A stretch of 64,000 nucleotides of DNA, taken from contig JAJSLM010000002.1 in assembly GCA_026127925.1 (NCBI GenBank), forward strand, positions 124,001 through 188,000, in the 5' to 3' direction. Made by a program: the position numbers and the translations under genes. A model generated the notes under the pieces. That model searched no databases and was not told the origin of the DNA. It saw only the letters and a program-made list of their open reading frames with translations. The number at the start of each line of letters is the position of its first letter. Position 1 is the stretch's first letter. Positions 1-64,000 of this stretch are shown here, piece by piece. The DNA comes from Thermoplasmatales archaeon. GTDB taxonomy: Archaea > Thermoplasmatota > Thermoplasmata > Thermoplasmatales > Thermoplasmataceae.

Positions 1-729
1 TTTGAGCATTTGAATCTCAGTTCAGAGAATATTAATGTGTCATTTCGATCAGATAATAGGAATATACTGAGCGGAAGTTCTGACGCCGGTGCAGCTGCAA
101 TCGGGGCTAACATAGTTCAGCTTTCTGGTGGGGTAGCTGATACAGAGAAATTTGAAAACGAATTAAGGGGTATTTCAGAAAGTGTAGGAAGAAGTTATCA
201 TGGTGGTTTGACTCTCACATGGTCATCTGGGAAAGAATGCTCAACTGAAGTGCTTCTTCCGCCAGAAAGTTTCAGAGATTATATCATCTTGGGGTGTAAT
301 TTCAGAGATCGGCGTAATCCATCGGACACAATTCATGAATCCGCTGTAAGACATCCTGCATACGCGGAACGTGTTAAAAGAACAAAAGAAAGAGCGAATA
401 CCCTTAAAAAATACTCAGAAGAAAAGGATATTAAGTCTATATTTGAACTTTCAATGAAAGACACGGATGATTACCACAACTTACTCGAACAAGTCAATGT
501 TAGAGTTATAAATGACAGGATGCGAAAGCTGATGAACAAGGTCAGGGAATTGAGAACGGAGACGTGGATGACCTATATAATTACCGGAGGCAGCAATGTT
601 TTCGTCCCGATTGAAAAAAAGGATCTAAAGACAGTATCGGAAAACCTAAGAGGAATGTGTGATAGCTTGATCCCGTTAAAAGTTGCAGGAAACGCTCATG
701 TCATAGACTCTTCAATTAGCATAAAGTGA
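1..729 (+). CDS. Mevalonate 3-kinase-like protein of the mevalonate diphosphate decarboxylase family (5' end outside window)
   Basis: The reading frame is open to base 1, so this is the C-terminal about 240 residues of a GHMP-fold protein that normally has about 320. The segment LSGSSDAGAAAIG matches the glycine/serine-rich GSGSACRS region of mevalonate diphosphate decarboxylases, and SMKDTDDYHNLLE matches their SMRDxNxFHA motif. The family's catalytic aspartate sits in YTFDAGPN. Here the segment is YIITGGSN, so Asp is replaced by Thr (codon 583-585). Loss of that Asp is the known signature of Thermoplasma mevalonate 3-kinase, which phosphorylates mevalonate without decarboxylating it. The paralogue that decarboxylates mevalonate 3,5-bisphosphate is the main alternative. 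The N-terminal lysine/leucine discriminator lies outside the window. The role inferred is isoprenoid/ether-lipid synthesis in the cytoplasm. Confidence 0.72.
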   Translation, partial: FEHLNLSSENINVSFRSDNRNILSGSSDAGAAAIGANIVQLSGGVADTEKFENELRGISESVGRSYHGGLTLTWSSGKECSTEVLLPPESFRDYIILGCNFRDRRNPSDTIHESAVRHPAYAERVKRTKERANTLKKYSEEKDIKSIFELSMKDTDDYHNLLEQVNVRVINDRMRKLMNKVRELRTETWMTYIITGGSNVFVPIEKKDLKTVSENLRGMCDSLIPLKVAGNAHVIDSSISIK

Positions 730-838
730 AGCGCGGTGAGCCGTCTGGGCATTAAAGTACTTCTTACATGTGGAATAAATCGTCCACAAGTCCGGTATAG
801 AAAAATATTAATTGTTTGATTATCTTTACCTTTTAGAG

Positions 839-1003
839 ATGGCAGAGAAAAAGAATGAAGGTTTTCAGTCCGGAGCTGGACTTATACGATACTTTGAGGA
901 AGAGGAAATCAAAGGTCCGGCGCTAGATCCTAAACTTGTCATTTATATCGGGATCGCTATGGCCGTCATAGTTGAGTTGGCTAAGATATTCTGGCCAATA
1001 TGA
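839..1003 (+). CDS. Preprotein translocase subunit Sec61 beta
   Basis: A 54-residue tail-anchored protein. It starts MAEKKNEGFQSGAGLIRYFEEEE, followed by one hydrophobic helix (about residues 31-50, VIYIGIAMAVIVELAKIFW). The SGAGLIRYFEEE stretch just before a single C-terminal membrane span is the hallmark of archaeal Sec61 beta (SecG-equivalent), the small accessory subunit of the SecYE channel. A longer in-frame start (TTG at 812) exists, but the ATG at 839 gives the usual family length and the usual Met-Ala-basic start. An AT-rich TATA-like stretch lies about 30 nt upstream (around 801-812). The SecE partner is encoded separately at 5426-5647. Confidence 0.88.
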   Translation: MAEKKNEGFQSGAGLIRYFEEEEIKGPALDPKLVIYIGIAMAVIVELAKIFWPI

Positions 1004-1133
1004 AGTATTTCTGCCAATAGTTTCGCTTCAATACATTTTTCTGAAAGAAAGATACCATCCAAATTAGTTTGAGATACAAGGCTTGATCTTCTCGCCGCAA
1101 AGAATTAAATTCAATTTGTCATTGCCCCTGTAA

Positions 1134-1208
1134 GCTCCGGTGGTGTAGTCCGGCCAAGCATAAGGGACTCTCAATTCCTCGACTCGGGTCCAAATCCCGA
1201 CCGGAGCA
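1134..1208 (+). tRNA. tRNA-Glu (CTC anticodon)
   Basis: Full cloverleaf. The acceptor stem GCTCCGG (1134-1140) pairs with CCGGAGC (1201-1207), with discriminator A at 1208. The T arm is TCGGG/CCCGA around a 7-nt loop. The anticodon stem AGGGA/TTCCT encloses CTCTCAA, giving anticodon CTC (reads GAG). The 3' CCA is not encoded, consistent with the CCA-adding enzyme gene in this window. No intron is visible. Confidence 0.93.
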
Positions 1209-1626
1209 TTACAAAACTCACACAATGCACTTTCAGGGGAAAATCGCTTTATATAAACGAAATTGAACCTTTTAATTATTGGAAAAGAACACCAATACGA
1301 AAAATAGATACCTGAATTAGATCAGTTGATTCTCAAAAACAATCCAAGGAATTGTATTATGGATAGTTACCATGAAAATTCAGATGCATTGCAACACCGA
1401 TACTTATAGATTGGGCATTGAAATCATCATTTCCACATCGAGGTTTAGAGCCGCAAAACATGAAGCTTGAAATTGTATTCGGACATAAGCTGCTTCGAGA
1501 ATCTGCGGTTCCTATGGCTCAGCAGAGACCATGAAAAGAGGCAACGGAAATTAAATGGCACATCAATAGTTCGCTATATTTCATATAGCGACAAATCTAT
1601 ATCAAGGAGGTGAATCACGTGACGGA
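1209..1626. other. Gene-poor stretch between tRNA-Glu and a membrane protein gene
   Basis: No convincing coding frame in this 418-nt gap. It contains a good TATA-like box (TTTATATA, about 1249-1256) shortly after the tRNA. No gene starts at the expected distance, so it could drive a short untranslated RNA. It also contains the inverted repeat at 1571-1591, annotated separately. The only short frame near the box is 16 codons and has nothing to support it. Confidence 0.4.
1571..1591. repeat. Perfect 9-bp inverted repeat upstream of the ribosome binding site
   Basis: TCGCTATAT (1571-1579) and ATATAGCGA (1583-1591) are perfect inverted arms around a TTC loop, ending 14 nt before the Shine-Dalgarno sequence AAGGAGGTGA (1604-1613) of the next gene. 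It could be an operator or an mRNA hairpin. Perfect symmetry and a 3-nt loop favour a real element, but nothing identifies its ligand. Confidence 0.5.
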
Positions 1627-2634
1627 ATGTCGTTTAATAAACTTTATGTTGTAGTAATAGTGATAGTGCTGGTAGCTGTTGCGATCGGGGGCGTTTTCAT
1701 TATCAAGGATCATTTTCCTGGGCCATCATCCAAGAAAAGCTCTGCTCTCTCGTCCCCCGGGTACCTTAATATAACGGTGGACAAAACCATAAACGATAGT
1801 GCGTACGCTAATTTTTTAGCTGAAAGTTATTTGGATTCAGGTTTTAATTCATCGTACCTTAATTCCACAGGTCTGTTTCTAAACAAAACCAGAATGCTTT
1901 ACAACTTGACTATAACTTACCACGGTATTGGAACTACCTATTTTGCCTGGCCTGATATACAAATACATACTACCGAAGGGAATGCCACAGAAGGGATTTT
2001 GGATGAGGATCCTGCTACGTTGCTGTTCGGGGCGAATGTTGGATATGTGGAATTGAGTAACAACCAGAGTATGTCTGGGCAAATTGCAGGTTATTTCAAT
2101 ACAACAGCCAGCGTGACATCCATCTCGGTTGAAAGTGCAGTTATACTTACAGGTGTGTCTAATGGATATGAATACAACCCAGATATCTCCGCAAGTACCT
2201 CTAAGATTCCAGGAGTCTCTTCATATCTTTCTGTACTTTCTCAGCACACAGGAGCTGAAACAGAATATCCGAACGTTACACTGGATGGCCATCAGATCGA
2301 TACTGAAATAAGTGGATGGACTCCTGCGAGTGGTGTTGCTGTTACGCCACTGAACATATCAGATCCATTCAGCCATCATAACGGTTCTGTTCTTCTCATA
2401 TATACCGGACAGACGATTACTGAAGATCTGAACGTTACTGATGGTAACAGTTCCTACTATTTTGTTCTTAATAGCGTAAGTGGAAATACAGGTGTGTCGT
2501 CTGTGAATAACCTCCCTCTTAGCACTGAAACCAGTGGGTATTTTGACATAACTGTGACTGTGGTTGGACCCAACTCTTCTTTCACTGGTCCACTGGTAAT
2601 AAACTTTAATGGGAAAATGGTTTCAATTTCATAA
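1627..2634 (+). CDS. Membrane-anchored, extracytoplasmic protein of unknown function
   Basis: A 335-residue protein with one N-terminal hydrophobic segment (residues 7-27, YVVVIVIVLVAVAIGGVFII) that should act as signal anchor. A Ser/Thr/Asn-rich extracellular domain follows, with many N-x-S/T sequons and no C-terminal anchor. The start ATG follows an unusually strong AAGGAGGTGA ribosome-binding site, at a spacing of 13 nt. This implies a true leader mRNA rather than the leaderless pattern common nearby. No recognisable enzymatic motif. The beta-rich composition resembles archaeal pseudopilin-like or cell-surface beta-sandwich proteins, but no family can be named. A perfect inverted repeat precedes the ribosome-binding site. 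Confidence 0.7.
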   Translation: MSFNKLYVVVIVIVLVAVAIGGVFIIKDHFPGPSSKKSSALSSPGYLNITVDKTINDSAYANFLAESYLDSGFNSSYLNSTGLFLNKTRMLYNLTITYHGIGTTYFAWPDIQIHTTEGNATEGILDEDPATLLFGANVGYVELSNNQSMSGQIAGYFNTTASVTSISVESAVILTGVSNGYEYNPDISASTSKIPGVSSYLSVLSQHTGAETEYPNVTLDGHQIDTEISGWTPASGVAVTPLNISDPFSHHNGSVLLIYTGQTITEDLNVTDGNSSYYFVLNSVSGNTGVSSVNNLPLSTETSGYFDITVTVVGPNSSFTGPLVINFNGKMVSIS

Positions 2635-2865
2635 ACACATCTTTTCTTTCTTCTATATAAAATTCTTATTATCCATTTGCCGAACCCGTACAGCGGACTC
2701 CGTAATTATGAGTTACGTGTTTTTCAGGTACTCCAATTATTTGGTTTAGAATGAATTCTTTTCTGGAAAATCCGAAATAAAGACAACTACATCGATATAC
2801 TTCCAGGAAAAATACATGAAGAAAAATGAGATCAAAAAAAGCTACAAAAATAAATGCAATGATGT

Positions 2866-3141
2866 TTAGAATAATCCTTTTTTGTAGACGTTTTTTACTT
2901 CAAAAGCCTGTATGTCCCATGTCGGGCCCAGTGATTTTGCAACTTCCATGAGGTGATTCAAAGAGTCCGCTTCCCATTTACATACAGCCATATTTTTTCC
3001 CTGACCAAGATCTATTTCAAGCAATTTAAGTCCAGATGGTAATTTCTTTTCTTTAGCCATCGAGGTTACTTTGTTAGCAAAATCCATAACTTTGTCTTTC
3101 TGGTCATCTTTCCAACTGTGCACTACAACTATTTCTGTCAT
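2866..3141 (-). CDS. Small conserved hypothetical protein, ferredoxin-like alpha+beta fold likely
   Basis: A 91-residue soluble protein with no Cys cluster, signal or membrane segment. The order of predicted elements is strand (TEIVVVHSW), long helix (residues 12-34), strand (GLKLLEIDLG), strand (NMAVCKWEA), helix (LNHLMEVAKSLG) and strand (WDIQAFEVKNVY). This fits a dimeric alpha/beta-barrel (ferredoxin-like) domain such as those of DUF3303-type proteins. Function unknown. The region upstream of its ATG (3142-3200) is extremely A/T-rich, with TATA-like sequences on the minus strand. It is monocistronic. Confidence 0.65.
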   Translation of the reverse strand: MTEIVVVHSWKDDQKDKVMDFANKVTSMAKEKKLPSGLKLLEIDLGQGKNMAVCKWEADSLNHLMEVAKSLGPTWDIQAFEVKNVYKKGLF

Positions 3142-3473
3142 ATATAATCATTAATGAACAGTATTTAAATATATTTAATTAAACGTTATAAATTGTATAT
3201 ATATTATAAAAATTGATTCGATTAATCAAGGAGTAGTGTTTTCACTTTGTAGACATCGGCCTGATTTCCCGGAAAGTTTTGAATATTCACGTCAAAAATA
3301 CTTGGGATGAGGACAGAAATGAATTGTTAACCTAGGAACGATAAAAAAAAATACGCCGCAAGCCATAATATAGGGGAACCTCAAACCCCCTCTTAAGAAG
3401 AAGGGACTTGTAATTCTACAGGACAAGGAATATTGTGGTCATTACCGTGTGAAAATAAGTGAATTGCTTGAGT
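3142..3473. other. Intergenic region with promoter and terminator-like sequences only
   Basis: The 332-nt gap between two minus-strand genes shows no supported coding frame. The left part is A/T-rich and likely holds the promoter of the small gene ending at 2866. The right end carries an inverted repeat that overlaps the stop of the SDR gene (annotated separately). Short pairings such as GGGG/CCCC near 3374-3390 are too weak to call an RNA. Confidence 0.4.
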
Positions 3474-3479
3474 TCACTT
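3457..3479 (-). terminator. Hairpin overlapping the stop codon of the SDR gene
   Basis: The arms AAGTGAA (3457-3463) and TTCACTT (3473-3479) pair perfectly around a 9-nt loop. On the minus strand they are followed by a short T-rich run (RC of 3450-3456). They lie exactly at the end of the SDR reading frame, so a transcription-end or 3'-stability role is plausible. Confidence 0.35.
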
Positions 3480-4319
3480 CTTTGCTTCGCGGATTAATTT
3501 CCATTCATCATCTGTCAGCATGTCGAGAAAGTTAAATTGACCGGCAAGCCAGAGGCCTTCCCCACCGTCGAATTTTATGATATCTCCATTTATGTAAGTG
3601 CACGCATCAGAAATGAGAAATATGGCCAGGTTTATCAGCTCTTGAAGCGAACCGAATGTACCCAAAGGAACCCTTTTCAATAAAATGTCTCTTATCTCTT
3701 TCGTAGGCGCGAGATGAGACATTGCACCTTCGGTCGGAACGATGCCGGGGGCTATAGCTATGTGCCTTATGCCGTATTTGCCCCACTCAGCGGCAAGAGA
3801 TTCAGTAAGTGCTAAAACTCCAGACTTGCCAATTGCAGACGGAACTACATAAGCCGAACCAGTTTGTCCGTATATTGTAGAAATATTAATGATCGTACCT
3901 CGCTGCTTTTTCTCTATCCACCTCTTTCCAAGGTCCATTGTCAGGTTTATAGTTCCATTGAGAACTATTCCTATGACAGAATTGAATGCGTTGAGTGAAA
4001 GCCTCTCGGTTTTGCTAATAAAATTTCCAGCAGCATTATTGACCAGAGTGTTAATTTCTCCAAACTGCTCCAAAAAATAATTCACAGAATATTTTACCTG
4101 TTCCGCATCACGGATGTCGCATCTTGAGTATATCGCGTCTATTCCCAGATCATGCATATCGTCTATTGTTTCTTTTAGAACATCCTCTCTGCGTCCTACA
4201 ATCGCAACCTTTGCTCCAAGTTGTCCAATCCCGATTCCTATCTCTCTTCCGAGACCTGTCCCTCCGCCACTGATAAGTACTTTTTTTCCTTCCAGTATTT
4301 TATCTTTGAATATGTCCAT
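3474..4319 (-). CDS. 2,4-dienoyl-CoA reductase-type short-chain dehydrogenase
   Basis: A 281-residue NAD(P)-binding Rossmann enzyme. The cofactor motif is ISGGGTGLG (residues 16-24), and R43-R44 after beta2 suggests NADPH. NNAAGNF (94-100) is present. The classical YxxxK is absent: the equivalent position is S161-A-I-G-K165 in VVPSAIGKSG, with a Tyr at 150 eleven residues earlier. This Tyr/Ser/Lys arrangement is that of mitochondrial-type 2,4-dienoyl-CoA reductases (Y199/S210/K214 in human DECR1), so the substrate is probably an unsaturated acyl-CoA. An FadH-like flavoprotein (13240) and an acyl-CoA synthetase (30753) elsewhere in the window could serve the same fatty-acid chemistry. An enoyl- or ketoacyl-CoA reductase activity cannot be excluded. 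Confidence 0.82.
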   Translation of the reverse strand: MDIFKDKILEGKKVLISGGGTGLGREIGIGIGQLGAKVAIVGRREDVLKETIDDMHDLGIDAIYSRCDIRDAEQVKYSVNYFLEQFGEINTLVNNAAGNFISKTERLSLNAFNSVIGIVLNGTINLTMDLGKRWIEKKQRGTIINISTIYGQTGSAYVVPSAIGKSGVLALTESLAAEWGKYGIRHIAIAPGIVPTEGAMSHLAPTKEIRDILLKRVPLGTFGSLQELINLAIFLISDACTYINGDIIKFDGGEGLWLAGQFNFLDMLTDDEWKLIREAKK

Positions 4320-4381
4320 GCAATTGAATGTTTTCAGCCGATAAGATTCTTTGCCTGGTAGGACACCAAGACGTTGTTTTA

Positions 4382-4458
4382 AGCAACATTAACATAAAGC
4401 AAAAATGTTGCTATTGCTTCACGCACATGGAAAGTGAGGTGCTATTTTACAAGCACCT
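4382..4458. promoter_or_regulatory. Two perfect inverted repeats upstream of the SDR gene
   Basis: AGCAACATT (4382-4390) pairs with AATGTTGCT (4404-4412), and AGGTGCT (4437-4443) pairs with AGCACCT (4452-4458). They lie 60-140 bp upstream of the SDR start on the minus strand. Such positions suit operator sites or an upstream RNA, but no regulator can be assigned. Confidence 0.35.
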
Positions 4459-4746
4459 TATTAGAATGAGGTCCAGATATGTTGCCTACTCCACGTAAAA
4501 CAGGAAGATAATGTCTGACTAACTGACGTTTATGAAAATATCAAGTCACAAATGATTTCAATTTCAGATCATTCAAATATTTGAGACCTGTTTGATGAAC
4601 TGCATGTCGATCACGCTATCTTAATTTATTTGCTTTGTGTGGTGGCTCTCACGTGTTAAAATGTGCAGTCTATCAGTTAATTTTAAGGAACATTACATTT
4701 GTCGGAATTTCTTGAAATTTACGGATACGTATTATCCACGCGATCA

Positions 4747-4757
4747 TTTATATAAAT
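4747..4757 (+). promoter_or_regulatory. TATA box of a leaderless promoter
   Basis: TTTATATAAAT is centred about 27 nt before the ATG at 4779, the normal archaeal TATA-to-start-site distance, so transcription should begin at or next to the start codon. Confidence 0.7.
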
Positions 4758-4778
4758 CCAGCAGATAAACAAATTGTT

Positions 4779-5330
4779 ATGAATCAAGAATTCCACGACG
4801 AAAACAAGCCGCCCTTCCCGGACTCCTTTTTTGAGGGTCTGGATAAGATAAAGCTAGCTGCATTGGTTCTAATAATAGGTACATTATTATCGCTGGTATC
4901 TCTATTTGTTCCAGCAGTAGCAATTGTAGCGGCGATATTAGTTATTATAATTGTATGGGTTGAGCTCATTGGTGGTTTCAGGCTTCTTAAGGAAAGCAAT
5001 GCTGATTACGGTATAGGACTAACTGGTGCATACGGATTGATCGTAGCTGCCATAATTCTTTTTATCGGCGGAATATCCGTATTTGTTCTTCCCCCATTTG
5101 GTTTACTGGTCGTAATCCTGGGCGCTGTTTTAGGGATCCTTGCTGGTATACTTGTTGCTATAGGCTTATTCAGGATCGGAAGCAAAAATGGAAGTGGATT
5201 GATGGAAGTCGGGGCAGTTTTGGTGATATTTATTTCATTTATAGGTTGGATCCTTGTTTATGTATCTATAGGCGAGATTAAGAACAAAGCTAATAAGAGA
5301 AATGCTGAACAGTCGTTCAAAAGCCAGTAG
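4779..5330 (+). CDS. Multi-pass membrane protein, DUF973/DUF996-like
   Basis: A 183-residue protein with a short acidic/proline-rich cytosolic N-terminus and about five hydrophobic helices (roughly 27-47, 48-66, 82-103, 106-130, 142-163) separated by very short loops. It ends in a basic tail. Many Gly/Ile/Val residues and the GIGLxGAYGLI segment resemble archaeal DUF973/DUF996 membrane proteins of unknown function. No catalytic residues are apparent. It lies 95 nt upstream of secE with its own leaderless TATA box, so cotranscription with the secE-spt5 cluster is possible but not required. Confidence 0.7.
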   Translation: MNQEFHDENKPPFPDSFFEGLDKIKLAALVLIIGTLLSLVSLFVPAVAIVAAILVIIIVWVELIGGFRLLKESNADYGIGLTGAYGLIVAAIILFIGGISVFVLPPFGLLVVILGAVLGILAGILVAIGLFRIGSKNGSGLMEVGAVLVIFISFIGWILVYVSIGEIKNKANKRNAEQSFKSQ

Positions 5331-5425
5331 TTAAAAATATAGAATTAAATATAATATTTATCAAAAATTATCCTTTATTGGAAAAAAGCTTTATTGTTAA
5401 TTATCCTTTACTCTTTAGAGATATA

Positions 5426-5647
5426 ATGACTGTTGACGACAAATTATTGGAGGTACAGGAGAAAATCGAGAGAAAGGTAGGAGGAATAGGAAGAGGAAAA
5501 TATTCTCGTGTACTTAAAATGGCTAAAAAACCAAATAGAGAAGAGTACGTTAAGGTTGTTCTGATTACCGGGATCGGAATAATATTGCTGGGTGTTGTTG
5601 GTTTTGTCATTTATCTGATAATGGGTGTTTATATTCACCTACCTTAG
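5426..5647 (+). CDS. secE: Preprotein translocase subunit Sec61 gamma (SecE)
   Basis: A 73-residue single-span protein. An amphipathic N-terminal helix (VQEKIERKVGGIGRGKYSRVLKMAKKP) is followed by KPNREEYVKV and a transmembrane helix (VVLITGIGIILLGVVGFVIYLIM). The xPxxxE motif before the membrane helix is diagnostic for SecE/Sec61 gamma, the clamp around SecY. A TTG 48 nt earlier is in frame, but the ATG at 5426 gives the normal archaeal length. It is 13 nt from spt5, the conserved archaeal secE-spt5 pairing. Confidence 0.9.
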   Translation: MTVDDKLLEVQEKIERKVGGIGRGKYSRVLKMAKKPNREEYVKVVLITGIGIILLGVVGFVIYLIMGVYIHLP

Positions 5648-5660
5648 GGGTAGAATAAAA

Positions 5661-6527
5661 ATGGAAAATCAGGTTGAATTTGTAGATATTAATAGTAATG
5701 ATTCTTCTGTAGGATGTGGTAAGACTGTAGAGGTACCTGTAATCCTAAGAGAGAGCCAGATAAAAAGAAAATTCGAAATAACTCTGTCGGTAGATTTCAA
5801 TCAGGTGGATAAGTTGGTTGAGTGGTTCGTATCCGTTCAGGATCAGAAAAATAAATCCATAAGCGTTTCTCCAATGGATAAGAAAGACCTAACCGTTGAG
5901 GTTGAGCTCGACGAAGGTGAGAGCAGGAAGGTAGTTTTTTCAATAACAACCCCAAAAGGAGGATACATAGGGGATTTGGCAGCGTTTACCATTTCTGTAA
6001 AATCGGAAGACGGTCTTCTTTCAGCAACAAAATTACTTAAACTAACTCTTGCACCTATGATAATAGCTATGAAGACAACTGTTGGAAACGAATTACCAGT
6101 TTCTGTTGATCTTGAAAGGAAAAGTAACAGAGATATGGAGGAGAGGCGAATGAATGATCCTAATGCTATCAACGAGGTACTTTCCATTCTATCTCCCTAT
6201 GAAGTGAAGGGTTATGTTTTTGCAGAAGTCATGCACCCCGATAGGGTAAGCTATATTGCAAAAGGAATAAAGGGATTCAAAGGTGTGGTAACAGGTAACA
6301 TCGATATAGAAGAGATTGCGCATTATCTCATTCCTAAACCTGCGGTGTCTGGTCTTGAACTTGGCGCATTTGTTGAGCTGATAGATGGACCGTTTAAGGG
6401 TGAAAAGGCGAAGATAATGTCCATAGACTCAAATAAAGAGGAAGTTACAGTACAACTTGTAGAATCTATGGTCCCAATTCCAGTGACAGTAAAGGCAGAA
6501 GCAATAAGAATGCTTGATGTAAAGTAA
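5661..6527 (+). CDS. spt5: Transcription elongation factor Spt5 (NusG homologue) with an extra N-terminal domain
   Basis: 288 residues from ATG 5661, preceded by an AGGGG-like ribosome-binding site. The last about 150 residues are the usual archaeal Spt5. The NGN domain (about 136-230) binds RNA polymerase with Spt4, and the C-terminal KOW domain (about 230-288) carries LGAFVELIDGPFKGEKAKI. The first about 125 residues are extra: beta-strand rich, with VPVILRES, FEITLSVDF and LTVEVELDEGESRKVVFSITTP, resembling an Ig/NEW3-like beta-sandwich. Typical archaeal Spt5 is about 150 residues. It is 5 nt upstream of an unknown gene. An in-frame codon upstream would add 12 residues and overlap secE, so the ATG at 5661 is preferred. 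Confidence 0.88.
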   Translation: MENQVEFVDINSNDSSVGCGKTVEVPVILRESQIKRKFEITLSVDFNQVDKLVEWFVSVQDQKNKSISVSPMDKKDLTVEVELDEGESRKVVFSITTPKGGYIGDLAAFTISVKSEDGLLSATKLLKLTLAPMIIAMKTTVGNELPVSVDLERKSNRDMEERRMNDPNAINEVLSILSPYEVKGYVFAEVMHPDRVSYIAKGIKGFKGVVTGNIDIEEIAHYLIPKPAVSGLELGAFVELIDGPFKGEKAKIMSIDSNKEEVTVQLVESMVPIPVTVKAEAIRMLDVK

Positions 6528-6532
6528 TCATT

Positions 6533-7936
6533 ATGAGACTGAAGTCACCTTCAAAGGAGAGTCAGAAAACATTTCAGGAACATCTCAGGAAACTGTTCGA
6601 AAATCCTGAAGTTATAATTCCTCATTGCATAGATGGAGGATTATTTTGTCCATTCACTTCTTATGAGAAGAAATTATCCTCATCAAAATCCAATTTCGAG
6701 AAATTCTCGAAATCCGCGGATCAATTTCTTTCTGGTATGGCGGAATCTTATAAGGTTGTCAACTCAGATGCCCTGCCTCTCCTAGGGATGATAAAGACGC
6801 AGTTTGGATCTGTTGAATTTGCAAAGAGGGGAGACACTGATGAAAACGTACTTGCGGGGATACAGCACTATGATGATCCATTGTGGCGAATGATGGCTCA
6901 CTACACACTCTCTAAATCAAAAGGTGTCAGAATTTATTCCTCAACTAATTATTTTCTAGCGTCATGTAAGAACACTTCTCCCGGAAAGGATTTCTTTCTT
7001 GATGCGCTTAAGGATGAAGGCATAGACGTTACGGTTGCTGATAATACGATAACAGTCGGTACAACGGGCAACAGTATGACTGTGACCCACCTGAATTCCG
7101 TTAACTTTAAGATTTTCGAGAACTCAAACCATAACACAATGATGGCTCTGCTGAGGCATGAACTTACACCGGACATATGGGCTGATTTTAAGTTCTCCTT
7201 CGATTATCTTCAGGATCAGGTTTCGGAAACTCAAACAGATCTTCTGGAATCCTACTCACAGGGTAGAATAAATGACAGAGAAGTCATTAAGTTGATTAGT
7301 GAATTCCGAGAAAAGGAAGCGATCAAGAAAGGGGCTTTTATGGTGGGTTCTGAAGTTTATCCTGGGCCAGAAGAATTCGTGAATGCGCACGATTTTATTT
7401 ACGTTGATAAGAGCGTTATTATTCAGTGCTTAAAGGAATATGGAAAGGGAATAAGGATGGATACATTTTCCGAGCGTAAGGTCCTTGATGTGCTTTGGCC
7501 TGGCTTTAAAACGGAGATTCTAAAATCCATATTCCCTTCAGAACCGGATTCTTTTTTGAACTCCGCCAAAGGATCTCCGACGGAACAGATTATAGCACTT
7601 AAAGGCAGGCTAAAGGTCGACGAACTTAAAATCTCTGCAGAGGGTACAACTAGAGATTCTGCGTTTCTAGTCGATATCTTGAAAAATTATTTCAGTTACG
7701 GCAAAGACAGGACAATCCGCAATTTTGAAAAATCACTGGGGGAGTCTGTTACCAGGAAAGCTATTTTCCTGGCATTTCTAGACAGTGTCGGCGAAAGGAG
7801 GAACAGAGAATGGCAGTTCACTGAAACTGAAACCGATCTTGCTCAGAAAATTTCTCCGCATATAAAGAATATTTTAAAGGCTGGCCCGGATCACGCAACC
7901 GAAGAGATAGAGAAAATAAAAGCTTACGTTAGATAA
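6533..7936 (+). CDS. Conserved-looking cytosolic protein of unknown function in the secE-spt5-PUA cluster
   Basis: A 467-residue protein with no signal peptide, membrane helix or recognised motif. I do not recognise the family. It looks alpha/beta in the first half (VRIYSSTNYFLASC; IDVTVADNTITVG) and strongly helical and charged afterwards (DLLESYSQGRINDREVIKLISEFREKEAIKKG; a C-terminal helix rich in Lys/Glu). It lies 5 nt after spt5 and 2 nt before a PUA-domain gene, so all three are probably one transcript. A role near transcription, translation or RNA is a guess by association only. Codon use looks like its neighbours, which argues against recent transfer. Confidence 0.7.
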   Translation: MRLKSPSKESQKTFQEHLRKLFENPEVIIPHCIDGGLFCPFTSYEKKLSSSKSNFEKFSKSADQFLSGMAESYKVVNSDALPLLGMIKTQFGSVEFAKRGDTDENVLAGIQHYDDPLWRMMAHYTLSKSKGVRIYSSTNYFLASCKNTSPGKDFFLDALKDEGIDVTVADNTITVGTTGNSMTVTHLNSVNFKIFENSNHNTMMALLRHELTPDIWADFKFSFDYLQDQVSETQTDLLESYSQGRINDREVIKLISEFREKEAIKKGAFMVGSEVYPGPEEFVNAHDFIYVDKSVIIQCLKEYGKGIRMDTFSERKVLDVLWPGFKTEILKSIFPSEPDSFLNSAKGSPTEQIIALKGRLKVDELKISAEGTTRDSAFLVDILKNYFSYGKDRTIRNFEKSLGESVTRKAIFLAFLDSVGERRNREWQFTETETDLAQKISPHIKNILKAGPDHATEEIEKIKAYVR

Positions 7937-7938
7937 AC

Positions 7939-8403
7939 ATGGCAAGACATTTTGTTTCAAAGAAGGAACAGAAAGTAGTCAGGGATCAACTTCTCTCCAT
8001 GGGAATAGATCTTGGCGATCGCAGCGTTGAGCTCGATCAGCGCAAAGATTCCAGATGTTATTTTGTTGGGGGTAAACCATATATCTACGTATCGGACAGG
8101 TATATTCCGACAATATTTCTGCTTAATGACATCAGACCTAAAGGCAATGTCGTCGTGGTCGATGATGGTGCTGTTTCTCACGTGATCAATGGTGCCAACG
8201 TATTCTGTAAAGGCATAACACAGTTTTCGGGCAGCATAAAGAAGGGAGATACTGTTTTTGTCACCGATCTCCGAGGAAATTTCATAGCAGTAGGATTGGC
8301 CGCTGTGTCATCTGAAGACTTCTCCAAGTCAAACCCCGGAGAAGCAGTTCAGACTATTCATTATCCAGGAGATAAGATCATTAAAGAATTTTATGCCATT
8401 TGA
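7939..8403 (+). CDS. PUA-domain RNA-binding protein, MCTS1/Tma20-like
   Basis: A 154-residue protein in two parts. The N-terminal domain (1-70) carries ELDQRKDSRCYFVGGKPYIY, and the C-terminal PUA domain (about 72-150) carries NVVVVDDGAVSHVINGANVFCKGITQF, KKGDTVFV and FIAVGLAAVSS. This architecture matches the archaeal relatives of eukaryotic MCTS1/Tma20, which bind the small ribosomal subunit in translation initiation or recycling. PUA proteins of tRNA-modification enzymes are the alternative, but no catalytic domain is attached. Its start is 2 nt after the preceding stop, so it is translationally coupled to the unknown gene behind spt5. Confidence 0.82.
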   Translation: MARHFVSKKEQKVVRDQLLSMGIDLGDRSVELDQRKDSRCYFVGGKPYIYVSDRYIPTIFLLNDIRPKGNVVVVDDGAVSHVINGANVFCKGITQFSGSIKKGDTVFVTDLRGNFIAVGLAAVSSEDFSKSNPGEAVQTIHYPGDKIIKEFYAI

Positions 8404-8572
8404 AATATCAAGCTTTGTTAGTCATTTATTGGGGTTGATTTCATTTTTATTAGCACAAGAGATTTGTGCGTGCACCTTATTAATCAGCGGGGAATTTTCC
8501 CAACTAACAGGCATCGATTCGCAAATAAAGGTGGAAGGCAATAAGGCAAGCACATTTTCCGGAAAAAAGGTA

Positions 8573-8645
8573 TGCCGTGAGCCGGGATTGAACCAGCGAC
8601 CTCCAGATCTTCAGTCTGGCGCTCTCCCAACTGAGCTATCACGGC
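8573..8645 (-). tRNA. tRNA-Phe (GAA anticodon)
   Basis: Read on the minus strand, acceptor GCCGTGA pairs with TCACGGC, the D arm is GCTC...GAGC, the anticodon stem CCAGA/TCTGG encloses CTGAAGA (anticodon GAA), and the T arm has GGTTCAATCC. The discriminator is A (complement of 8573). CCA is not encoded. No intron is visible. Confidence 0.93.
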
Positions 8646-8717
8646 CTTCGTTTAGGATATGTTAGCGTTATTTAACACTTCCATTGATATTTGGTGTTAA
8701 AAGAAACAGGGCGAACG

Positions 8718-8727
8718 ATATTTATTA
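8718..8727 (+). promoter_or_regulatory. TATA box of the nac-cca operon
   Basis: ATATTTATTA is centred about 29 nt before the ATG at 8752, indicating a leaderless or near-leaderless nac transcript. Confidence 0.6.
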
Positions 8728-8751
8728 TATGTAGCTATTAGCCTTACTTAT

Positions 8752-9111
8752 ATGATACCTGGCGGAATGAACTCAAAAGAAGTAAAGAGAATGATGGCAC
8801 AAATGGGCATTAAATCTACAGAAATGCCTGACGTAAAAACAGTCATTTTAAAGGGTACAAATAAGGACTACTCAATAACCAATGCTCAGGTTACTATGAT
8901 AGAAGCGCAGGGTGTTAAGACCTTTCAGATACTCGGAAATTTTAAGGAGATAGCCAAAACAGATACCGAAAAACAAGTTGTAGGATTCCCGGAGGAGGAT
9001 GTAAGTTTGGTTATGGAGCAGACGTCCTCGTCACGGGAAAAGGCAATAGAAGCACTCAAGAAAAACGACGGAGAACCTGCAAGAGCTATACTGGACCTAA
9101 TGCAAAAATGA
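8752..9111 (+). CDS. nac: Nascent polypeptide-associated complex protein (archaeal NAC alpha)
   Basis: A 119-residue ribosome-associated chaperone that forms a homodimer in archaea. The N-terminus MIPGGMNSKEVKRMMAQMGI is the typical helical ribosome-contact segment. The NAC beta-barrel occupies about 25-75 (VILKGTNKDYSITNAQVTMI; QTFQILG-like VKTFQILGNF). The C-terminal UBA-like helices start at DVSLVMEQTSSSREKAIEALKKNDGEPARAILDLM. It overlaps the cca start by four bases (ATGA), implying translational coupling. Confidence 0.94.
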   Translation: MIPGGMNSKEVKRMMAQMGIKSTEMPDVKTVILKGTNKDYSITNAQVTMIEAQGVKTFQILGNFKEIAKTDTEKQVVGFPEEDVSLVMEQTSSSREKAIEALKKNDGEPARAILDLMQK

Positions 9112-10415
9112 TCAACAGAGAAGAAATTCTAAGGCGATGGAAGCCCGATGAAGCAGAGAAAAAGAAATTACATGATATTTCCAACGATTTGATAGCAAAA
9201 ATTAAAAAGATACTTCTGAGAGAGAAGATCGATGCCGAACCGTTGGTCGTTGGTTCTGTTGCGAAGCATACAAATGTCAAGGGTGGAGATATAGATATTT
9301 TCATTGTATTCAGCAGGAGTTATTCCGAGAAAGACATCGGAAAACTGGGCCTGAAGATCGGACATGAGGTGCTTGTGGATGGAAGGGAAAAATATGCAGA
9401 GCATCCATACGTTTCTGGAACAATTGACGGGGTAAAAATTGACCTTGTGCCATGCCTGAGGATAGAGAAAAATTCAAAGATTATAAGTTCTGTAGACAGA
9501 ACTCCTTTGCATACTCAGTATGTCCTGGAAAATTTAGCAAAAAATCAGGCGGATGAAGTCCTTCTCCTGAAGGCTTTCATGAAATCTGTGGGCGTCTATG
9601 GGTCTGAAATCAAGGTTTCCGGATTTTCAGGTTACATATGTGAACTTCTCGTCATTCATCTTGGTACATTTGAGAATGTGATCCAGATGTTTGCAACAAG
9701 CAGGGGAAGAATACTGATTCCAGAAGATGTGGAAAATGAGAAGAAGTTTTTGTCTCCTGTTGTGATAATAGATCCGATAGATGTTAACAGAAATGCATCT
9801 GCTGCTGTCAGCCTCGAAAACCTTTCGAAGATGAAGATAGAATCAAGATTATTTCTTCAAGATCAATCCATGAAATTTTTCAGTGGTCCCTTACCTGTTA
9901 AACCATCGCAGTACAGGGATCGGGGGGCATTCATGAGAATTTTCAGGCTCCAGAGACCAGATCTCGTAGATGACATAATATATAGCCAGGCAAATAGATT
10001 TCAGCAACAACTCACGGACCTTTTATCCTCGAAAGGCTTTTATCCGGTTTCATCAGAACTTTCTGTTTCCGCTGAATTTATAGATGTAGCAATTGAGACA
10101 AAACTTGTCGACCTTCCAGGAACAAGGGTACACATGGGCCCCCCGGTTGACGATGAGCGGGCCAAAGATTACATAGCACGATGGTCAAACAACAATGCGT
10201 TAAGAGGGCCATATGTCTTAGGAGATCGCCTTGCCGTGGATGTTTCAGTAGAACCGAGAACTCTGGAGGAAACAGTTAGGTTGGAACTGCCAAGGCTCAA
10301 CATAGGCAAACATCTAAATCCACTGAAGAAAAAATTGATCATCATTGACCCGTCAAAGACAAAAGCCAGATATGAGGTACTGGGAAAATTTTACTCAAGA
10401 AAAATTTTGATTTGA
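9108..10415 (+). CDS. cca: CCA-adding tRNA nucleotidyltransferase, archaeal class I
   Basis: A 435-residue enzyme that adds CCA to tRNA 3' ends, needed here because none of the three tRNA genes encodes CCA. The nucleotidyltransferase signature is GSVAKHTNVKGGDIDIF (G49-S50, with catalytic Asp61 and Asp63). A third carboxylate, Asp112, lies in GVKIDLVPC. The central and tail domains (about 150-435) have the usual class I length. It overlaps nac by four bases. All catalytic residues are intact. Confidence 0.95.
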   Translation: MINREEILRRWKPDEAEKKKLHDISNDLIAKIKKILLREKIDAEPLVVGSVAKHTNVKGGDIDIFIVFSRSYSEKDIGKLGLKIGHEVLVDGREKYAEHPYVSGTIDGVKIDLVPCLRIEKNSKIISSVDRTPLHTQYVLENLAKNQADEVLLLKAFMKSVGVYGSEIKVSGFSGYICELLVIHLGTFENVIQMFATSRGRILIPEDVENEKKFLSPVVIIDPIDVNRNASAAVSLENLSKMKIESRLFLQDQSMKFFSGPLPVKPSQYRDRGAFMRIFRLQRPDLVDDIIYSQANRFQQQLTDLLSSKGFYPVSSELSVSAEFIDVAIETKLVDLPGTRVHMGPPVDDERAKDYIARWSNNNALRGPYVLGDRLAVDVSVEPRTLEETVRLELPRLNIGKHLNPLKKKLIIIDPSKTKARYEVLGKFYSRKILI

Positions 10416-10417
10416 TG

Positions 10418-10630
10418 TTATCCCCCAGAAAATACCTCCAGCAGAGACACATCATCGTCAGGAAGTATGACATCATTTCCAATGAGTGGCACACCGTTCC
10501 TAATGCACACAAAGGATTGTTCCGATAATTTCAATTTAGAAAAGAGATCAGCCACACTCATCTCCCTGTCTATGGGCACTGTTGATCTATTTCTTCCTAT
10601 TATTGTAACTGCCAAATCCATCACCACCAT
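10418..10630 (-). CDS. Ubiquitin-like MoaD/ThiS/SAMP family protein
   Basis: About 70 residues with a beta-grasp pattern: DLAVTIIGRNRSTVPID, MSVADLFSKLKLS, FVCIRNGVPL and VSLLEVFSGG. It ends in Gly-Gly, the carboxy-terminal signature of sulfur carriers (MoaD, ThiS) and of archaeal ubiquitin-like modifiers (SAMPs). The start is uncertain between ATG 10630 and ATG 10621. Earlier in-frame starts fall inside tRNA-Gln and are rejected. The coding region begins only 9 nt after the tRNA 3' end, so the two are almost certainly cotranscribed. The nearby molybdopterin oxidoreductase gene (10772) favours a MoaD-type role. Confidence 0.8.
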   Translation of the reverse strand: MVVMDLAVTIIGRNRSTVPIDREMSVADLFSKLKLSEQSFVCIRNGVPLIGNDVILPDDDVSLLEVFSGG

Positions 10631-10639
10631 TTTTATAAG

Positions 10640-10712
10640 TAGCCCCGAGCAGATTTGAACTGCTGTCAACGGATCCAAAGTCCGGTATGCTTGGCCACTA
10701 CACTACGGGGCT
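10640..10712 (-). tRNA. tRNA-Gln (TTG anticodon)
   Basis: On the minus strand, acceptor AGCCCCG pairs with CGGGGCT plus discriminator A. The T arm GCAGTTCAAATCTGC is intact and the anticodon loop CTTTGGA gives TTG. The outermost anticodon-stem pair is a C/T mismatch. CCA is not encoded. It is directly upstream of the MoaD-like gene on the same strand. Confidence 0.92.
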
Positions 10713-10771
10713 AGGTGTCCATAAAAATAGCACTGTCATATTAAAGCTTAACTGGGAAAAATGGACAAAAA

Positions 10772-11392
10772 TCAGAACGACATCATCTTCTTGGCGTTCT
10801 TTTTTACTCTTCTCCATAACCCACTGGTGTACCTTTCACTCTCGGACACCTTGCCTCTTTCATGGTAGCCGTATTGCTCCCAGTATCCATCTTCATAATC
10901 ACTTATCAGCTCAATTTGGGTCAGCCATTTCGCGCTTTTCCAGCCATACAGTTCTGGTATGAAAGGCCTTGCCGGGAAACCCTGTTCGACTCTAAGTGTT
11001 TGTTCATTCATCTTAAGCGCAATTATAGATTTTTCATCCATTGCATATTCTATCGGAACGGGAGTGCTGTATCCTTCAGCACACCTGAACATAACCCATC
11101 CCGCATCATCCTTCGGCTCTGAATCAATGATGATTTTTCTCAGGCTCGGGCCGGACCATTTTACTTTCTTTATGCTCCATGCTGTTACACAGTTGAAGTC
11201 GCTATAATATTCAAGTTGTGGCATGCTTGAAATTTCCTTATAAGAGTACTTTCTGGGCTTATCAACAAGTCCAGTGAGTTCCAGGCCCCATTTATCTTTG
11301 TTTATCTCAGGTTCACCGAGGGCGGAATATATGATCCAATCGTTTATGTACCTCTGTCCAGGATTTGGAACATGAATTTCTTCTTGATCCAT
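10772..11392 (-). CDS. Molybdopterin-dependent oxidoreductase, sulfite-oxidase/YedY fold
   Basis: A 206-residue protein that matches the catalytic core of the sulfite oxidase family. The molybdenum-ligating cysteine is C68 in DFNCVTAWSIKKVKWSG, followed by the substrate-pocket segment RCAEGYSTPVP and by GFPARPFIPELYGWKSAKWLTQIEL, a standard family signature (PxxxGxKSxKWL-like). No Tat or Sec signal and no heme or dimerisation domain, so it appears cytosolic and minimal compared with periplasmic YedY. The substrate is unknown. The MoaD-like gene just downstream on the same strand could supply cofactor sulfur. Confidence 0.87.
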   Translation of the reverse strand: MDQEEIHVPNPGQRYINDWIIYSALGEPEINKDKWGLELTGLVDKPRKYSYKEISSMPQLEYYSDFNCVTAWSIKKVKWSGPSLRKIIIDSEPKDDAGWVMFRCAEGYSTPVPIEYAMDEKSIIALKMNEQTLRVEQGFPARPFIPELYGWKSAKWLTQIELISDYEDGYWEQYGYHERGKVSESERYTSGLWRRVKKNAKKMMSF

Positions 11393-11557
11393 TAAAATGA
11401 AATATTATCACATAAATAAGGATATTGTGAAACCAGATGCTAATGTGCGTTTGCATTTGTGTGGGATTGATCGGAGTTGTAGAAGGTACCTTGTAGTTCG
11501 CATGAAATAGGCAAAATTTATGTCAATTGTTAGGCTTAACTGCCATAAGTGATTTTT

Positions 11558-13201
11558 ATGGAGTCTGCACAGTTAAAAAGGATCGAAGACATTGCACGCA
11601 CAATTGGTCTTAATGATGACGAGTTTGAGAAATATGGAAATTATATGGCAAAGGTCTCGCTGAGCGTCCTTGAACGAGTGAAAAACAAGAAGAAGGGTAA
11701 ATTAATCCTTGTCACTGCAATCAGCCCAACGAAGGAAGGCGAGGGTAAGACTACAACGGCTATAGGGCTAGCCCAGGGTTTCCAGAAATTAGGAAAGAAG
11801 GCGTGTATAGCTATCAGAGAGCCTTCTCTGGGCCCATGCTTCGGTATCAAAGGCGGCGCTACCGGTGGGGGATTGGCTAAGGTCGAACCAAGTGACAGAA
11901 TAAACTTGATCTTCACTTCAGATTTTCCCTCGGTTTCTGCTGCACATAATCTTCTCTCATCAATGATTAACAACCACATCTACTTCAACAAGGAACCAAG
12001 ACTAGATCCAAGGAAAGTCGTATTTCCAAGAACCGTGGATATGAACGATCGATCCCTCAGGGATATAATCATCGGATCAGGTGGTTCAGAAACTGGAGTA
12101 CTCATGAAGGACCAGTTCGTTATCACAGCTGCTTCGGAGATAATGGCAATTCTTGGCCTTTCAACAAGCTACAAGGATCTGAAAGAGAGGCTATCGAGGA
12201 TTCTAGTTGGATACACTTTCGACGGATCCCCTGTTTACGCATCGGATCTGAATGCCCAGGGTGCTATGGCTGCCCTTCTCAGGGACGCGCTGCTCCCCAA
12301 TCTTGTTCAGTCTACTGAGGGTGTTCCAGCCTTTGTGCATATCGGGCCATTTGGCAATATAGCGCATGGGACATCCAGCATAATCGCCGACAAGATGGCA
12401 CTTGGGCTCACAGATTACCTAATTACCGAAGCAGGCTTTGGCTCTGAGCTTGGCGCCGAGAAGTTTTTCGATATGGTGACTCGAATCGGGGATCTTCCGA
12501 TCGATGGTGTCGTAATAGTTGCAACAATAAGAGCCTTGAAACTCCATTCTGGAATGCAGGAAGGTAAGGCCGATCCAGTTGAGATGCTTTCAAAAGGATC
12601 TGAGAATCTCTTGAAACATGTTGACATAATAAGGAATTTTGGTGTCGATCCGGTTGTGGCAATAAACAGGTTTCCCTCGGATACTAAGGAAGAGATCGAT
12701 ACGCTTGAAAGCATACTCAAAGAAAAAAAGATTGAATGGTCTTTATCAGAAGGGTTTGCCAAAGGGGGTAACGGAACAGTGGATCTTGCTACAAAGGTTA
12801 TAGACAAAATTTCTGCCGGAAACGCTCCATTGAACAGAACTTACGCGGAGAGCGATACCGTAAAGGATAAGATCATCAAGATTGCAAAACAGGTGTACGG
12901 TGCAACCGATGTGGTATTTGAAAAACAGGCGACAAGAGACCTGCGTAATTTATCCCTCACAGGGATGGACAAAGCTTACGTCTGCATGGCAAAAACCCAG
13001 TACTCCGTAACGGACGATCCAGCCAAGCTTGGATGGCCGAAAGATTTTATCGTCACAGTGAAGAAAATCTCGGTTTCTTCTGGTGCAGGATTCGTTGTTC
13101 CAATGCTGGGCGATATAATGACTATGCCAGGGCTTCCAAAAATTCCTGCAGCAGAAAAAATAGATCTAACAGATGATGGCGAGATCACGGGTCTGTCTTA
13201 G
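11558..13201 (+). CDS. fhs: Formate-tetrahydrofolate ligase
   Basis: A 547-residue enzyme catalysing ATP-dependent formation of 10-formyl-tetrahydrofolate. The P-loop is SPTKEGEGKTTTAIGL (about 56-71), followed by REPSLGPCFGIKGGATGGG and VVAINRFPSDT. PVYASDLNAQGAMAALLRDALLPNLVQ and AGFGSELGAEKFFD are also family hallmarks. An in-frame GTG nine bases earlier is possible, but the ATG at 11558 gives the normal start MESAQLKRIEDIA. A TATA-like AATTTATG lies around 11516-11523. It is 38 nt upstream of the flavoprotein gene. A complete one-carbon pathway is not visible in the window. Confidence 0.95.
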   Translation: MESAQLKRIEDIARTIGLNDDEFEKYGNYMAKVSLSVLERVKNKKKGKLILVTAISPTKEGEGKTTTAIGLAQGFQKLGKKACIAIREPSLGPCFGIKGGATGGGLAKVEPSDRINLIFTSDFPSVSAAHNLLSSMINNHIYFNKEPRLDPRKVVFPRTVDMNDRSLRDIIIGSGGSETGVLMKDQFVITAASEIMAILGLSTSYKDLKERLSRILVGYTFDGSPVYASDLNAQGAMAALLRDALLPNLVQSTEGVPAFVHIGPFGNIAHGTSSIIADKMALGLTDYLITEAGFGSELGAEKFFDMVTRIGDLPIDGVVIVATIRALKLHSGMQEGKADPVEMLSKGSENLLKHVDIIRNFGVDPVVAINRFPSDTKEEIDTLESILKEKKIEWSLSEGFAKGGNGTVDLATKVIDKISAGNAPLNRTYAESDTVKDKIIKIAKQVYGATDVVFEKQATRDLRNLSLTGMDKAYVCMAKTQYSVTDDPAKLGWPKDFIVTVKKISVSSGAGFVVPMLGDIMTMPGLPKIPAAEKIDLTDDGEITGLS

Positions 13202-13239
13202 GTGCAAGTATTAGAATAATGGCATAATACAGCACGAAA

Positions 13240-14898
13240 ATGAGTTCAAGAATACGTTTCGAAGAAGCTGGCCGTATAGGGGATCTAGCAATTAGGAATA
13301 GGATTGTTATGGCCCCGATGATCTCCAATCTTGCCAACCCAGATGGATCTACGAACGAGACACACATTTCATATTTGCGGGAAAGAGCCATCGGTGGGAC
13401 CGGTCTAATAATCACAGAGTACACTTACGTCGACAATGTAAATTCAAAGGGATCGCGCAATGAGCTCGGTATATATTCAACAGATTTCATTCCAAAACTG
13501 AGGAGACTTACAGAGATTGTTCACAATGAAGGTTCTAAGATTTTCATACAGCTCGTCCATGCGGGTGGCAAGGCTTTAGAATATTCTGAAAAATCTATGG
13601 CACCGAGTAGCGTAAACTACCAGGGCAAAGTGCCGAGAGAAATGAAGACAGACGATATTGAACGTGTGACATCGGCGTTTGCACGGGCTGCAAAAACAGC
13701 TGAAAGGGCGAACTTTGATGGCATTGAACTTCACGGTGCCCATGGCTATCTTCTTCAAGAATTCATTTCTCCGTCCCTGAACAGGAGAACCGATAAATAC
13801 GGTGGTGATTTTGACAACAGGATAAGGTTCCCCCAGGAAGTAATAGATGCAGTCAAGTCTGAAATAAAGATTCCTGTAGGGATAAGACTTAGCCTATATG
13901 AAGACGATCCGGATGGGTACGGCCCTGAATATGGCCTGAGGGTTGCGGAATCCCTGAAAGGAATAGATTATGTGCATTTTTCGGCTGGTAGGTTCGCAGC
14001 TCCTGGATCTTCTGCATCCTTTTATAGCCCTAAGGCACATATATATTCAAGGCTGCCCAGGAAACCGCGGGTGACTTCCATTGTAGTTGGTTCTGTGACT
14101 TCACTGGAAGATGTTAACGCAGTGCTAGAACGCTCTGATTTTGTATCTGTAGGAAGGGGCCTTTTGGCCGACCCCCACTTTGTTAAAAGATTGAGCAATG
14201 GTAAAGACATAAGGCCATGTATCAGGTGTAACCAGGCATGCAGAGATCTTTCCTTTGGTGAGGTGAGGTGTACAGTGAACGTAGACCTTGGCTTTGAAAG
14301 GATGCCATATTTTATGGGCAGTCTCAAAGGAGAAATATCCATAATCGGAGGAGGTGTCAAAGGCATCGAAGCAGCGATAACTGCTGCAAGGGCAGGCCTA
14401 AAAGTAGCACTATATGAGCAGAGAGAAAGGATTGGTGGACAGATACTAGATATTTACGATCCGTTCAAGAAGAAAGAATTCCACGTCCTTCTTAACTATT
14501 ATGAAAATGTTCTTAAAAATCTTGGAATTGAAATGCACATTAATGAGCGATATACAGGGAAAGGCCTTTACTGCCTACCAGATGTGTCATATGGGCATAT
14601 TCCTGGGAATTCGGAAATAACAATAAATTCGAATATTTATCAGCACCATGATGAGGCGCTTAGCATTGCCAAAAGTTCAAATGTGAAGATGACAAGGGCG
14701 AGTCTCTCATCGCTGGATAGGGCGAGGGCCGCTGGTTTTGAGCTCTATGCAACTTCTATCGGGATAAGGCTTATCGACTCAAAAAAAGGAGACATAAACA
14801 TAATCGAAAAAGATCAATATGATATAAGGAAGGCAATAATATCCGGAAGGAGGATCGTCATGGAAGAGCTCAGGATGAATTCTCCTGATTATCTCTAG
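13240..14898 (+). CDS. Old Yellow Enzyme-family oxidoreductase, FadH/2,4-dienoyl-CoA reductase-like, shortened C-terminus
   Basis: 552 residues. The N-terminal FMN TIM barrel (1-325) contains NRIVMAPM, FIQLVHAGG and GIELHGAHGYLLQEFISPSLNRRTDKYGG. An iron-sulfur motif Cys327-x2-Cys330-x3-Cys334-x9-Cys344 follows. An FAD-binding Rossmann motif starts at GGGVKGIEAA (370-379) and continues ALYEQRERIGGQ. E. coli FadH-type enzymes have about 670 residues, with a complete FAD/NAD(P)H two-domain reductase. Here only about 190 residues follow the first Rossmann motif, so the pyridine-nucleotide domain looks reduced. It may act on an enoyl substrate or receive electrons from a partner. Its 3' end overlaps the convergent kptA gene by 29 bp. 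Confidence 0.85.
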   Translation: MSSRIRFEEAGRIGDLAIRNRIVMAPMISNLANPDGSTNETHISYLRERAIGGTGLIITEYTYVDNVNSKGSRNELGIYSTDFIPKLRRLTEIVHNEGSKIFIQLVHAGGKALEYSEKSMAPSSVNYQGKVPREMKTDDIERVTSAFARAAKTAERANFDGIELHGAHGYLLQEFISPSLNRRTDKYGGDFDNRIRFPQEVIDAVKSEIKIPVGIRLSLYEDDPDGYGPEYGLRVAESLKGIDYVHFSAGRFAAPGSSASFYSPKAHIYSRLPRKPRVTSIVVGSVTSLEDVNAVLERSDFVSVGRGLLADPHFVKRLSNGKDIRPCIRCNQACRDLSFGEVRCTVNVDLGFERMPYFMGSLKGEISIIGGGVKGIEAAITAARAGLKVALYEQRERIGGQILDIYDPFKKKEFHVLLNYYENVLKNLGIEMHINERYTGKGLYCLPDVSYGHIPGNSEITINSNIYQHHDEALSIAKSSNVKMTRASLSSLDRARAAGFELYATSIGIRLIDSKKGDINIIEKDQYDIRKAIISGRRIVMEELRMNSPDYL

Positions 14899-15628
14899 AC
14901 ATTCTTCTGGCTCTCCGTTCAGCTCGTTCTCTTACTTGCTGCAATTCGGATTTTTCTTCATCCGTAAGCTCAAACTTTTCTGTAAGTTTATCCTTTATGA
15001 ATTCCGGCGGGATTCCTGAAGTCAAAAAAACTTCATTCGTCGCTTTGTAGACAAACTGTCCAGATTCTCTGAGTCCCTTCACGTCAATCTCTACGACAAT
15101 AGGATCTGAGACATGGAACATCCCTGAAACATACGCCTGCCTTTGAGCAAGGGACAGATGTACCCATGTCTTGTCTGATGGTGAGATACCTGATTCCATG
15201 ATAAATGGCAATTCATCTTCAGTGGTCTGGTAATAAAGAATATCAGGTACGTCATCCGTCGGAAGATCATCCATGTTAACCGGGATCGTGTGTCCGTAGG
15301 CTGCCCTTATCTCATCCTTTGAATTAATCTGGTATCTCTGCTTTGGATCGGTATCCACTATGTACTTTATGTGGGTTGGAGTGACCCACCAGTAGTTTCT
15401 CCTCTGCGCCCTTATAACCGGGATAACGGTGTAGATTTTTGCCCACCCGTGCTCATTCAGCTTTATTCCATAATTATCTGGAAAGTGTCTGAGCATTCCA
15501 GCGAGTACTCGACCTATGCCTTCAACTTCCTCTTCTCTTATCAGAAGTTTCCCATGCTCACCACAAACAGGACATATCTTTCCCCTGAATGGCCCGTCCT
15601 TGCTGCATATACGTAATTCATCATTCAT
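14870..15628 (-). CDS. kptA: RNA 2'-phosphotransferase (Tpt1/KptA)
   Basis: 252 residues. It transfers the 2'-phosphate of RNA to NAD. The family core includes GIKLNEHGWAKI, QRYQINSKDEIRAAYGHTIP, LYYQTTEDELPFIMESGI and KTWVHLSLAQRQAYVSG. These supply the conserved Arg-His-Arg-Arg type residues. An N-terminal putative zinc motif has Cys8, Cys19 and Cys22 (CPVCG). A charged, Arg/Glu-rich helical tail of about 30 residues extends past the family end. In archaea the natural substrate is uncertain, since the usual tRNA ligation pathway leaves no 2'-phosphate. It overlaps the flavoprotein gene tail-to-tail. Confidence 0.92.
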   Translation of the reverse strand: MNDELRICSKDGPFRGKICPVCGEHGKLLIREEEVEGIGRVLAGMLRHFPDNYGIKLNEHGWAKIYTVIPVIRAQRRNYWWVTPTHIKYIVDTDPKQRYQINSKDEIRAAYGHTIPVNMDDLPTDDVPDILYYQTTEDELPFIMESGISPSDKTWVHLSLAQRQAYVSGMFHVSDPIVVEIDVKGLRESGQFVYKATNEVFLTSGIPPEFIKDKLTEKFELTDEEKSELQQVRERAERRARRMSRDNQENSS

Positions 15629-15743
15629 ATTATCACTTCAACACTGCTATATTATACATGAGTGATTGCATAGTAACATTATGATTTTTTCCATGGCAGG
15701 CGGCAATGTTTTTAGAATAACTGGTCAAACTTAAGAAAGACGC

Positions 15744-16601
15744 CTAAAGCCATTCCCTGATCTCATCAGAGATAGGTTTCGCAACAGAAATTCTGCTAAA
15801 CGGTGTGGCTAGCGTATCAGAAACCGCCAGATCATCTACAAGTGAACTTATCCTTTCACTAGAGGAGTGGGCGAAAACACCATGTGTGCCGGATACTTTA
15901 ATCTTCGATGCACCCATTGATCTCAGCAACCCCACCGCCTTGATGATTGTTCCACCTGTAGAGATAATGTCATCAACCAGAAGTACAGATTTATTGTTAA
16001 AATCCAGTGCTGGTGGTTCCATTTCAACAGTGTTTGCGTCTATTCTTTTTTTGTTGAAGAAAGAAAAATCACAATTTAGCAATTTGGCGTAATCCTTCGC
16101 TCTATCCAGGCTTCCGTCATCTGGCGAAATGACGTAGTCCCACTTTTCCCTGGAAAAATAATCACTCATAGCCGGGATGACTTTTATGTTTTTAAACGCC
16201 TTATTAGTGAAACCAATGCTCTCTTCATCGTGAATTTCTACTGTAGCCATATAGTCACTGAATTCAGCAATGGTACGTACCATTACCTTTGAGGATATGG
16301 CTTCTCCAGACTTGTATATCTTATGCTGGCGTGCATAAGAAAAATAAGGGATAACAGCTATGACTTTTTCTGCCCCATTTTCTTTTGCAGCGTCAAGTGA
16401 AAATAACAGCTTAAAGTACTCTTCAAATGTTCTGGTATGGCCAACTACAATAACGGTCTCATCCTTCAGATTTTCATCTATCCTGAGATGGAATTCTTCG
16501 TCCGGAAACTTATCTACAGCAGGCTCAGTAAAACGGCAATTCAACTGCTCAGATATGCGTAATGAAAGTGAAGGCGAGGAATCCGCTCCAATAACAAGCA
16601 T
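15744..16601 (-). CDS. prs: Ribose-phosphate pyrophosphokinase
   Basis: A 285-residue enzyme making PRPP from ribose 5-phosphate and ATP. It has the duplicated type-I phosphoribosyltransferase fold: FPDEEFHLRID near residue 35, the flexible-loop region VIPYFSYARQHKIYKSGEAISSK (about 100-122), and the PRPP-binding signature VLLVDDIISTGGT (about 204-216). The length matches the short archaeal class. It is monocistronic. PRPP would feed nucleotide, histidine and tryptophan synthesis. Confidence 0.94.
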   Translation of the reverse strand: MLVIGADSSPSLSLRISEQLNCRFTEPAVDKFPDEEFHLRIDENLKDETVIVVGHTRTFEEYFKLLFSLDAAKENGAEKVIAVIPYFSYARQHKIYKSGEAISSKVMVRTIAEFSDYMATVEIHDEESIGFTNKAFKNIKVIPAMSDYFSREKWDYVISPDDGSLDRAKDYAKLLNCDFSFFNKKRIDANTVEMEPPALDFNNKSVLLVDDIISTGGTIIKAVGLLRSMGASKIKVSGTHGVFAHSSSERISSLVDDLAVSDTLATPFSRISVAKPISDEIREWL

Positions 16602-16886
16602 TATACCACCCTATGCTAGTTCTTTTTTAAATTTTGTTCTCCTGGATCTGGGCGATCAAAAAATCACTCATAATTGGAAATTGGATGCAGAATAGAATTC
16701 AACGGTAAGGTTATCATCTTTTGACGCGGATCCGACTGCTTGATCAGATGTCTTCGATACTATACCATTTCTAGATCTCTAAGATGCAATCCTGAACACT
16801 TTTTTTTTGGAAAATAGCTTTCCGCTACGCTTCCTCATCATAAAACCCTACAAACCATTTTTAAAAGGAATACGATTTAGGAATAT

Positions 16887-17795
16887 ATGTCAAAAAAGAT
16901 CTGGTACCAGGGTGAGATTAAAAATTATGAAGACGTGAAAGTGACCCTACTGACGCACACTTTGCAGTACGGCAGTGGAATATTCGAAGGCATTAGGGCC
17001 TATAAAACTGATAAAGGAACAGCAATATTTAGGTTGAAGGATCATATAGAAAGATTCTTGAATTCTGCAAAGATATTGCGAATAAATATTGGTTTTACCG
17101 TCGCCGAGCTCATGGATGCAACAGTTGAAGTCGTTAAAGAGAATGGTTTTGAATCTTGTTACATCAGACCTTTTGCCTTCCATGAAAGTGATGGAATCGG
17201 TGTCAAACCGAAAACCGATGACATACGCGTCGCAATTATTGCGGTTCCCTTCGGGAAGTACCTTGGTGACAAATCCGTTAACGGTATCAGAGCGAAGATA
17301 TCTTCGTGGAAGAGGATAAATTCAGATGTTATGTCTGTTCAGGCAAAGGCAACGGGCAACTATTTGAATTCTGTTTTGGCGAGTTCAGAAGCTATGGATG
17401 GGGGCTACGATGAGGCAATTTTGACATCTCACAGCGGTTACCTCGCAGAAGGTCCCGGAGAGAACATAATGCTAGTCAAAAACGGAAGAGTAATCACGCC
17501 TGGAATCGAGTCAGATATACTGCTTGGTATCACTAGGTATTCTATCATCGACCTTTGCGAAAGCCTTGGAATACCTCTGGTAGAAAGGCATGTACATAAA
17601 GATGAGCTTTTCACTGCAGATGAAGTTTTCTTCTGCGGAACCGCTGCAGAAATTACGCCCATAGTCAATGTCGATAATATCGTGATAGGCAACGGCAAAG
17701 TTGGGCCCATCACCTCAAAGCTCATGCAGGAATACGCAAACGTGACCGCCGGAAAAAATAAGAAATTTGATAAGTGGCTCACTTATGTTAAATAG
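16887..17795 (+). CDS. ilvE: Branched-chain amino acid aminotransferase
   Basis: 302-residue fold-type IV PLP enzyme. The start MSKKIWYQGEIKNYEDVKVTLLTHTLQYGSGIFEGIRAY is typical of IlvE. The PLP lysine is K154 in SVQAKATGNYLNS. The specificity/phosphate segment EGPGENIMLVKNGRVITP and the C-terminal DEVFFCGTAAEITPI are intact. A TATA-like TTTTTAAAA lies about 28 nt before the ATG. D-amino-acid transaminase is a less likely alternative, given the EGIRAY and GTAAEI motifs. Confidence 0.93.
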   Translation: MSKKIWYQGEIKNYEDVKVTLLTHTLQYGSGIFEGIRAYKTDKGTAIFRLKDHIERFLNSAKILRINIGFTVAELMDATVEVVKENGFESCYIRPFAFHESDGIGVKPKTDDIRVAIIAVPFGKYLGDKSVNGIRAKISSWKRINSDVMSVQAKATGNYLNSVLASSEAMDGGYDEAILTSHSGYLAEGPGENIMLVKNGRVITPGIESDILLGITRYSIIDLCESLGIPLVERHVHKDELFTADEVFFCGTAAEITPIVNVDNIVIGNGKVGPITSKLMQEYANVTAGKNKKFDKWLTYVK

Positions 17796-17814
17796 ATTAA
17801 TTTTTTAATCTTTT
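17795..17814 (+). terminator. Hairpin plus T-run after ilvE
   Basis: GATTAA (17795-17800), a TTTT loop, TTAATC (17805-17810) and then TTTT directly follow and overlap the ilvE stop codon. A short weak stem, but well placed for transcription termination. Confidence 0.4.
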
Positions 17815-17920
17815 GGCGCCATATTTATTTAGGTTTTAGGCATAAGGAATAGACGTATCTGAAACTTATTTTGAAGTATTTCATCTAGTTTGTGAGGTTT
17901 GTCGTCTGGAGGCTGATTTT

Positions 17921-18841
17921 ATGAAACCATCGAAACTTAAAAACGGAGCAAACATAAGAATAATAGCACCTGCGAGTGCTCCTAGTCTCAGGAGCTTAAC
18001 AATAGGGGTTTCAAAGCTTACGGATCTCGGATACCGAGTAACGTTGGGGGATAACATACGTAAGACAAAACAGATAGGATATCTGTCAGCATCGGATCAA
18101 GACCGGGCAAATGAGCTAAATAGAGCTTTTGCCGATGATAGTGTCGATGCTGTATTTTGCGCCAGAGGTGGTTACGGATCATTGAGGATACTTCCGCTGA
18201 TAGATTTTGATATCATAAAGGATCATCCGAAGATTTTTGTTGGATACAGTGACATCACAGCTCTACACATGGCAATAGGAAAGAAAACGGATCTTATTAC
18301 GTTCCATGGTCCAATGCCTGGAGTTGATTTTGAGCAAAAGATTCCGAAGACTATCGATGAGATGTTTAAACTTCTTCGCGGTGAAACGCTGGACCTCACA
18401 CCGCAAATATCCAGAATTCTAGGTACAGTTGTTGAAGGGGAAACGAGTGGTATAAGCGCAGGAACCAATTTCTCCCTTGTGACTTCACTCTTTGGAACTG
18501 AGTTTCAACTCATACCGAACAGGAGGATTTTATTTCTAGAAGATGTCGCCACAAGCATACTTGATATAGATCGTTATATGGCTGAGCTCTTGCTTTCCAA
18601 GACACTCTACCAGCTCAAGGGCATGGTATTCGGGGACTTTGTGGAGATACCTCGTGAAGACTGGCCTGTACCTTCACTCAAAGAGGTAATTTACAACTAC
18701 GTTAACAAAATGAAAAAACCGATAATTTACGGTATGCCGTTCGGCCATGGTGAAGATCAAATGACCATCCCGTTGAATGCTGAGATACGTATTTCTACAG
18801 AGGACAGCAATCTAGTACTTTTGGAGGACGTGGTTGATTAA
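17921..18841 (+). CDS. Peptidase S66 family protein (LD-carboxypeptidase/MccF-like)
   Basis: 306 residues. Family segments: IIAPASAPS (14-22), DAVFCARGGYGSLRILPLIDF (76-96, the oxyanion-forming GGYG), and the nucleophile Ser110 in IFVGYSDITALH. The Glu and His of the S66 triad are probably in FLEDVATSILDIDR and in the C-terminal GMPFGHGEDQMTIPL. Bacterial members cleave the L,D peptide bond of murein tetrapeptides or detoxify peptide-nucleotide antibiotics. An archaeon without a wall has no murein, so scavenging or detoxification is more plausible. It stands alone. Confidence 0.88.
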   Translation: MKPSKLKNGANIRIIAPASAPSLRSLTIGVSKLTDLGYRVTLGDNIRKTKQIGYLSASDQDRANELNRAFADDSVDAVFCARGGYGSLRILPLIDFDIIKDHPKIFVGYSDITALHMAIGKKTDLITFHGPMPGVDFEQKIPKTIDEMFKLLRGETLDLTPQISRILGTVVEGETSGISAGTNFSLVTSLFGTEFQLIPNRRILFLEDVATSILDIDRYMAELLLSKTLYQLKGMVFGDFVEIPREDWPVPSLKEVIYNYVNKMKKPIIYGMPFGHGEDQMTIPLNAEIRISTEDSNLVLLEDVVD

Positions 18842-19061
18842 AATTTACTAATTTATCAGAGATCTTTACCAACCATCAATATGTTTCTTGTCAGATCGTG
18901 TGCTGTAAACCCAATGTCAACAATTCAGCCCATTTTACCAAAAATATCACCCGTGCAATGTCGTCTCTACTTTTGTTATGAGGTAAAGGCTCACTTGGTT
19001 TTGAACCGACCAAGGCGCTGAAAACCTTTAATTAACTTGATTCCCATTCAACTCCTACTTC

Positions 19062-21068
19062 ATGTTTAGAGATTTCGAAAAAAGGATCAAGACAAGGCTA
19101 ACTGCTGATAACTATTCTGTCGCCATAGCCCTGACTCTTTCGGCAATTTTCTTTACGGTATATTCGTATTTTTCAATATTGAGGTATTTTTCACTTAACG
19201 CCACTGCATGGGATCTTGGTGTGCATCTCCAGGCGTTAAATAATGCATTCAGTACCAAACCATTCTATTCCTCACTTTTGGGGGAAAGCTTGATGGGGCA
19301 GCATTTTCAGCCGTTTGCATACATAGTCCTTATATTTTATAAGGTTGCTCCAAGTCCAATAACACTTCTCGTGATCCAGAGCTTTTTCGTGGCCTTTGCC
19401 GGATTTTTCCTTTATGATATTTCAAACCGAATCCTTAGAAAAATGTATGGAGATAACAAACTAGCTCAAATGTTTCCAGCGATTTTGACATTTTCCTTTC
19501 TCATTTCGCCGTTTACTTTTAGTCCGGTTCTCTTTGACTTCCATTACCTCGCCTTATTACCATTCTTTTATTTTATTACAATTGATTCTTTCCTTGCCGG
19601 AAAGAAACTTCTTCATATTATTGGACTAGCTTTCATAATTTCTTTACATTCAAATTTTGTATACATTGTTGCCTGTATTCTTGTATTCGAACTCATACTC
19701 ATAATGTCGCAGAAGAAGCACGGATACTTTCTAGGATGGAATCCAGAAAGGAAAATGACTTATTACCTCAAGATAACGGCTGTTTCAGTCGTCGTGTTAT
19801 ACTTCTATCTGGTACTTGCCGGTTTTGCAAAAGGCGTATACCTTGGTGCACCACATTTCTCATTTTTACCAGGAACCGGTGAAGCCGGGGCACCATCGTC
19901 CACACCTCTCGGACTTCTTTTATCAATTTTCAGATCTCCTGATAAAGTCGTAGGGCTTCTAAAATCCAACTATCTGAGCAAGGTTTATTTCTTTATGCTC
20001 GTCATAGGTACCACCGGAATAATATCAATTATTTATCTGCCAGCGCTCATCCCTATTTTACCGTATATTATGTACGCGGTTTTTTCAAGCTATGGCCCAT
20101 ACTATCAGCTCGGCTACCAATACACCGCCATGATAGAACCCATGTTCTATGTGTCTGCTGCACTCTCTGTTTTATGGCTTATGAAGACTGTGCCAAAAAT
20201 TAGATATGCAAAGTTAAGGAATATTCTTAAGAGGTATTCTATTGGCATCTCATTATTTCTTGTAGTTGCAATACTTATAGCGATTCCTTTCAGTCCTGTT
20301 TCCCCAAACAGTATATATCATGCTGGAAAACTTGGGCCTCTGCCTAATCTCAGAAACTTTGAAGTTACTCCGGCTACTGATCTGATCTTCGAGATAGGAA
20401 ACGAATTGCCCCGAAATGCATCTCTGTTGACCCAAAATAACCTGGAACCATATTTTCCAAGTTATGTTAATGTGGACGCTACACCTTACTCTCCAACCGT
20501 TGTACCGAACGTTTCGAATTTCACCTATTTAGTTATAGAAACGTCAAATTTTTGGTCGTCATATTCACCAACTATACCCAGTTTGTATCAGTATACCAAT
20601 TACTATCTTCAACAAGGATGGAGTGTTCTTGCGGAAAGCGGGCCCTACTCAATATTAGCTATCCAAAAACAACATACAGATTCTCCCTTAAAGTTTCAGC
20701 CTACAAAGCAAAACACGAGTTTTCATTACATTTCTAATACAGTCAATAATTCAACAAATACGAGCATTATCAACGGTAGCTTTGACACTGGTACATTATT
20801 CCCAGGTAATTATACGGTCAACCTAACTTCTTACAACGTAGCAAAAAATTTCCATTACAACATAACCGTGAATGCTTCCGGAGTTCTCAACACAATCCCT
20901 AATTCGTCGGAAATCTATTACAACTTCACAATTAGCGGAAATGGTCAGATGTCGTTTAGGTTCGATAACAAATTTCTGCTAGGCAGTTTGGGTTTCCGCA
21001 TAACAATAACTTCCAAGGAACAGATACCCAAGCTTAGTTCTGTCTCGATCTTGCAAACATCTTTATAA
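19062..21068 (+). CDS. Large multi-pass membrane protein, DUF2079 family
   Basis: 668 residues. About eleven hydrophobic helices fill residues 20-420. They are followed by an extracellular, Asn/Ser/Thr-rich C-terminal domain with many N-x-S/T sequons (about 440-668). The early segment NATAWDLGVHLQALNNAF and the later FDFHYLALLPFFYF are typical of DUF2079 proteins, which resemble GT-C-type glycosyltransferases or mannosyltransferases in topology. The acidic WD in the first extracellular loop would fit a GT-C catalytic site, but function is unproven. The next genes are glutamate decarboxylase and a GT4 glycosyltransferase, so a cell-surface glycan role is possible. Confidence 0.83.
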   Translation: MFRDFEKRIKTRLTADNYSVAIALTLSAIFFTVYSYFSILRYFSLNATAWDLGVHLQALNNAFSTKPFYSSLLGESLMGQHFQPFAYIVLIFYKVAPSPITLLVIQSFFVAFAGFFLYDISNRILRKMYGDNKLAQMFPAILTFSFLISPFTFSPVLFDFHYLALLPFFYFITIDSFLAGKKLLHIIGLAFIISLHSNFVYIVACILVFELILIMSQKKHGYFLGWNPERKMTYYLKITAVSVVVLYFYLVLAGFAKGVYLGAPHFSFLPGTGEAGAPSSTPLGLLLSIFRSPDKVVGLLKSNYLSKVYFFMLVIGTTGIISIIYLPALIPILPYIMYAVFSSYGPYYQLGYQYTAMIEPMFYVSAALSVLWLMKTVPKIRYAKLRNILKRYSIGISLFLVVAILIAIPFSPVSPNSIYHAGKLGPLPNLRNFEVTPATDLIFEIGNELPRNASLLTQNNLEPYFPSYVNVDATPYSPTVVPNVSNFTYLVIETSNFWSSYSPTIPSLYQYTNYYLQQGWSVLAESGPYSILAIQKQHTDSPLKFQPTKQNTSFHYISNTVNNSTNTSIINGSFDTGTLFPGNYTVNLTSYNVAKNFHYNITVNASGVLNTIPNSSEIYYNFTISGNGQMSFRFDNKFLLGSLGFRITITSKEQIPKLSSVSILQTSL

Positions 21069-21376
21069 AGAGGCCCCATGATTATTTCTCACATGGTTTC
21101 ATAACTTCCGAAAACACGCCAAACGAGTCGGTTGGTATTGTTGCTATTCATTTTTTTGTTGGGGTATTATCATATTTTATCTCAAATGATGTATTTTAAT
21201 TTAAATGCACAATTACGTCCTTTTTTAGTTAACCCACGTTGATTGACATGTAATACTCAACTTCTTCGTAACTTTTATATGGCTAACAAAACCTTTCTAT
21301 GTTATATAAAGGACTTTCATCTCTGGTAAAATGTTAAATCAAATGATTGTCTTGTAATTTTTCGACTCAAAAAGTG
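21069..21376. other. Intergenic region with the glutamate decarboxylase promoter
   Basis: The 308-nt gap is A/T-rich without a supported reading frame. A TATA-like sequence GTTATATAAAGG (21299-21310) points rightwards. The start predicted from it falls near 21330, upstream of the decarboxylase ATG, so this transcript seems to have a 40-50 nt leader. Confidence 0.5.
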
Positions 21377-22777
21377 ATGAATTTGGTAGCAAGAAAAATG
21401 AAGTTTGGAGAAATGAAGAACCGTGACAGAAATTACGAAAAAAACCACAATAGATACATGGATAACGAGGTACCAAAATTTACTTTTCCTAGGAGTGGAA
21501 TAAGAGCAAGAGCCGCCTATCAATTGATTCATGATGAACTCAACCTTGATGGAAATCCGGATCTGAATCTTGCTACGTTTGTGACGACATGGATGGAACC
21601 TGAGGCCGATAGACTTATAATCGAAAATCTACACAAGAATTTCATAGATCACTTTGAATATCCTCAGGTTAATGTTATAGAGGAGAGAATAGTTAACATA
21701 CTTGCAAATTTATACAATGTTCCAGAGAGAGATAATTTCATCGGTACTTCTACAATAGGTTCTTCTGAGGCAATTATGTTGGGTCTTCTTGCACACAAAT
21801 GGAACTGGAAGCAGAGACGGATCAAGGAAAATGAACCGCATGATAGGCCGAACATAGTATTTGGCGGTGACACTCATGTTTCTTGGGATAAATTTGCAAA
21901 ATATTTTGACGTCGAGCCAAGAATTGTACCTCTTAAGAAGGATCGGTTTGTAATAGGTCCAGATGATGTTAGGAAAAAAATAGATGAGAACACAATAGCA
22001 GTGGGGGCGGTCTTAGGGACTACATTTACAGGTGAATTTGATCCTGTGACAGAGTTGAATGACATGCTGCTGGATGTTAAAAACGATCTTGGTCTTGATA
22101 TACCTATTCACGTTGACGCAGCCAGCGCTGGATTTATTACGCCGTTTTATGAACCGGATTTTAAATGGGATTTTCGGCTGGAGCAAGTTAAGTCAATAAA
22201 TTCGTCAGGCCATAAATTTGGTCTGGTTTATCCGGGACTAGGCTGGCTAATTTTTAGAAACGAAAGCCTTCTCCCTGAGGATCTAAAATTCTATGTAAAT
22301 TATCTTGGAGACGAAATGCCAACATACACACTGAATTTCTCCGAAGGAAGTTCCATGATTGTAGCACAGTACTACAATATAATGAAACTGGGCTTCGACG
22401 GGTACTCAGCAATAGTAAACAAGATGATGGGTAATGCGCACTATCTCGCCGAAAGTATTGCAAAATTAGGATCGTTTGAGCCGTTAAATGACGCCAGGCA
22501 TATCCCCGTTGTTACATTTAAACAGAAAGAAAAGAAAAAATTCACTCTTTTTGATCTTTCCTACAAGCTAAGGGAAAGGGGTTGGATCGTACCTGCTTAC
22601 TCTTTGCCACCAGAGGCCAATGATACTACAATCATGCGGGTTGTTGTAAGGGAGAATTTCACTTCAGATATGATTGATATCTTTGTTCAGGACCTGATGA
22701 ATGCAGAAAAAACTCTGGAAAATGGTAACCAGAGTCAAACTAAAGCTTATTCAAGGAATGCACATTCTGTATCATAA
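21377..22777 (+). CDS. gad: Glutamate decarboxylase
   Basis: A 466-residue PLP-dependent decarboxylase converting glutamate to GABA with consumption of a proton. Conserved features: YQLIHDELNLDGNPDLNLATFVTTWMEPEA, DHFEYPQVNVIEERIVNILANLYN, GTSTIGSSEAIMLG, the aspartate in IHVDAASAGF, and PLP Lys280 in SSGHKFGL. From the ATG at 21377 the length equals that of E. coli GadB. An in-frame TTG 30 nt earlier is less likely. In an acidophile the reaction could help pH homeostasis, but no GABA antiporter gene is adjacent. A tyrosine decarboxylase activity is less likely because the NLATF/GHKFG segments are GAD-like. Confidence 0.92.
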   Translation: MNLVARKMKFGEMKNRDRNYEKNHNRYMDNEVPKFTFPRSGIRARAAYQLIHDELNLDGNPDLNLATFVTTWMEPEADRLIIENLHKNFIDHFEYPQVNVIEERIVNILANLYNVPERDNFIGTSTIGSSEAIMLGLLAHKWNWKQRRIKENEPHDRPNIVFGGDTHVSWDKFAKYFDVEPRIVPLKKDRFVIGPDDVRKKIDENTIAVGAVLGTTFTGEFDPVTELNDMLLDVKNDLGLDIPIHVDAASAGFITPFYEPDFKWDFRLEQVKSINSSGHKFGLVYPGLGWLIFRNESLLPEDLKFYVNYLGDEMPTYTLNFSEGSSMIVAQYYNIMKLGFDGYSAIVNKMMGNAHYLAESIAKLGSFEPLNDARHIPVVTFKQKEKKKFTLFDLSYKLRERGWIVPAYSLPPEANDTTIMRVVVRENFTSDMIDIFVQDLMNAEKTLENGNQSQTKAYSRNAHSVS

Positions 22778-22898
22778 CCTTGGAATAATTTCATTTTTTC
22801 GATTGCTGTGGCCTTCCACAATACTTGATACCGTTCTGAAGTGATGTACATACGGGACGCTGCATGGATTAAATACTATTTTTAACATTTCGCTTATA

Positions 22899-24029
22899 TT
22901 GAAATCAATATTGATAGTTTCAGATCCAATAAGCTCAGGGGTATCTGTACAGTTAAATGTCATAAACTTCCTAAGATCAAAATTAAGTGGTAAATTTAAG
23001 GTATACGTATACTGGAACTGTATTTCGACAGAACCAAATAGAGTCTCTGGCTTAGACTCAGTAGATCTAGTCAACTCAGGCAGTAATTTCAACATATGCC
23101 GATTACTTCCAAAAAGATTCAAATCAAACGAAGGAATTTTATGGGTGCTGAGTTGGATTGTAGAATCCATGCTTGGAATTGGGGCTGAGGATGTTAAAAA
23201 GGTTGTAGAAAATAATCAGATTGATTACATTGTTAACATATCCTCAACTATACCCTGCAAATCAGATGTTCTGATTATTCAGGGCATCCCTTTTCTTGAA
23301 ACGCTCAACAATCTTTCAGAGAGCAGTTCTAGTGCTTACATAGTACGTTCTCTGTTCTGGTTCCCTATTCTTTTGCTTCAAAGAAAATTACTGGCAAAAT
23401 TTAAATCTGGAAGCAAAAAGATCTATGCAAACTCGAAATATATAAAGGGCTATTACGAGAATTTAGGGTTTAAAGTCCCATCTGTTATACACACTGTAAA
23501 AAATTTTTCCATGTTCAAAAGGAACACTGCCGAGTCGAATGAAAATTACGTTTTATCTTATATCGGGAAGGAAACTGAGATTAAGACTCTCATTGAACTT
23601 GCAAAAAAAGGTGTTAAGATAATAACATTCGGATCCAAAGTACCACCTGGCATTTCTATCGATTACATAAAGAACTTTATGGAGGTTGAAGGACATGTCA
23701 GTGATGATCGCTTAGTCCGTCTGTATTCCGGTGCTCTTTTTACCGCTTTTCCCTTCACTGAAGAGCCTTTTGGTTATATCCCCATAGAATCCTCTCTTTG
23801 TGGCACTCCGGTACTTACGTACAATAAGCAGGGTCCTTTGGAAACGGTTTGTGAAGGGGAAAATGGATGGCTTGTAAGTTCTCGGGGAGATTTTATTTCT
23901 AAGGGACTTGAGATATGGAATCGCAAAGATTCAGGAATTAACCCTATTAAGTGTATCGAATTTGCAAAAAAGAAAATAGATGAATTCTCATCTGAACTCA
24001 ACATAGATCAAATGGTTACAGAGAATTAA
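22899..24029 (+). CDS. GT4-type glycosyltransferase
   Basis: 376 residues with a GT-B pattern. The N-terminal domain begins SILIVSDPISSGVSVQLNVINFLR. A C-terminal nucleotide-sugar-binding domain follows, with YIGKETEIKTLIELAKKGVKIITFGSK, VEGHVSDDRLVRLYSGA and the donor-site motif EEPFGYIPIESSLCGTPVLTYNKQGPLE. The EPFGxxxxE motif gives the family; sugar and acceptor cannot be deduced. The start is a TTG at 22899, preceded about 26 nt upstream by a TATA-like ATTAAATACT, a leaderless arrangement. It could act with the DUF2079 protein in glycosylating the abundant N-x-S/T surface proteins. Confidence 0.86.
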   Translation: MKSILIVSDPISSGVSVQLNVINFLRSKLSGKFKVYVYWNCISTEPNRVSGLDSVDLVNSGSNFNICRLLPKRFKSNEGILWVLSWIVESMLGIGAEDVKKVVENNQIDYIVNISSTIPCKSDVLIIQGIPFLETLNNLSESSSSAYIVRSLFWFPILLLQRKLLAKFKSGSKKIYANSKYIKGYYENLGFKVPSVIHTVKNFSMFKRNTAESNENYVLSYIGKETEIKTLIELAKKGVKIITFGSKVPPGISIDYIKNFMEVEGHVSDDRLVRLYSGALFTAFPFTEEPFGYIPIESSLCGTPVLTYNKQGPLETVCEGENGWLVSSRGDFISKGLEIWNRKDSGINPIKCIEFAKKKIDEFSSELNIDQMVTEN

Positions 24030-24164
24030 GTGCTATAACTTATCCTGGATCGGGTTTTCAATGGAGACACCACACACATTATGCACCAGTTAAAACACAA
24101 TGAGACAAATAAATATAGAAGACAAATATTATGAAATGTGGTCCAGACTATAACCAATTCAATA

Positions 24165-24542
24165 ATGAAATGTTCAAGTTGCGATTTCACTTTTAATCTG
24201 AGCTTTCCGCAGAGAGGATTTATATGGGAGTTCAAGAAACTAAACAAATTCAACGTTAAATGCCCAAAATGCCAGAAGAAGACTCTGAAAGATATTGGTG
24301 ATGCCCAGTTCAGCGGGATTTACCCAGTGTATACGTATGATTCTATAAGCAAGAGATCGGAAGCGGCAATTACAGTATATATTTTTGCCGCAATCATAGC
24401 AGCCTTCGTCATCACCTCTGTTATGTATACTTCCAGTCTACTCTCATATTATCTTGTTTTTATTCTGCTTCTCATGATCGTTGTCCCAATTGTCATATAC
24501 TTATTTTCCGTAAGATATGCAAAAATTTCGTTGGAACCTTGA
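24165..24542 (+). CDS. Small zinc-ribbon protein with two membrane helices, unknown function
   Basis: 125 residues from ATG 24165 (a GTG 27 nt earlier is in frame). The start MKCSSCDF and the later KCPKCQKK form a four-cysteine zinc-ribbon pair, C3/C6 and a CxxC about 35 residues on. Two hydrophobic helices follow, at about residues 66-88 and 93-115, with a short basic tail. The domain order (cytosolic zinc ribbon, then a membrane hairpin) recurs in archaeal proteins of unknown function. It converges with the disrupted membrane gene 31 nt downstream. Confidence 0.65.
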   Translation: MKCSSCDFTFNLSFPQRGFIWEFKKLNKFNVKCPKCQKKTLKDIGDAQFSGIYPVYTYDSISKRSEAAITVYIFAAIIAAFVITSVMYTSSLLSYYLVFILLLMIVVPIVIYLFSVRYAKISLEP

Positions 24543-24573
24543 ATTGCTCATTGTAACAATGATTCTTATACGA

Positions 24574-25209
24574 TCATAAAATTCTAAGTGAGAAGAAAAG
24601 GAATGTACAAAATCCGAACAAAACAAAAATTGAGTAGGTTCTGTTAGATCTGAATGGATTCTTCTTCCTAAAACCGAAGAAGGAATTTGAGTTAGCAAGG
24701 TGAAATATTGCACCCAGAATTAAACACGGTATCACGTAAACATTTTTGAGAAACACAATTGCAAATGCGGCATAAAATATATATTCGAAAATAAACGCAA
24801 TCCGTCCTTTTTTCCATAAACTCATGCCAATTTTTTTATCCCTCTTTCCAAAACCGAATAATGGTAGGTTTTTTGAATGCGTTAATGTATCAAGGGCCCA
24901 GTGTGATTCACATGCCATTAAAAATACAATAATCGCCAAGATCATTTTTGTTATAACTCCTATAAAAACTGAGATGCCTATTTCTATAACAAGAGAAAAG
25001 ATCAAAGAATGTGAATAAGGATAGTTTGAAAAATTAACTTTGCTTTGCAGAGGACTCTCAGGATTAATCGAAACCTTCTCAGCCCCGGTCAGAACCAAAA
25101 CAGGCTAGAGCAAATCTGGAAAACCGACTCTTAATAGCGGTACCCAGTTTGGAATCCAGGGGAAGAAATACATTAACAGGAACGCTATAGCAACGTGTCC
25201 TATGAACAT
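24574..25209 (-). pseudogene. Membrane protein of the DUF457/YdjM metal-dependent-hydrolase type, interrupted by an in-frame TAG
   Basis: Reading on the minus strand from ATG 25209, the frame gives 34 codons ending GFPDLL, then TAG (25105-25107), then continues without shift as PVLVLTGAEKVSINPES and a full membrane protein to 24574. It includes NYPYSHSL and ESHWALDTLTHSKNLPLFG. Family members carry the block DLLWPVLVLLGxE, so the TAG sits where Trp (TGG) is expected, a single G-to-A change. Everything downstream is intact: histidines of SHSL and SHWALD/TH, and four or five hydrophobic helices. Either a very recent pseudogene, a sequencing error, or read-through. A TTG at 25098 could start a shortened product lacking the first helix. 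Confidence 0.78.
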
Positions 25210-25270
25210 GCAACTACATCTATAATCTTAACATTAAGTGTCCGACAGGTTCAAAATTTGAACTCAGAAT

Positions 25271-25280
25271 ATTAAATAAT
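25271..25280 (+). promoter_or_regulatory. TATA-like box of the ABC transporter operon
   Basis: ATTAAATAAT is centred about 29 nt before the ATG at 25304, typical of a leaderless archaeal transcript. Confidence 0.5.
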
Positions 25281-25303
25281 AACCTGAAAAGTATTCTCAT
25301 TTT

Positions 25304-26155
25304 ATGTCTGCAATAATGGGAATAGTGAAGTATCAAGCCACAATAGATATGAAGGCGGGGAAAACCTATGTCGCATTCGGTCTCGTATCTTTTCTCGCAA
25401 TAGCCTATGGATATCTGATACCGAGATTTGCATCCGGAACTTTGTTTGCATATACCAAAAGTTCACAAGCATGGATGCTAACAACCTCAAGCGTCTTTGT
25501 AACAGTTGCTGCGGGCTTAGCGGGTTTATTTATTGGTGCATTCATCGGATCTGACGTCATTGCCCAGGAATTCGAATCTGGGTCCATAATCAAGCTATTT
25601 TCTCTTCCGATTCGTCGAGGAGATATCTATCTCGGGAAATTCATTGAAAAATTGATATTCGCACTGATCTTATCGCTAATATTTGTAATAGTTGCCATAA
25701 TTTGCGGACACTTTCTTTCAGGCTATCAAAGCTATTTTCAGTGGTTACCCGCATTTATAGGTGGCATAGTTCTCTTGATTGCAGGATTTACGTCTATGGG
25801 TTTTCTTTTTGGGCCGTTGGTTCGGCAATCCTCCTTCGTTTTTGGTATAATGTTTGGCGTCTGGATATTTTTCGCTGTAATATTCGGGATCCTCGCGATG
25901 AAGATCGGTTATGGTGATGGAACATTTGCAATTCCATTTATGAATATGACCTCAGTTCCATCATCTATCATGAATTATGCAGTCAATCCGTCGGGAATTC
26001 TTCACTTGCAATACGTTTCGCTGGGAAGTTCTAGGCACTTTAGCATATCAGCGTGGAAATATATGATTCTGAATGTTATATTTGCGTCAATCGAAGTTCT
26101 GTTCATTTTTGGTTTGGGATTTGCCATATTTAGAAAAGCAGAAATAAGGGGCTGA
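25304..26155 (+). CDS. ABC-2 type transporter permease
   Basis: 283 residues with six hydrophobic helices. The cytosolic segment IAQEFESGSIIKLFSLPIRRGDIYLGKF between helices 2 and 3 is the standard ABC-2 permease motif (E-x-GTxxxLLxxPIxRxxxxxGK). It is 5 nt upstream of its ATPase gene, so the two form one exporter. The substrate is unknown; such pairs export drugs, lipids or act in surface assembly. Confidence 0.88.
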   Translation: MSAIMGIVKYQATIDMKAGKTYVAFGLVSFLAIAYGYLIPRFASGTLFAYTKSSQAWMLTTSSVFVTVAAGLAGLFIGAFIGSDVIAQEFESGSIIKLFSLPIRRGDIYLGKFIEKLIFALILSLIFVIVAIICGHFLSGYQSYFQWLPAFIGGIVLLIAGFTSMGFLFGPLVRQSSFVFGIMFGVWIFFAVIFGILAMKIGYGDGTFAIPFMNMTSVPSSIMNYAVNPSGILHLQYVSLGSSRHFSISAWKYMILNVIFASIEVLFIFGLGFAIFRKAEIRG

Positions 26156-26160
26156 TAACA

Positions 26161-27099
26161 GTGGATGCGCTTGTTGTAGAAAATCTAAGCAAAACATACT
26201 CAAATGGAAGAGGAATAAGAGAAATAAATCTGAATGTCCAGAAAGGGAAAATACATGCTTTACTTGGTAACAATGGAGCAGGTAAAAGCACCACAATGAA
26301 ATGTATTACTGGAATAATTTTCCCTGATAGTGGCCGAATAGAGGTAATGGGAAAAGAATTCAGGGATAATGATCCTAAAATAAAGTCATGTGTTGGTTAT
26401 TCTCCTGAACTTCCCTCTCTACCAAAGAATTTGACGGGAAGGCAATGTCTGATTGTATATGGCTATCTAAAGGGACTAAGTAAGGATCGGGTCAGGCTGG
26501 AATCGAAAGATCTCCTTGAAAAGGTCGGGCTTCTTGATGCTTCAGACTCAAGGGTTTCTCAGTACAGTAGAGGTATGTTGCAGAGGCTTGATCTCGCGAT
26601 AGCAATGGAGGGAGGTCCAGACATACTTATTCTCGACGAACCAACTGCAGGACTTGATCCATCTTCCGCATCAAAGTTCAGGGCTCTGTTAAGGGAACAG
26701 GCAGCAGAAGGTCAGACCATTTTGCTCTCCGATCACCAGCTTTCCGAAGTTGAGCGGTTATGTTCAGATGCGACAATTATAAATGAAGGACGGACTATAA
26801 TTCAGTCAAAAATGTCTGATTTATTGAAGAAGGTAAAAGGGAGCTTCAAATACGTTGGAGAATTTTCTTCTGTGAGTGATAAATTAATTCATGACATTGA
26901 AAAAATAAACGGTGTTGTTCGTGTGGATATGGATCATAATGGCGGCAACACTCTCATAATATGTACTGAAAAGCGGGATCAGCTGAATAGTGAAGTCTCA
27001 GGAATCGCGAAAGAGATAGGCTGTTCGTTGTACTCATTAGCCGAGAGTAAAACAACATTGGAGGACATATTCCTAGCTCTTGTAAATGCCGAGGAGTAG
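26161..27099 (+). CDS. ABC transporter ATP-binding protein (ABC-2 partner)
   Basis: 312 residues from a GTG start. Walker A is GNNGAGKST (about 37-45), the signature motif is YSRGMLQRLDLA instead of strict LSGGQ, Walker B is ILILDEPTAGLDP and the switch histidine is in LLSDHQLSE. The C-terminal about 90 residues are the extra domain typical of DrrA/CcmA-like exporters. The ribosome-binding region lies inside the permease end (5-nt gap), so translation is coupled. Confidence 0.92.
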   Translation: MDALVVENLSKTYSNGRGIREINLNVQKGKIHALLGNNGAGKSTTMKCITGIIFPDSGRIEVMGKEFRDNDPKIKSCVGYSPELPSLPKNLTGRQCLIVYGYLKGLSKDRVRLESKDLLEKVGLLDASDSRVSQYSRGMLQRLDLAIAMEGGPDILILDEPTAGLDPSSASKFRALLREQAAEGQTILLSDHQLSEVERLCSDATIINEGRTIIQSKMSDLLKKVKGSFKYVGEFSSVSDKLIHDIEKINGVVRVDMDHNGGNTLIICTEKRDQLNSEVSGIAKEIGCSLYSLAESKTTLEDIFLALVNAEE

Positions 27100-27207
27100 C
27101 GTTAAATGGAAAGTCTCGTGAGCACTTTCTAGGGGGATGAATATAATATCAGAGTGAATAATAATGTTACGACAATTTGGGAACACTGAGATAGAATGTC
27201 ATAGGAC

Positions 27208-27972
27208 ATGAGAGAAAAATTAGTTGGGGAGATGTACAGTAAGATGGATGACGATTTAAAATTTAAAAATGAGCTCTTAAGATCTGTTGAGCAGATTAAT
27301 AACCGTGTTCTTGGTTTTCAGAGTTATATTATGCGTCGAACTTGGGGAGTGCTTTTTGGAATCGTTGCATTACTTATTTTGGTAGATTCTCTGTCGTTTC
27401 CTGTAATTACATACTTCATTTCTTCTGCTTATCTGGCAGATATCACCAGCATTCTAATTCAGGTAACAGTATTTGTATTCGCGATTTTTTATTGGTTTAA
27501 TTTATTTGAGAACTCGGCGAGGATAGTTAAATTAAGAGAATTCGCCAGGGCGAATCGCTCTTATCGAATCGGAAATAGGACGATAATTTGGAGAAATGGT
27601 ATTGTCGCATTGTTCCTTCTGTGTATATTCGCAGGATTAGTAATAGACAGCACAAATATCACTCTGAGATATGTAATATCAAACTTGATTTTCCTTCTTG
27701 TTTATTTGGTTCTCGATATTATACTCATTCGAGGTCTTAAAAACACATTTGTGAAAATCCCTTTTGAAGGATATGCAGTCTTCTTTTCGTACATGTTTTT
27801 GGTTATTTTCAGTTCTGTTACTTCGATTATTGGGATGTATATTTCAGTTCCAAAAATGCTTGAAGAAGTCTCATATCTACTGCTTGGTGTTGTTCTTGCG
27901 ATCCTGCTGTTGAGCTCGTTTAGTTTCATTTATCACGCACCAGACTATTTGGAGGAACTCAATGGGGAGTAG
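27208..27972 (+). CDS. Six-helix membrane protein of unknown function paired with a winged-helix regulator
   Basis: 254 residues. The N-terminal about 40 residues are charged and helical (EMYSKMDDDLKFKNELLRSVEQINN). About six hydrophobic helices follow, at roughly 47-66, 79-101, 129-150, 154-174, 190-210 and 218-240. No enzyme or transport motif recognised. Its stop overlaps the start of a winged-helix gene by 11 bases, so the two are translationally coupled. A membrane partner or sensor for that regulator is a reasonable inference. Confidence 0.65.
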   Translation: MREKLVGEMYSKMDDDLKFKNELLRSVEQINNRVLGFQSYIMRRTWGVLFGIVALLILVDSLSFPVITYFISSAYLADITSILIQVTVFVFAIFYWFNLFENSARIVKLREFARANRSYRIGNRTIIWRNGIVALFLLCIFAGLVIDSTNITLRYVISNLIFLLVYLVLDIILIRGLKNTFVKIPFEGYAVFFSYMFLVIFSSVTSIIGMYISVPKMLEEVSYLLLGVVLAILLLSSFSFIYHAPDYLEELNGE

Positions 27973-28369
27973 TCTTACTGATGCGGAAAATTTTCGGCGA
28001 TTTGTCCTCACCCAGCTCGCAGAAGAAATAACGGATACCCCTTTTAAGTCTTCGATAAGACTTATAATAATTATGTCTCTGGGTGTAAGCAAGAGAATGA
28101 GGCTCACTGACATTATGAAACTCACTGGATGTGGAAAGGGAAGTATTTCGAACCATATCGATAAACTAGAGAAGTCGGGTTTCGTAACTACGCATGACGC
28201 TTCGTTCTTCACTTCTCCGCGTATTGTAGTTGAAATAACGAAGAAAGGTGAAGAATTCTATAACAACTACCTCAGCATGCTTGAAAAAATAATATACAGT
28301 CATGGGCACGGTGATGGAGAGAATTCCGCGTCAGACTCTAAAACAGAAGATAGTCCGGATCTGAATTGA
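27962..28369 (+). CDS. Winged-helix transcriptional regulator
   Basis: 135 residues. The helix-turn-helix lies at about 42-66 (RLTDIMKLTGCGKGSISNHIDKLEKSGFV), followed by a beta wing (VTTHDASFFTSPRIVVEITKKGEEF) and a helix. This resembles ArsR/MarR or HTH_27-type archaeal regulators. An acidic, low-complexity tail (HGHGDGENSASDSKTEDS) ends the protein; its HGHGD could bind metal but this is speculative. It overlaps the upstream membrane protein gene by 11 bases. Confidence 0.82.
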   Translation: MGSSLTDAENFRRFVLTQLAEEITDTPFKSSIRLIIIMSLGVSKRMRLTDIMKLTGCGKGSISNHIDKLEKSGFVTTHDASFFTSPRIVVEITKKGEEFYNNYLSMLEKIIYSHGHGDGENSASDSKTEDSPDLN

Positions 28370-28412
28370 TAGATCTTTGACAAATGATTCCTGGATTTCC
28401 AGCAAGTGTTAT

Positions 28413-29546
28413 CTAAGAACCATTTACGTCTTCTGTATTTCGTTTCCGCCTCGGAACAGACAACAGCAAAAACATCAGGGCCAGAATGCTCGAGACCAGA
28501 ACAAAGTTAAACGAAATTTCAATGCTTATAACAAAAATTAATGCAAAGATCGTGCTTCCAAGAAAACCTGATATCGCTTTTCCGGTGTAAAAGATTCCAT
28601 TGTTCGATGTAGAGAACTTTGAACCAAAGACGTCACCGATTAGAGCGAAATACATCGATATCATGGATCCGCCGAAAAACCCAATAAGGACAATTGAAAG
28701 TGGAAATATTCTGAGAACCAAAAACAAGGCACCCGCTATGATAGAAATATCTATTATAACCAGTGTTTTCGTTCTGCCTATGAAATCCGAAATATACCCG
28801 AGTATTGGCCTGCTGATTCCACTTAACAGGGGAAATATGGAAATTAATATTGTGAATTCATACAACGGAAGCGATTTACCTATAAATCCAAAAGACGAGG
28901 CTATTACAATAAGTGGTATCGATCCAAGTATAAAAGAAATATAGAGTATCCAGTAACGAGTGTTTGTTATAGTGGAAAGCGGAGTTCTTCCGGAAATCGT
29001 TGATTGTTCTGGATAACGGGTTAATGACATTAATACGGGGAGTATTATGATTTCAAGCAAACCGATTATGAGCATTGGTGTTCTAAACTCTCCGAATCTC
29101 CCGATGAATACATTTGCTATACTTGCGCCAACACCAAAACCAAGAGATATTGTTCCGACAGCGATGCCCCTTGATCCCACAAACCATTTGACTGCAAGGT
29201 TAGTTGCAATACCGTATAGTATACCTTCCCCTATGCTCCCAAGAGACCATAAAACGTAGAATACTGCCAGATTGTGAAGGAATGACGTACCCAGAAATCC
29301 TGACGCAGAGAGAATTGCAGAAATTATCCCGATCCTCCTTGGGCCGTACTTGTCTGCTATGTAGCCTCCGGGACCTTGTGAAACGGTTGAAAAAATTGCG
29401 AATAGGGTAAACGCAACCTGAATTTCTATAAGTCTGGTTTCAAATCCGGATACAAGTAATGGTTCAAAAACATTCCACGAATATTGATAGAGTGAATTGA
29501 AAGACATCACGATTAAACCTATTGCAAGATAGAATCTCCGATCCAC
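28413..29546 (-). CDS. Major facilitator superfamily transporter, OFA (oxalate/formate antiporter)-like
   Basis: 377 residues with 11-12 hydrophobic helices. GGYIADKYGPRRIGIISAIL is the MFS motif A loop between helices 2 and 3, and the second-half repeat ILGYISDFIGRTKTLVIIDI mirrors it. The N-terminal YQYSWNVFEPLL and the helix-4 segment GSIGEGILYG are typical of the OFA branch of small monocarboxylate carriers. It starts at GTG 29546. The substrate is probably an organic anion. No neighbouring metabolic gene fixes it. Confidence 0.84.
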   Translation of the reverse strand: MDRRFYLAIGLIVMSFNSLYQYSWNVFEPLLVSGFETRLIEIQVAFTLFAIFSTVSQGPGGYIADKYGPRRIGIISAILSASGFLGTSFLHNLAVFYVLWSLGSIGEGILYGIATNLAVKWFVGSRGIAVGTISLGFGVGASIANVFIGRFGEFRTPMLIIGLLEIIILPVLMSLTRYPEQSTISGRTPLSTITNTRYWILYISFILGSIPLIVIASSFGFIGKSLPLYEFTILISIFPLLSGISRPILGYISDFIGRTKTLVIIDISIIAGALFLVLRIFPLSIVLIGFFGGSMISMYFALIGDVFGSKFSTSNNGIFYTGKAISGFLGSTIFALIFVISIEISFNFVLVSSILALMFLLLSVPRRKRNTEDVNGS

Positions 29547-29642
29547 ATGTAGGAATAATCTACACGTATTTATTATTCGAGCTCAACAACGTGAAATGTT
29601 CCTTAGAATACCGTGCTCCGAAAGATAAGGTTATGCCGGTTT

Positions 29643-30701
29643 TCAATCAAGGTTCTTCGTATCATTGAGATAACTGTCCAGCATATCCATGGCTTCTTTG
29701 AAGTTGTCGGGATCTGATGTCATGCAGATCCTGAATCCATTTTCATCATTAAAATACCTGCCTGGAACAATTAGTATACCCGTATCCTGGAGTAACTTTT
29801 TGGCAAATTCTAAAGAATCGGGTCCTTTTGTATATCTTAGATAAGCGATCGAACTTGAATCCGGTAGATCCGATTTTAGTTCTGTATGTAATGCAAGAAA
29901 CTCTTTCAGTATTTGCATATTCTTTTCAATAATTGTCTTTGCAAAGGAAATAAATCGTTTCCTGTTCCTAATTGCCTGTGCAGCTATCCACATACTGTAA
30001 TTCGATATTTCTGCGGTTACAATATCTTTCACATTGTTGAGTTCACTGGCGACATCTTCTTCTGCTATCATCCAACCAACTCTTAAATTTCCCAGACCGA
30101 AAAATTTTGTCATGGTATTCGAAACTATAATTCTTTTGGATCCGCTGAACAACGTCCCGGGATTTTCTTCCATGGAAAACGGTCTGAATGTTTCGTCAGA
30201 ATAGAGATAACTGTCATTTTCCTCGACCAAACTAATCATTTCATTAATTACTCTTTGATCAAAACTTTTTCCTGTAGGATTATTCGGATTTGTGAATTCA
30301 AAGAGAAAATTCTTTTCTGACAAAAAATCTTCTCTATTTGGGGCTTTAAAGATCAATGGCATGCCAAGTGAACGCGGGGTAAGAAACATAGGCATATATT
30401 CTATCGGTGGAACATATACTTTTGATACCTTCTCTCTTAGGTATGCATTTGCAATAAATATCCCCCCGGTACCTCCACATGTCGTAACCACATTTTCCTT
30501 GTGGACTTTGTACACACTCGCTACACTTTCTGTGAATACTTCCGGCGTTTCCCTCATCTCTGATCTATAGTCTTCGTATGAAGTGTTGATACCGAAACGT
30601 TCTAGATCTGGTTCAGAAAAACCGCTATTAGTCAGATTAAATCTACATTGTTTCCTGTTCGTCCGTATCCATGTGAACATCTCATCTTCTAGGGCTTTCA
30701 T
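29643..30701 (-). CDS. Pyridoxal-phosphate aminotransferase, class I/II
   Basis: 352-residue fold-type I enzyme. Family features: CGGTGGIFIANAY (PLP phosphate contact), FTNPNNPTG (substrate/PLP Asn), YSDETFRPF (Asp/Tyr pair), PLP lysine in SNTMTKFFGLGNLRVGW and the carboxylate-binding Arg in NGFRICMTSD. Closest in style to archaeal aspartate/aromatic aminotransferases. Exact substrates cannot be read from sequence. Slightly shorter than the usual about 390 residues because the N-terminal arm is reduced. It is 51 nt downstream of the acyl-CoA synthetase's 3' end in genomic terms, on the same strand. Confidence 0.86.
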   Translation of the reverse strand: MKALEDEMFTWIRTNRKQCRFNLTNSGFSEPDLERFGINTSYEDYRSEMRETPEVFTESVASVYKVHKENVVTTCGGTGGIFIANAYLREKVSKVYVPPIEYMPMFLTPRSLGMPLIFKAPNREDFLSEKNFLFEFTNPNNPTGKSFDQRVINEMISLVEENDSYLYSDETFRPFSMEENPGTLFSGSKRIIVSNTMTKFFGLGNLRVGWMIAEEDVASELNNVKDIVTAEISNYSMWIAAQAIRNRKRFISFAKTIIEKNMQILKEFLALHTELKSDLPDSSSIAYLRYTKGPDSLEFAKKLLQDTGILIVPGRYFNDENGFRICMTSDPDNFKEAMDMLDSYLNDTKNLD

Positions 30702-30752
30702 TATTACGAGTAAACATAATTCCTGCTTGCTGAAAAATGTTTGTGCTTAAAT

Positions 30753-32375
30753 TTACGGCACAAGAAACTCGTTTTCTCTATTCGCTGAGCCAGCTTTCTC
30801 TTCAGATCTTTTAATCTCAAGATTCCTTAATTCTTTTCTTATTATCTTGCCACTGATGGTTTTCGGTAAATCTTTGACAAATTCTATCCTTTTAGGCCTC
30901 ATATAGGCAGCCGTTACCTTCTTTACATGAAAACTGAGTTCTCTCGCAAGAGAGCTGCTTGGAGAGTAACCGTTTTTAAGGATTATGAACGCCTTTACAA
31001 CATTTCCTCTTATTTGATCTGGAGAGGCCACCACGGCGGATTCTGCGACAGCCGGATGAGTCAGAAGTGCGGACTCGACCTCAAACGGACCGATCCGGTA
31101 GTCTGAAGCCTTTATGACATCATCAGCACGTGAAACAAACCAAACATAACCATCTAAATCTATCTTCCCAAGGTCACCTGTATAGTAGTATCCGTGTTTG
31201 AATCTGTCAGAGTTCAATGCTGGATCATTGCCATATCCAGAAAATAAACCTGGAACGTTTTTTCCAATATCGATTGCAATGTTGCCCTCTTCTCCCACAG
31301 GTAGTTCCTTCCCACCGTCATCGACTATTTTGACCTTGTAATGCAGCAGCGGTTTTCCTGCCGATCCAGGCTTTACTTCAGAAATATTTGCGTTGCCTAT
31401 AACCGCTGAGGTCTCTGTCTGTCCATATCCGTCCTTTATCACAATGCCAGTCAGATCCTTCCAGCGTTTTATGATCTCGGCATTCAATGGCTCTCCAGCT
31501 GACGAAGCTTTTTGCAAAGCCGAAGGCTTAAATTTGGTGAGATCCTGAACCATAAACATCCTCCACACAGTTGGAGCCGTGCATAGAGAAGTCACTGGAT
31601 AATTCTCGATCGCACTCAGAGTTCTCTCAGCAGAGAACCTTTCCTGATCAAAGGAAAATGCGGTTGCACCGGCTATCAACGGGGCGTACAGGTTAGACCA
31701 AGCCCATTTCGCCCAACCAGGGCTACTAATATTCCAGTGAACGTCTTTGTTGTCTATGCCCAACCACTGCACTGTTGAAAGATGTCCGAGCGGATAGTAC
31801 CCATTATGCACTATGGTTTTAGGCAGCCCTTCGGTTCCCGAGGTAAAAAATATGGCGTGTTTTGCCTTCGGATCTTTGTGGAACCCCGATACAAACGATT
31901 CCTCCATAGCTATCTTGTTTTGAAAGTTATCGTCTGATACATTGAATACCTTAATGTAAATCCCCTTTGCTGCATCCGTTACCTGTTTCATGGTGTAGGC
32001 GTCAGCAAAGATCGCCTTTGCGCCTGTCTGGTTTATCCTGTAAACTATATCATTTTTTGAGAGAAGTATTGGAGCTGGAGAATAAGCGACTCCAACAATT
32101 GACGAAGCAACAGTTATGTACCACAGGTCAGGTATCATCCTCATCATAATTATGACAGAATCGCCATCTTTAAGACCCTCATCCTTCATGAAATTGGCAT
32201 ATTTCTTGGCTTTTTCCAGCAACATAGAATAGGGAACTTCAATCAGTTGTTCTTCATCGTCCAGAATCATGAGTGCTATCTTGCCCGAATTTTGCTGTGT
32301 CAGAATATCTGATACCCAGTTGAAGTCTGACTTGTTTTGAAATTTTTCTATTTTTATCGTGATCTTATCATGCAA
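30753..32375 (-). CDS. Acyl-CoA synthetase (AMP-forming, acetyl/medium-chain type)
   Basis: 540 residues of the ANL superfamily. ATP-binding P-loop FFTSGTEGLPKTIVHN, the motif DGYGQTETS, the adenylate-ribose aspartate in YYTGDLGKIDLDGYVWFVSRADD, and the C-terminal catalytic lysine in KTISGKIIRKELR are all intact. HWNISSPGWAKWAWSN resembles medium-chain acyl-CoA synthetases. It would activate a carboxylic acid to acyl-CoA. The reductases for unsaturated acyl-CoA in this window (3474, 13240) are possible pathway partners. Confidence 0.92.
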   Translation of the reverse strand: MHDKITIKIEKFQNKSDFNWVSDILTQQNSGKIALMILDDEEQLIEVPYSMLLEKAKKYANFMKDEGLKDGDSVIIMMRMIPDLWYITVASSIVGVAYSPAPILLSKNDIVYRINQTGAKAIFADAYTMKQVTDAAKGIYIKVFNVSDDNFQNKIAMEESFVSGFHKDPKAKHAIFFTSGTEGLPKTIVHNGYYPLGHLSTVQWLGIDNKDVHWNISSPGWAKWAWSNLYAPLIAGATAFSFDQERFSAERTLSAIENYPVTSLCTAPTVWRMFMVQDLTKFKPSALQKASSAGEPLNAEIIKRWKDLTGIVIKDGYGQTETSAVIGNANISEVKPGSAGKPLLHYKVKIVDDGGKELPVGEEGNIAIDIGKNVPGLFSGYGNDPALNSDRFKHGYYYTGDLGKIDLDGYVWFVSRADDVIKASDYRIGPFEVESALLTHPAVAESAVVASPDQIRGNVVKAFIILKNGYSPSSSLARELSFHVKKVTAAYMRPKRIEFVKDLPKTISGKIIRKELRNLEIKRSEEKAGSANRENEFLVP

Positions 32376-32433
32376 TCAATAGAAATAAATCTTCTCAGTT
32401 TGAGGAGGTTGAATTCGAAACTGTACTTTCGAA

Positions 32434-33873
32434 TTAATCTCTGTATTTTGCAAGGAAAAAAGAGATCGCAAACGGTACAACCATCCACAGTATTCCAGCA
32501 ATTATTAAAACCGGAGCCACAATGCCAAATTCGGAAGGATTTATCACCTGGGAAGAAATCAGACCAAATTTACTCGTGAACATTGTCTGTATGAGAGAGG
32601 AATATCCGGCAGGACTGGCATAATTGAAACCTATGCTTGTCCATATGTAGGTCGTGCTGGATGACGAAATATTGAGAGCAGAAAGTATTGCTACAGGTAT
32701 TATGGACCAGAAGAGATCCATTACAACGAATACGGCTATTGCTGCTCCAAGCAAAGCACCCTGTGATTTTGCAAGATGTGAAAACATGTACACGAGGGCC
32801 AGGAAAGCAACACCTTCAACTAGATACTGCCAGACAAAGTAAAGATCAAAGGTCATGGACAGATACATCCCAAAATAATGGAATATTATAACATCAGAAA
32901 TAATCATCGATAGACCTACAGCAACAAATATTGAAATTACGTTAGATGCAAATCTCGAAGAAATAAGCGAGCCCCTTGTGACCGGTCTCTTCAGTACCGA
33001 TTCTAATACACCGCTTGTTCTATCCTTACCGTATGTTAGGTACGCCGCAAATACCGCAAGGATAGGTATAAGAAATCCAAGTAACTCTGAGGTCCCAGCA
33101 AAGACAAGTGATTGCAGCGAGCTCTGTGTCATCGGTACGTAATCAGTCAATGGACCAATTTTTTTTAGCGGTAAGATCGTAGCACCCGAGGAATTTTTTG
33201 CAACGACATAATAGGTTTCATTGACATTTGGAGTAGTGATAATAGGGAATATGTTCTTTACAGTAAATCCTTCGACAGAATACTTGAATGAGGAATTCTT
33301 TAAGGACTGGTTTATGTTATTTGTTGAATTTATAAAATAGATATTAAGCGGAGGTGCCGTAGAACCATTACTTCCAACATAAAATAACTGCACTCCATAT
33401 CTTGTTGTATTGGAGCTGTCGTATATTCCGGATATGACTTCCAGTCCGGAAGATTTATTAGTTGTATCTATTGTAAATTTCATTTGCGGTGTAGAAAATG
33501 AATGCCCGAAGGTCTTATAGGTGTAATTAACATAAATAACTGGAAGAACACTATTTCCGATGGGTATCGTAGAATTCGCGAAGCCGCTTGCCCCTGATAT
33601 CGAACTGTAGAAAGTTCCGTTATATTCAAAATCAACCTTAATCTTGGAGGATGGGTTTCCGTAAGCGTTATGTGAGTAGGAAACCAGTACTAGGTTGCTT
33701 CCATTTTCATAATATCCATATGTCACGTGTGGGGTTGTCGGAATATGGACCGGAGAGTAAGTGGAAGCAGATTCATACGCAAGAAGTGCTGAGAGACCGA
33801 CAATTGCAACTATCATTATTACGACGAATTTACTTGTTAGTGTCCTTCTTATTTCATAAATTATTGGTTTCAT
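32434..33873 (-). CDS. ABC-2 type permease with a large extracellular insert
   Basis: 479 residues. Helix 1 lies at about 15-32. A long glycosylation-rich extracytoplasmic domain of about 220 residues (many N-x-S/T) follows, then about five more helices (255-475). The cytosolic motif YGKDRTSGVLESVLKRPVTRGSLISSRF is the ABC-2 permease signature. The first start base lies 1 nt after the ATPase stop, so the two genes form one exporter operon. The insert distinguishes it from the smaller permease at 25304. Confidence 0.86.
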   Translation of the reverse strand: MKPIIYEIRRTLTSKFVVIMIVAIVGLSALLAYESASTYSPVHIPTTPHVTYGYYENGSNLVLVSYSHNAYGNPSSKIKVDFEYNGTFYSSISGASGFANSTIPIGNSVLPVIYVNYTYKTFGHSFSTPQMKFTIDTTNKSSGLEVISGIYDSSNTTRYGVQLFYVGSNGSTAPPLNIYFINSTNNINQSLKNSSFKYSVEGFTVKNIFPIITTPNVNETYYVVAKNSSGATILPLKKIGPLTDYVPMTQSSLQSLVFAGTSELLGFLIPILAVFAAYLTYGKDRTSGVLESVLKRPVTRGSLISSRFASNVISIFVAVGLSMIISDVIIFHYFGMYLSMTFDLYFVWQYLVEGVAFLALVYMFSHLAKSQGALLGAAIAVFVVMDLFWSIIPVAILSALNISSSSTTYIWTSIGFNYASPAGYSSLIQTMFTSKFGLISSQVINPSEFGIVAPVLIIAGILWMVVPFAISFFLAKYRD

Positions 33874-33874
33874 C

Positions 33875-34834
33875 TTATTCCTCCCGATGAGATTCCTTCG
33901 GTCCGGGAGGGGTGATTGACTCTTTATATCCTATTAGTCCAAAGAAATATTCTTCTAGGCTTTCTCCGACAGGATCAAAGCGTAAAATTTTATACTTGGC
34001 CCTCACTAGTTTTTGAGGAATTTCCGAAAGTTTGTTATCAGGAACTGTTAGGTCTCTTATGATCAACTCATTACCGTTCGATTCCAGATCTCCATATTTT
34101 GATAACAGTAACTTGCACTCGTCGTCGTAATTTTCAACTGTGATATGAAGTACGGTTTTCCCTAGGCTCCTCATTTCCTCTCTCTTTATGATCTTAATGA
34201 GTTTCCCGTGATCTATTATTGCTACGCGATCTGCAACATCTTCGATCTCACTGAGAATATGTGAGGACAGAAGTATGGCCTTTCCCTCCTTTTTCATGCT
34301 CATCATAAGCTTTCTCACAAATAGAACGCCTTCAGGATCGAGACCGTTAAGCGTCTCATCAAACAAGACGTTTTGAGGATTACCTATTATAGATTCTGCA
34401 ATGGCGAATCGTTTCTTCATACCCTGTGAATATGATCGCAGTTTCTTGTTAAGATCATTTTTTAAACCAACTTGTTCGAGTAAGGACATAATCCTATCTT
34501 TTGCTGCATTCCCGTGTAGGCCATAAAAGCCTGCGAAATAGCTCATCAATAGCACAGGTGTTGCATTAGGTTCAAAATTGGGGAGCTCTGGTATCCAGCC
34601 AACATTCAATGAAGCCTTGACTTTATCGCTGATGATATCATACCCATCGACAAGGATCTTTCCAGAAGTTGGTAGTATGATGCCTGACGCCATTCTTATT
34701 GTGGTAGTTTTTCCAGCTCCATTAAGTCCTACAAGGCCAAGAATCTCGCCATTCTTCATTTCAAGATTCAGCTTATCAACAGCGGGCGGATTTTTTGGTG
34801 TATAAACTTTTGTGATATCTTCTATGTTCAGCAT
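33875..34834 (-). CDS. ABC transporter ATP-binding protein
   Basis: 319 residues. Walker A GLNGAGKTT, signature YSQGMKKRFAIAE, and switch region LLSSHILSEIEDVADR are intact. Walker B reads VLFDETLNGLDPEG: the catalytic Glu remains (DE), but the usual Pro of DEP is Thr. A C-terminal domain of about 90 residues is typical of DrrA-like exporters. Coupled to the permease gene at 32434-33873. Confidence 0.91.
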   Translation of the reverse strand: MLNIEDITKVYTPKNPPAVDKLNLEMKNGEILGLVGLNGAGKTTTIRMASGIILPTSGKILVDGYDIISDKVKASLNVGWIPELPNFEPNATPVLLMSYFAGFYGLHGNAAKDRIMSLLEQVGLKNDLNKKLRSYSQGMKKRFAIAESIIGNPQNVLFDETLNGLDPEGVLFVRKLMMSMKKEGKAILLSSHILSEIEDVADRVAIIDHGKLIKIIKREEMRSLGKTVLHITVENYDDECKLLLSKYGDLESNGNELIIRDLTVPDNKLSEIPQKLVRAKYKILRFDPVGESLEEYFFGLIGYKESITPPGPKESHREE

Positions 34835-35154
34835 TTTACCCAGATTTTAACTCATCCCGATTATAGACGCCGTTTTAAACGTTTCCTTCTGTTTATTATC
34901 TTTCGCTTTAGTGAATTGTCCAACGATTGCAAGCGACGCGTTATAATTGCTTTTGTGTGAAGTCTCTCTTTGAGTAACATCTTGCTTTTGGGGAAACAGA
35001 AAGTTATCTTTATTTACATTTCCAGTTTATGAATTCCCTAGGTTCAAGATAGTCAATTAGTCCATTCTCGTATTAAATATACACGCCCTGATCCTTAGTT
35101 CTCAAGTACTTACAATCTGGAAATATCTTAATATCCGGGAAGGCTACTTGGGAC
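34835..35154. other. Divergent intergenic region, promoters only
   Basis: The 320 nt between the divergent ABC ATPase and asparaginase-family genes show no supported frame or RNA. An A/T-rich TATA-like tract (about 35121-35135) precedes the rightward gene. Confidence 0.4.
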
Positions 35155-36000
35155 ATGGTTAACGTTGTTCTGATTCACGGCGGGGCCGGTTCGGACGTGT
35201 CCTTTTCGACTTTGCTTAGCAATTATGCAAAACTCTCGGCCTTGCAAAGAGGTGCGCTGAATGTGTCCGTCGATGCAGTCCGGATGCTTGAGGACAATCC
35301 CGATTTTAATGCCGGCACCGGATCGGTAAAGAGAATAGATGGATCGATTCAAATGGATGCGGCTGTCATGACGGAAGAAGGCTTTGGTTCGGTTGTTTCC
35401 ATAGAAAGAGTCAAGAATCCAGTTTTAGTGGCAAGAGCCGTGATGGAAAAAACCCCACATCTAATTCTCTCTGGGGATGGTGCAACAAAATTTGCACGTC
35501 AGCAGGGCTTTGAGGATTATGATCCGTCTACAGAAAAATCATCGAAAAATTGGGAAAAGATGATAAGAATCCTTTCAGGAGAGGATAAAGAGACACCAAA
35601 TAGGTATGAAAACTACATGAAGTACGCAAAAATTTTCGGTTTAGTTAAAGACACGGTTGGTGCAGTTTCCCGAGTTGATGGAAAATTTGCAGCCGCTGTT
35701 TCAACCGGTGGAGCAACGCCAATGATGAGGGGCCGCGTTGGGGACTCACCTCTACCTGGGTGTGGAATATACGCCGGAAAGAAAGGTGCAGTTGTAGCAA
35801 CAGGCATAGGTGAAGAGATCATAAAGAAAATGCTATGTTATAACGTATACCTGCGTATTGGATCGGAACCTCTGAAGAATATACTAGATGATGAAGTTTC
35901 AAAATTTGGTAACACGTCCGTGGGGATCATAGCGGTATCCGAAAACGAAGAGGCATATTCTTCCAATACCAGCATGGCCACAGGCATCATGAAATTCTGA
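35155..36000 (+). CDS. Isoaspartyl peptidase/L-asparaginase (Ntn hydrolase)
   Basis: 281 residues. The start VLIHGGAG, the segment NAGTGSVKRIDGSIQMDAAVM and the autoprocessing site D166-Thr167-V-G-A-V define the family. Thr167 becomes the N-terminal nucleophile of the beta subunit. GDSPLPGCGIYA and VATGIGEEI form the substrate pocket. The linker before the cleavage site is short, as in archaeal and plant-type members. Likely role: removal of isoaspartyl dipeptides from damaged proteins. Confidence 0.92.
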   Translation: MVNVVLIHGGAGSDVSFSTLLSNYAKLSALQRGALNVSVDAVRMLEDNPDFNAGTGSVKRIDGSIQMDAAVMTEEGFGSVVSIERVKNPVLVARAVMEKTPHLILSGDGATKFARQQGFEDYDPSTEKSSKNWEKMIRILSGEDKETPNRYENYMKYAKIFGLVKDTVGAVSRVDGKFAAAVSTGGATPMMRGRVGDSPLPGCGIYAGKKGAVVATGIGEEIIKKMLCYNVYLRIGSEPLKNILDDEVSKFGNTSVGIIAVSENEEAYSSNTSMATGIMKF

Positions 36001-36020
36001 ACGTTCCTTCTCTGTCAACC

Positions 36021-36030
36021 TTTATATCAT
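36021..36030 (+). promoter_or_regulatory. TATA box of the egsA operon
   Basis: TTTATATCAT is centred about 25 nt before the ATG at 36050, within 30 nt of the preceding stop codon, so egsA has its own leaderless promoter. Confidence 0.65.
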
Positions 36031-36049
36031 ACTTAAACATATTTAGGAA

Positions 36050-37108
36050 ATGGAGTTCGAAAAATTCAAAACCATGCATTTCCCGAGAGATGTTTACATA
36101 GGGCATGGTGTGCTTGCAAATCTTCCGCTTATCGCAGAGCGGTATCTCCGTCGTGGATCTATAGTGATAGTTACAGGGGACTTCACGTATGGACTTGTGG
36201 GTAAACAAGTTGAAGATATTCTCAAGGATGCTGGTTATGTAGTGAATGTGATAAAAATTGGCGCCGCTGATGAGCCTAACTTAAGCCTTGTTTCTAACTT
36301 TGCTGCCCGTGGAAAGACCGGCATGATGATAGGCGTCGGTGGTGGAACAAAGATAGATGTTGCAAAAAAGGTTGCTTTTGACCTTAACGTCCCGCTCGTC
36401 AGCGTTCCAACATCTCCAAGTCACGACGGTATCGCCTCTCCCCGTGCCTCTATAAGCAGACCGAATGGAATTTATTCTGAGGAAGGTGCGATGCCAATAG
36501 CTATTGTGGCAGACACTTCAATAATGGTGAAAGCGCCTTACAGATACCTCAAGGCTGGTGCTGCAGATGTGATTTCAAATCTGACGGCCATATTGGACTG
36601 GAAACTTGCTTACAGGCTCAAGGGCGAGGAATATAGTTCAAGTGCTGCAGCAATTTCAGAATATGCCGCTAAAGAACTTATCGAGAAAGCCCACATGATC
36701 CTTGAAGACGTGGAGGAATCCGTCTGGTTGGTGACAAAACAGATTCTTGCGTCTGGAACGGCCATGGCGATTGCAGGATCTTCCCGCCCTGCCAGTGGAA
36801 GTGAGCACCTCATAGCTCATGCATTGACACAACTTGGCCCTGGAAATTCAATTCATGGTGAACAGTGCGCTATCGGCTCTGTAGTCTCGATGTTCCTTCA
36901 CGGTGGGGATTGGAAATCACTGAAGCAAACCTATGAAACAATAGGTATGTCTGTTAAAGCTAAAGATTATGACATTCCGAGGGAAGTGATGATAAAGGCG
37001 CTGAGCACCGCCCATAGCATGAGGTCTGAGAGATACACAATTTTAGGTGAGACTGACCTCAGTCTGTCGGCCTCGGAAAGATCACTTGAAATAACTGGAA
37101 TCATTTAA
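36050..37108 (+). CDS. egsA: sn-Glycerol-1-phosphate dehydrogenase
   Basis: A 352-residue NAD(P)H- and metal-dependent enzyme reducing dihydroxyacetone phosphate to sn-glycerol 1-phosphate, the archaeal lipid backbone. Evidence: PRDVYIGHGVLANLP at the start, the nucleotide-binding GVGGGTKIDVAKK (about 95-107), SVPTSPSHDGIASPRASI (about 118-135), metal-binding Asp in AGAADVISN and His in SEHLIAHAL and SIHGEQCAIGS. It is the first gene of a three-gene cluster with UPF0179 and the YchF-like GTPase. Confidence 0.95.
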   Translation: MEFEKFKTMHFPRDVYIGHGVLANLPLIAERYLRRGSIVIVTGDFTYGLVGKQVEDILKDAGYVVNVIKIGAADEPNLSLVSNFAARGKTGMMIGVGGGTKIDVAKKVAFDLNVPLVSVPTSPSHDGIASPRASISRPNGIYSEEGAMPIAIVADTSIMVKAPYRYLKAGAADVISNLTAILDWKLAYRLKGEEYSSSAAAISEYAAKELIEKAHMILEDVEESVWLVTKQILASGTAMAIAGSSRPASGSEHLIAHALTQLGPGNSIHGEQCAIGSVVSMFLHGGDWKSLKQTYETIGMSVKAKDYDIPREVMIKALSTAHSMRSERYTILGETDLSLSASERSLEITGII

Positions 37109-37119
37109 GAATTGGTTTT

Positions 37120-37554
37120 ATGGTAAAAATTTCATTAATAGGATCCGATCTTTCGGTTGAAGGATTAGAATTTACGTTTCTCGGGCCTTTGACTGCGTGC
37201 TCAGAATGCAGGATAAAGAATGCTTGCTTCAATCTTGAACCGGGGAGAAGCTACAGGATCGCAAAAGTTAGGGATCAGGAGAACCCCTGCCTGATTTTCA
37301 ATACGAACAAGGTAAAGGCCGTCGAAATAGAAGAATTACCGGAGTTTGCCAATATTCAATATGGACGAAAACTCCAGGAAGGATCTGTAGTAACACTTAA
37401 GTCAATGAAATGTGACTATATCACATGCAAAAACAATGAGAAGTGCAACCTTACAAACCTGCGTTCAGAAACCAAGGCAACAATTGTTGGAATTAAAGAG
37501 AAACTTGACTGCCCCAAAGGTTACGATATGAGAAGAGTTGAAATAAAGTTCTGA
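37120..37554 (+). CDS. UPF0179 family protein
   Basis: 144 residues with about eight cysteines in archaeal UPF0179 positions: ACSECRIKNACFNLEPGRSYRI near 24-45, NPCLIF, KCDYITCKNNEKCNL and DCPKGYDM. The arrangement suggests two metal or iron-sulfur sites. Function unknown. It lies 11 nt after egsA and 6 nt before the GTPase gene, so it is almost certainly cotranscribed with both. Confidence 0.88.
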   Translation: MVKISLIGSDLSVEGLEFTFLGPLTACSECRIKNACFNLEPGRSYRIAKVRDQENPCLIFNTNKVKAVEIEELPEFANIQYGRKLQEGSVVTLKSMKCDYITCKNNEKCNLTNLRSETKATIVGIKEKLDCPKGYDMRRVEIKF

Positions 37555-37560
37555 TAACGC

Positions 37561-38736
37561 ATGATCAGGATTGGGTTAATAGGAAAACCGAACGCTGGAA
37601 AGTCCACACTTTTCACATCCCTCACAGACGTACCGGTGGAGATTGCCAATTACCCATTCACAACAATCAAACCGAACTTGGGAATGTCCTTTATTAAGGT
37701 AAGTTGCCCGGAAAAAGAGATAGGCAAAAAATGCAAACCGAGAGAAGGAACATGTATTGACAGTGTTCGGCATGTTCCTGTGGAAATAATAGACGTTCCG
37801 GGACTCATAGAGGGTGCGAGTGAAGGAAAAGGTATGGGTAACGAATTCCTCGATAACCTGAGAAACTCAGATGCTCTCATACACATATTTGATCCTCTGG
37901 ATTCCTCCGAAATGTTTCGCGGTCGCGATATTGACGTTGAAGAGCTCAACAACAGCATACATGCAACAGAAAATGAGATAATGGACTGGTTTTCAGATCG
38001 AATTTTTAGAGATTGGGAGAAATTTGCGAGAAAATGCGATGCTTCTGGCGATCGAATAGAATCATCCCTCTATACAAAACTGGCCTCATTTGGCTTGTCT
38101 GAAAAGGATATAGCTTCAGTCCTTTCCGAGGAATTCTTTCCAGGGAAGCTATCTCTCTGGGACAAGGGAGACGCGAAGAAGTTCGCATCCATAGTGTTCA
38201 AGAAGATTAAGCCGATAGTTAGGGTGGCGAACAAGGCTGACCTTCTATCGGAAGAGCAACGGCAGATCATGCATGAAAAATATAGCGACGTTACCCTCAT
38301 TTCTGCGGAATATGAACTCGCGCTTACGAGAGCATTCTCTTCGAAGATCATAGATCGTACAGAAACAAACTTCAACATCTCTGGCAATGCAACCCAGAAG
38401 CAGAGAGAAGCTCTGGAAAAGATCAGGAAATTTTTCGAAAGCAAGGGAGTTTCAAGAGCCTATGATATACTTGAAAAGATAAGTAAGGACTGGTTGCATC
38501 ATATCGTGGTATTTCCTGTGTACGACGAATCCTCTTGGACCGACAAGTCTGGGAATGTACTTCCGGATGCATTCCTTATGCCTCTTGGTTCTACCGCGCT
38601 AGATCTGGCTTATAAAATCCATACGCAGATAGGTGAAGGTTTCATTAGGGCGATAGACGCGAGGGCACACAGGGTGGTTGGTAGGGATCATGTCCTTTCC
38701 GATGGCGATATAATCAGAATAGTTTCAAAGTCATAG
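37561..38736 (+). CDS. OBG/YchF-family GTP-binding protein with TGS domain
   Basis: 391 residues. G1 GLIGKPNAGKSTLF (5-18), G2 segment ANYPFTTIKPN, G3 DVPGLIEGASEGKGMGNEFL and G4 ANKADLL are present. A helical insert of about 100 residues and a C-terminal TGS domain (LPDAFLMPLGSTALDLAYKIHTQIGEGF and RAHRVVGRDHVLSDGDIIRIV) complete it. NKAD is kept, so GTP specificity is likely, unlike bacterial YchF (NxxE). Expected to act with ribosomes or RNA. Third gene of the egsA cluster. Confidence 0.9.
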   Translation: MIRIGLIGKPNAGKSTLFTSLTDVPVEIANYPFTTIKPNLGMSFIKVSCPEKEIGKKCKPREGTCIDSVRHVPVEIIDVPGLIEGASEGKGMGNEFLDNLRNSDALIHIFDPLDSSEMFRGRDIDVEELNNSIHATENEIMDWFSDRIFRDWEKFARKCDASGDRIESSLYTKLASFGLSEKDIASVLSEEFFPGKLSLWDKGDAKKFASIVFKKIKPIVRVANKADLLSEEQRQIMHEKYSDVTLISAEYELALTRAFSSKIIDRTETNFNISGNATQKQREALEKIRKFFESKGVSRAYDILEKISKDWLHHIVVFPVYDESSWTDKSGNVLPDAFLMPLGSTALDLAYKIHTQIGEGFIRAIDARAHRVVGRDHVLSDGDIIRIVSKS

Positions 38737-38814
38737 ACCGGATTATCGCTCTGGCAAATCGTATTGATGTTTGCCTTTTTTTGGTTATTGTTCATCTGAA
38801 AGGTATTTTTAGCC

Positions 38815-39642
38815 ATGGTGAATTATGCTAGGATGCAAATCAGGAAGAATGATCTATCGGAACTTTTGCAAATCTCTGCTTCTATTATGGAGCAAAGTTG
38901 TCACAAGACTCCGTTTGCCGGTAAATTCTACAGTGATTTGGTGGCTTTTGTGGGAGATACTCATTGCGCCTGGCAGGTATCATCCAAGATAATCTCCGAT
39001 TATGGCGAAGCTTCCGATAAGATTGTTTTTCTAGGGGATTATGTTGACAGGGGTGATACGGGCATCGAGAACTTAGCGGTGATCTTGAAAGCTTTTGTTA
39101 AAAACCCAGAAAAGATAGTTCTTTTGCGTGGCAATCATGAAAGCCGGAAGGTCAACGAAAGATACGGGTTTCTTATCGAGGTGAAAGATAAATTCGGGCT
39201 CGAGTTCTATGATCTCGTCGAAAAATTTTTCTCAAGATTGCCGTATGCAGTAGTTATAAACGATTATTTCTGTGTTCATGGTGGCATTGCAAGGAATATA
39301 CCGGTAATTGACGAGATTAAAAATTTGCCATATCCAGATACCGGGCCGGAAAACAAGGATGCATTGGAGCTTTTATGGAATGATCCTTCAGAGGATATCG
39401 ATGACTTTTCCGAGAATTTACGGGGGGAAGGCACATTCTATTACGGTCAACAAGCCGTTGACATGTTCATTTCGAAAAATAACCTTAATGGAATAATCAG
39501 GGGCCATGAGGTCTGCGACGGTTTCAAGGAGAATCTTGATGGTAAGGTTATTACTGTGTTTTCTAGCACATACCACGATATGCCTCCCGGGTTACTTATT
39601 ATGGAAAATGGAAATTTTTTTAGATCACGCATAAAAATATGA
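38815..39642 (+). CDS. PPP-family Ser/Thr protein phosphatase (PP1/PP2A-like)
   Basis: 275 residues with the full metallophosphatase motif set: GDTHCAW (D48, H50; Thr replaces the common Ile/Val), GDYVDRG (75-81), LRGNHES (N107, H108), VHGGI and, late, IIRGHEVCDGF. This is the PP1/PP2A/BSU type rather than the ApaH type. It dephosphorylates phosphoserine or phosphothreonine. It lies 91 nt upstream of the rps12-rps7 pair. A TATA box for rps12 lies between, so they are probably separate transcripts. Confidence 0.9.
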   Translation: MVNYARMQIRKNDLSELLQISASIMEQSCHKTPFAGKFYSDLVAFVGDTHCAWQVSSKIISDYGEASDKIVFLGDYVDRGDTGIENLAVILKAFVKNPEKIVLLRGNHESRKVNERYGFLIEVKDKFGLEFYDLVEKFFSRLPYAVVINDYFCVHGGIARNIPVIDEIKNLPYPDTGPENKDALELLWNDPSEDIDDFSENLRGEGTFYYGQQAVDMFISKNNLNGIIRGHEVCDGFKENLDGKVITVFSSTYHDMPPGLLIMENGNFFRSRIKI

Positions 39643-39672
39643 CGCAAAAATAACACCGAAAGATCAAGTAAC

Positions 39673-39730
39673 GTTATATACGGATTTTCATTACCAGTTT
39701 TACAATTTCATTTAGAATCGATTAGGTGAT
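39673..39730 (+). promoter_or_regulatory. rps12 promoter and ribosome-binding site
   Basis: TATA-like GTTATATA (39673-39680) would start transcription near 39705. AGGTGAT (39724-39730) is a Shine-Dalgarno sequence 3 nt before the TTG start, which supports choosing TTG. Confidence 0.55.
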
Positions 39731-39733
39731 AAT

Positions 39734-40162
39734 TTGGCTAATGGTGAAAACGCAGGAAAAAAATTAAAATCCGTGAGAAGCAAATTCAGGTGGTCTGATA
39801 GTTCATTCAAGAAGAGGGTATTAAAGCTCAAGAAAAAGGCTGATCCACTTGAGGGAGCACCATCAGGGAAGGGCATAGTTATTGAAAAGATAGGAATAGA
39901 GGCTAAACAACCGAATTCCGGTATCAGGAAATGCGTAAAACTTCAACTTATCAAGAACGGCAGGCAGATTACTGCCTTTGCCCCGGGTGACGGCGCTATT
40001 AACTATATAGATGAGCATGACGAGGTCACCGTAGAAGGTATTCGTGGAAGGCAGGGAAGAAGTAAGGGAGATATTCCAGGGGTAAGGTTCAAGGTTGTCA
40101 AGGTGAATGGAATATCCTTGCTCGAGCTCGTGAAGGGTAGAAAGGAGAAGACGGTGAGATAA
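39734..40162 (+). CDS. rps12: 30S ribosomal protein S12 (uS12)
   Basis: 142 residues from a TTG start with an upstream AGGTGAT. The archaeal signatures are [58 protein letters not shown] and [21 protein letters not shown], including the decoding-centre loop with KQPNS. The stop codon shares its last base with the rps7 ATG (TAATG). EF-2 or EF-1 alpha genes that often follow in archaea are absent: the next gene after rps7 is on the opposite strand. Confidence 0.96.
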
Positions 40163-40728
40163 TGGCAGAGCTTAAGTTACTTGGGGAATACTCAATTAGT
40201 GACGTGGCCATACATGACGCAGGTATTTCTAAATATGTAAATCTATCATCGAACCTTAATCTACATACAGGTGGAAGATATTCAAGTTATTCCGCTGGGA
40301 AAAGAAACGTTAACACCCTAGAGAGGCTGCTGAATAAGATGATGCGTTCTGAAAAATGGACAGGGAAGAAATACAGTGCATACAGAGTTCTGAAAGAAGC
40401 TTTCAAGATCGTAGCAGAGAAGACAAAGCAGAATCCCGTTCAGGTCTTCGTCAATGCCATAGAAAACGCGGCTCCAAGGGAAGAAGTCACAAGATTGAAA
40501 TATGGGGGAATTGCTGTTCCCAAGGCCGTGGATGTGGCGCCATCCAGGCGCGTTGATCTAGCTCTCAGGAACATAGCAATAGGTGCCACAAAAGCTTCTT
40601 TCAAAAGCACGAAACCTATTGCAGGTTGCCTGGCTGATGAGATCATCAACGCTTCTAGAAATGAGGCTGCATCATTTGCAGTCAGCAAGAAAGAAGAGGT
40701 AGAAAGAATAGCGGCTTCCGCGAGATAA
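40162..40728 (+). CDS. rps7: 30S ribosomal protein S7 (uS7)
   Basis: 188 residues. [26 protein letters not shown] near 36-60, [49 protein letters not shown] and the C-terminal [32 protein letters not shown] are canonical archaeal S7. Overlaps rps12 by one base, so translation is coupled. Confidence 0.96.
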
Positions 40729-40738
40729 AAACTCGCGG

Positions 40739-41455
40739 TCAGTCTGTTTCATATTCTACAGGCAGGGATTCCTGCTCCCATTTTTCCATTCCACCAACCA
40801 TTGTTGCAGCTTTTAAAAAATTGTCTGAAAGGAATATGGCGGCAACTTCGCTCCTCTTCCCGTGTGCGCAAACTATGGCGTATTTCTTAGTCTTGTCCAA
40901 GATGGAAATTCGCTTCGGAAGATCGTTGAGTGGTATTTTTATGGAATCTTTTATCGTTCCTAGCTGCCATTCCCAGGGTTCTCTTACATCAATTACTGTC
41001 CACTCTGGCATGTGTTCATAGAGTTCGAATGGTGAGATTTCTAAAACGGAAGATACCGGTAAACCGGCTTGAATCCATCCTTTCAGGTTATCAGAAAGTG
41101 TCGTGGAAACGTTCAAATGGACTGTCTCTATGTCTTCTTTCGCTTTGATAGCGGTTTCGTGATCCTTTCCTATCAAAATAATTGCAGATTCCGTACTATT
41201 AAGCCATGACTTCAGTATCTTGCCCCATCCAAGGTTATGATAAGGGGCATTCATAGTACTAGGAATATGACCTGATAAATAATCCCTGTTGCTTCTTATG
41301 TCTATGCCCACACTCTTTTGGCCTATTATTTGTTCATATACATTCTTCAAATCTTCGTTATTCAACTTATCGGTAAAATACGTTCTGCAATAAAACAATA
41401 TCTTCTTCTTTGCCCTTACAAAATCGTTTAATCTAGATTTCTTTATGTACACCAT
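40739..41455 (-). CDS. Tandem rhodanese-domain protein
   Basis: 238 residues with two rhodanese-like domains. The first (about 40-130) has IDIRSNRDYLSGHIPSTMNAPY but no active-site cysteine in its loop (IILIGKDHE). The second (about 140-238) has VIDVREPWEWQLGTIKDSIKIPLNDLP and the active-site C196 in VCAHGKRSEVAA. Such inactive/active tandems are typical of thiosulfate or polysulfide sulfurtransferases. The last about 10 residues end close to the rps7 stop in tail-to-tail orientation (10-nt gap). Confidence 0.87.
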   Translation of the reverse strand: MVYIKKSRLNDFVRAKKKILFYCRTYFTDKLNNEDLKNVYEQIIGQKSVGIDIRSNRDYLSGHIPSTMNAPYHNLGWGKILKSWLNSTESAIILIGKDHETAIKAKEDIETVHLNVSTTLSDNLKGWIQAGLPVSSVLEISPFELYEHMPEWTVIDVREPWEWQLGTIKDSIKIPLNDLPKRISILDKTKKYAIVCAHGKRSEVAAIFLSDNFLKAATMVGGMEKWEQESLPVEYETD

Positions 41456-41791
41456 TCATTTTTAATTTCAGAGCATGGAGGCAACAAGCACTGGGGTAAG
41501 GAAAAGCGGAGTGCTCGGTGGAGGTAGGTGAAGCAATAGCAGTTATAGTGGTCATATTAGACCTCCTGTAGTATTCGTCCTAAGGAATTGCTCAACTCGA
41601 CCCTAATGTTTCTGAATCATATGCGTGAATACCGTTTTAGACGTGTTCGTAGTAAATATACCTGGCTATTGATCATAAAGCAGCACATACTCTCCAGTCT
41701 CTAAGCGCAATCCATGCGTAACAAAAATCTGTCTCTCTGAACTTGTTCCTCTGAAGTGAACACTAAATAATGTCCTGAATATCACTTACAC
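41456..41791. other. Divergent intergenic region with pairing sequences
   Basis: The 336-nt gap has no supported protein frame (an 18-codon frame at 41475 has no support). It contains AGCACT/AGTGCT (41487-41492 with 41510-41515), GGAGGT/ACCTCC (41520-41525 with 41561-41566) and a competing GGTC/GACC hairpin (41550-41553 with 41560-41563). These could be a leader or a small RNA, or chance. Confidence 0.3.
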
Positions 41792-42733
41792 ATGAACAAG
41801 AAGGATTTGCTCACGTCCAAGGTTCTGGATACGGAGATTAGCGCTGATACTACACTGGGGGAGCTAATGACACAATTTTCAGCATCTGGCGGTTTTACTT
41901 CAGCAAAACTGTTTACCGCTTACTCAATATTGAACAGGATATTTTCAGAAGAGAACACAACATTCCTTTCATTTCCTGCAGATATAATTTCTACCGGCAC
42001 AAGGGGAATAATAAATGAGATTGTTAAGAGAAAACTTGTCGACGTTATAATTACCACAAACGGGACGCTTGATCATGATATAGCACGAACTTACACAAAT
42101 TATTATGCAGGTAGTTTCGACTTTGATGATCGCAAATTAAGGGATATAGGTATCAACAGACTTGGAAATGTGTTTATCCCGGATGAAAGTTATGGCGAGG
42201 TTATAGAAAACAAAGTAACGCCAGTGCTTGAAGAGCTTTATGCAAAGAAAAAGGAATGGGGTGGTGCGGAACTGGTTAGAGAATTTGGTCTGAGACTTAA
42301 CAATGAAAAGTCAATACTTTACAACGCTGCTAAGAACAACATCCCTGTTTTTGTTCCTGGAATGACAGATGGATCATTCGGTTCCCAGCTCTGGTCATTC
42401 TATGAGCAGAACCGAGATTTCAAGATTAATTTGTTACAGGATGAGCATGAACTGTCCGATATCGTATTTGATGCCAAAAAGACTGGGGCTCTCATGATCG
42501 GCGGAGGCATATCCAAGCATCATACCATATGGTGGAATCAGTTCAGGGATGGACTTGACTACGCGGTTTATATAACAACTGCACAGGAGTACGACGGTTC
42601 ACTTTCTGGAGCCAAGCTCGAAGAAGCGATATCGTGGAAAAAGATCAGGCAGGACGCTGAATTTGTTAACATATACGGCGATGCAACTATAGTACTACCG
42701 TTACTGCTTGGTCCACTTCTGGTCAAAAGTTAG
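41792..42733 (+). CDS. dys: Deoxyhypusine synthase
   Basis: A 313-residue NAD-dependent enzyme transferring the aminobutyl group of spermidine to a lysine of aIF5A. Diagnostic segments: DIISTGTRGIINEIV, TTNGTLDHDIAR, VFVPGMTDGSFGSQLW, GGGISKHHTIWWNQFRDGLDYAVYITTAQEYDGSLSGA and the catalytic lysine in EEAISWKK (about K284, the W-x-K position; the usual SWGK reads SWKK). Implies polyamine synthesis and an aIF5A substrate elsewhere. Confidence 0.93.
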   Translation: MNKKDLLTSKVLDTEISADTTLGELMTQFSASGGFTSAKLFTAYSILNRIFSEENTTFLSFPADIISTGTRGIINEIVKRKLVDVIITTNGTLDHDIARTYTNYYAGSFDFDDRKLRDIGINRLGNVFIPDESYGEVIENKVTPVLEELYAKKKEWGGAELVREFGLRLNNEKSILYNAAKNNIPVFVPGMTDGSFGSQLWSFYEQNRDFKINLLQDEHELSDIVFDAKKTGALMIGGGISKHHTIWWNQFRDGLDYAVYITTAQEYDGSLSGAKLEEAISWKKIRQDAEFVNIYGDATIVLPLLLGPLLVKS

Positions 42734-42769
42734 GCAACATATTCAGGGTCGTTGTTGAAGTCTTTATTC

Positions 42770-43057
42770 CTAGATGTATTTGAGCCACTCCATTATAGGG
42801 TCGTCTTCCTCTTTCAGCTCGGTTGAAGATGTTCCGCTAGCACTAACGGTCGAGAACCGGTAAAAGTATATTCTCGAACCTTTCTCGACTCCATACATGA
42901 TATGTTCAACATATTTTCCTTCTGGAAGATGTGCCATGGCTTCTGGGAATTCTGGAGAAAAGTGAACCTCGACCTTGTCACCATCTTGGTAGAGGTGATA
43001 TGAAGAATTTGACGATATATATTCTTTCAGTTTTTTTGTTTCTATGGATGGTCCCAT
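42770..43057 (-). CDS. Small conserved-looking hypothetical protein
   Basis: 95 residues, not recognised. Soluble, acidic, with alternating short strands (YHLYQDGDKVEVHF; YVEHIMYGVEKGSRIYFYRFSTV) and an acidic C-terminal end (ELKEEDDPIMEWLKYI). No Cys or His clusters. Convergent with dys (36-nt gap) and divergent from the cyclodeaminase gene, so it is transcribed alone. Codon use is like the flanking genes, which supports a real gene. Confidence 0.55.
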   Translation of the reverse strand: MGPSIETKKLKEYISSNSSYHLYQDGDKVEVHFSPEFPEAMAHLPEGKYVEHIMYGVEKGSRIYFYRFSTVSASGTSSTELKEEDDPIMEWLKYI

Positions 43058-43147
43058 CTTTTCATGAGTTTATCTTTCTATAATACTATTAGCATCTGTG
43101 TCAAGATTGATGCATAAACTAATTATTAATAAAAATATATCTAACTC

Positions 43148-44056
43148 ATGCAGTACATAACGGAAGAGGATGTGTCAAAAAACCTCACGATGGCGGAAAC
43201 AATAAAGATACTTGAAGAAACTTTCAATGAATGCGGGCATGGTAGGGCCTATTATAAGCCAAGAGAACGAATAACTTATATCGGAGGCGTATTCAACACA
43301 ATGCCAGGTATAATAGAGAAGTTCCATGTTGCTGGTCTCAAAACCTATATAGCTACACGTTCAGGGGCAAGGTTTGTCGTAGTATTATTTGATACAGAAA
43401 CATCCGATCTTCTGGCACTCATTGAGGCAAACAAGCTTGGCCAGATAAGAACAGGTGCTTTGCCTGCAATGGTATCTAAGAAACTGCTTCGTGCAAAAGA
43501 GCAAAATCTCTGTATTATCGGTTCAGGCTATCAGGCAGAGACACAGCTTGAAGGTATGATATCTGCACTCAATATAGGAAAGACATCCGTATATTCCCGT
43601 AACTTTGATCATGCGAAGGACTTTGCGAAAACAATGTCTGAGAAATTTAAGATCGATATAGTTCCTTTTAGAAATGCAAATGAGGCACTCACGTCATCCA
43701 CTGTCGTCAACACAATAACGGATTCGAACAACTCCATATTTTCCAGATCAGATCTGGGAGAAGAGTACCATCTTAACCTGTGTGGTGCGAATCTTCCTAG
43801 GCGAAGGGAAGTGGCAGAGGATGCAATTGCAGACAGCGACATGATAATCGTTGAAGATATGGATCAGGCAATGAAAGAATCTGCGGAGATAAAAAGCTAC
43901 GTGAAGACGTATGGAAAGGACAAATGTATCAATCTTAAAGACTTTGTATTAGAGGACGATCATAAAAGAAAAAGGAGTGTCTTTAAGTCAATGGGTATCG
44001 GCTTGGAGGATGTTGCTGCGGGTTATCTCGTTTTGAAAAATATGAATCTTATCTGA
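43148..44056 (+). CDS. Ornithine cyclodeaminase/mu-crystallin family dehydrogenase
   Basis: 302-residue NAD(P)-binding protein. The N-terminal substrate domain includes KPRERITY, NTMPG and GLKTYIATRSGARFVVVLFDTETSDLLALIEANKLGQIRTGALPA. The Rossmann motif is CIIGSGYQAETQL (about 122-134), with VYSRNFDHAKDFA for cofactor. Archaeal members include alanine dehydrogenase, so an L-amino/imino-acid dehydrogenase is as likely as true ornithine cyclodeaminase. A sarpagine-type assignment is not supported. TATA-like AATTATTAATAAAAATATATC lies just before the start. Confidence 0.88.
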   Translation: MQYITEEDVSKNLTMAETIKILEETFNECGHGRAYYKPRERITYIGGVFNTMPGIIEKFHVAGLKTYIATRSGARFVVVLFDTETSDLLALIEANKLGQIRTGALPAMVSKKLLRAKEQNLCIIGSGYQAETQLEGMISALNIGKTSVYSRNFDHAKDFAKTMSEKFKIDIVPFRNANEALTSSTVVNTITDSNNSIFSRSDLGEEYHLNLCGANLPRRREVAEDAIADSDMIIVEDMDQAMKESAEIKSYVKTYGKDKCINLKDFVLEDDHKRKRSVFKSMGIGLEDVAAGYLVLKNMNLI

Positions 44057-44153
44057 GAATTTTCCAATTGAGTTAGTGAATTAGTTTTAAGGTGATTTTA
44101 ACTTCAATCTAGGAGAAAGCCGGCCGTTCATAGGAACAACTTCATCAACTCAT

Positions 44154-45095
44154 CTACGGAATTGACAGCGTTGACCTAAGAGCTGCTTCAAGATCTGGGA
44201 ATTTGAACACATAACCGTATTGCAGTGCTTTTTTTGGGATCACTTTCTTTCCGTGAAGAATGAGATCAGAAACTTCACCCATTCTTAGCCTTACCAGCGT
44301 TGCTGGGATCTTTATTTTTGCTGGCCTGTTGAGAACCTTACTGAGCGTTTTAGCAAATTCTCCCATTGTAACGGATTGAGGAGATACAGCATTCAATGGG
44401 CCATTTATTTTCTCATTGTCGAGTGAGAAAAGAACCAGGCCAACCTCATCGCTCATGTGAATCCATGCAAGCCACTGGTTTCCCGGCCTTATTGGGCCAC
44501 CCAAACCCGTTTTGAAAATTGAGACAAGTTCAGGCAAACCCCCTCCCGATGCAGAAAGCACAAGGCTCGTTCTTACGTTTACAACACGAACTCCGTATTC
44601 CTCGGCTCTGTTTGCTGCTTTTTCCCACTGATGAACCAGGTCTCCAAAGAAATCGTTTCCTTTTGGAGAATCCTCATCCATTTCGGTGTCAGTGATTTTA
44701 TCGTAACCGTAGTATCCAGCTGCTGTGCCGTTAATGAACACTTTAGGCCTAGCCTTACATTTTGATATCGCCTCAACAATATGATCAACGGTTTTTACAC
44801 GCGACTCAACAATTTTTCTTTTGTATTCGCTGGTCCATTTTTTAAAAATGGGTTCACCCGTGAAATTTATAATTGCTGATGAACCATCTATTTCTTGTTG
44901 CCATTCGCTATTCTCTGGGGTGAATTCCACGACTTTTTTCCCAGGAAAAATCGCTTCTGTCTTTTGTTTGTTTCTTGAAAAGAACCTTATTTCATCTCCG
45001 CGAGAAAGCAGAGTTCTAGCGATCTCAGATCCGATTAAGCCGTTACCTCCAAACAGAGAGACAGTCTGCCTTGTGCCCTGATATGCATTTGCCAT
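44154..45095 (-). CDS. TIGR01777-family NAD-dependent epimerase/dehydratase (SDR39U1-like)
   Basis: 313 residues. N-terminal Rossmann motif LFGGNGLIGSEIARTLLSRG (glycine pattern GGxGxxG), INFTGEPIFKKWTSEYKRKIVESRV and FINGTAAGYYGY (the YYG block typical of this family), WEKAANRAEEYGVRVVNVRTSLVL and WLAWIHMSDEVGLV. The C-terminal DUF1731 domain is present (VMPKxxLxxGxxF-like VIPKKALQYGYVFKFPDLEAALR). The physiological reaction of this family is unknown. It is 6 nt from the upstream XdhC-like gene, probably one operon. Confidence 0.88.
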   Translation of the reverse strand: MANAYQGTRQTVSLFGGNGLIGSEIARTLLSRGDEIRFFSRNKQKTEAIFPGKKVVEFTPENSEWQQEIDGSSAIINFTGEPIFKKWTSEYKRKIVESRVKTVDHIVEAISKCKARPKVFINGTAAGYYGYDKITDTEMDEDSPKGNDFFGDLVHQWEKAANRAEEYGVRVVNVRTSLVLSASGGGLPELVSIFKTGLGGPIRPGNQWLAWIHMSDEVGLVLFSLDNEKINGPLNAVSPQSVTMGEFAKTLSKVLNRPAKIKIPATLVRLRMGEVSDLILHGKKVIPKKALQYGYVFKFPDLEAALRSTLSIP

Positions 45096-45101
45096 TTTGA
45101 T

Positions 45102-45953
45102 TCACTCTATGCGGGATCTTTCTGCTGAGGGATTCTGAGGCATTCTGTTAGAATTCCTCTTCTTCATCACGATTTCAGACGCGATACTTAATGCTATCTC
45201 GAACGGAGTAACTGCATTGATATTTATTCCAATCGGGGCACTGACAGCATCGAGAAATGCGCTCGAAACTCCCACCCTTTTCAACTCCTCAAAATCCCTC
45301 GCAATCCTTTTTCTGCTTGCCATAAGGCCGATATACGAGGGTCTGTGTTCGGAGAGGAATCGAAGGATATCAATATCCCTTTCACCCTTTGTAAGTACGA
45401 CTACAAAGTCGTCTTCGTTTACATTCAATGAATCAAGGTCAGAGTTAAGATCGGAAATAATTTCATCGGGATCGTTTGTTATGTTTGGTGCATGATTTAT
45501 CAACACAACGTTGAAATTCATTTTCTTTCCGAGAGCAATAAGTTCGTTCTCCACATCATCTTTCCCACCTTGCCCAAAAATTATGAGCCTTTGTGAAGGT
45601 TTGTAGGGTTCGAGAAAAACATCTATCGTTCCACCACAGAAAGTCTCAACGTAGATGTCGTTTTCATTCTCTTTTGAGATCATGGCTTGAAGGCCATCCT
45701 TAGCAGTTTCAAGATGTATCCTAATCATTTTTGTTTCTCCAGTGATTAAAGTTTTACGTGCTTCCTCAATGATCACCGACTCAGGGCACACCCCGCCTAA
45801 TGAGCCGTAAACAACCTTATCGTCTTTAACTATAACCCTGAAACCGGGTTTGGCAAGTGCAGAGCCTTCAGATCGAACAACAGACGCTACAACAAATGCT
45901 GATTTTTCATTTTTAAGATGTTCAAGCTCTGATATGTAGTCATAATCACCCAT
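45102..45953 (-). CDS. XdhC/CoxI-family molybdoenzyme maturation protein
   Basis: 283 residues. N-terminal XdhC domain (AFVVASVVRSEGSALAKPGFRVIV; GSLGGVCPESVIIEEA) and VETFCGGTIDVFLEPY. The Rossmann-like C-terminal domain has LIIFGQGGKDDVENELIALGKKM and VVVLTKGERDIDILRFLSEHRPSYIGLMASRKRI, ending GININAVTPFEIALSIASEIV. Members insert or sulfurate molybdenum cofactor in hydroxylases such as xanthine or CO dehydrogenase. No such hydroxylase genes lie in the window, but a different molybdoenzyme does (10772). Confidence 0.87.
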   Translation of the reverse strand: MGDYDYISELEHLKNEKSAFVVASVVRSEGSALAKPGFRVIVKDDKVVYGSLGGVCPESVIIEEARKTLITGETKMIRIHLETAKDGLQAMISKENENDIYVETFCGGTIDVFLEPYKPSQRLIIFGQGGKDDVENELIALGKKMNFNVVLINHAPNITNDPDEIISDLNSDLDSLNVNEDDFVVVLTKGERDIDILRFLSEHRPSYIGLMASRKRIARDFEELKRVGVSSAFLDAVSAPIGININAVTPFEIALSIASEIVMKKRNSNRMPQNPSAERSRIE

Positions 45954-46147
45954 ATGGGCAGATTGAAATCTGATTAATCTAATTTCGTATTATTTGAACA
46001 AGCATTACTTGTCTTATGTGCTGAGTTTTCAAAATTGAACAGAGGAATAAGGCTCAATTTTTATAAGTTTCTCGACAACAGTAATCATTTAGAGATAATA
46101 TTTTGCGATTCGTTATATGATAACTGGTAAGGGTAAAATTTAGAGCA

Positions 46148-46191
46148 ATATTTATATCAGTCAGTTCCTTTAGCGTGCTTACAAGAGGAAG
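46148..46191 (+). promoter_or_regulatory. Promoter and ribosome-binding site of the large surface glycoprotein
   Basis: A TATA box ATATTTATAT (46148-46157) and a GAGG core (46185-46188) about 10 nt before a TTG start indicate a short leader, unlike the leaderless genes around. Confidence 0.55.
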
Positions 46192-46198
46192 ATGATAA

Positions 46199-49108
46199 TT
46201 GCATAAGTACAGTTTGATTGCAGTCATAGTAGTCCTCGCTTTTCTAGCGAGTACGTTTACAGTGATTGGAGCAAGTAATGCCATAACGCCACAGACAGGA
46301 ACGGTGGACTATACGGTGCATGACGTATACGGGTCGAATAGTTCACTTGCCAACCCTTCTACGGTAATGAACATAGCTACAGTTTCAGGAATAACCGTAG
46401 AATCGCTGGCTGGAAGTTCCGGCTCGTTCTCTCTGGACTATGGCAATTACGTGGTAACTTTTCCATCAACCACAAATACGGTGCCTATATTCGGCACAGT
46501 TATAACCAACTATACACAGTACTACCTCACGGTAGCCTCGTCCACAACTAAGGAAAATTTTAGCGTTGGAGTTTCAGAGACCGTGTTATCATCAATAAGT
46601 GTCAGCATGCCCGGTCTGGTCTATCTGAACCTCAGCACAGTTTCAGGGTTTCAATTTTATTCCAGCACCGGAAGCTCGTCCACTGCATCAGCCTTCTCCG
46701 CTTACGTCCCGGTTTCATACTTTTTTGCAGATATATATTCTAGTGGAAATACCTATTCCTATCTTCTGAAGGGAAGTAGCAGCATCTCTTTGAATCCAAA
46801 GGCACTCCCGGTTGATCTTTACGGAAAAGTGACAAATAAAACAGGGAGCGCAATAAATGATTTCAATATAACAGTGATTGGAAAGAATAGCAATTACTAT
46901 TCAGAGAACTTTAACGGGAATCCCTATTCTTTTGCTTTCAATCCTGCAAACGTTTCATATCTTGTATTTTCTTCACCAGGATACCAGCCGTACCAGATCA
47001 CTCCGCCAACATCGACGGGATTGCATAAACAGAATGTTTCCCTGTTGCCAGGAAGCAGTAACATAAGCTATAATTATTCAATAGGTGCGAATCCAGATTT
47101 TCTCAATCTGACGGTTCACTTTGATGTGTCAAATTCAACGGCACTTCCGTATTTTGCGAATTCTTCTATCGGTTCCTTATACTGGCAGATAAGGATGGAT
47201 AAGCTCACAACATCGTCCATATCCACATTCCTGTCAAGTTATGGAGAAAAATACACAAACAATTCATTTTTCCTCAATGGGACGAATTATAACCTTTCTG
47301 GGACCACATTCAAGATCACAGCATTCACAAATAGCAGCCTTGATGCCTTTGTGAATCTCACTTATAAAACATCAGGCCTTTCGAGTGTAAATTTATCAAA
47401 GGGATTCAATGTGAAGCTATACGCCAAGTCCACAGAGTATTCCTCTGGTAATTTATACTTCAATTATGCACTGAATTACAATGCTCCTGGCATGGCGTTA
47501 TCGTCTCCAGCTTCGGTGGCAAAGACATTTATAAGCCCGGTGATCTTGAGGCAACAAACCTCCTCCGGTTTTATAAGCCTAGTTTTCTCAACACCATCAA
47601 ATCCTTCGGTAAATACAAGCAAACTTGATCTGTATTGGGACGGGATGAATCGTTATGTCGATTACATGGGCAATTTTTCCAACGGATCTCCATTTTTTGT
47701 TGTTCCGTTAAATGACAACATTTATTTCAATGCTTCAGCTGGATTCTTCAATCCTGCAACGAATTCCAACAACTACCAGGATTCTCTCAATTTTAGCTGG
47801 AAAGTAGGATCAAGCTATTTCACGTCTATAACTACGCCGGCGTACAATGCGAGCTATAAATTTACCTCATCAGGAACATATAATGTTTCCCTAGCGTTCA
47901 CGAGCGGTTCAGGGAGGACCAACAGCACGCATTTTGTTGTCTACGCTTTCAATTCCACTCCAACGGCTTCATTAAACGTTTCTTTTAACGGAAAATTATT
48001 GCTGCCCACAACCTCATTGAGCAATGGAGCGTCAAAGTCGTTCGATGTCCTGCAATCGAAGATCATGGATTTCAATGCTAGCGGCTCAAAGCAGCCAATA
48101 CCGTCCACGAGTTATTACGCACCACTTTCCTACTACTGGATCTTGCCGAATTACACGACGACGGGAGAGAATATAACGAACCCGTCTAGCGTTTTTTCCG
48201 TGCCCTATATAGCATCGCACAAGGATGATGTCGGGTACCTGAATGTTATCAGCGCGGCAGGTATAACGAACGTTACCATGCAGATGCATGTGAATGATAC
48301 AACACCCCCTACGCCCGTTGTGACTTTGTATAACTCAACAAACGCGGTCATATCCCAGCCAGTGGCTGGAAAACCTGTGACGTTTTCGGCTAACAGTTCA
48401 TATGATCAGTATTACGGTTCAAGCAAGAACCTTACCTACAGGTGGTCTTTCCTTTACTCCAATGGAACGGTGTTAAAAACAGGGAACGCCAATATATCCA
48501 TTATCGGTGGCGGAAATAATTCTACATTCATTAAAGTTGAATTCTACACTCTTTCGCCACTCACAGTTTCTCTCAAAGCCACAAATCCCGCTAGCATAAC
48601 TGCATACTCGAATAATACGATCACTCAAACCGTTAATTCACCATACATAGTTGTGAAGAACGTTGTCATGCCAAAGTCCATGAATTCAGGATCCTCTGCC
48701 ACTGCGACTATAAACGTTACAAATAATGGTACCGTTGCTGCGTCTTCGTTCTACATCAATTTGTTGGTAAACGGCAAAGTGATACAGTCCCACACTTACG
48801 GTCTGATAAACGCAAGCCAAACAGAGAGTGTTAAATTCTCTTTCGCGCCACCCATTAGTGGAAAGGTCTCGTTTGTTTTCCAGGCAGGTAACAGCAGTGA
48901 ACCTTCATTCTTCGCGAAGGACGGATCGTACAGCATAACGGCATCGGTCAGTCCCCCGACGTGGGAAACACCTGTGATAATCGTTGGTGTGATCGCTGTA
49001 ATAGTCGTGATCGGCCTAGTTTACTACAGATTTTCAACGAGGGGAACGAGGCAGAAGAAGGATACTGGAAACAAGAAGCAGATAAGACTTCCCGGGAAGA
49101 AACAGTGA
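46199..49108 (+). CDS. Large secreted, membrane-anchored glycoprotein (S-layer or surface-coat candidate)
   Basis: 969 residues from TTG 46199, supported by a GAGG site. Signal peptide KYSLIAVIVVLAFLASTFTVIGAS (about 3-26), then over 900 residues rich in Ser, Thr, Asn, Tyr with dozens of N-x-S/T sequons. A PKD-like segment (TFSANSSYDQYYGSSKNLTYRWSF) and a CARDB-like domain (ATINVTNNGTVAASSFYINLLVNGK) precede a C-terminal helix (TPVIIVGVIAVIVVIGLVYY) and a Lys/Arg-rich tail. Large size, glycosylation sites and topology fit a major surface protein. No enzymatic motif. Followed by poly-T stretches and, 133 nt on, a regulator gene. Confidence 0.8.
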   Translation: MHKYSLIAVIVVLAFLASTFTVIGASNAITPQTGTVDYTVHDVYGSNSSLANPSTVMNIATVSGITVESLAGSSGSFSLDYGNYVVTFPSTTNTVPIFGTVITNYTQYYLTVASSTTKENFSVGVSETVLSSISVSMPGLVYLNLSTVSGFQFYSSTGSSSTASAFSAYVPVSYFFADIYSSGNTYSYLLKGSSSISLNPKALPVDLYGKVTNKTGSAINDFNITVIGKNSNYYSENFNGNPYSFAFNPANVSYLVFSSPGYQPYQITPPTSTGLHKQNVSLLPGSSNISYNYSIGANPDFLNLTVHFDVSNSTALPYFANSSIGSLYWQIRMDKLTTSSISTFLSSYGEKYTNNSFFLNGTNYNLSGTTFKITAFTNSSLDAFVNLTYKTSGLSSVNLSKGFNVKLYAKSTEYSSGNLYFNYALNYNAPGMALSSPASVAKTFISPVILRQQTSSGFISLVFSTPSNPSVNTSKLDLYWDGMNRYVDYMGNFSNGSPFFVVPLNDNIYFNASAGFFNPATNSNNYQDSLNFSWKVGSSYFTSITTPAYNASYKFTSSGTYNVSLAFTSGSGRTNSTHFVVYAFNSTPTASLNVSFNGKLLLPTTSLSNGASKSFDVLQSKIMDFNASGSKQPIPSTSYYAPLSYYWILPNYTTTGENITNPSSVFSVPYIASHKDDVGYLNVISAAGITNVTMQMHVNDTTPPTPVVTLYNSTNAVISQPVAGKPVTFSANSSYDQYYGSSKNLTYRWSFLYSNGTVLKTGNANISIIGGGNNSTFIKVEFYTLSPLTVSLKATNPASITAYSNNTITQTVNSPYIVVKNVVMPKSMNSGSSATATINVTNNGTVAASSFYINLLVNGKVIQSHTYGLINASQTESVKFSFAPPISGKVSFVFQAGNSSEPSFFAKDGSYSITASVSPPTWETPVIIVGVIAVIVVIGLVYYRFSTRGTRQKKDTGNKKQIRLPGKKQ

Positions 49109-49151
49109 TAACTGAACTTTCAAAAGAAGTTCCGTGATTCACATTCAACAA

Positions 49152-49167
49152 TTTTTTTAAATTTTTT
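49152..49167 (+). terminator. Poly-T terminator after the large surface gene
   Basis: Two T runs (49152-49158 and 49162-49167) 45-60 nt after the stop codon fit archaeal T-tract termination. Confidence 0.5.
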
Positions 49168-49215
49168 GAAAATAAATAACGTAAATTTTTTAGAAGAAAT
49201 ATTCAATACGGTCTG

Positions 49216-49239
49216 TTCACTACACTATAGTGAATTCAC
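49216..49239. promoter_or_regulatory. Overlapping palindromes at the start of a regulator gene (possible autoregulatory operator)
   Basis: TTCACTA (49216-49222) pairs with TAGTGAA (49228-49234). Nested in and overlapping it are the perfect palindromes CACTATAGTG (49223-49232) and GTGAATTCAC (49230-49239). They precede and touch the ATG at 49242 of a winged-helix gene, at the place where transcription should start. Confidence 0.5.
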
Positions 49240-49241
49240 TT

Positions 49242-50324
49242 ATGAGCGGCAATAATCCTGTGGTTAAGGCAAGGGATCAAAAGCAGAGGACGAAGGAAGA
49301 CCTAATTAAGCTTATCAAAGAAAACCAGCCGATAAGGTTCAAGGAACTACTTGAGTACTCCGATCTTTCCAACAGATGGCTCTCTGAGATGCTGAAGGAA
49401 CTCGTTTCCGACGGTTTGATAATGAAGGGGAACAACAACGTTAAGCTGAAAAACGGCTTAGAGAAAAAGAATGTAGAATCTTACACGCTTACCGAGGAAG
49501 GGAATAGGGTGTACAGGGGCATATGGCCTGCGTTTAACTCCATGGTCGATTTAAAGCAGGATCTCTCTGACTATGTGGAGTTTGGCTACTCCCTCGGCCC
49601 AAAGGCGCATTACTCTAAGACCGATTTCTCCTATGGAAACAGGACGAGCATCATCGCCAGCGAAAACATTGATCCGTCGTTTTTTGAGATAACAAAGATG
49701 TTCATAAGGGAGCTCGGCCGGCGTGCAAGGCTGAATGTGATGGCCGGTATTGTCGATCTGGTTGTGAAAAAGTATCCGGATTATATCGAAGGCAAAAAGG
49801 AAAGTGCTTCCGGCAAGATCGTGTTCTATACCGAGGTCGACCTGTCGAAGCTCATGAACGACATCGATTACTATTTCCGATTTATCCAGGATCTCGAAAA
49901 CGGCAGAAATCCGCTGTTCAACAACCCGGTGAAATCCCTCGGCGTGCTCTATGACAGCATAGTCGTTGCTGATCGAGTACTCAAGAATAAGGTCCAGCTG
50001 GACAACGTCATAAACTGGGTATCTGGGCATCTGAAGGACTTCTCAGACATATACGACCTGAATTTAGACCTGGAGATGCTCATAAGGCTCAACACCCTGA
50101 TAGAATCGGAGAAGAGTCCATTCGGAAGCGAGGAGTATTCCGAAAAGTTTAAGGACAGACCTGAATGGAAGACTTATTTAGACTATTATCTCGTCCTCAA
50201 GATCATAAATTTCAGGAGCAGGCAGAGGCTTGAAGAGCTCGATAGGTTTTGGGAAAGCCGTTATGATACCTACAATTTTAACTCAATGGAAGAATTCATG
50301 AACTATATCTCTTCGCTTCAATGA
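49242..50324 (+). CDS. Winged-helix transcriptional regulator with large helical C-terminal domain
   Basis: 360 residues from ATG 49242. The in-frame GTG at 49230 is less likely because it lies in an operator-like palindrome. The helix-turn-helix and wing are at about 15-80: KEDLIKLIKENQPIRFKELLEYSDLSNRWLSEMLKELVSDGLIMK, then a wing ending ESYTLTEEGNRVYRG. The remaining about 280 residues are alpha-helical and acidic, with no recognised ligand domain. It could bind a ligand or a second protein. It follows the large surface glycoprotein gene, so it may regulate surface genes, including its own promoter. Confidence 0.82.
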   Translation: MSGNNPVVKARDQKQRTKEDLIKLIKENQPIRFKELLEYSDLSNRWLSEMLKELVSDGLIMKGNNNVKLKNGLEKKNVESYTLTEEGNRVYRGIWPAFNSMVDLKQDLSDYVEFGYSLGPKAHYSKTDFSYGNRTSIIASENIDPSFFEITKMFIRELGRRARLNVMAGIVDLVVKKYPDYIEGKKESASGKIVFYTEVDLSKLMNDIDYYFRFIQDLENGRNPLFNNPVKSLGVLYDSIVVADRVLKNKVQLDNVINWVSGHLKDFSDIYDLNLDLEMLIRLNTLIESEKSPFGSEEYSEKFKDRPEWKTYLDYYLVLKIINFRSRQRLEELDRFWESRYDTYNFNSMEEFMNYISSLQ

Positions 50325-50604
50325 TCAGCGAATATCTCCGCGCCCTGTCTGGTCTTATCCGCTCTAGGGTTGAAGTCGAAAATCTCTTTGATTCTTGAGA
50401 TCCATGAGCATACACGTATCGACCTCACCGCCTTGTTTTTGATATGAATGACCGCTAGGCTTTCTCTGATTAATAGAGCCTTTTCGAAGGTGAAAGTTCA
50501 GCTGAATTTTAGTGATGCGGGGCATAGTTTGAGGCATCTGCATTATCGCGATTCCCAGACAAAATCTTAAGTATTGTCTAATGATTCAAATCTGAGTTGG
50601 TAAG

Positions 50605-52533
50605 ATGTCTTCCCACGTTCGATTGAAGCTGGTGGCGGTCGCCGTTTTTGTTCTCATGTTCTCTGCAGGCTGTGCTCTCGGTGTATCCGGTGGGCACACA
50701 GGCACGGTGCACAACACATCGGCTGGAGTATCTGCGTCGAATGATGGAGTTCATAGCAAAATAACTAACAATGCAGAATCAAATTCATCATTTCAGTACG
50801 GGGAAGAGACGCTTGTTCTTTTAAACGGTACGGTTCTTCCGGGAAATTTTGCGAACAAGGTCGAACCGGTCAAGCCATGGGCTGTTGCATACGATCCTTA
50901 CAATGGTTACGTTTATGTTGCTAACTACGGCCTCAACGATGTTTATGTGATAAATTCGTCTAACAGCGTCATCGCGAAGATTAGCGTGGGCACAAATCCA
51001 GATTCCGTCGCATACGATGCTTTTGATCATGACGTGTACGTCTCCAACTTTGGATCGGAAAGTGTATCGGTTATCAGCTCAAGAAACTATGTTGTTCAGA
51101 GCATAAACTTAGCTGCAGAACCGCAGTCCCTGACCTATGATCCATCGAACCATATGGTATACACGGCAAATCCCGAGAACGACAACATATCCGTGATAAA
51201 TTCTACCACGGGTAATGTCTCTTCAATAGCAGTTTCATCGACACCACACGCTGTATCCTATGATCCTTACAACAACTACCTTTACGTTGCAGAATTCAAT
51301 TCGAACAGAACATCTGTAATCAATACAACATCAGGTAAGATCATAGATAATATAACTGTAGGAATCGAGCCGTATGCCCTGACCTATGATCCATCAAATA
51401 ATTACATTTATGTTGCCAATGCCGGCTCCAGTAATATTTCTATCATCAACGCATCGAACGTGGTTACAGGTACGATCAATGTTGGAATAACGCCGGAGAG
51501 CGTGGCCTACGATCCGATGAACAAATATATGTACGTGGTCGATTTTGGTTCCAGCAATGTATCTGTCATAAACTCATCAAATCATGTAATCGGATCTGTT
51601 GATGTGGGGGAGGCACCAGAATCGGCTGCATATGATCCGCTGAATGGGTACGTATATGTTGCAGATATGTCGAACGGCACGTTAACGATGATCACGCCTC
51701 CCGAGAAAAATTACGGTGTGGCGTTCACCGAGACAGGCCTTCCTTCCGGATACGCGTGGAATCTGACATTCAACGGATCCGTGTATACACTCGACAACAC
51801 ATCGTACGTTTTCTATGTGCAGAATGGCAGCTATAACTACAGTGCATCCTCGGAAGGGTACCATGGGATATCAGGCTCAGTTGTAGTCAATGGTTCAAAC
51901 ATATCTGTAAACCTCACCTTCGCTCCGGTGGATTACAGCGTTTCCTTCAGCGAATCCGGCCTCCCTTCTGGTGCTGAATGGTTAGTCAATGTTACCAACA
52001 CAAGCACGGGATATGTGTTACACGGAAGATCCAATCTTTCTGATATGCCATTCTTCCTTTCCAACGGCTCTTACACCTATACGGTTGCAACGGTGAATAA
52101 GGATTACACCCCTTCCCCATCATCAGGCTCGTTTAATGTCAACGGTAGCAATTCATCCGTTCCGGTGGTGTTCAAGGAGTTAACGTATTCCGATATATTC
52201 ACTGAGACAGGCCTTCAACCGGGTGTTTCCTGGTCTGTGACATTTGACGGCATAACCGATTCGTCTACGTCAAGTTCCATAACGTTCATCGTTCCAAACG
52301 GAACATATCCATACCTCATAGGATCGGTTGCAGGTTATACGCAGCCGTCGAACGGAACCGTGAGCGTAAATGGAAGCACGGTGATTCATTCAGTGACATT
52401 TACCAGGCTAACCCCTATACCTGAGATTCATCCTAAGCGCTCTTCCGTTGATACGGAGCTCTACATAATCATGGGGGCGCTCATAGTAGCCATCATAGTC
52501 CTTTCAATATTCATAGTGAGGAGGAAAAAATAG
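50605..52533 (+). CDS. Surface protein: seven-bladed beta-propeller plus Ig-like modules and membrane anchor
   Basis: 642 residues. Signal peptide LKLVAVAVFVLMFSAGCALGVSG (about 7-29). YncE-like propeller repeats (about 85-370), each with YDPxNxYxYVAxxxSNxxSVINS and GxxPxSVAYD. Then three Ig-like modules (about 372-610), opening with FTETGLPSGYAWNL, FSESGLPSGAEWLV and FTETGLQPGVSWSV. A C-terminal helix (ELYIIMGALIVAIIVLSIFIV) and RRKK end follow. The protein is thus exposed outside with a C-terminal anchor. Propellers of this class are adhesion or binding modules, not enzymes. Many N-x-S/T sequons. Confidence 0.86.
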   Translation: MSSHVRLKLVAVAVFVLMFSAGCALGVSGGHTGTVHNTSAGVSASNDGVHSKITNNAESNSSFQYGEETLVLLNGTVLPGNFANKVEPVKPWAVAYDPYNGYVYVANYGLNDVYVINSSNSVIAKISVGTNPDSVAYDAFDHDVYVSNFGSESVSVISSRNYVVQSINLAAEPQSLTYDPSNHMVYTANPENDNISVINSTTGNVSSIAVSSTPHAVSYDPYNNYLYVAEFNSNRTSVINTTSGKIIDNITVGIEPYALTYDPSNNYIYVANAGSSNISIINASNVVTGTINVGITPESVAYDPMNKYMYVVDFGSSNVSVINSSNHVIGSVDVGEAPESAAYDPLNGYVYVADMSNGTLTMITPPEKNYGVAFTETGLPSGYAWNLTFNGSVYTLDNTSYVFYVQNGSYNYSASSEGYHGISGSVVVNGSNISVNLTFAPVDYSVSFSESGLPSGAEWLVNVTNTSTGYVLHGRSNLSDMPFFLSNGSYTYTVATVNKDYTPSPSSGSFNVNGSNSSVPVVFKELTYSDIFTETGLQPGVSWSVTFDGITDSSTSSSITFIVPNGTYPYLIGSVAGYTQPSNGTVSVNGSTVIHSVTFTRLTPIPEIHPKRSSVDTELYIIMGALIVAIIVLSIFIVRRKK

Positions 52534-52538
52534 AATTT

Positions 52539-53162
52539 TCATTCACTTTTCTGCCTCAGGTGCTGAAGGATCATTCCGATCACCTTTGAAGCATCGGATC
52601 TGTTCAGATCCTCCATGGATTCTGCGTCAAAATCCCTCAAGAAGGCTCTGAAAACATCATCTTCTATGTTCCCTGATTCTATCAGTCTTTTAATGTATTT
52701 CACCTGGTTCTGCGTGATCTTAGCCGGGCCTGTCAAAAGCTCTTCCCCTAAATCCTGAGTGAAAAGCGATGATGCTCCTGTCGCTGTTAAAACAGCGTCA
52801 ACGAACGACCTTTTCTTTGCGATCTTGATGGCGGAGTTTGTCGCCCTTGCATCCTTTCTTTCAGGATCGATCTCCGACGTTGAGCATGATCCGAAGCCGT
52901 TGCCCACGATCTTTCCGTCCTGGAATATCCTCGTCTCGAAGACAAACATCTCGTTCTTTCCCTTGCGCTCTTCCGCTATGAAGGACTGCGATGTCAGCGA
53001 AAACTCCTGAAGAAGGAGTTCGGCACCACCCTTGAGAAGCGTCATCTTTTCTCCCCTGCGTATGTAGTCTGACCCCTCACTCATACGATCCCTGAACATC
53101 CTAAATATAGCATCTCTCCTTTCCATTCCCGTGGTTTCCATTATTTCTTCCTGTAGCCCCAT
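52539..53162 (-). CDS. Mobile-element-type protein resembling phage ssDNA-annealing/recombination factors
   Basis: 207 residues. The central block GKIVGNGFGSCSTSEIDPERKDARATNSAIKIAKKRSFVDAVLTATGASSLFTQDL reproduces the conserved pattern (GxGSCST..., NTVLKMAKKRAxVDAVLTATAASDxFTQD) seen in many phage and plasmid proteins with Rad52-like or ERF-type annealing roles. The C-terminal segment AKITQNQVKYIKRLIESGNIEDDVFRAFLRDFDAESMEDLNRSDASKVI is the helical module often fused to them. The zinc-finger insert found in some relatives is absent. I infer an integrated genetic element. Its start faces a winged-helix gene across a region with two palindromes. Confidence 0.66.
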   Translation of the reverse strand: MGLQEEIMETTGMERRDAIFRMFRDRMSEGSDYIRRGEKMTLLKGGAELLLQEFSLTSQSFIAEERKGKNEMFVFETRIFQDGKIVGNGFGSCSTSEIDPERKDARATNSAIKIAKKRSFVDAVLTATGASSLFTQDLGEELLTGPAKITQNQVKYIKRLIESGNIEDDVFRAFLRDFDAESMEDLNRSDASKVIGMILQHLRQKSE

Positions 53163-53201
53163 GATTCATGATATAATGTACATGTATATAAATCTATCTA
53201 C

Positions 53202-53215
53202 AATCAAGCTTGATT
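53202..53215. promoter_or_regulatory. Perfect 14-bp palindrome, operator candidate
   Basis: AATCAAGCTTGATT is a perfect palindrome, positioned just upstream of the minus-strand TATA (TATATAAA at 53184-53191) of the ssDNA-annealing-like gene. It shares its half-site with the palindrome at 53245-53258. Confidence 0.55.
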
Positions 53216-53244
53216 ATGCATTAAAAATTGTCTTAAATATGCCG

Positions 53245-53258
53245 AATCAATATTGAAT
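53245..53258. promoter_or_regulatory. Second, related palindrome abutting a regulator gene
   Basis: AATCAATATTGAAT has the same AATCAA half-site, nearly mirrored, and ends directly before the GTG start (53260) of the winged-helix gene. It is probably an autoregulatory site. Confidence 0.5.
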
Positions 53259-53259
53259 C

Positions 53260-53520
53260 GTGATTGTGAAAGCGTTATCGGAAAAACATGCTGTCCTTGT
53301 TTTGCTGGGTCTCCTGGATAGTGGCGAGGTTAGCAAGATGACGATAATGAAGTTCGGGCCTTCGATCAATACGATCGATGCCCTTTTGGATACACTTAAA
53401 AAAGAGGATCTTCTAAGCGTGAAGGAAGAACGGAGGGGCAGGCGCGTATTTCTCATCTCTCTCACAGAGAAGGGGAGGAAGGTTGCTGAGATCCTTGACA
53501 GCATCAGGAAGATGGGATGA
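53260..53520 (+). CDS. Small winged-helix regulator (MarR/phage-repressor-like)
   Basis: 86 residues, GTG start. A winged-helix domain takes up the whole protein: EKHAVLVLLGLLDSGEVSKMTIMKFGPSINTIDALLDTLKKEDLLSVKEERRGRRVFLISLTEKGRKVAEIL. The positively charged wing is RRGRRVF. No ligand-binding domain. It is divergent from the phage-type gene, with two related palindromes between them, so it likely regulates both genes. A second in-frame GTG at 53266 is possible. Confidence 0.78.
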   Translation: MIVKALSEKHAVLVLLGLLDSGEVSKMTIMKFGPSINTIDALLDTLKKEDLLSVKEERRGRRVFLISLTEKGRKVAEILDSIRKMG

Positions 53521-53624
53521 CCGTAATCGCGCCAATCGAATCAACGCGGGATCCTGATCCTTGAATTTTCCTGTTGTGTATCAAATTACAGAATCTCTGG
53601 GATTTGTGACTGATCCAGAGAAAG

Positions 53625-53633
53625 TATATATAT
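53625..53633 (+). promoter_or_regulatory. TATA box fixing the start of the thermopsin-like gene
   Basis: TATATATAT is centred 25 nt before ATG 53653. The earlier in-frame ATG at 53632 lies inside the TATA box, so 53653 is the better start. Confidence 0.6.
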
Positions 53634-53652
53634 GAACGATTCCTCTGAGTTT

Positions 53653-55203
53653 ATGCGTGTTTTCCTTCCCGTTATTCTCCTGGTTCTTATCCTCTGTTTT
53701 ATAGGAGTGCAGCCAGCCGCGAATCATACCGAGGCTGTGAATGCAGGTATCGTCATCCCGTCCGCTGTAAACACAGGAACGATATACACGCACGAGCCTG
53801 CACCTATGGGGATCGCAGATTACGGCATCGGTCCTAGAGGGGAGCCTTATGAATACAATACAACATCCTTCATGGGCGTCGCAAGTGTGGATTCCCTGAG
53901 CACCTATAATTCTTCACTCAATTACAGCTCTTACTATGGCGGGCCTTATGGAATGACTTTTCAGTTAAACGCCGTTCTTGTTGCAGTGTCCGGCGGAGCC
54001 TCCTATGCTTACTGGTCGCAGAACGTTGCTTTTATTAATACGTCTTCGAACAGAGTAAGGTTTGAGGACAATGTATGGAACTATACATCCGAAGGCGCGG
54101 AGATGTACAATTCCACAGTCTCCGGCAGCGGGAAGATAGAAAACTTCTCGGGCGGGGACTACTACTACGACTTCGCTTCAAAATCTCTTCCAGGCAACAA
54201 CATGGAGCTGAGCTATCCTTCCACCGTAGAGCTGAGGATGAATGCTACGGTTGTCAGCGGTCATCCAGAGATCGTATTCTCGTATAACAGTGGTCAGGGG
54301 TGGCAGGTTTATGACAGTGCGGTAATAAAATTCCTCAACACATCCGGAACTCCGGAGTTCCGCGTTGATGGATTCACGTACAGTCCGGTAGGGACTTACT
54401 ACGATGCTGAGCTCATCATGGGAGGTCCGGCCGGTGGCTCGCACACCGGGATCGTGTCCTCTTCGGTTCTCTTCCAGCTTGATTACTGGAACGGCCACAA
54501 CTACCAGATGATAACGAACGCATTCAATTTCGGCTCAAATACCCAGGAGGGCATCTACGGCGCTGGCGACTCTGGCATATATTCCAAATCGAATGGATCG
54601 CTATACGCTAAAATAACGGCTGGGAACTCCACTCTGGGGCAGATCTACAATTCCGGAGATATCGGTATTTTGAACGTGACATCAAACGTACCATCGGGAT
54701 ACCTTATGATCAACGGCACGGCTTACAACTTCACTGGCGAAGACGTTAACGTTACGCTATATCCTGGTGAATACGCCTTCCAGTTATACACATCGTCGAA
54801 TGTGCTTGTAGCTTCAGGCACCTTAAACCTTTCCGGTGGAGAGTACCTTCCAATGGTCATCACAGGCAGTTATGCCGTGACGTTTTACGAGACCGGATTA
54901 TCTCCCGGTACATCATGGTCGGTCACGCTCAACGGAACGACGGAATCATCAACTACCGGCATGATAATTTTCATGGTTTCCAACGGAACCTATTCATACA
55001 GGGTGAATCCTGTTCCTGGGTACACCGCTCTTAATGATAGCGGAAATATGTCAGTTGTCGGAGAAAATGTAGAATACAATGTAACATTCAAGGCAGAGAA
55101 AGGCGCTCCTGTCAACCTGGCCCTTCTAATTGGGACTTTTGCTGCGATCCTCGTGATTGCTGTGGTTCTTTCTGTATTTCTCAGAAGGAAGGCGGGGAGA
55201 TAA
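53653..55203 (+). CDS. Thermopsin-family (A5) acid protease-like surface protein
   Basis: 516 residues from ATG 53653. Signal peptide RVFLPVILLVLILCFIGVQPAA. The catalytic-domain hallmark EPAPMGIADYGIG and the following TTSFMGVASVDSLSTYN, FQLNAVLV and YAYWSQNVAFI match thermopsin, the acid-stable pepstatin-insensitive peptidase of acidophilic archaea. Its catalytic residues are not firmly established, so intactness cannot be judged. After about 400 one Ig-like module (FYETGLSPGTSWSVTLNG), a membrane helix (LALLIGTFAAILVIAVVLSVFL) and a basic tail follow. Extracellular, membrane-held digestion of proteins is the likely role. Many N-x-S/T sequons. Confidence 0.87.
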   Translation: MRVFLPVILLVLILCFIGVQPAANHTEAVNAGIVIPSAVNTGTIYTHEPAPMGIADYGIGPRGEPYEYNTTSFMGVASVDSLSTYNSSLNYSSYYGGPYGMTFQLNAVLVAVSGGASYAYWSQNVAFINTSSNRVRFEDNVWNYTSEGAEMYNSTVSGSGKIENFSGGDYYYDFASKSLPGNNMELSYPSTVELRMNATVVSGHPEIVFSYNSGQGWQVYDSAVIKFLNTSGTPEFRVDGFTYSPVGTYYDAELIMGGPAGGSHTGIVSSSVLFQLDYWNGHNYQMITNAFNFGSNTQEGIYGAGDSGIYSKSNGSLYAKITAGNSTLGQIYNSGDIGILNVTSNVPSGYLMINGTAYNFTGEDVNVTLYPGEYAFQLYTSSNVLVASGTLNLSGGEYLPMVITGSYAVTFYETGLSPGTSWSVTLNGTTESSTTGMIIFMVSNGTYSYRVNPVPGYTALNDSGNMSVVGENVEYNVTFKAEKGAPVNLALLIGTFAAILVIAVVLSVFLRRKAGR

Positions 55204-55263
55204 ACAGAGCGTGCCCCTAAACCGATATGGACGGTATGGCAGGGACCAAAATATAGCGAAATA

Positions 55264-55273
55264 CTTATATATT
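55264..55273 (+). promoter_or_regulatory. TATA box of the GYD-like gene
   Basis: CTTATATATT is centred about 31 nt before ATG 55299, indicating a leaderless or near-leaderless transcript independent of the thermopsin gene. Confidence 0.5.
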
Positions 55274-55298
55274 TTCAGCTGTTTTCTAATCGGTCAAT

Positions 55299-55580
55299 AT
55301 GGACATGGTAATTCTAGTTAAAATTAAGAGGATACCCACAAAGAAGGAATGGGAAGGTGCACAGAAGATTGTCGATAAGGCTGTCAAGAGTGGGATAAAG
55401 ATTGAGAATTACGACACATACGGAGCATATGATTCTGTCGCAGTTGTCAAGGGTTCGAATAAAGGCGAGGAAATTTATCTCCGGTACGTTCACGCCGTTA
55501 AGGAATGGGCTGATGTGCAGACGCTTCCGATCATTGACCAGAAGCTCATGGATAAGATCAGCAAGGAATTCATTAAGTAA
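55299..55580 (+). CDS. GYD-domain-like small protein
   Basis: 93 residues, ferredoxin-like fold. The segment KSGIKIENYDTYGAYDSVAVVKGSNKGEE resembles the GYD pattern (xxxGxYDxVxxxxxxD) of short dimeric alpha+beta barrels. The order is strand (MVILVKIKRI), helix (KKEWEGAQKIVDKAVK), strand, strand, helix (LRYVHAVKEWADVQTLPII). Function unknown. Alternative: a stand-alone RAM/Lrp-type effector domain. It is read as a single gene with a downstream hairpin and T-run. Confidence 0.6.
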   Translation: MDMVILVKIKRIPTKKEWEGAQKIVDKAVKSGIKIENYDTYGAYDSVAVVKGSNKGEEIYLRYVHAVKEWADVQTLPIIDQKLMDKISKEFIK

Positions 55581-55975
55581 GGCGATCCTCTGGTCGCGAG
55601 ATAACGAAAGGCATCCTTCTCAAATGAGAGAAGAATTGAATTTTTTCTTATTTGCAACAGAGGTTCCGATGTTCATGCATATCGCATTACGCTCCTATGG
55701 CAGAAGAGCGGAATGCACAGAATAAAACATTACATCCGATCATGCTGATCTCGATTCACGGGCGCAGCTATCATATTGCCAAATCTGGTTTCAAACACCC
55801 TTACAGCATATCGACCTATCAATTTTTTTTGGTCGTCTTTCCATTTTAGATCTGCCCAACGTTTTTAGAAAACATCTAATGTATGGATACTTGGCAGAGA
55901 GGAATTATAAATACAGAGGCAGAGAGTGTTCTAATCAATTTATTAAAGCAGTGAATCAAATGGTTTTGGAAAGGA
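55581..55975. other. Intergenic stretch with one terminator-like hairpin
   Basis: The 395-nt gap shows no gene. A hairpin and T-run (55616-55649) probably end the GYD-like transcript. Three in-frame stretches in different frames here lack start context and family features. A C-rich tract near 55790-55840 holds nothing recognisable. Confidence 0.4.
55616..55649 (+). terminator. Stem-loop followed by T-run
   Basis: CTTCTC (55616-55621) pairs with GAGAAG (55628-55633) around AAATGA, and a T-rich run follows (55639-55649). It ends the GYD-like gene 36 nt after the stop. Confidence 0.5.
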
Positions 55976-56614
55976 TCACTTTTTCCTCCAGATCGTTATC
56001 GGCACCACTGAACCTATGATGAGGATTGCGAGGATCACGCCAAGTATCACGTATATCTCTGTGGACGTGATCGACGGCGAGGATCTCTGTTTGGGTGGGG
56101 AGTGAGGTGGGGAAGGTGGAAGGGAAATTATCTTGGAAAATACAACTGGCTGAACGACGTTCGAGCCGTTGACAGTCACTCCGCTATTGGGCGGCGTTAC
56201 ATACGAATACCCAGGGACAGGATTGACCGAGTAAAGATACGTCCCATTCGCAGCCGAGAATACAATCGTTTCGATCGTTGAAGTTCTGGTTGTTCCATTA
56301 AAATTAATAGACCATAGCGTACCCGGAGCGAGGCCAGATTCCGTGAACTTAACGGTATATTCCACCACCGTTGGACTGATATTTTCATGGGCGGTGAATG
56401 GGAAAACGGAATTTATCATGGAATCCGCGTGATTCCCGGTGATTATCGTGCTCATGAGATCATCGTTGATATTCTCACTTGTGCTTATCTTCATTCCGGT
56501 GTTTCCGTGGCATGTGCATGGGAACAACGAAGCGATCGTGAATATTACAATCATAACAATGAAATATTTGCGAAATAGATCCCTAAAGCCGAGTCTTAAA
56601 CGACCGATCTTCAT
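55976..56614 (-). CDS. Short surface protein: signal, single Ig-like module, membrane anchor
   Basis: 212 residues. The N-terminal KYFIVMIVIFTIASLFPCTCHG (about 15-36) acts as signal. Only about 55 residues separate it from one FTESGLAPGTLWSINFNG module (about 88-168). A Pro-rich stretch (LPPSPPHSPPKQ) and a C-terminal helix (TEIYVILGVILAILIIGSVVPITIW, RKK) follow. It thus has anchor and module like the neighbouring proteins, but no large binding domain. Either a minimal stalk protein or a remnant of a larger paralogue. Opposite in orientation to its neighbours. Confidence 0.72.
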   Translation of the reverse strand: MKIGRLRLGFRDLFRKYFIVMIVIFTIASLFPCTCHGNTGMKISTSENINDDLMSTIITGNHADSMINSVFPFTAHENISPTVVEYTVKFTESGLAPGTLWSINFNGTTRTSTIETIVFSAANGTYLYSVNPVPGYSYVTPPNSGVTVNGSNVVQPVVFSKIISLPPSPPHSPPKQRSSPSITSTEIYVILGVILAILIIGSVVPITIWRKK

Positions 56615-57046
56615 ATTTTAAATCCTTACACCTAATGATCTAAAAGGATGTTTATCTACTTTATCTTTTCAAATAGCCCTTAGCTCTATCTTTATTAATC
56701 CATGAAGATCGAAATGCGCTCTTTCTCTACGTATTGGTTGCGCTTAGTGATCCGGGTGGTCACGTGTCTCGATCTTCATCGGAATTACCCGCGTTCCGCA
56801 GGCACCCGTTCAACCCGGATATCATCTTATGCATTTTTTCTCATATATTTACACATGCGCAATGAGGAACGCGGGAACGAGTGTTACGGATCCAGTTACG
56901 TTCATACAATACGAGCTTGAAGAAAGGTATATAATGGGGCAGGAGTCCAGATAGAAGGATTTTTTTAATCTCTTTCCAGTTCATGAGGTGATGATATGGT
57001 AGGCAATGATACGTAAAGGACAAAGGAGGAGAAAACAAAGATCGTC
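56615..57046. other. Gap holding an 11-bp inverted repeat and no supported gene
   Basis: The 432-nt region has no supported coding gene. It contains the ATGAAGATCG element in inverted copies (annotated separately) and a GTGATGA sequence near 56991 that lacks a matching D box, so a C/D RNA is not supported. AAGGAGGAG at 57019-57027 is the only Shine-Dalgarno-like sequence before the next start. Confidence 0.4.
56702..56779. repeat. 11-bp inverted repeat enclosing two hairpins, possible structured RNA
   Basis: ATGAAGATCGA (56702-56712) and TCGATCTTCAT (56769-56779) are perfectly complementary. The inside can form a GCGC/GCGC hairpin and a GTGAtCC/GGTCAC hairpin with one bulged T. The same ten bases begin the neighbouring minus-strand gene (its ATGAAGATCG, 56614-56605), so the pairs may equally be copies of a gene start. 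Confidence 0.4.
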
Positions 57047-58894
57047 ATGGCGGTCCGGCAAACTCATCACGGGGACGGCGGTTTTATAAGCGTTGGCGGA
57101 AACGGTTTAACATTCTATAAGGGTGGAATTTTTCAGTCACCGTACAATACTCTGCCGGGATTTTTGGAATCCGCTTCATGGAATGGCCAGGAATTTTTGG
57201 TAGGGGGTTCAACTTACTTCTATCAGAAACCCATCAACAGAAATAATTATGGATTCAATGATGGTCCCCTATTAGCTTTGTATTACCCCGAGGATAATAC
57301 GTTGGTAAACGAGACGAGTATTCTTCCTTCTTTTCTCCTTCACAATAATGGCACAATTGTTCAGACCGTGTGGAATGGATCGGTGTTTTACATACTCGGA
57401 GAGTATGGAAATGTGTCAGAATCCTCGGAGAATATAGTATTATTTTCGTACAATCCATCAACGAATCAACTACAGAATATGACCCATCTTCTTCCTAGTA
57501 CTTTGAAAGCTCATATGACCGGCATGATTTATACAAACTACGGACTATTTCTGCTACTCTATGGATATTATGGGGCTAACTTGACACTTCTGACCCCTTC
57601 AGGTCATGTAGAAGATCTATCCTATATACTGCCTCCTAATTTTATATTCAACGACTGGAGCACTGAAGGAACCCCGATGACATTTGCAAACGGTCTACTT
57701 GCAATTGCTGGCAACTACGTGTCTAATAATACAGCAGATATTATAACATATAATCCGCAGAACGGCACGCATATCAATTATGCGCCGATAATGCAGAATG
57801 TGACCGGTTATGTAACATCCGTTGTGTACGATTTGGGTTTTTACGTTATCGTTGGATCAACTGATGGTTATAATTCTCCCAGTCCTGCGATCCTCTGGGC
57901 TCTATACCCCTTGGAAAATACGATTTATAATCTGTCTGATTTAGTTCCTTCAAATTTCACGCAAATAACTACTGCAGCCTCACACGATAATCAGATATTT
58001 ATGTCCATAAGCTTCGTGGGAGGTGTATACTTTGGGGAGCTATCTTTAGCGGCGGCTTTTCCAGTTACGTTCCTGGAATCCAATCTTCCGTCAGGATTGA
58101 AATGGTTTGTTAACATAACAGAGAGCAATGGAACGACTTATGATTCAGGAGCGATCTCAGGATCGTCATACATTTTCTACTTGCCTGACGGGACATACTC
58201 ATACACCATCGCATCGTCTGAGAGATCATCAGTTCCGATACAATCCCGCGGATCGTTCACTGTCGATGGCACACCGGTATCTGAATCCGTGGTCTTCCTA
58301 TCCATATTCCGGTACACGGTAACCTTTTCCGAAAATGGTCTTCCGAAGGGAACAGAATGGTTTGTGAACTTAAGTAACGGTCGATCGTATCATTCTGTAT
58401 CCGATATCATCTCCTTCCAGGAACCGAATGGAATATACGCATACACGATCTCAACACCTGACACTTCTTACAAACCACCTTCATCAGGTTCGTTTACAGT
58501 AGACGATTCCTCGGTTTCAGTATCTGTAAAATTCTTGCAGGTAGATTACACGGTAACCTTTTCTGAAAACGGTCTTCCGAACGGAACGGAATGGTTTGTG
58601 AACCTTAGCAATGGCCAGTCATTCTCATCAACAAACAGCACGATATCATTCTCGGTTCCCAACGGAACGTACTCTTACACAATCACAACAGTCTCTGGTT
58701 ATCGATTCCATGCATTATCCGGATCGATATCTCTCACAGGCAGGGGCTTCTCAAAGAGCATAACATTCCCAACTACGGATAGATCACCTGAAAAATCCGG
58801 GATATCCGGTGCATCATTCTACATAATCATAGTCGGAGTCACAGCTGCAGTCGTCGGTGCAGTCGTTGCGATAATGATTAGAAAGAAGAGGTAA
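57047..58894 (+). CDS. Surface beta-propeller protein with three Ig-like modules, apparently lacking its signal peptide
   Basis: 615 residues. From MAVRQTHHGDGGFISVGG the N-terminal half (about 1-335) is a kelch-like propeller, with recurring WNGQEFLVGG, WNGSVFYILGEY and VVYDLGFYVIVG. Three modules follow: FLESNLPSGLKWFV, FSENGLPKGTEWFV and FSENGLPNGTEWFV. Then a C-terminal helix (ASFYIIIVGVTAAVVGAVVAIMI) and RKKR. The topology needs export, yet no signal sequence precedes the propeller. The in-frame codons upstream are K-x-E-rich and a stop lies 33 nt before the ATG. Probably a 5'-truncated gene, though an atypical exported protein cannot be excluded. Confidence 0.72.
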   Translation: MAVRQTHHGDGGFISVGGNGLTFYKGGIFQSPYNTLPGFLESASWNGQEFLVGGSTYFYQKPINRNNYGFNDGPLLALYYPEDNTLVNETSILPSFLLHNNGTIVQTVWNGSVFYILGEYGNVSESSENIVLFSYNPSTNQLQNMTHLLPSTLKAHMTGMIYTNYGLFLLLYGYYGANLTLLTPSGHVEDLSYILPPNFIFNDWSTEGTPMTFANGLLAIAGNYVSNNTADIITYNPQNGTHINYAPIMQNVTGYVTSVVYDLGFYVIVGSTDGYNSPSPAILWALYPLENTIYNLSDLVPSNFTQITTAASHDNQIFMSISFVGGVYFGELSLAAAFPVTFLESNLPSGLKWFVNITESNGTTYDSGAISGSSYIFYLPDGTYSYTIASSERSSVPIQSRGSFTVDGTPVSESVVFLSIFRYTVTFSENGLPKGTEWFVNLSNGRSYHSVSDIISFQEPNGIYAYTISTPDTSYKPPSSGSFTVDDSSVSVSVKFLQVDYTVTFSENGLPNGTEWFVNLSNGQSFSSTNSTISFSVPNGTYSYTITTVSGYRFHALSGSISLTGRGFSKSITFPTTDRSPEKSGISGASFYIIIVGVTAAVVGAVVAIMIRKKR

Positions 58895-59397
58895 TCTTTC
58901 CTATAATTTACTCATTCTGCATGCTGACTGTTAGGTTCCAAATCGATAGCTGCAGTACATTCCTATCAGAGAGTCAAATCACTATTTCGGTAACAGAGAT
59001 CTAAAAGGATCAAACGATGATTCTTGAAAGTTTTCAACCACAATTGACGCGTCCTTTATCTGAATTTTCCCTTCCCTTCATTGGGCGGAACTATCTTGTC
59101 TGTGATCTGCACAATCAATGGCACATGTGGTTCGGGCATATCCAAAAATTATGAACTGGTAAGTAATGCTCGAGATCACTCGGACATGTCATGAAACATT
59201 AGACGCTCTACACCATATATGAAATTAATGGTAATCCAAGGTACAGTCTGGCGAATATGTCGCGCCACAGGTACTGGAGGTAAATGCCACAATATCTCGG
59301 AAAAGCATTACCCCTGTAGAAATATTTATAGAGCAAGTTCAAGAAGGGCGCTCTAAAATTTCTTGCGGAGTATTGGTTATTAAGGGGATCTTGCGTT
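58895..59397. other. Gene-poor stretch, nothing recognisable
   Basis: This 503-nt gap lacks a supported frame. A peptide-like stretch around 59326-59400 (SKFKKGALKFLAEYWLL in one frame) looks protein-derived but has no start context and may be a gene remnant. A TATA-like TATTTATAG occurs at about 59321-59329. No tRNA or obvious attachment site was found. Confidence 0.35.
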
Positions 59398-60036
59398 TCA
59401 ACTACCGAAATTAAAGTTATGTTTCCTAACATCCTCTACATCTGCCTGGACATCTTGAGGCACATATAAGGTTATGATGCCATCAATCCATCTTCTCCAG
59501 TTAATTTCCTCCTCCGTGTTGTTCGGTATAACACTGACGTTAAGAACATGGGTTTCGTGTGTTTTGTTGCAGGCAAGAGCGAAGAAACCTAATTCGTATA
59601 ACTCGTTTCGTATATCTGATGCGGAAGCATTGTTAGGTATAAAGATTTCAATACTGCCGCTGTGGTGAATGAGGCTCAGCTCTCCTTTGCTAAAAGCCTT
59701 TGTCTTCGGAACAATCGCTTCCAATGCCGCCAGACTTTCATGATCCACACTCATGCGCAAAAGACCAACTTGGTTAATTGAGGCATATCTTCTTTTTACA
59801 TCTTCCTTACGCTTTTCTTCTCTCTGGATCTCCAGTTTGCGTTTTCTTTCTGCCTCTTTTAAAATTCTTCGTTCCCTCTTGATCTTTTCGATCGCATGCC
59901 TGACACTCTGCAGTGAGTCTGTGTGAAGTCTGGCGGCGATCTCTCCTGTGGAAAGGCCCTCATCGAGAAGATTCTCGATCTTATTATAGTTATAGGATCT
60001 TCCGCGAACATTTTTTACTTTGCCTTTATTGATCAT
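59398..60036 (-). CDS. HTH/coiled-coil DNA-binding-like protein of unknown function
   Basis: 212 residues. A basic N-terminus (NKGKVKNVRGRSYNYNK) and a helix-turn-helix-like segment (IENLLDEGLSTGEIAARLHTDSLQSVRHAIEKI, about 20-52). A highly charged coiled coil follows (KRERRILKEAERKRKLEIQREEKRKEDVKRRY, about 53-85). The C-terminal alpha/beta domain (90-212) includes GSIEIFIPNNASASDIRNELYELGFFALAC. No known family is recognised. The TGCAT array just upstream is a good candidate binding site. The composition suggests a plasmid, virus or chromosome-maintenance protein. Transcribed alone. Confidence 0.66.
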   Translation of the reverse strand: MINKGKVKNVRGRSYNYNKIENLLDEGLSTGEIAARLHTDSLQSVRHAIEKIKRERRILKEAERKRKLEIQREEKRKEDVKRRYASINQVGLLRMSVDHESLAALEAIVPKTKAFSKGELSLIHHSGSIEIFIPNNASASDIRNELYELGFFALACNKTHETHVLNVSVIPNNTEEEINWRRWIDGIITLYVPQDVQADVEDVRKHNFNFGS

Positions 60037-60059
60037 TATAACCCTAAAGGCATTCTATT

Positions 60060-60200
60060 TGCATATTTTTATCTTTCTACATATATATACAAACAATATA
60101 CATTGTATTGCATTTGTCTATGCATTACGCTGCATTAAATTTAATTTTAATTGCATCATCGTTGAACCTGTTGTGCATCAAAATTGCATCATAGCTGCAT
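60060..60200. repeat. Helically phased TGCAT repeat array, iteron/operator candidate
   Basis: Eight TGCAT copies begin at 60060, 60109, 60121, 60131, 60152, 60174, 60185 and 60196, giving spacings of 49, 12, 10, 21, 22, 11 and 11 bp. All but the first step fall on one or two turns of the helix, so the seven right-hand sites face the same side. The consensus is about TTGCATYAT. They flank the minus-strand TATA of the HTH gene. Confidence 0.6.
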
Positions 60201-60600
60201 TATCTTTATCTATTTTTTAAGTAACCTTTCCTTGGCCATCCACGGAAAAGGAATGAAAATCAACGGAAACAGACTTGCAGAAACTAAAAATTTTCTTATA
60301 GGTAACGTTTAAAAAGATATGACTACGCAACGTCATTTTAAAAAAATGCAACAGAAATCTAATAATCGCGTATCATTGCCCTTGGAATTAACCTGTGCTC
60401 TTGGTGGGTATGGATTCACGTTGCCTGCACAGATCTCCAATTCAGTTCGTCAGTGTTAGAGATGCATAGATGATAATCGACAACAAAGGCGACCTAATTA
60501 CCTAGTCCATTATTATGTGTCTCAGAAATCATGGGAAACCCGCGCTAAAACGCTGTCTTATAGCCCATCAATGCCTCCAAAACCCTCATATCAGGAAATA

Positions 60601-60610
60601 TTTTTATATC
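60601..60610 (+). promoter_or_regulatory. TATA box of the penicillin-amidase gene
   Basis: TTTTTATATC is centred about 25 nt before ATG 60631, typical of a leaderless transcript. Confidence 0.6.
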
Positions 60611-60630
60611 TCGATGTAGTCTATAGTATT

Positions 60631-63600
60631 ATGAAAGCAAAACGTTTATTATTGACAATGTTGCCTGCGGTTCTGATAGCTGTCATAATGATATCCGGAG
60701 CCTTTTCTGCAGCCCAGTTTACACAGCAGAGATCCGTGCAGGCAAAACCGGAACTTGTTTTTAATAACCAGACACTAAACCTGAGCGGTTTGGAACACAG
60801 CGTGAATGTTGTTCAGGACAGCAACGGCGTATACCACATATACGCCCAGGACAACCACGATCTGTTCTATGCCCTCGGCTTTGTGCAGTCCGAAAACAGA
60901 CTGTTTGAGATGGAGACATACGCCCTTGAAGGAATGGGTCTCATGTCAACATTTTTCGGCCCGTCTTATCAGCCGTATGATGAATTTCAGGCGCTTACAG
61001 GCGCGCCTCTGACAGCTCAGAGGGATTGGAATTCCGTTGTGCAGAACAGAACCACAAATGCCACCGACAGCCTTACATATGCCGCACTTACTGCATACGC
61101 AGAAGGCATAAACTCATACATAAACTACACGCGAGATATCGGAGTTCTTCCGACAATGTTCGCCCTTACAGGTACAACTCCATTTTACTGGTCTCCTGTA
61201 TACTCCTTCGCCGTTCAGGAGGTCATGACGCAGTCTCTTGCCTTCGGAACGAATCCTCTTGTATTCTCCCTCGTCTATTCTCTTCTCGGGAACCAGACAT
61301 ACGACCTGATACCGACATTCTCCCCGGTACAGACTTATTATTACGGTGGCTATACAGGCGCGCCTAACCAGAGCGTTCTGGCAATGTCGCAAAATACGTA
61401 TCCGGTAAATGCGGCGCTGAGATCGCTTATCGTCAAGGTTATGGAGGAGTTCGATCCCCTCTCGATCATAACAAAGAACGATACTCTCGACATGTCATAC
61501 TGGCTCCCGCATGGGCACAGCAACGAATGGGTCGTTGCAGGGAACAGAACAGCGACAGGCTACCCAATACTGACCGGTGGCCCTGTTCTGGCGTTCTCAC
61601 TCCCGTCAATATGGTTCCAGGTTCAACTTGTCGATCCCTCTTTTGACGTCTACGGTGTCGTTCTCCCCGGAGCTCCCTCGGTAATCATAGGCTTCAATCG
61701 GAATATCGCATGGACACTTACCGATGTGCAGGACATATCGAGCCAGAACTTCTTCTTCTCACAGACGGTGAACAACGGAAAATACTTGTGGAATGGCTCT
61801 TATTTCCCGGTGAAGCAGTATGACATAAACGGCGTCGAAGTCAACTGGACAAACCTGGGACCGATAATGGCACTCAACGGTACTACGGCACTCGTTATGG
61901 ACTGGCTTGGAAATCGAGTGTCCAATGAGATAGGCATCCTTCTTGACATCAACACGGCTTCAGACTGGTCGCAGTTCCGTTCGGACCTGAGCATGTGGGT
62001 CGCTCCGTTCCAGAACTTCGCCTTCGCTGACAGAAACACTATCGGAGATATATCTGCAGGGATGTATCCAATATTTTCTTCATCCAGCGGCATTCCTTAC
62101 AACCCTGCCGGGGTTATGCCAGGGAACGGCGAAGAGTACATCTCAGGTGAAATTCCTTACAGCATGATACCGCATGCGGTCAATCCGCCATCTGGATACA
62201 TTGTATCCTCGAACCAGAGGCAGGTGGGCCCGTCATATCCCTACTGGCTCGGAAACACGCTCACCAACAGCCCCGGTTACAGGGCAGAGCTTGAGGCGTC
62301 ATATCTCGCTACGCACCCGAAAGTGAGTGTGCAGGACATGATGAATCTTCAGCTGAAGAACTTCACAGACTATGAGGCTGTCCTGGCGATGCCCTACATT
62401 CTCTCCGATCTTCCTCATACCGGCTATTCCGGTGCGGTATCGAGCATGTTCTCCTCGTGGAACGATAGCATGTCGCCCTCCTCGAAAACTGCGACAGTAT
62501 GGTTCTTCTTTTACGAGAACCTCTTCAACGATACATTCATACCCTATCTCACAGAGAAGGGATGGATACCCTCATACGAGAATGTCCTTGGATATCCGTC
62601 GGGCCTGAGCGGAAGCCTTCCCAACACTTCAGGATACTCACCCATGGACATGGTCATGCTTCAGGTGATCGAACAGGGAACCGCAAAGCCATTCTCGAAT
62701 ATGAGCGTGGCTTCGCTCATGTCCGAGGCTGCAAACCAGACCATGTCGTATCTTAACTCGAATTTCCCCAGCGGGAACTACACATGGTCGAATTTCTACG
62801 GCTTCGTCTTTCCGAATCTGTGGGGCATATCTCAGTTCAATGTCGGCCCTCTCGTGACAGGTGGAGATTTCAACACACCGAACGACGCAGGCGGAATATC
62901 CCCGGACTTCCCGCAGGGTGGCCAGAGCTGGGTCATGGTTGCGAACCTCTCGAACCTCTCGAATTCATACGGTGTATACCCCGGGGGGCAGAGCGAGAAC
63001 CCCGAGAGTCCGCTATATGCGAACTATGTCAGTGACTGGGTATCCGGCGATTACCTTCACCTCCTCTTTGTTTCCAATTACACTCTCTTTTCCTCAAGCG
63101 AGGTCATGGATCGTTCGCTCTTCGTTCCTGACAGTGTGCCCGGCGATATGACAGCTAAGATTGTTGCATATTCGGGCGAGATCATCACCGGAACGGTGAA
63201 CGCCACAGGATACGACTTCGGTGTGTACATCGAACCGGGCGTGACCAACGTCTATGTATTCCACGCCCGTGTTTTCGGAGCCAACGATCAGGGCATAATT
63301 GCTGTGGACACACATGGCATATTCATCGTCGACAGCAATATAAGTCACAACGATCTCCATCCGAATCCGGCCATACCTCTTAACACAGGCCTCGGCTTAT
63401 ACGGTGTATCCGATTCATACGTGATCGGTAATATCGTGACCTATGACGGAGCCGGAGGCATCGTTGTCGCGAACACTGGAAAGATACCCACGGGACTCCC
63501 GTTCCCTCAGGAGAACATGTCAGCGAACAACAACTTCATCGCGCAAAATTACGTTGCCTATGACGCAGACGGATGCGGTATCGTCATAGCGGCGTTCAAC

Positions 63601-64000
63601 GCAGGATCGACGGTTGCAAACAACTGGGTCTTCAATAACACGGTCATGGGAAGCATGCAGCTCAACAACGGAACCTTCACTGGACCGTATGTCGGTACCA
63701 TCGTGGTTGCTGCAGACACACCCGGTACGATGAACACAGGAACCGTAGTTCTGGACAACACGGTGATCGGAGGTCTCGAATCGAGCATAGTCGTCAACGC
63801 CCAGGCTCCAACAGCTGAGGTTAATGGTGTGGATATCATAGGGAACGTCCTGATACATGGTGGATTCCAGAGGGTCAACGCACCACCCTTCAGCAATGCT
63901 TCCGATCTCAACCTCCCACCTGCTCCTAATGCGATCGCGGTCTACGGGAACTACCAGCCAGGCATGCCCTTCTCACCTACAGTTGTGAACGTCTTCGCCT
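60631..64000 (+). CDS. Penicillin amidase (peptidase S45)-family surface enzyme fused to a beta-helix region (3' end outside window)
   Basis: The frame from ATG 60631 is open for all 1123 complete codons to the window end. Signal peptide RLLLTMLPAVLIAVIMISGAFSAAQ (about 5-29). The S45 core follows: NVVQDSNGVYHIYAQDNHDLFYALGFVQSENRLFEMETYA, the autoprocessing nucleophile Ser297 in LPHGHSNEWVVAG, TGGPVLAFSLPSIWFQ, VVLPGAPSVIIGFNRNIAWTLTDVQD and an RGG-free linker. The usual GSN at the nucleophile reads HSN. From about residue 870 repeated short strands (GIGVYGVSDSYVIGNIVTYDGAGGIVV; NNFIAQNYVAYDADGCGIVIA; NNWVFNNTVMG) form a right-handed beta-helix/NosD-like region. Exported, probably an acid-stable amidase with a surface-binding domain. 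Usual S45 proteins end near 800. Confidence 0.88.
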   Translation, partial: MKAKRLLLTMLPAVLIAVIMISGAFSAAQFTQQRSVQAKPELVFNNQTLNLSGLEHSVNVVQDSNGVYHIYAQDNHDLFYALGFVQSENRLFEMETYALEGMGLMSTFFGPSYQPYDEFQALTGAPLTAQRDWNSVVQNRTTNATDSLTYAALTAYAEGINSYINYTRDIGVLPTMFALTGTTPFYWSPVYSFAVQEVMTQSLAFGTNPLVFSLVYSLLGNQTYDLIPTFSPVQTYYYGGYTGAPNQSVLAMSQNTYPVNAALRSLIVKVMEEFDPLSIITKNDTLDMSYWLPHGHSNEWVVAGNRTATGYPILTGGPVLAFSLPSIWFQVQLVDPSFDVYGVVLPGAPSVIIGFNRNIAWTLTDVQDISSQNFFFSQTVNNGKYLWNGSYFPVKQYDINGVEVNWTNLGPIMALNGTTALVMDWLGNRVSNEIGILLDINTASDWSQFRSDLSMWVAPFQNFAFADRNTIGDISAGMYPIFSSSSGIPYNPAGVMPGNGEEYISGEIPYSMIPHAVNPPSGYIVSSNQRQVGPSYPYWLGNTLTNSPGYRAELEASYLATHPKVSVQDMMNLQLKNFTDYEAVLAMPYILSDLPHTGYSGAVSSMFSSWNDSMSPSSKTATVWFFFYENLFNDTFIPYLTEKGWIPSYENVLGYPSGLSGSLPNTSGYSPMDMVMLQVIEQGTAKPFSNMSVASLMSEAANQTMSYLNSNFPSGNYTWSNFYGFVFPNLWGISQFNVGPLVTGGDFNTPNDAGGISPDFPQGGQSWVMVANLSNLSNSYGVYPGGQSENPESPLYANYVSDWVSGDYLHLLFVSNYTLFSSSEVMDRSLFVPDSVPGDMTAKIVAYSGEIITGTVNATGYDFGVYIEPGVTNVYVFHARVFGANDQGIIAVDTHGIFIVDSNISHNDLHPNPAIPLNTGLGLYGVSDSYVIGNIVTYDGAGGIVVANTGKIPTGLPFPQENMSANNNFIAQNYVAYDADGCGIVIAAFNAGSTVANNWVFNNTVMGSMQLNNGTFTGPYVGTIVVAADTPGTMNTGTVVLDNTVIGGLESSIVVNAQAPTAEVNGVDIIGNVLIHGGFQRVNAPPFSNASDLNLPPAPNAIAVYGNYQPGMPFSPTVVNVFA

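Follow-up and report, generated by a model that had tools for sequence, protein, structure and literature searches.

A gene for an uncharacterised, YdjM-like membrane protein, interrupted by a single in-frame TAG codon, was found on the minus strand of the window, the whole stretch of 64,000 nucleotides that was analysed. The window belongs to contig 2 of an environmental archaeon's genome, which measures 1.73 Mb and is 98.33% complete. The gene is probably a nonsense pseudogene, unitary and young, whose YdjM-like membrane family has a patchy distribution. The interruption most likely reflects an ordinary loss of the gene in the fairly recent past and not an unusual reading of the code. Of the readings considered, the young nonsense pseudogene is the most likely and a base error comes second, whereas read-through of the codon is unlikely.

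The interrupted gene and its sister copy

The whole gene, which encodes a YdjM-like integral membrane protein, extends over positions 24574..25209 (212 codons, both stops counted). Its minus-strand reading, from 25209 to 24574, is MFIGHVAIAF...FPDLL*PVLVLTG...SLRIL*. Its N-terminal part consists of codons 1-34 (25108..25209) and is followed by TAG as codon 35 (25105..25107, read from 25107 to 25105) and by a downstream part of 176 in-frame codons that ends with a normal stop at 24574 (24574..25104). Translation confirmed this arrangement of 34 codons, TAG and 176 codons, which had been described in an earlier note on the DNA that left the strand unstated. A mechanical list of open reading frames holds a single entry at 24574..25209, a 174-residue minus-strand ORF of the type that a gene caller would produce, starting at an internal TTG (24574..25098); there is no plus-strand ORF of at least 80 residues over this span in the same ORF listing. 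A search of the host genome revealed one copy of the interrupted gene and no back-up paralogue.

Only one of the 30 relatives searched belonged to the same genus. This genome (G001), the MAG Thermoplasmata archaeon YS3.bin24, carries on contig JAKAYB010000028.1 (C128) an uninterrupted 211-residue ORF with the same ATG and the same stop as the window gene, 76% identity to it and no indels inside the gene. The two orthologues also agree in length and are followed on the 3' side by the same two genes; the G001 contig ends shortly upstream. They differ at codon 35, which is TGG in the uninterrupted sister gene and TAG in the window. Comparison with sister strains had been suggested in the earlier note; in the same-genus genome G001, the gene is intact and has a Trp codon at the site of interruption. 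Since the sister ORF is intact over the same span, the frame of 34 plus 176 codons did not arise by chance. Beyond the TAG, neither a second stop nor an indel was detected in the window gene when it was compared with the sister gene.

For codons 1-34, the dN/dS between the window and G001 was 0.155, compared with 0.149 for codons 36-211, and the synonymous distance for the gene was approximately 0.9. The similarly low values before and after the TAG indicate that both halves were constrained as protein-coding sequence, as one unit, for most of their history. A dN/dS of approximately 0.15 is the fourth highest among 38 window genes and lies within their range. The presence of a single lesion and the still low dN/dS to the sister (0.15) count against a pseudogene; if the gene is a pseudogene, they imply that it is very young.

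The same observations fit a base-calling or consensus error, in which case the organism would have TGG and an intact gene. One base is changed, there is no other lesion, dN/dS is 0.15 on both sides of the TAG, and among the sister ORFs with a match in the window (51 ORF rows, in which the interrupted locus is counted in two overlapping stretches) no other gene is clearly interrupted. An error of this kind is nonetheless rather unlikely. The change is a substitution and not an indel, whereas long-read homopolymer errors are typically indels. Moreover, an error at one base leaves unexplained the longer window branch, which is described below, and two further replacements in the window, D114N and G130S, at positions that are D in 77/80 and G in 78/80 homologue rows, respectively.

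In the same comparison, a 95-residue sister frame was found to match the window in part at 2804-2977 on the minus strand (58 residues, 71%), with one stop inside. A conserved ORF of the same strand overlaps this match, which may represent a shadow frame.

A contig scan with an alignment as the query found 548 homologues and kept 80; an earlier contig scan with the window fragment as the query had returned no relative and no other record. The alignment used for counting consisted of 81 homologue rows, G001 among them; two of the 80 rows other than G001 (L076 and L156) are one and the same protein. Codon 35 was W in 76 of these 80 rows, F in two, C in one and R in one, and W in 77/81 alignment rows when G001 was included. 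These counts, together with the TGG of G001, bear out the earlier proposal that the TAG lies at a conserved Trp position and fit a change from TGG. The N-terminal motif was among the search patterns of the homologue scan, which biases the set at the N-terminus; G001, G235, G233 and the plasmid homologues were found independently of that pattern. The homologues begin with the same MFIGH-type N-terminus, and the first 34 codons thus belong to the gene. The statement that all family motifs were kept held only in part: H5 (80/81 rows) and D32 (81/81 rows) are retained in the N-terminal part, whereas the near-invariant D114 and G130 of the downstream part are N and S, respectively, in the window.

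These conserved residues also bear on whether the 174-residue protein from the downstream TTG could be functional alone. The ORF is present, and constraint downstream of the TAG is similar to that upstream. However, such a protein would lack H5 and D32, both counted among the family's invariant His and Asp residues, and, as judged by the predicted fold, it would be without helix 1 and almost the whole of helix 2. In a search that selected for the N-terminal motif, no homologue starting in this way was found. A functional protein of this length is very unlikely, and the internal TTG probably does not mark a genuine gene start.

Reading of TAG in the host genome

If the TAG were read through, by programming or by a suppressor, some residue would be inserted at position 35 and the protein would be full-length. 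The 176 codons that stay open past the TAG and the low dN/dS on both sides of it are consistent with such decoding. So is the occurrence of pyrrolysine in some relatives within the Thermoplasmata, the Methanomassiliicoccales, which are reported to encode this amino acid (PMC4153887, PMC3941956); the window gene resembles that system in having an in-frame TAG in an archaeal gene.

The tRNA complement of the host genome was examined for an anticodon that could read TAG. The Rfam tRNA model identified 45 tRNAs, 43 of which, including the tRNA-Glu of the window, were named by ARAGORN without an intron setting. With one of three intron settings, the remaining two (L033 and L039), which received no name under the bacterial setting, became a tRNA-Met(CAT) and a tRNA-Tyr(GTA) with introns; the other two settings gave Ser(cga) and Asn(gtt), and none of the readings was CUA. 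Because tRNA-Trp was absent from the Rfam search, which left room for an intron-bearing tRNA, 34 tRNAs of the genome itself were used to build a covariance model. This model recovered all 45 tRNAs and a 46th, weak match, which on realignment with the filters off proved to be a tRNA-Trp(CCA) with a 67-base insertion, an intron, after the anticodon. The tRNA-Trp(CCA) gene (L174:51-190, equivalent to G000 C1:256150-256289) was overlooked by the Rfam tRNA model and was caught by the model built from the genome's own tRNAs. None of the 46 tRNA genes found in this 98.33% complete genome has a CUA anticodon, as judged with models that had no tRNA-Pyl as a positive control.

In a search for pyrrolysyl-tRNA synthetase, no match exceeded the cut-off of the PylS model (178.15 bits); the best two scored 26.5 and 19.4 bits, and the former sits in a 506-residue ORF that is also the best match to PF01409. 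One of 14 control genomes exceeded the cut-off, presumably that of Methanosarcina acetivorans, given its known PylS.

When ORFs of 90 residues or more were counted without overlaps, 15 of the 58 in the window ended in TAG. All 11 of the TAG-ended ORFs that have a sister orthologue share the position of their stop with it, and the sister stop is TAG in eight cases, TAA in two and TGA in one. As a common terminator that is conserved in position, TAG acts as a stop in this organism. Pyrrolysine decoding was rejected on these grounds: in contrast to the pyrrolysine-encoding Methanomassiliicoccales, the host has no PylS match over the cut-off and no CUA tRNA among those found, TAG is an ordinary stop, and the sister gene has a Trp codon at the site.

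The suggestion that a suppressor tRNA or an amber-decoding system might be present was therefore not upheld by the 46 tRNAs, the intron-bearing tRNA-Trp(CCA) included, or by the PylS model. Together with the plain TGG of the sister gene, these results make programmed or suppressor read-through highly improbable. The chance is slighter still that a near-cognate tRNA, such as tRNA-Trp(CCA), naturally reads through the TAG, so that the codon is tolerated and a little full-length protein is made with no dedicated suppressor. Were the TAG decoded, this would be amber read-through with none of the machinery usually involved, but the evidence is against it.

Rate of change on the window branch

In a protein tree of 20 sequences (LG+G4), the window branch had a length of 0.228 and the sister branch a length of 0.063, a ratio of 3.6, and an equal split between the two was worse by a 2dlnL of 6.1 with the other branches fixed. 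Consistent with this difference, changes unique to the window outnumbered those unique to the sister with each of 15 outgroups in a simple relative-rate comparison, and the chi-square exceeded 3.84 in five of the 15. Six other window genes with usable same-family outgroups served as controls (a seventh listed gene had none). Their summed branches were approximately 0.17 for the window and 0.09 for the sister, or about 1.9 to 1, with the window branch longer in four genes and the sister branch longer in two. Since the controls show the same tendency in weaker form, part of the excess on the window branch may be genome-wide.

Departures from conserved columns were also counted by a leave-one-out procedure. 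Over the columns conserved in the archaeal sequences, the window departed at 6/58 and ranked third of 17 rows, with two intact homologues departing more. Over the whole family it departed at 2/22 and came first narrowly, with eight rows at 2/23. The apparent acceleration of the window branch, which is modest and cannot clearly be assigned to this gene alone, is therefore suggestive and no proof. It favours a real relaxation of constraint over a single miscalled base.

A neutral simulation in which indels were ignored gave a probability of no second stop of 0.33 after 30 substitutions and of 0.07 after 80 substitutions (0.127 per site). Set against the synonymous distance of approximately 0.9, and given that the gene has no second stop and no indel, these values indicate that any loss was recent.

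The earlier note had offered three explanations, very recent loss, a sequencing error and suppressor read-through. Recent loss is the best supported of these, by the intact sister gene, the longer window branch and the lack of a second lesion, and read-through is disfavoured. The window gene resembles known unitary nonsense pseudogenes of prokaryotic accessory genes in its one in-frame stop, its collinear intact orthologue, its single copy and its longer branch; it differs from them in having one lesion and a still low dN/dS. On the proposed course of events, in which the TAG base would be real in the organism, the Trp codon 35 of a 211-residue YdjM-like protein would have been converted to TAG by one base change. 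Translation would then stop after 34 residues, leaving helix 1 and most of helix 2 only, and with a product of this length no functional protein would be made. Selection on the gene, which would be a dispensable accessory gene, may have weakened before the stop arose, and the loss would be recent on the scale of the divergence from the sister.

The protein family and its apparent losses

A model of the sister protein was predicted from 42 sequences with high confidence (pLDDT 96.9, pTM 0.91) and is mostly helical, with short strands between the helices. The residues that are invariant in the 42-sequence set include H5, D32, E44, H67, H103, D107, H111 and E142; the invariance of H5 and H67 is biased, as both fall in patterns used for the homologue search. 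The PF04307 profile (YdjM inner membrane protein) was matched by 21 of the 42 family members at E <= 0.01. In contrast, the window fragment scored below the curated cut-off (19.7 versus 29 bits), and the sister protein had no match at E <= 0.01. The likeness to YdjM lies in a weak profile similarity, a helical membrane protein and conserved His and Asp residues. No relative of solved structure was found by sequence or, with Foldseek at E <= 0.001, by fold. The protein may be a membrane enzyme that uses its conserved His, Asp and Glu residues, perhaps with a metal. This family, that of L002:1501-2133 (minus strand), is widespread in Bacteria and Archaea and has a confident predicted fold. In a literature search at the level of titles and abstract openings, nothing on the interrupted gene itself came up.

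Within the class, the gene was present in four of the 300 genomes searched, the window's own included, a patchy distribution that fits an accessory gene able to be lost. Weak matches were seen in G022 (E 1.9e-5) and G003 (E 5.4e-4), both with stops inside. The Thermoplasmata copy L076 grouped in the protein tree with copies from Micrarchaeota MAGs (L077, L078 and L079; support 100), which would fit either an exchange of genes between these two lineages or contigs that were mis-binned.

A second interrupted copy was found in Cryobacterium sp. Y82 (L146; NZ_PJJJ01000022.1, from 1501), where TAA stands in place of this Trp codon. The copy was left out of the alignment because the stop at codon 35 cuts its frame off at 34 residues; further on, some sequence is missing and the 3' part continues in a different frame. 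The Cryobacterium copies L090 and L091, by contrast, are intact. With its own TAA, missing sequence and frame change, the Y82 copy is an independent pseudogene. TGG is one base away from both TAG and TGA, so that the coincidence of stops at the Trp codon is not very remarkable. On a plasmid of Spirosoma sp. KNUC1025 (L054; NZ_CP087141.1, from 501), a homologue was matched in two pieces, without an annotated gene, and its frame breaks after approximately 100 residues. The family seems to have been lost repeatedly, as in the Spirosoma and Cryobacterium copies. It is dispensable, given its presence in four of 300 genomes in the class and the independent break in Cryobacterium sp. Y82.

For annotation, these results mean that automated gene calling will yield a doubtful 174-residue protein with a TTG start at this locus, which should instead be marked as a probable pseudogene. 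With no solved relative found and with invariant His and Asp residues, the family deserves study more than does its broken copy.

Follow-up and report, generated by a model that had tools for sequence, protein, structure and literature searches.

What does a regularly spaced series of TGCAT sites do directly upstream of a small archaeal gene, and is it there to start replication, to mark DNA for inheritance or to control the gene itself? The locus belongs to a Thermoplasmatales archaeon with a genome of 1.73 Mb in 17 contigs, and the window analyzed here, a stretch of 64,000 nucleotides (64 kb), corresponds to positions 124001-188000 of contig 2. From the letters alone, a first-pass annotation had proposed a candidate origin, partition or autoregulation system. 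The follow-up reported here describes a previously unnamed small DNA-binding protein of an acid-loving archaeon, which is paired with sites spaced by one helical turn, a pair that is kept in three relatives.

The array and the gene behind it

The features of the locus, which comprises the gene and 170 bp of upstream DNA, are as follows, in positions of the window.

59398..60036, minus strand: open reading frame of an HTH, coiled-coil and alpha/beta protein of 212 aa, with homologues at 28-32% identity and a structure model
59887..60007, minus strand: conserved HTH core RGxSY...GLSxxEIA...SxQSVRHAIEK, about residues 11-50, taken from the family alignment, three helices predicted
60060..60064, minus strand: solitary eighth TGCAT, near the expected transcription start, its placement relative to the TATA box being presumed
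60080..60089, minus strand: TATA-like element TATATATATG (minus strand), between array and start codon, a consensus match read from the sequence
60109..60135, minus strand: second, promoter-proximal group of three units, with TGCAT at 60109, 60121 and 60131
60152..60200, minus strand: set of five 11-bp units, with TGCAT at 60152, 60174, 60185 and 60196 and a degenerate TTGAA at about 60162-60166

The seven TGCAT sites of the first-pass annotation, at steps of 12, 10, 21, 22, 11 and 11, were recovered exactly (starts on the plus strand at 60109, 60121, 60131, 60152, 60174, 60185 and 60196), and an eighth copy is added at 60060. The proposed repeat unit, TGCAT, proved right as a core and too short as a unit, since in the direction of the gene the unit is longer and reads T-[A/G]-ATGCA-[A/G]. 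In addition, the 22-bp gap of the window array is occupied by the imperfect unit TTGAA, hence 60152-60200 can be read as five units at 11 bp.

The array region is the most A+T-rich part of its neighborhood (GC 0.34-0.37 around 60000-60250 vs 0.39-0.54 elsewhere in 55000-64000), and TGCAT is a common pentamer, with 75 copies in the 64-kb window, which would be in keeping with a chance cluster in an A+T-rich gap. However, TGCAT reaches 8 copies per 160 bp, while the next-best non-homopolymer pentamer of the window reaches 6, and a whole-genome scan with a three-site pattern (TGCAT, gaps of 3-10) matched at the window array only. The comparison with shuffled sequence that had been called for also went in favor of the array, its density and spacing never being equaled in 2000 dinucleotide shuffles: the 200 bp upstream of the gene hold eight ATGCA (shuffle mean 1.85) and four ATGCA neighbors at 10-12 bp (shuffle mean 0.03), and neither value was ever reached. 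Because the arrays, and with them the spacing, are conserved in three other genomes (see below), chance clustering is refuted and its probability is negligible.

The protein was first described as an HTH followed by a charged coiled coil and a further C-terminal domain, and the structure model agrees, with a three-helix HTH at residues 17-50, a long charged helix to residue 84 and an alpha/beta domain at residues 90-169 (mean pLDDT 66.8). The HTH core is modeled as three helices at a pLDDT of about 90 and contains most of the 18 invariant columns of the family alignment; the alpha/beta domain has the order beta-alpha-beta-beta-alpha-beta in the model, at moderate confidence. In fold searches with the full-length protein and with the HTH only, the nearest folds to the HTH were of the NarL/LuxR type and of sigma region 4, without statistical significance, and the C-terminal domain had no match. 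The protein family, which had gone unrecognized at first reading, likewise had no entry above threshold in Pfam, NCBIfam or PADLOC. Weak Pfam matches to PilM_2, XPG and DUF7629 lay below the cut-off and were rejected.

Homologues, their arrays and their surroundings

Protein and profile searches of 117 genomes of the order returned, besides the window's own protein, homologues in three genomes (G050, G098 and G048) from two other genera, at 28-32% identity, and the profile search of the order gave no members beyond those four. A weak class-wide profile match in G180 (E 0.007), at a locus without the array, was discarded as a further family member. All four genes, from three genera, have a [T][A/G]ATGCA[A/G] array of 11-bp period that points to the gene and immediately precedes a TATA-like element. 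In G050, units lie at -120, -109, -98, -77 and -66, with a shifted unit in between; in G098, they lie at -84, -62, -51 and -40, with a degenerate unit at -73; and in G048, five units at -200 to -156, some of them decayed, are followed after a 20-bp gap by units at -136 and -125. Sets of five units are present in the window, in G098 and, twice, in G048. Shuffles reject chance for every array, the weakest case being the decayed G048 copy (P 0.005 for count and 0.009 for spacing).

Loss of the spacing in orthologous upstream regions had been named as an observation that would count against the initial proposal. The proposal survives it, because the pair of gene and array is conserved in three other genomes, with an 11-bp array in the same orientation at all three homologues; the same conservation supports its claim of a multisite DNA-binding unit. 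Among 400 genomes of the class Thermoplasmata, a strict three-unit pattern matched at the gene in the window genome and in G098, at a gene-less locus of G048 and at one apparent chance position, the reversed control pattern giving one match in these genomes. Taken together, the four conserved arrays and the pattern matches across the class indicate that array and gene belong together. The gene-less array (G048:C1:1546214-1546305; L142 9215-9305) has the same layout, with five units, a 20-bp gap and three units. It is flanked by mercury-type genes on one side and by an IS3-like transposase on the other, and an HTH gene no longer accompanies it.

The G050 homologue (369 aa; L015 2010-3119) is uninterrupted, and the window protein is without most of the C-terminal half of this relative. 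On visual inspection, the alpha/beta module occurs a second time in the longer relatives, and the window protein stops inside this second copy; G098 and G048 have an in-frame TAA near the end of the first module, leaving G050 alone intact. Hence the HTH, the coil and the first module are kept in all four copies, and the C-terminal half is broken in three of them. The TAAs, one in G098 (L012, G098:C45, 11122-12234) and one in G048 (L006/L014), which belong to different genera, lie within about eight residues of the same alignment position. Beyond them, both frames stay open and still similar (28% over 278 aa), and the TAAs could reflect independent decay, a split gene or readthrough. For the conserved N-terminus of the G048 homologue (L006 1978-2019), no ATG, GTG or TTG is found upstream and CTG is the sole start candidate, which would fit decay of this copy or initiation at a rare start codon. 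The G050 protein carries an HxH motif (HVHIEY) and a tyrosine-rich C-terminus (YSYVYDYYKK), both absent from the other members.

The four copies differ in their surroundings. The window gene has ordinary secreted-protein genes as its neighborhood; the genes scanned there include neither an integrase nor a transposase, and no flanking repeats resembling integration sites were found at 58700-61000. At 60517-63999, a penicillin-amidase-family gene is fused to a beta-helix-like C-terminal part, the two being separate genes in another family of the order; synteny via this gene is uninformative, because the same-genus genome holds only a distant copy. The G098 homologue sits in a defence island, whose members (L012 3759-10287 and 16022-19397) are defence-like: NurA, HerA-like, large ATPase-like and PD-Lambda-5_A-like genes and two Dam-type methyltransferases. 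Transposases and sugar genes surround the G048 homologue. The G050 homologue is found on a 4.5-kb low-coverage contig fragment, which also carries a CopG-type RHH gene and has no circular overlap at its ends; it was the only contig returned by a contig search with the family profile, as JAJZAR010000128. A neighboring ORF of G050, considered as a plasmid-specific gene, turned out to be a piece of a widespread multicopy protein.

It had been suggested that gene and array be sought on plasmids, and collections of plasmids, phages and viruses yielded no relative: viral contigs gave none in single-sequence and profile searches, and tblastn against plasmids and phages gave insignificant matches only. 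The array pattern at first had many matches in viral contigs, mostly coding-looking repeats, and a stricter pattern returned five viral contigs, in which the repeats are exact tandem copies and no relative of the HTH protein is near. These phage contigs (L118, L172, L171, L170 and L092) carry TGATGCAAAAT-type repeats of period 11, which in L118 and L172 come after the end of an integrase-looking gene.

The presence in four of the 117 genomes, the four unrelated surroundings, the repeated interruption and the orphan array together suggest a module of a mobile element left in chromosomes. We therefore lean towards a mobile origin, and the window copy is probably a chromosomal remnant. This copy could still act as a regulator, because its array and its HTH are intact.

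Comparison with stbDR-StbA of R388 and other systems

The closest known arrangement is stbDR-StbA of the bacterial plasmid R388 (stbABC operon; structure 7PC1), a parallel that was selected among known site arrays and then tested. The R388 stbDRs are two sets of five 9-bp repeats with 2-bp spacers, which StbA binds in vitro and requires for plasmid stability (PMC3098194). In addition, StbA represses PstbA 50-fold (PMC3937220), and StbB is dispensable for the stability of R388 (PMC3098194, PMC3937220). Upstream of stbA in R388 (NC_028464), ATGATGCA[A/G]-type units are located at -172, -161, -150 and -139 and, in a second group, at -87, -76, -65 and -43. Similarly, 9-bp TTGCATCAT/ATGATGCAA repeats with 2-bp spacers form the array upstream of the archaeal gene, and both systems have a ATGATGCAA-type unit, an 11-bp period, sets of five, the same orientation and a location upstream of an HTH gene. 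The shared six-base core and the natural one-turn period are suggestive, not conclusive, of a shared mechanism.

The proteins themselves are unlike each other. StbA of R388, at 141 aa, includes a low-complexity tail, in contrast to the coiled coil and alpha/beta modules of the archaeal proteins. No meaningful alignment of StbA with the archaeal protein was obtained with hhalign, pair z-scores between the HTH cores were at background level (-0.8 to 1.8), and 7PC1 was absent among the 50 fold matches listed. Unlike R388, the archaeal locus has neither an StbB ATPase nor StbC beside the gene and no conjugation genes nearby, and the ORFs beside the four copies include no StbB-like Walker ATPase or ParA-like gene. 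The archaeal protein may work like StbA; the resemblance lies in DNA and gene layout and not in the protein.

Arrays of other StbA plasmids share the 11-bp period and have a G-rich unit. In the Stb/TraD arrays of NAH7-type Pseudomonas plasmids, a TGCA core recurs every 11 bp upstream of an StbA homologue; however, the unit is TAGGGTGCAA, G-rich before the core, and stbB follows. KfrA-type coiled-coil proteins, such as that of the IncU plasmid RA3 (PMC7783346), invite comparison through an N-terminal HTH, a long charged helix, plasmid maintenance and autoregulation. Unlike the archaeal protein, KfrA is not known to have an alpha/beta domain. In the AspA-ParB-ParA system of pNOB8 (PMC5120986), AspA is likewise a DNA-binding protein of an archaeal element; its sites lie upstream of the gene that encodes it, and it coats DNA. 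In contrast to the direct-repeat array described here, which has no partner gene, AspA has a winged HTH, uses a 23-bp palindrome with spreading and is partnered by ParB and ParA; a ParA gene in the operon was found at none of the four archaeal copies.

Candidate roles of the pair

The explanation that fits best, and in which our confidence is evenly balanced, is a module for DNA maintenance and autoregulation that belongs to a mobile element of Thermoplasmata and has, in the window genome, been left behind in the chromosome. The N-terminal HTH probably binds [T][A/G]ATGCA[A/G], and neighboring copies of the protein would lie side by side on one helix face, every 11 bp, joined by the coiled coil and the alpha/beta domain. 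Sites one turn apart next to a TATA-like element fit a protein that fills them cooperatively; once filled, the array, which adjoins the TATA box on its upstream side, would repress transcription of the gene itself and, in the intact element, the same nucleoprotein patch would form a centromere-like mark for stable inheritance, like StbA on the stbDRs, perhaps without a dedicated motor. Binding of the protein to its own array is highly probable. By analogy with StbA, autoregulation is probable, and a role in segregation, marking the element for inheritance, is plausible but short of likely. Against this explanation stand the absence of protein homology to StbA, the lack of an StbB- or ParA-like gene beside any copy, the negative searches of plasmid, phage and viral collections, and a window neighborhood without integrase or transposase in the genes scanned. 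Within the initial proposal of origin, partition or autoregulation, which is partly supported, the last two fit better in view of the agreement between the array and the R388 stbDR sites. There is no support for a chromosomal origin: the gene is missing from 113 of the 117 genomes and, of the two Orc1/Cdc6-like genes, the nearest (C2:208058) lies about 24 kb away and the second is on another contig, C1.

An origin of another kind would be that of a small plasmid, now integrated or fragmentary, with an iteron-type initiator that opens the adjoining A+T-rich DNA. Direct repeats do adjoin the gene, where the A+T content of the neighborhood peaks, and the 4.5-kb G050 contig holds the longest copy, which is uninterrupted, together with its CopG-like RHH gene. 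We nevertheless consider this improbable: no Rep initiator domain was found above threshold in Pfam, NCBIfam or PHROGs, which gave generic HTH-type weak matches only, the HVHIEY motif is confined to the G050 protein and the G050 contig is without circular overlap. Moreover, known initiators usually have iterons of about 17-22 bp. The protein could instead be a plain autoregulator, binding cooperatively to its own array to set its own dose, perhaps acting on a few other promoters, and having no part in inheritance. In line with this, the array of each of the four copies immediately precedes a TATA-like element, and the window copy, among ordinary secreted-protein genes, retains its array and HTH despite a shortened C-terminus. 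However, a total of eight to ten sites is high for a simple repressor, G048 has a second array without a gene, and patchy presence and repeated C-terminal interruption suit the gene of an element better than a host regulator; we thus regard a purely regulatory role as rather unlikely.

The relation of the protein to StbA can be seen in two ways. It could be a true but very diverged member of the StbA family, transferred between bacterial plasmids and archaea with its site kept, and the agreement of unit, period, sets of five, orientation and gene position with the R388 stbDRs points that way, as does the HTH at the start of both proteins. Homology is nonetheless undetectable even between the HTH cores, the architectures differ and StbB is missing, making common descent very doubtful. 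We more readily, though still only tentatively, entertain an archaeal motor-less plasmid segregation system, in which an unrelated HTH protein, independently of StbA, came to bind the same kind of 11-bp-phased, centromere-like ATGATGCAA array.

For genetic tools in acidophilic archaea, the pair of protein and array would provide a promoter/operator part. The nature of archaeal centromeres has been listed as an outstanding question (PMC5120986), and little is settled about how plasmids segregate in Thermoplasmata and other euryarchaeal lineages; the compact protein with its array is a directly testable candidate, with a clear bacterial functional parallel in stbDR-StbA of R388. If the resemblance to the stbDRs is convergent, one-turn phased ATGATGCAA-type arrays would be a recurrent way of marking plasmid DNA.
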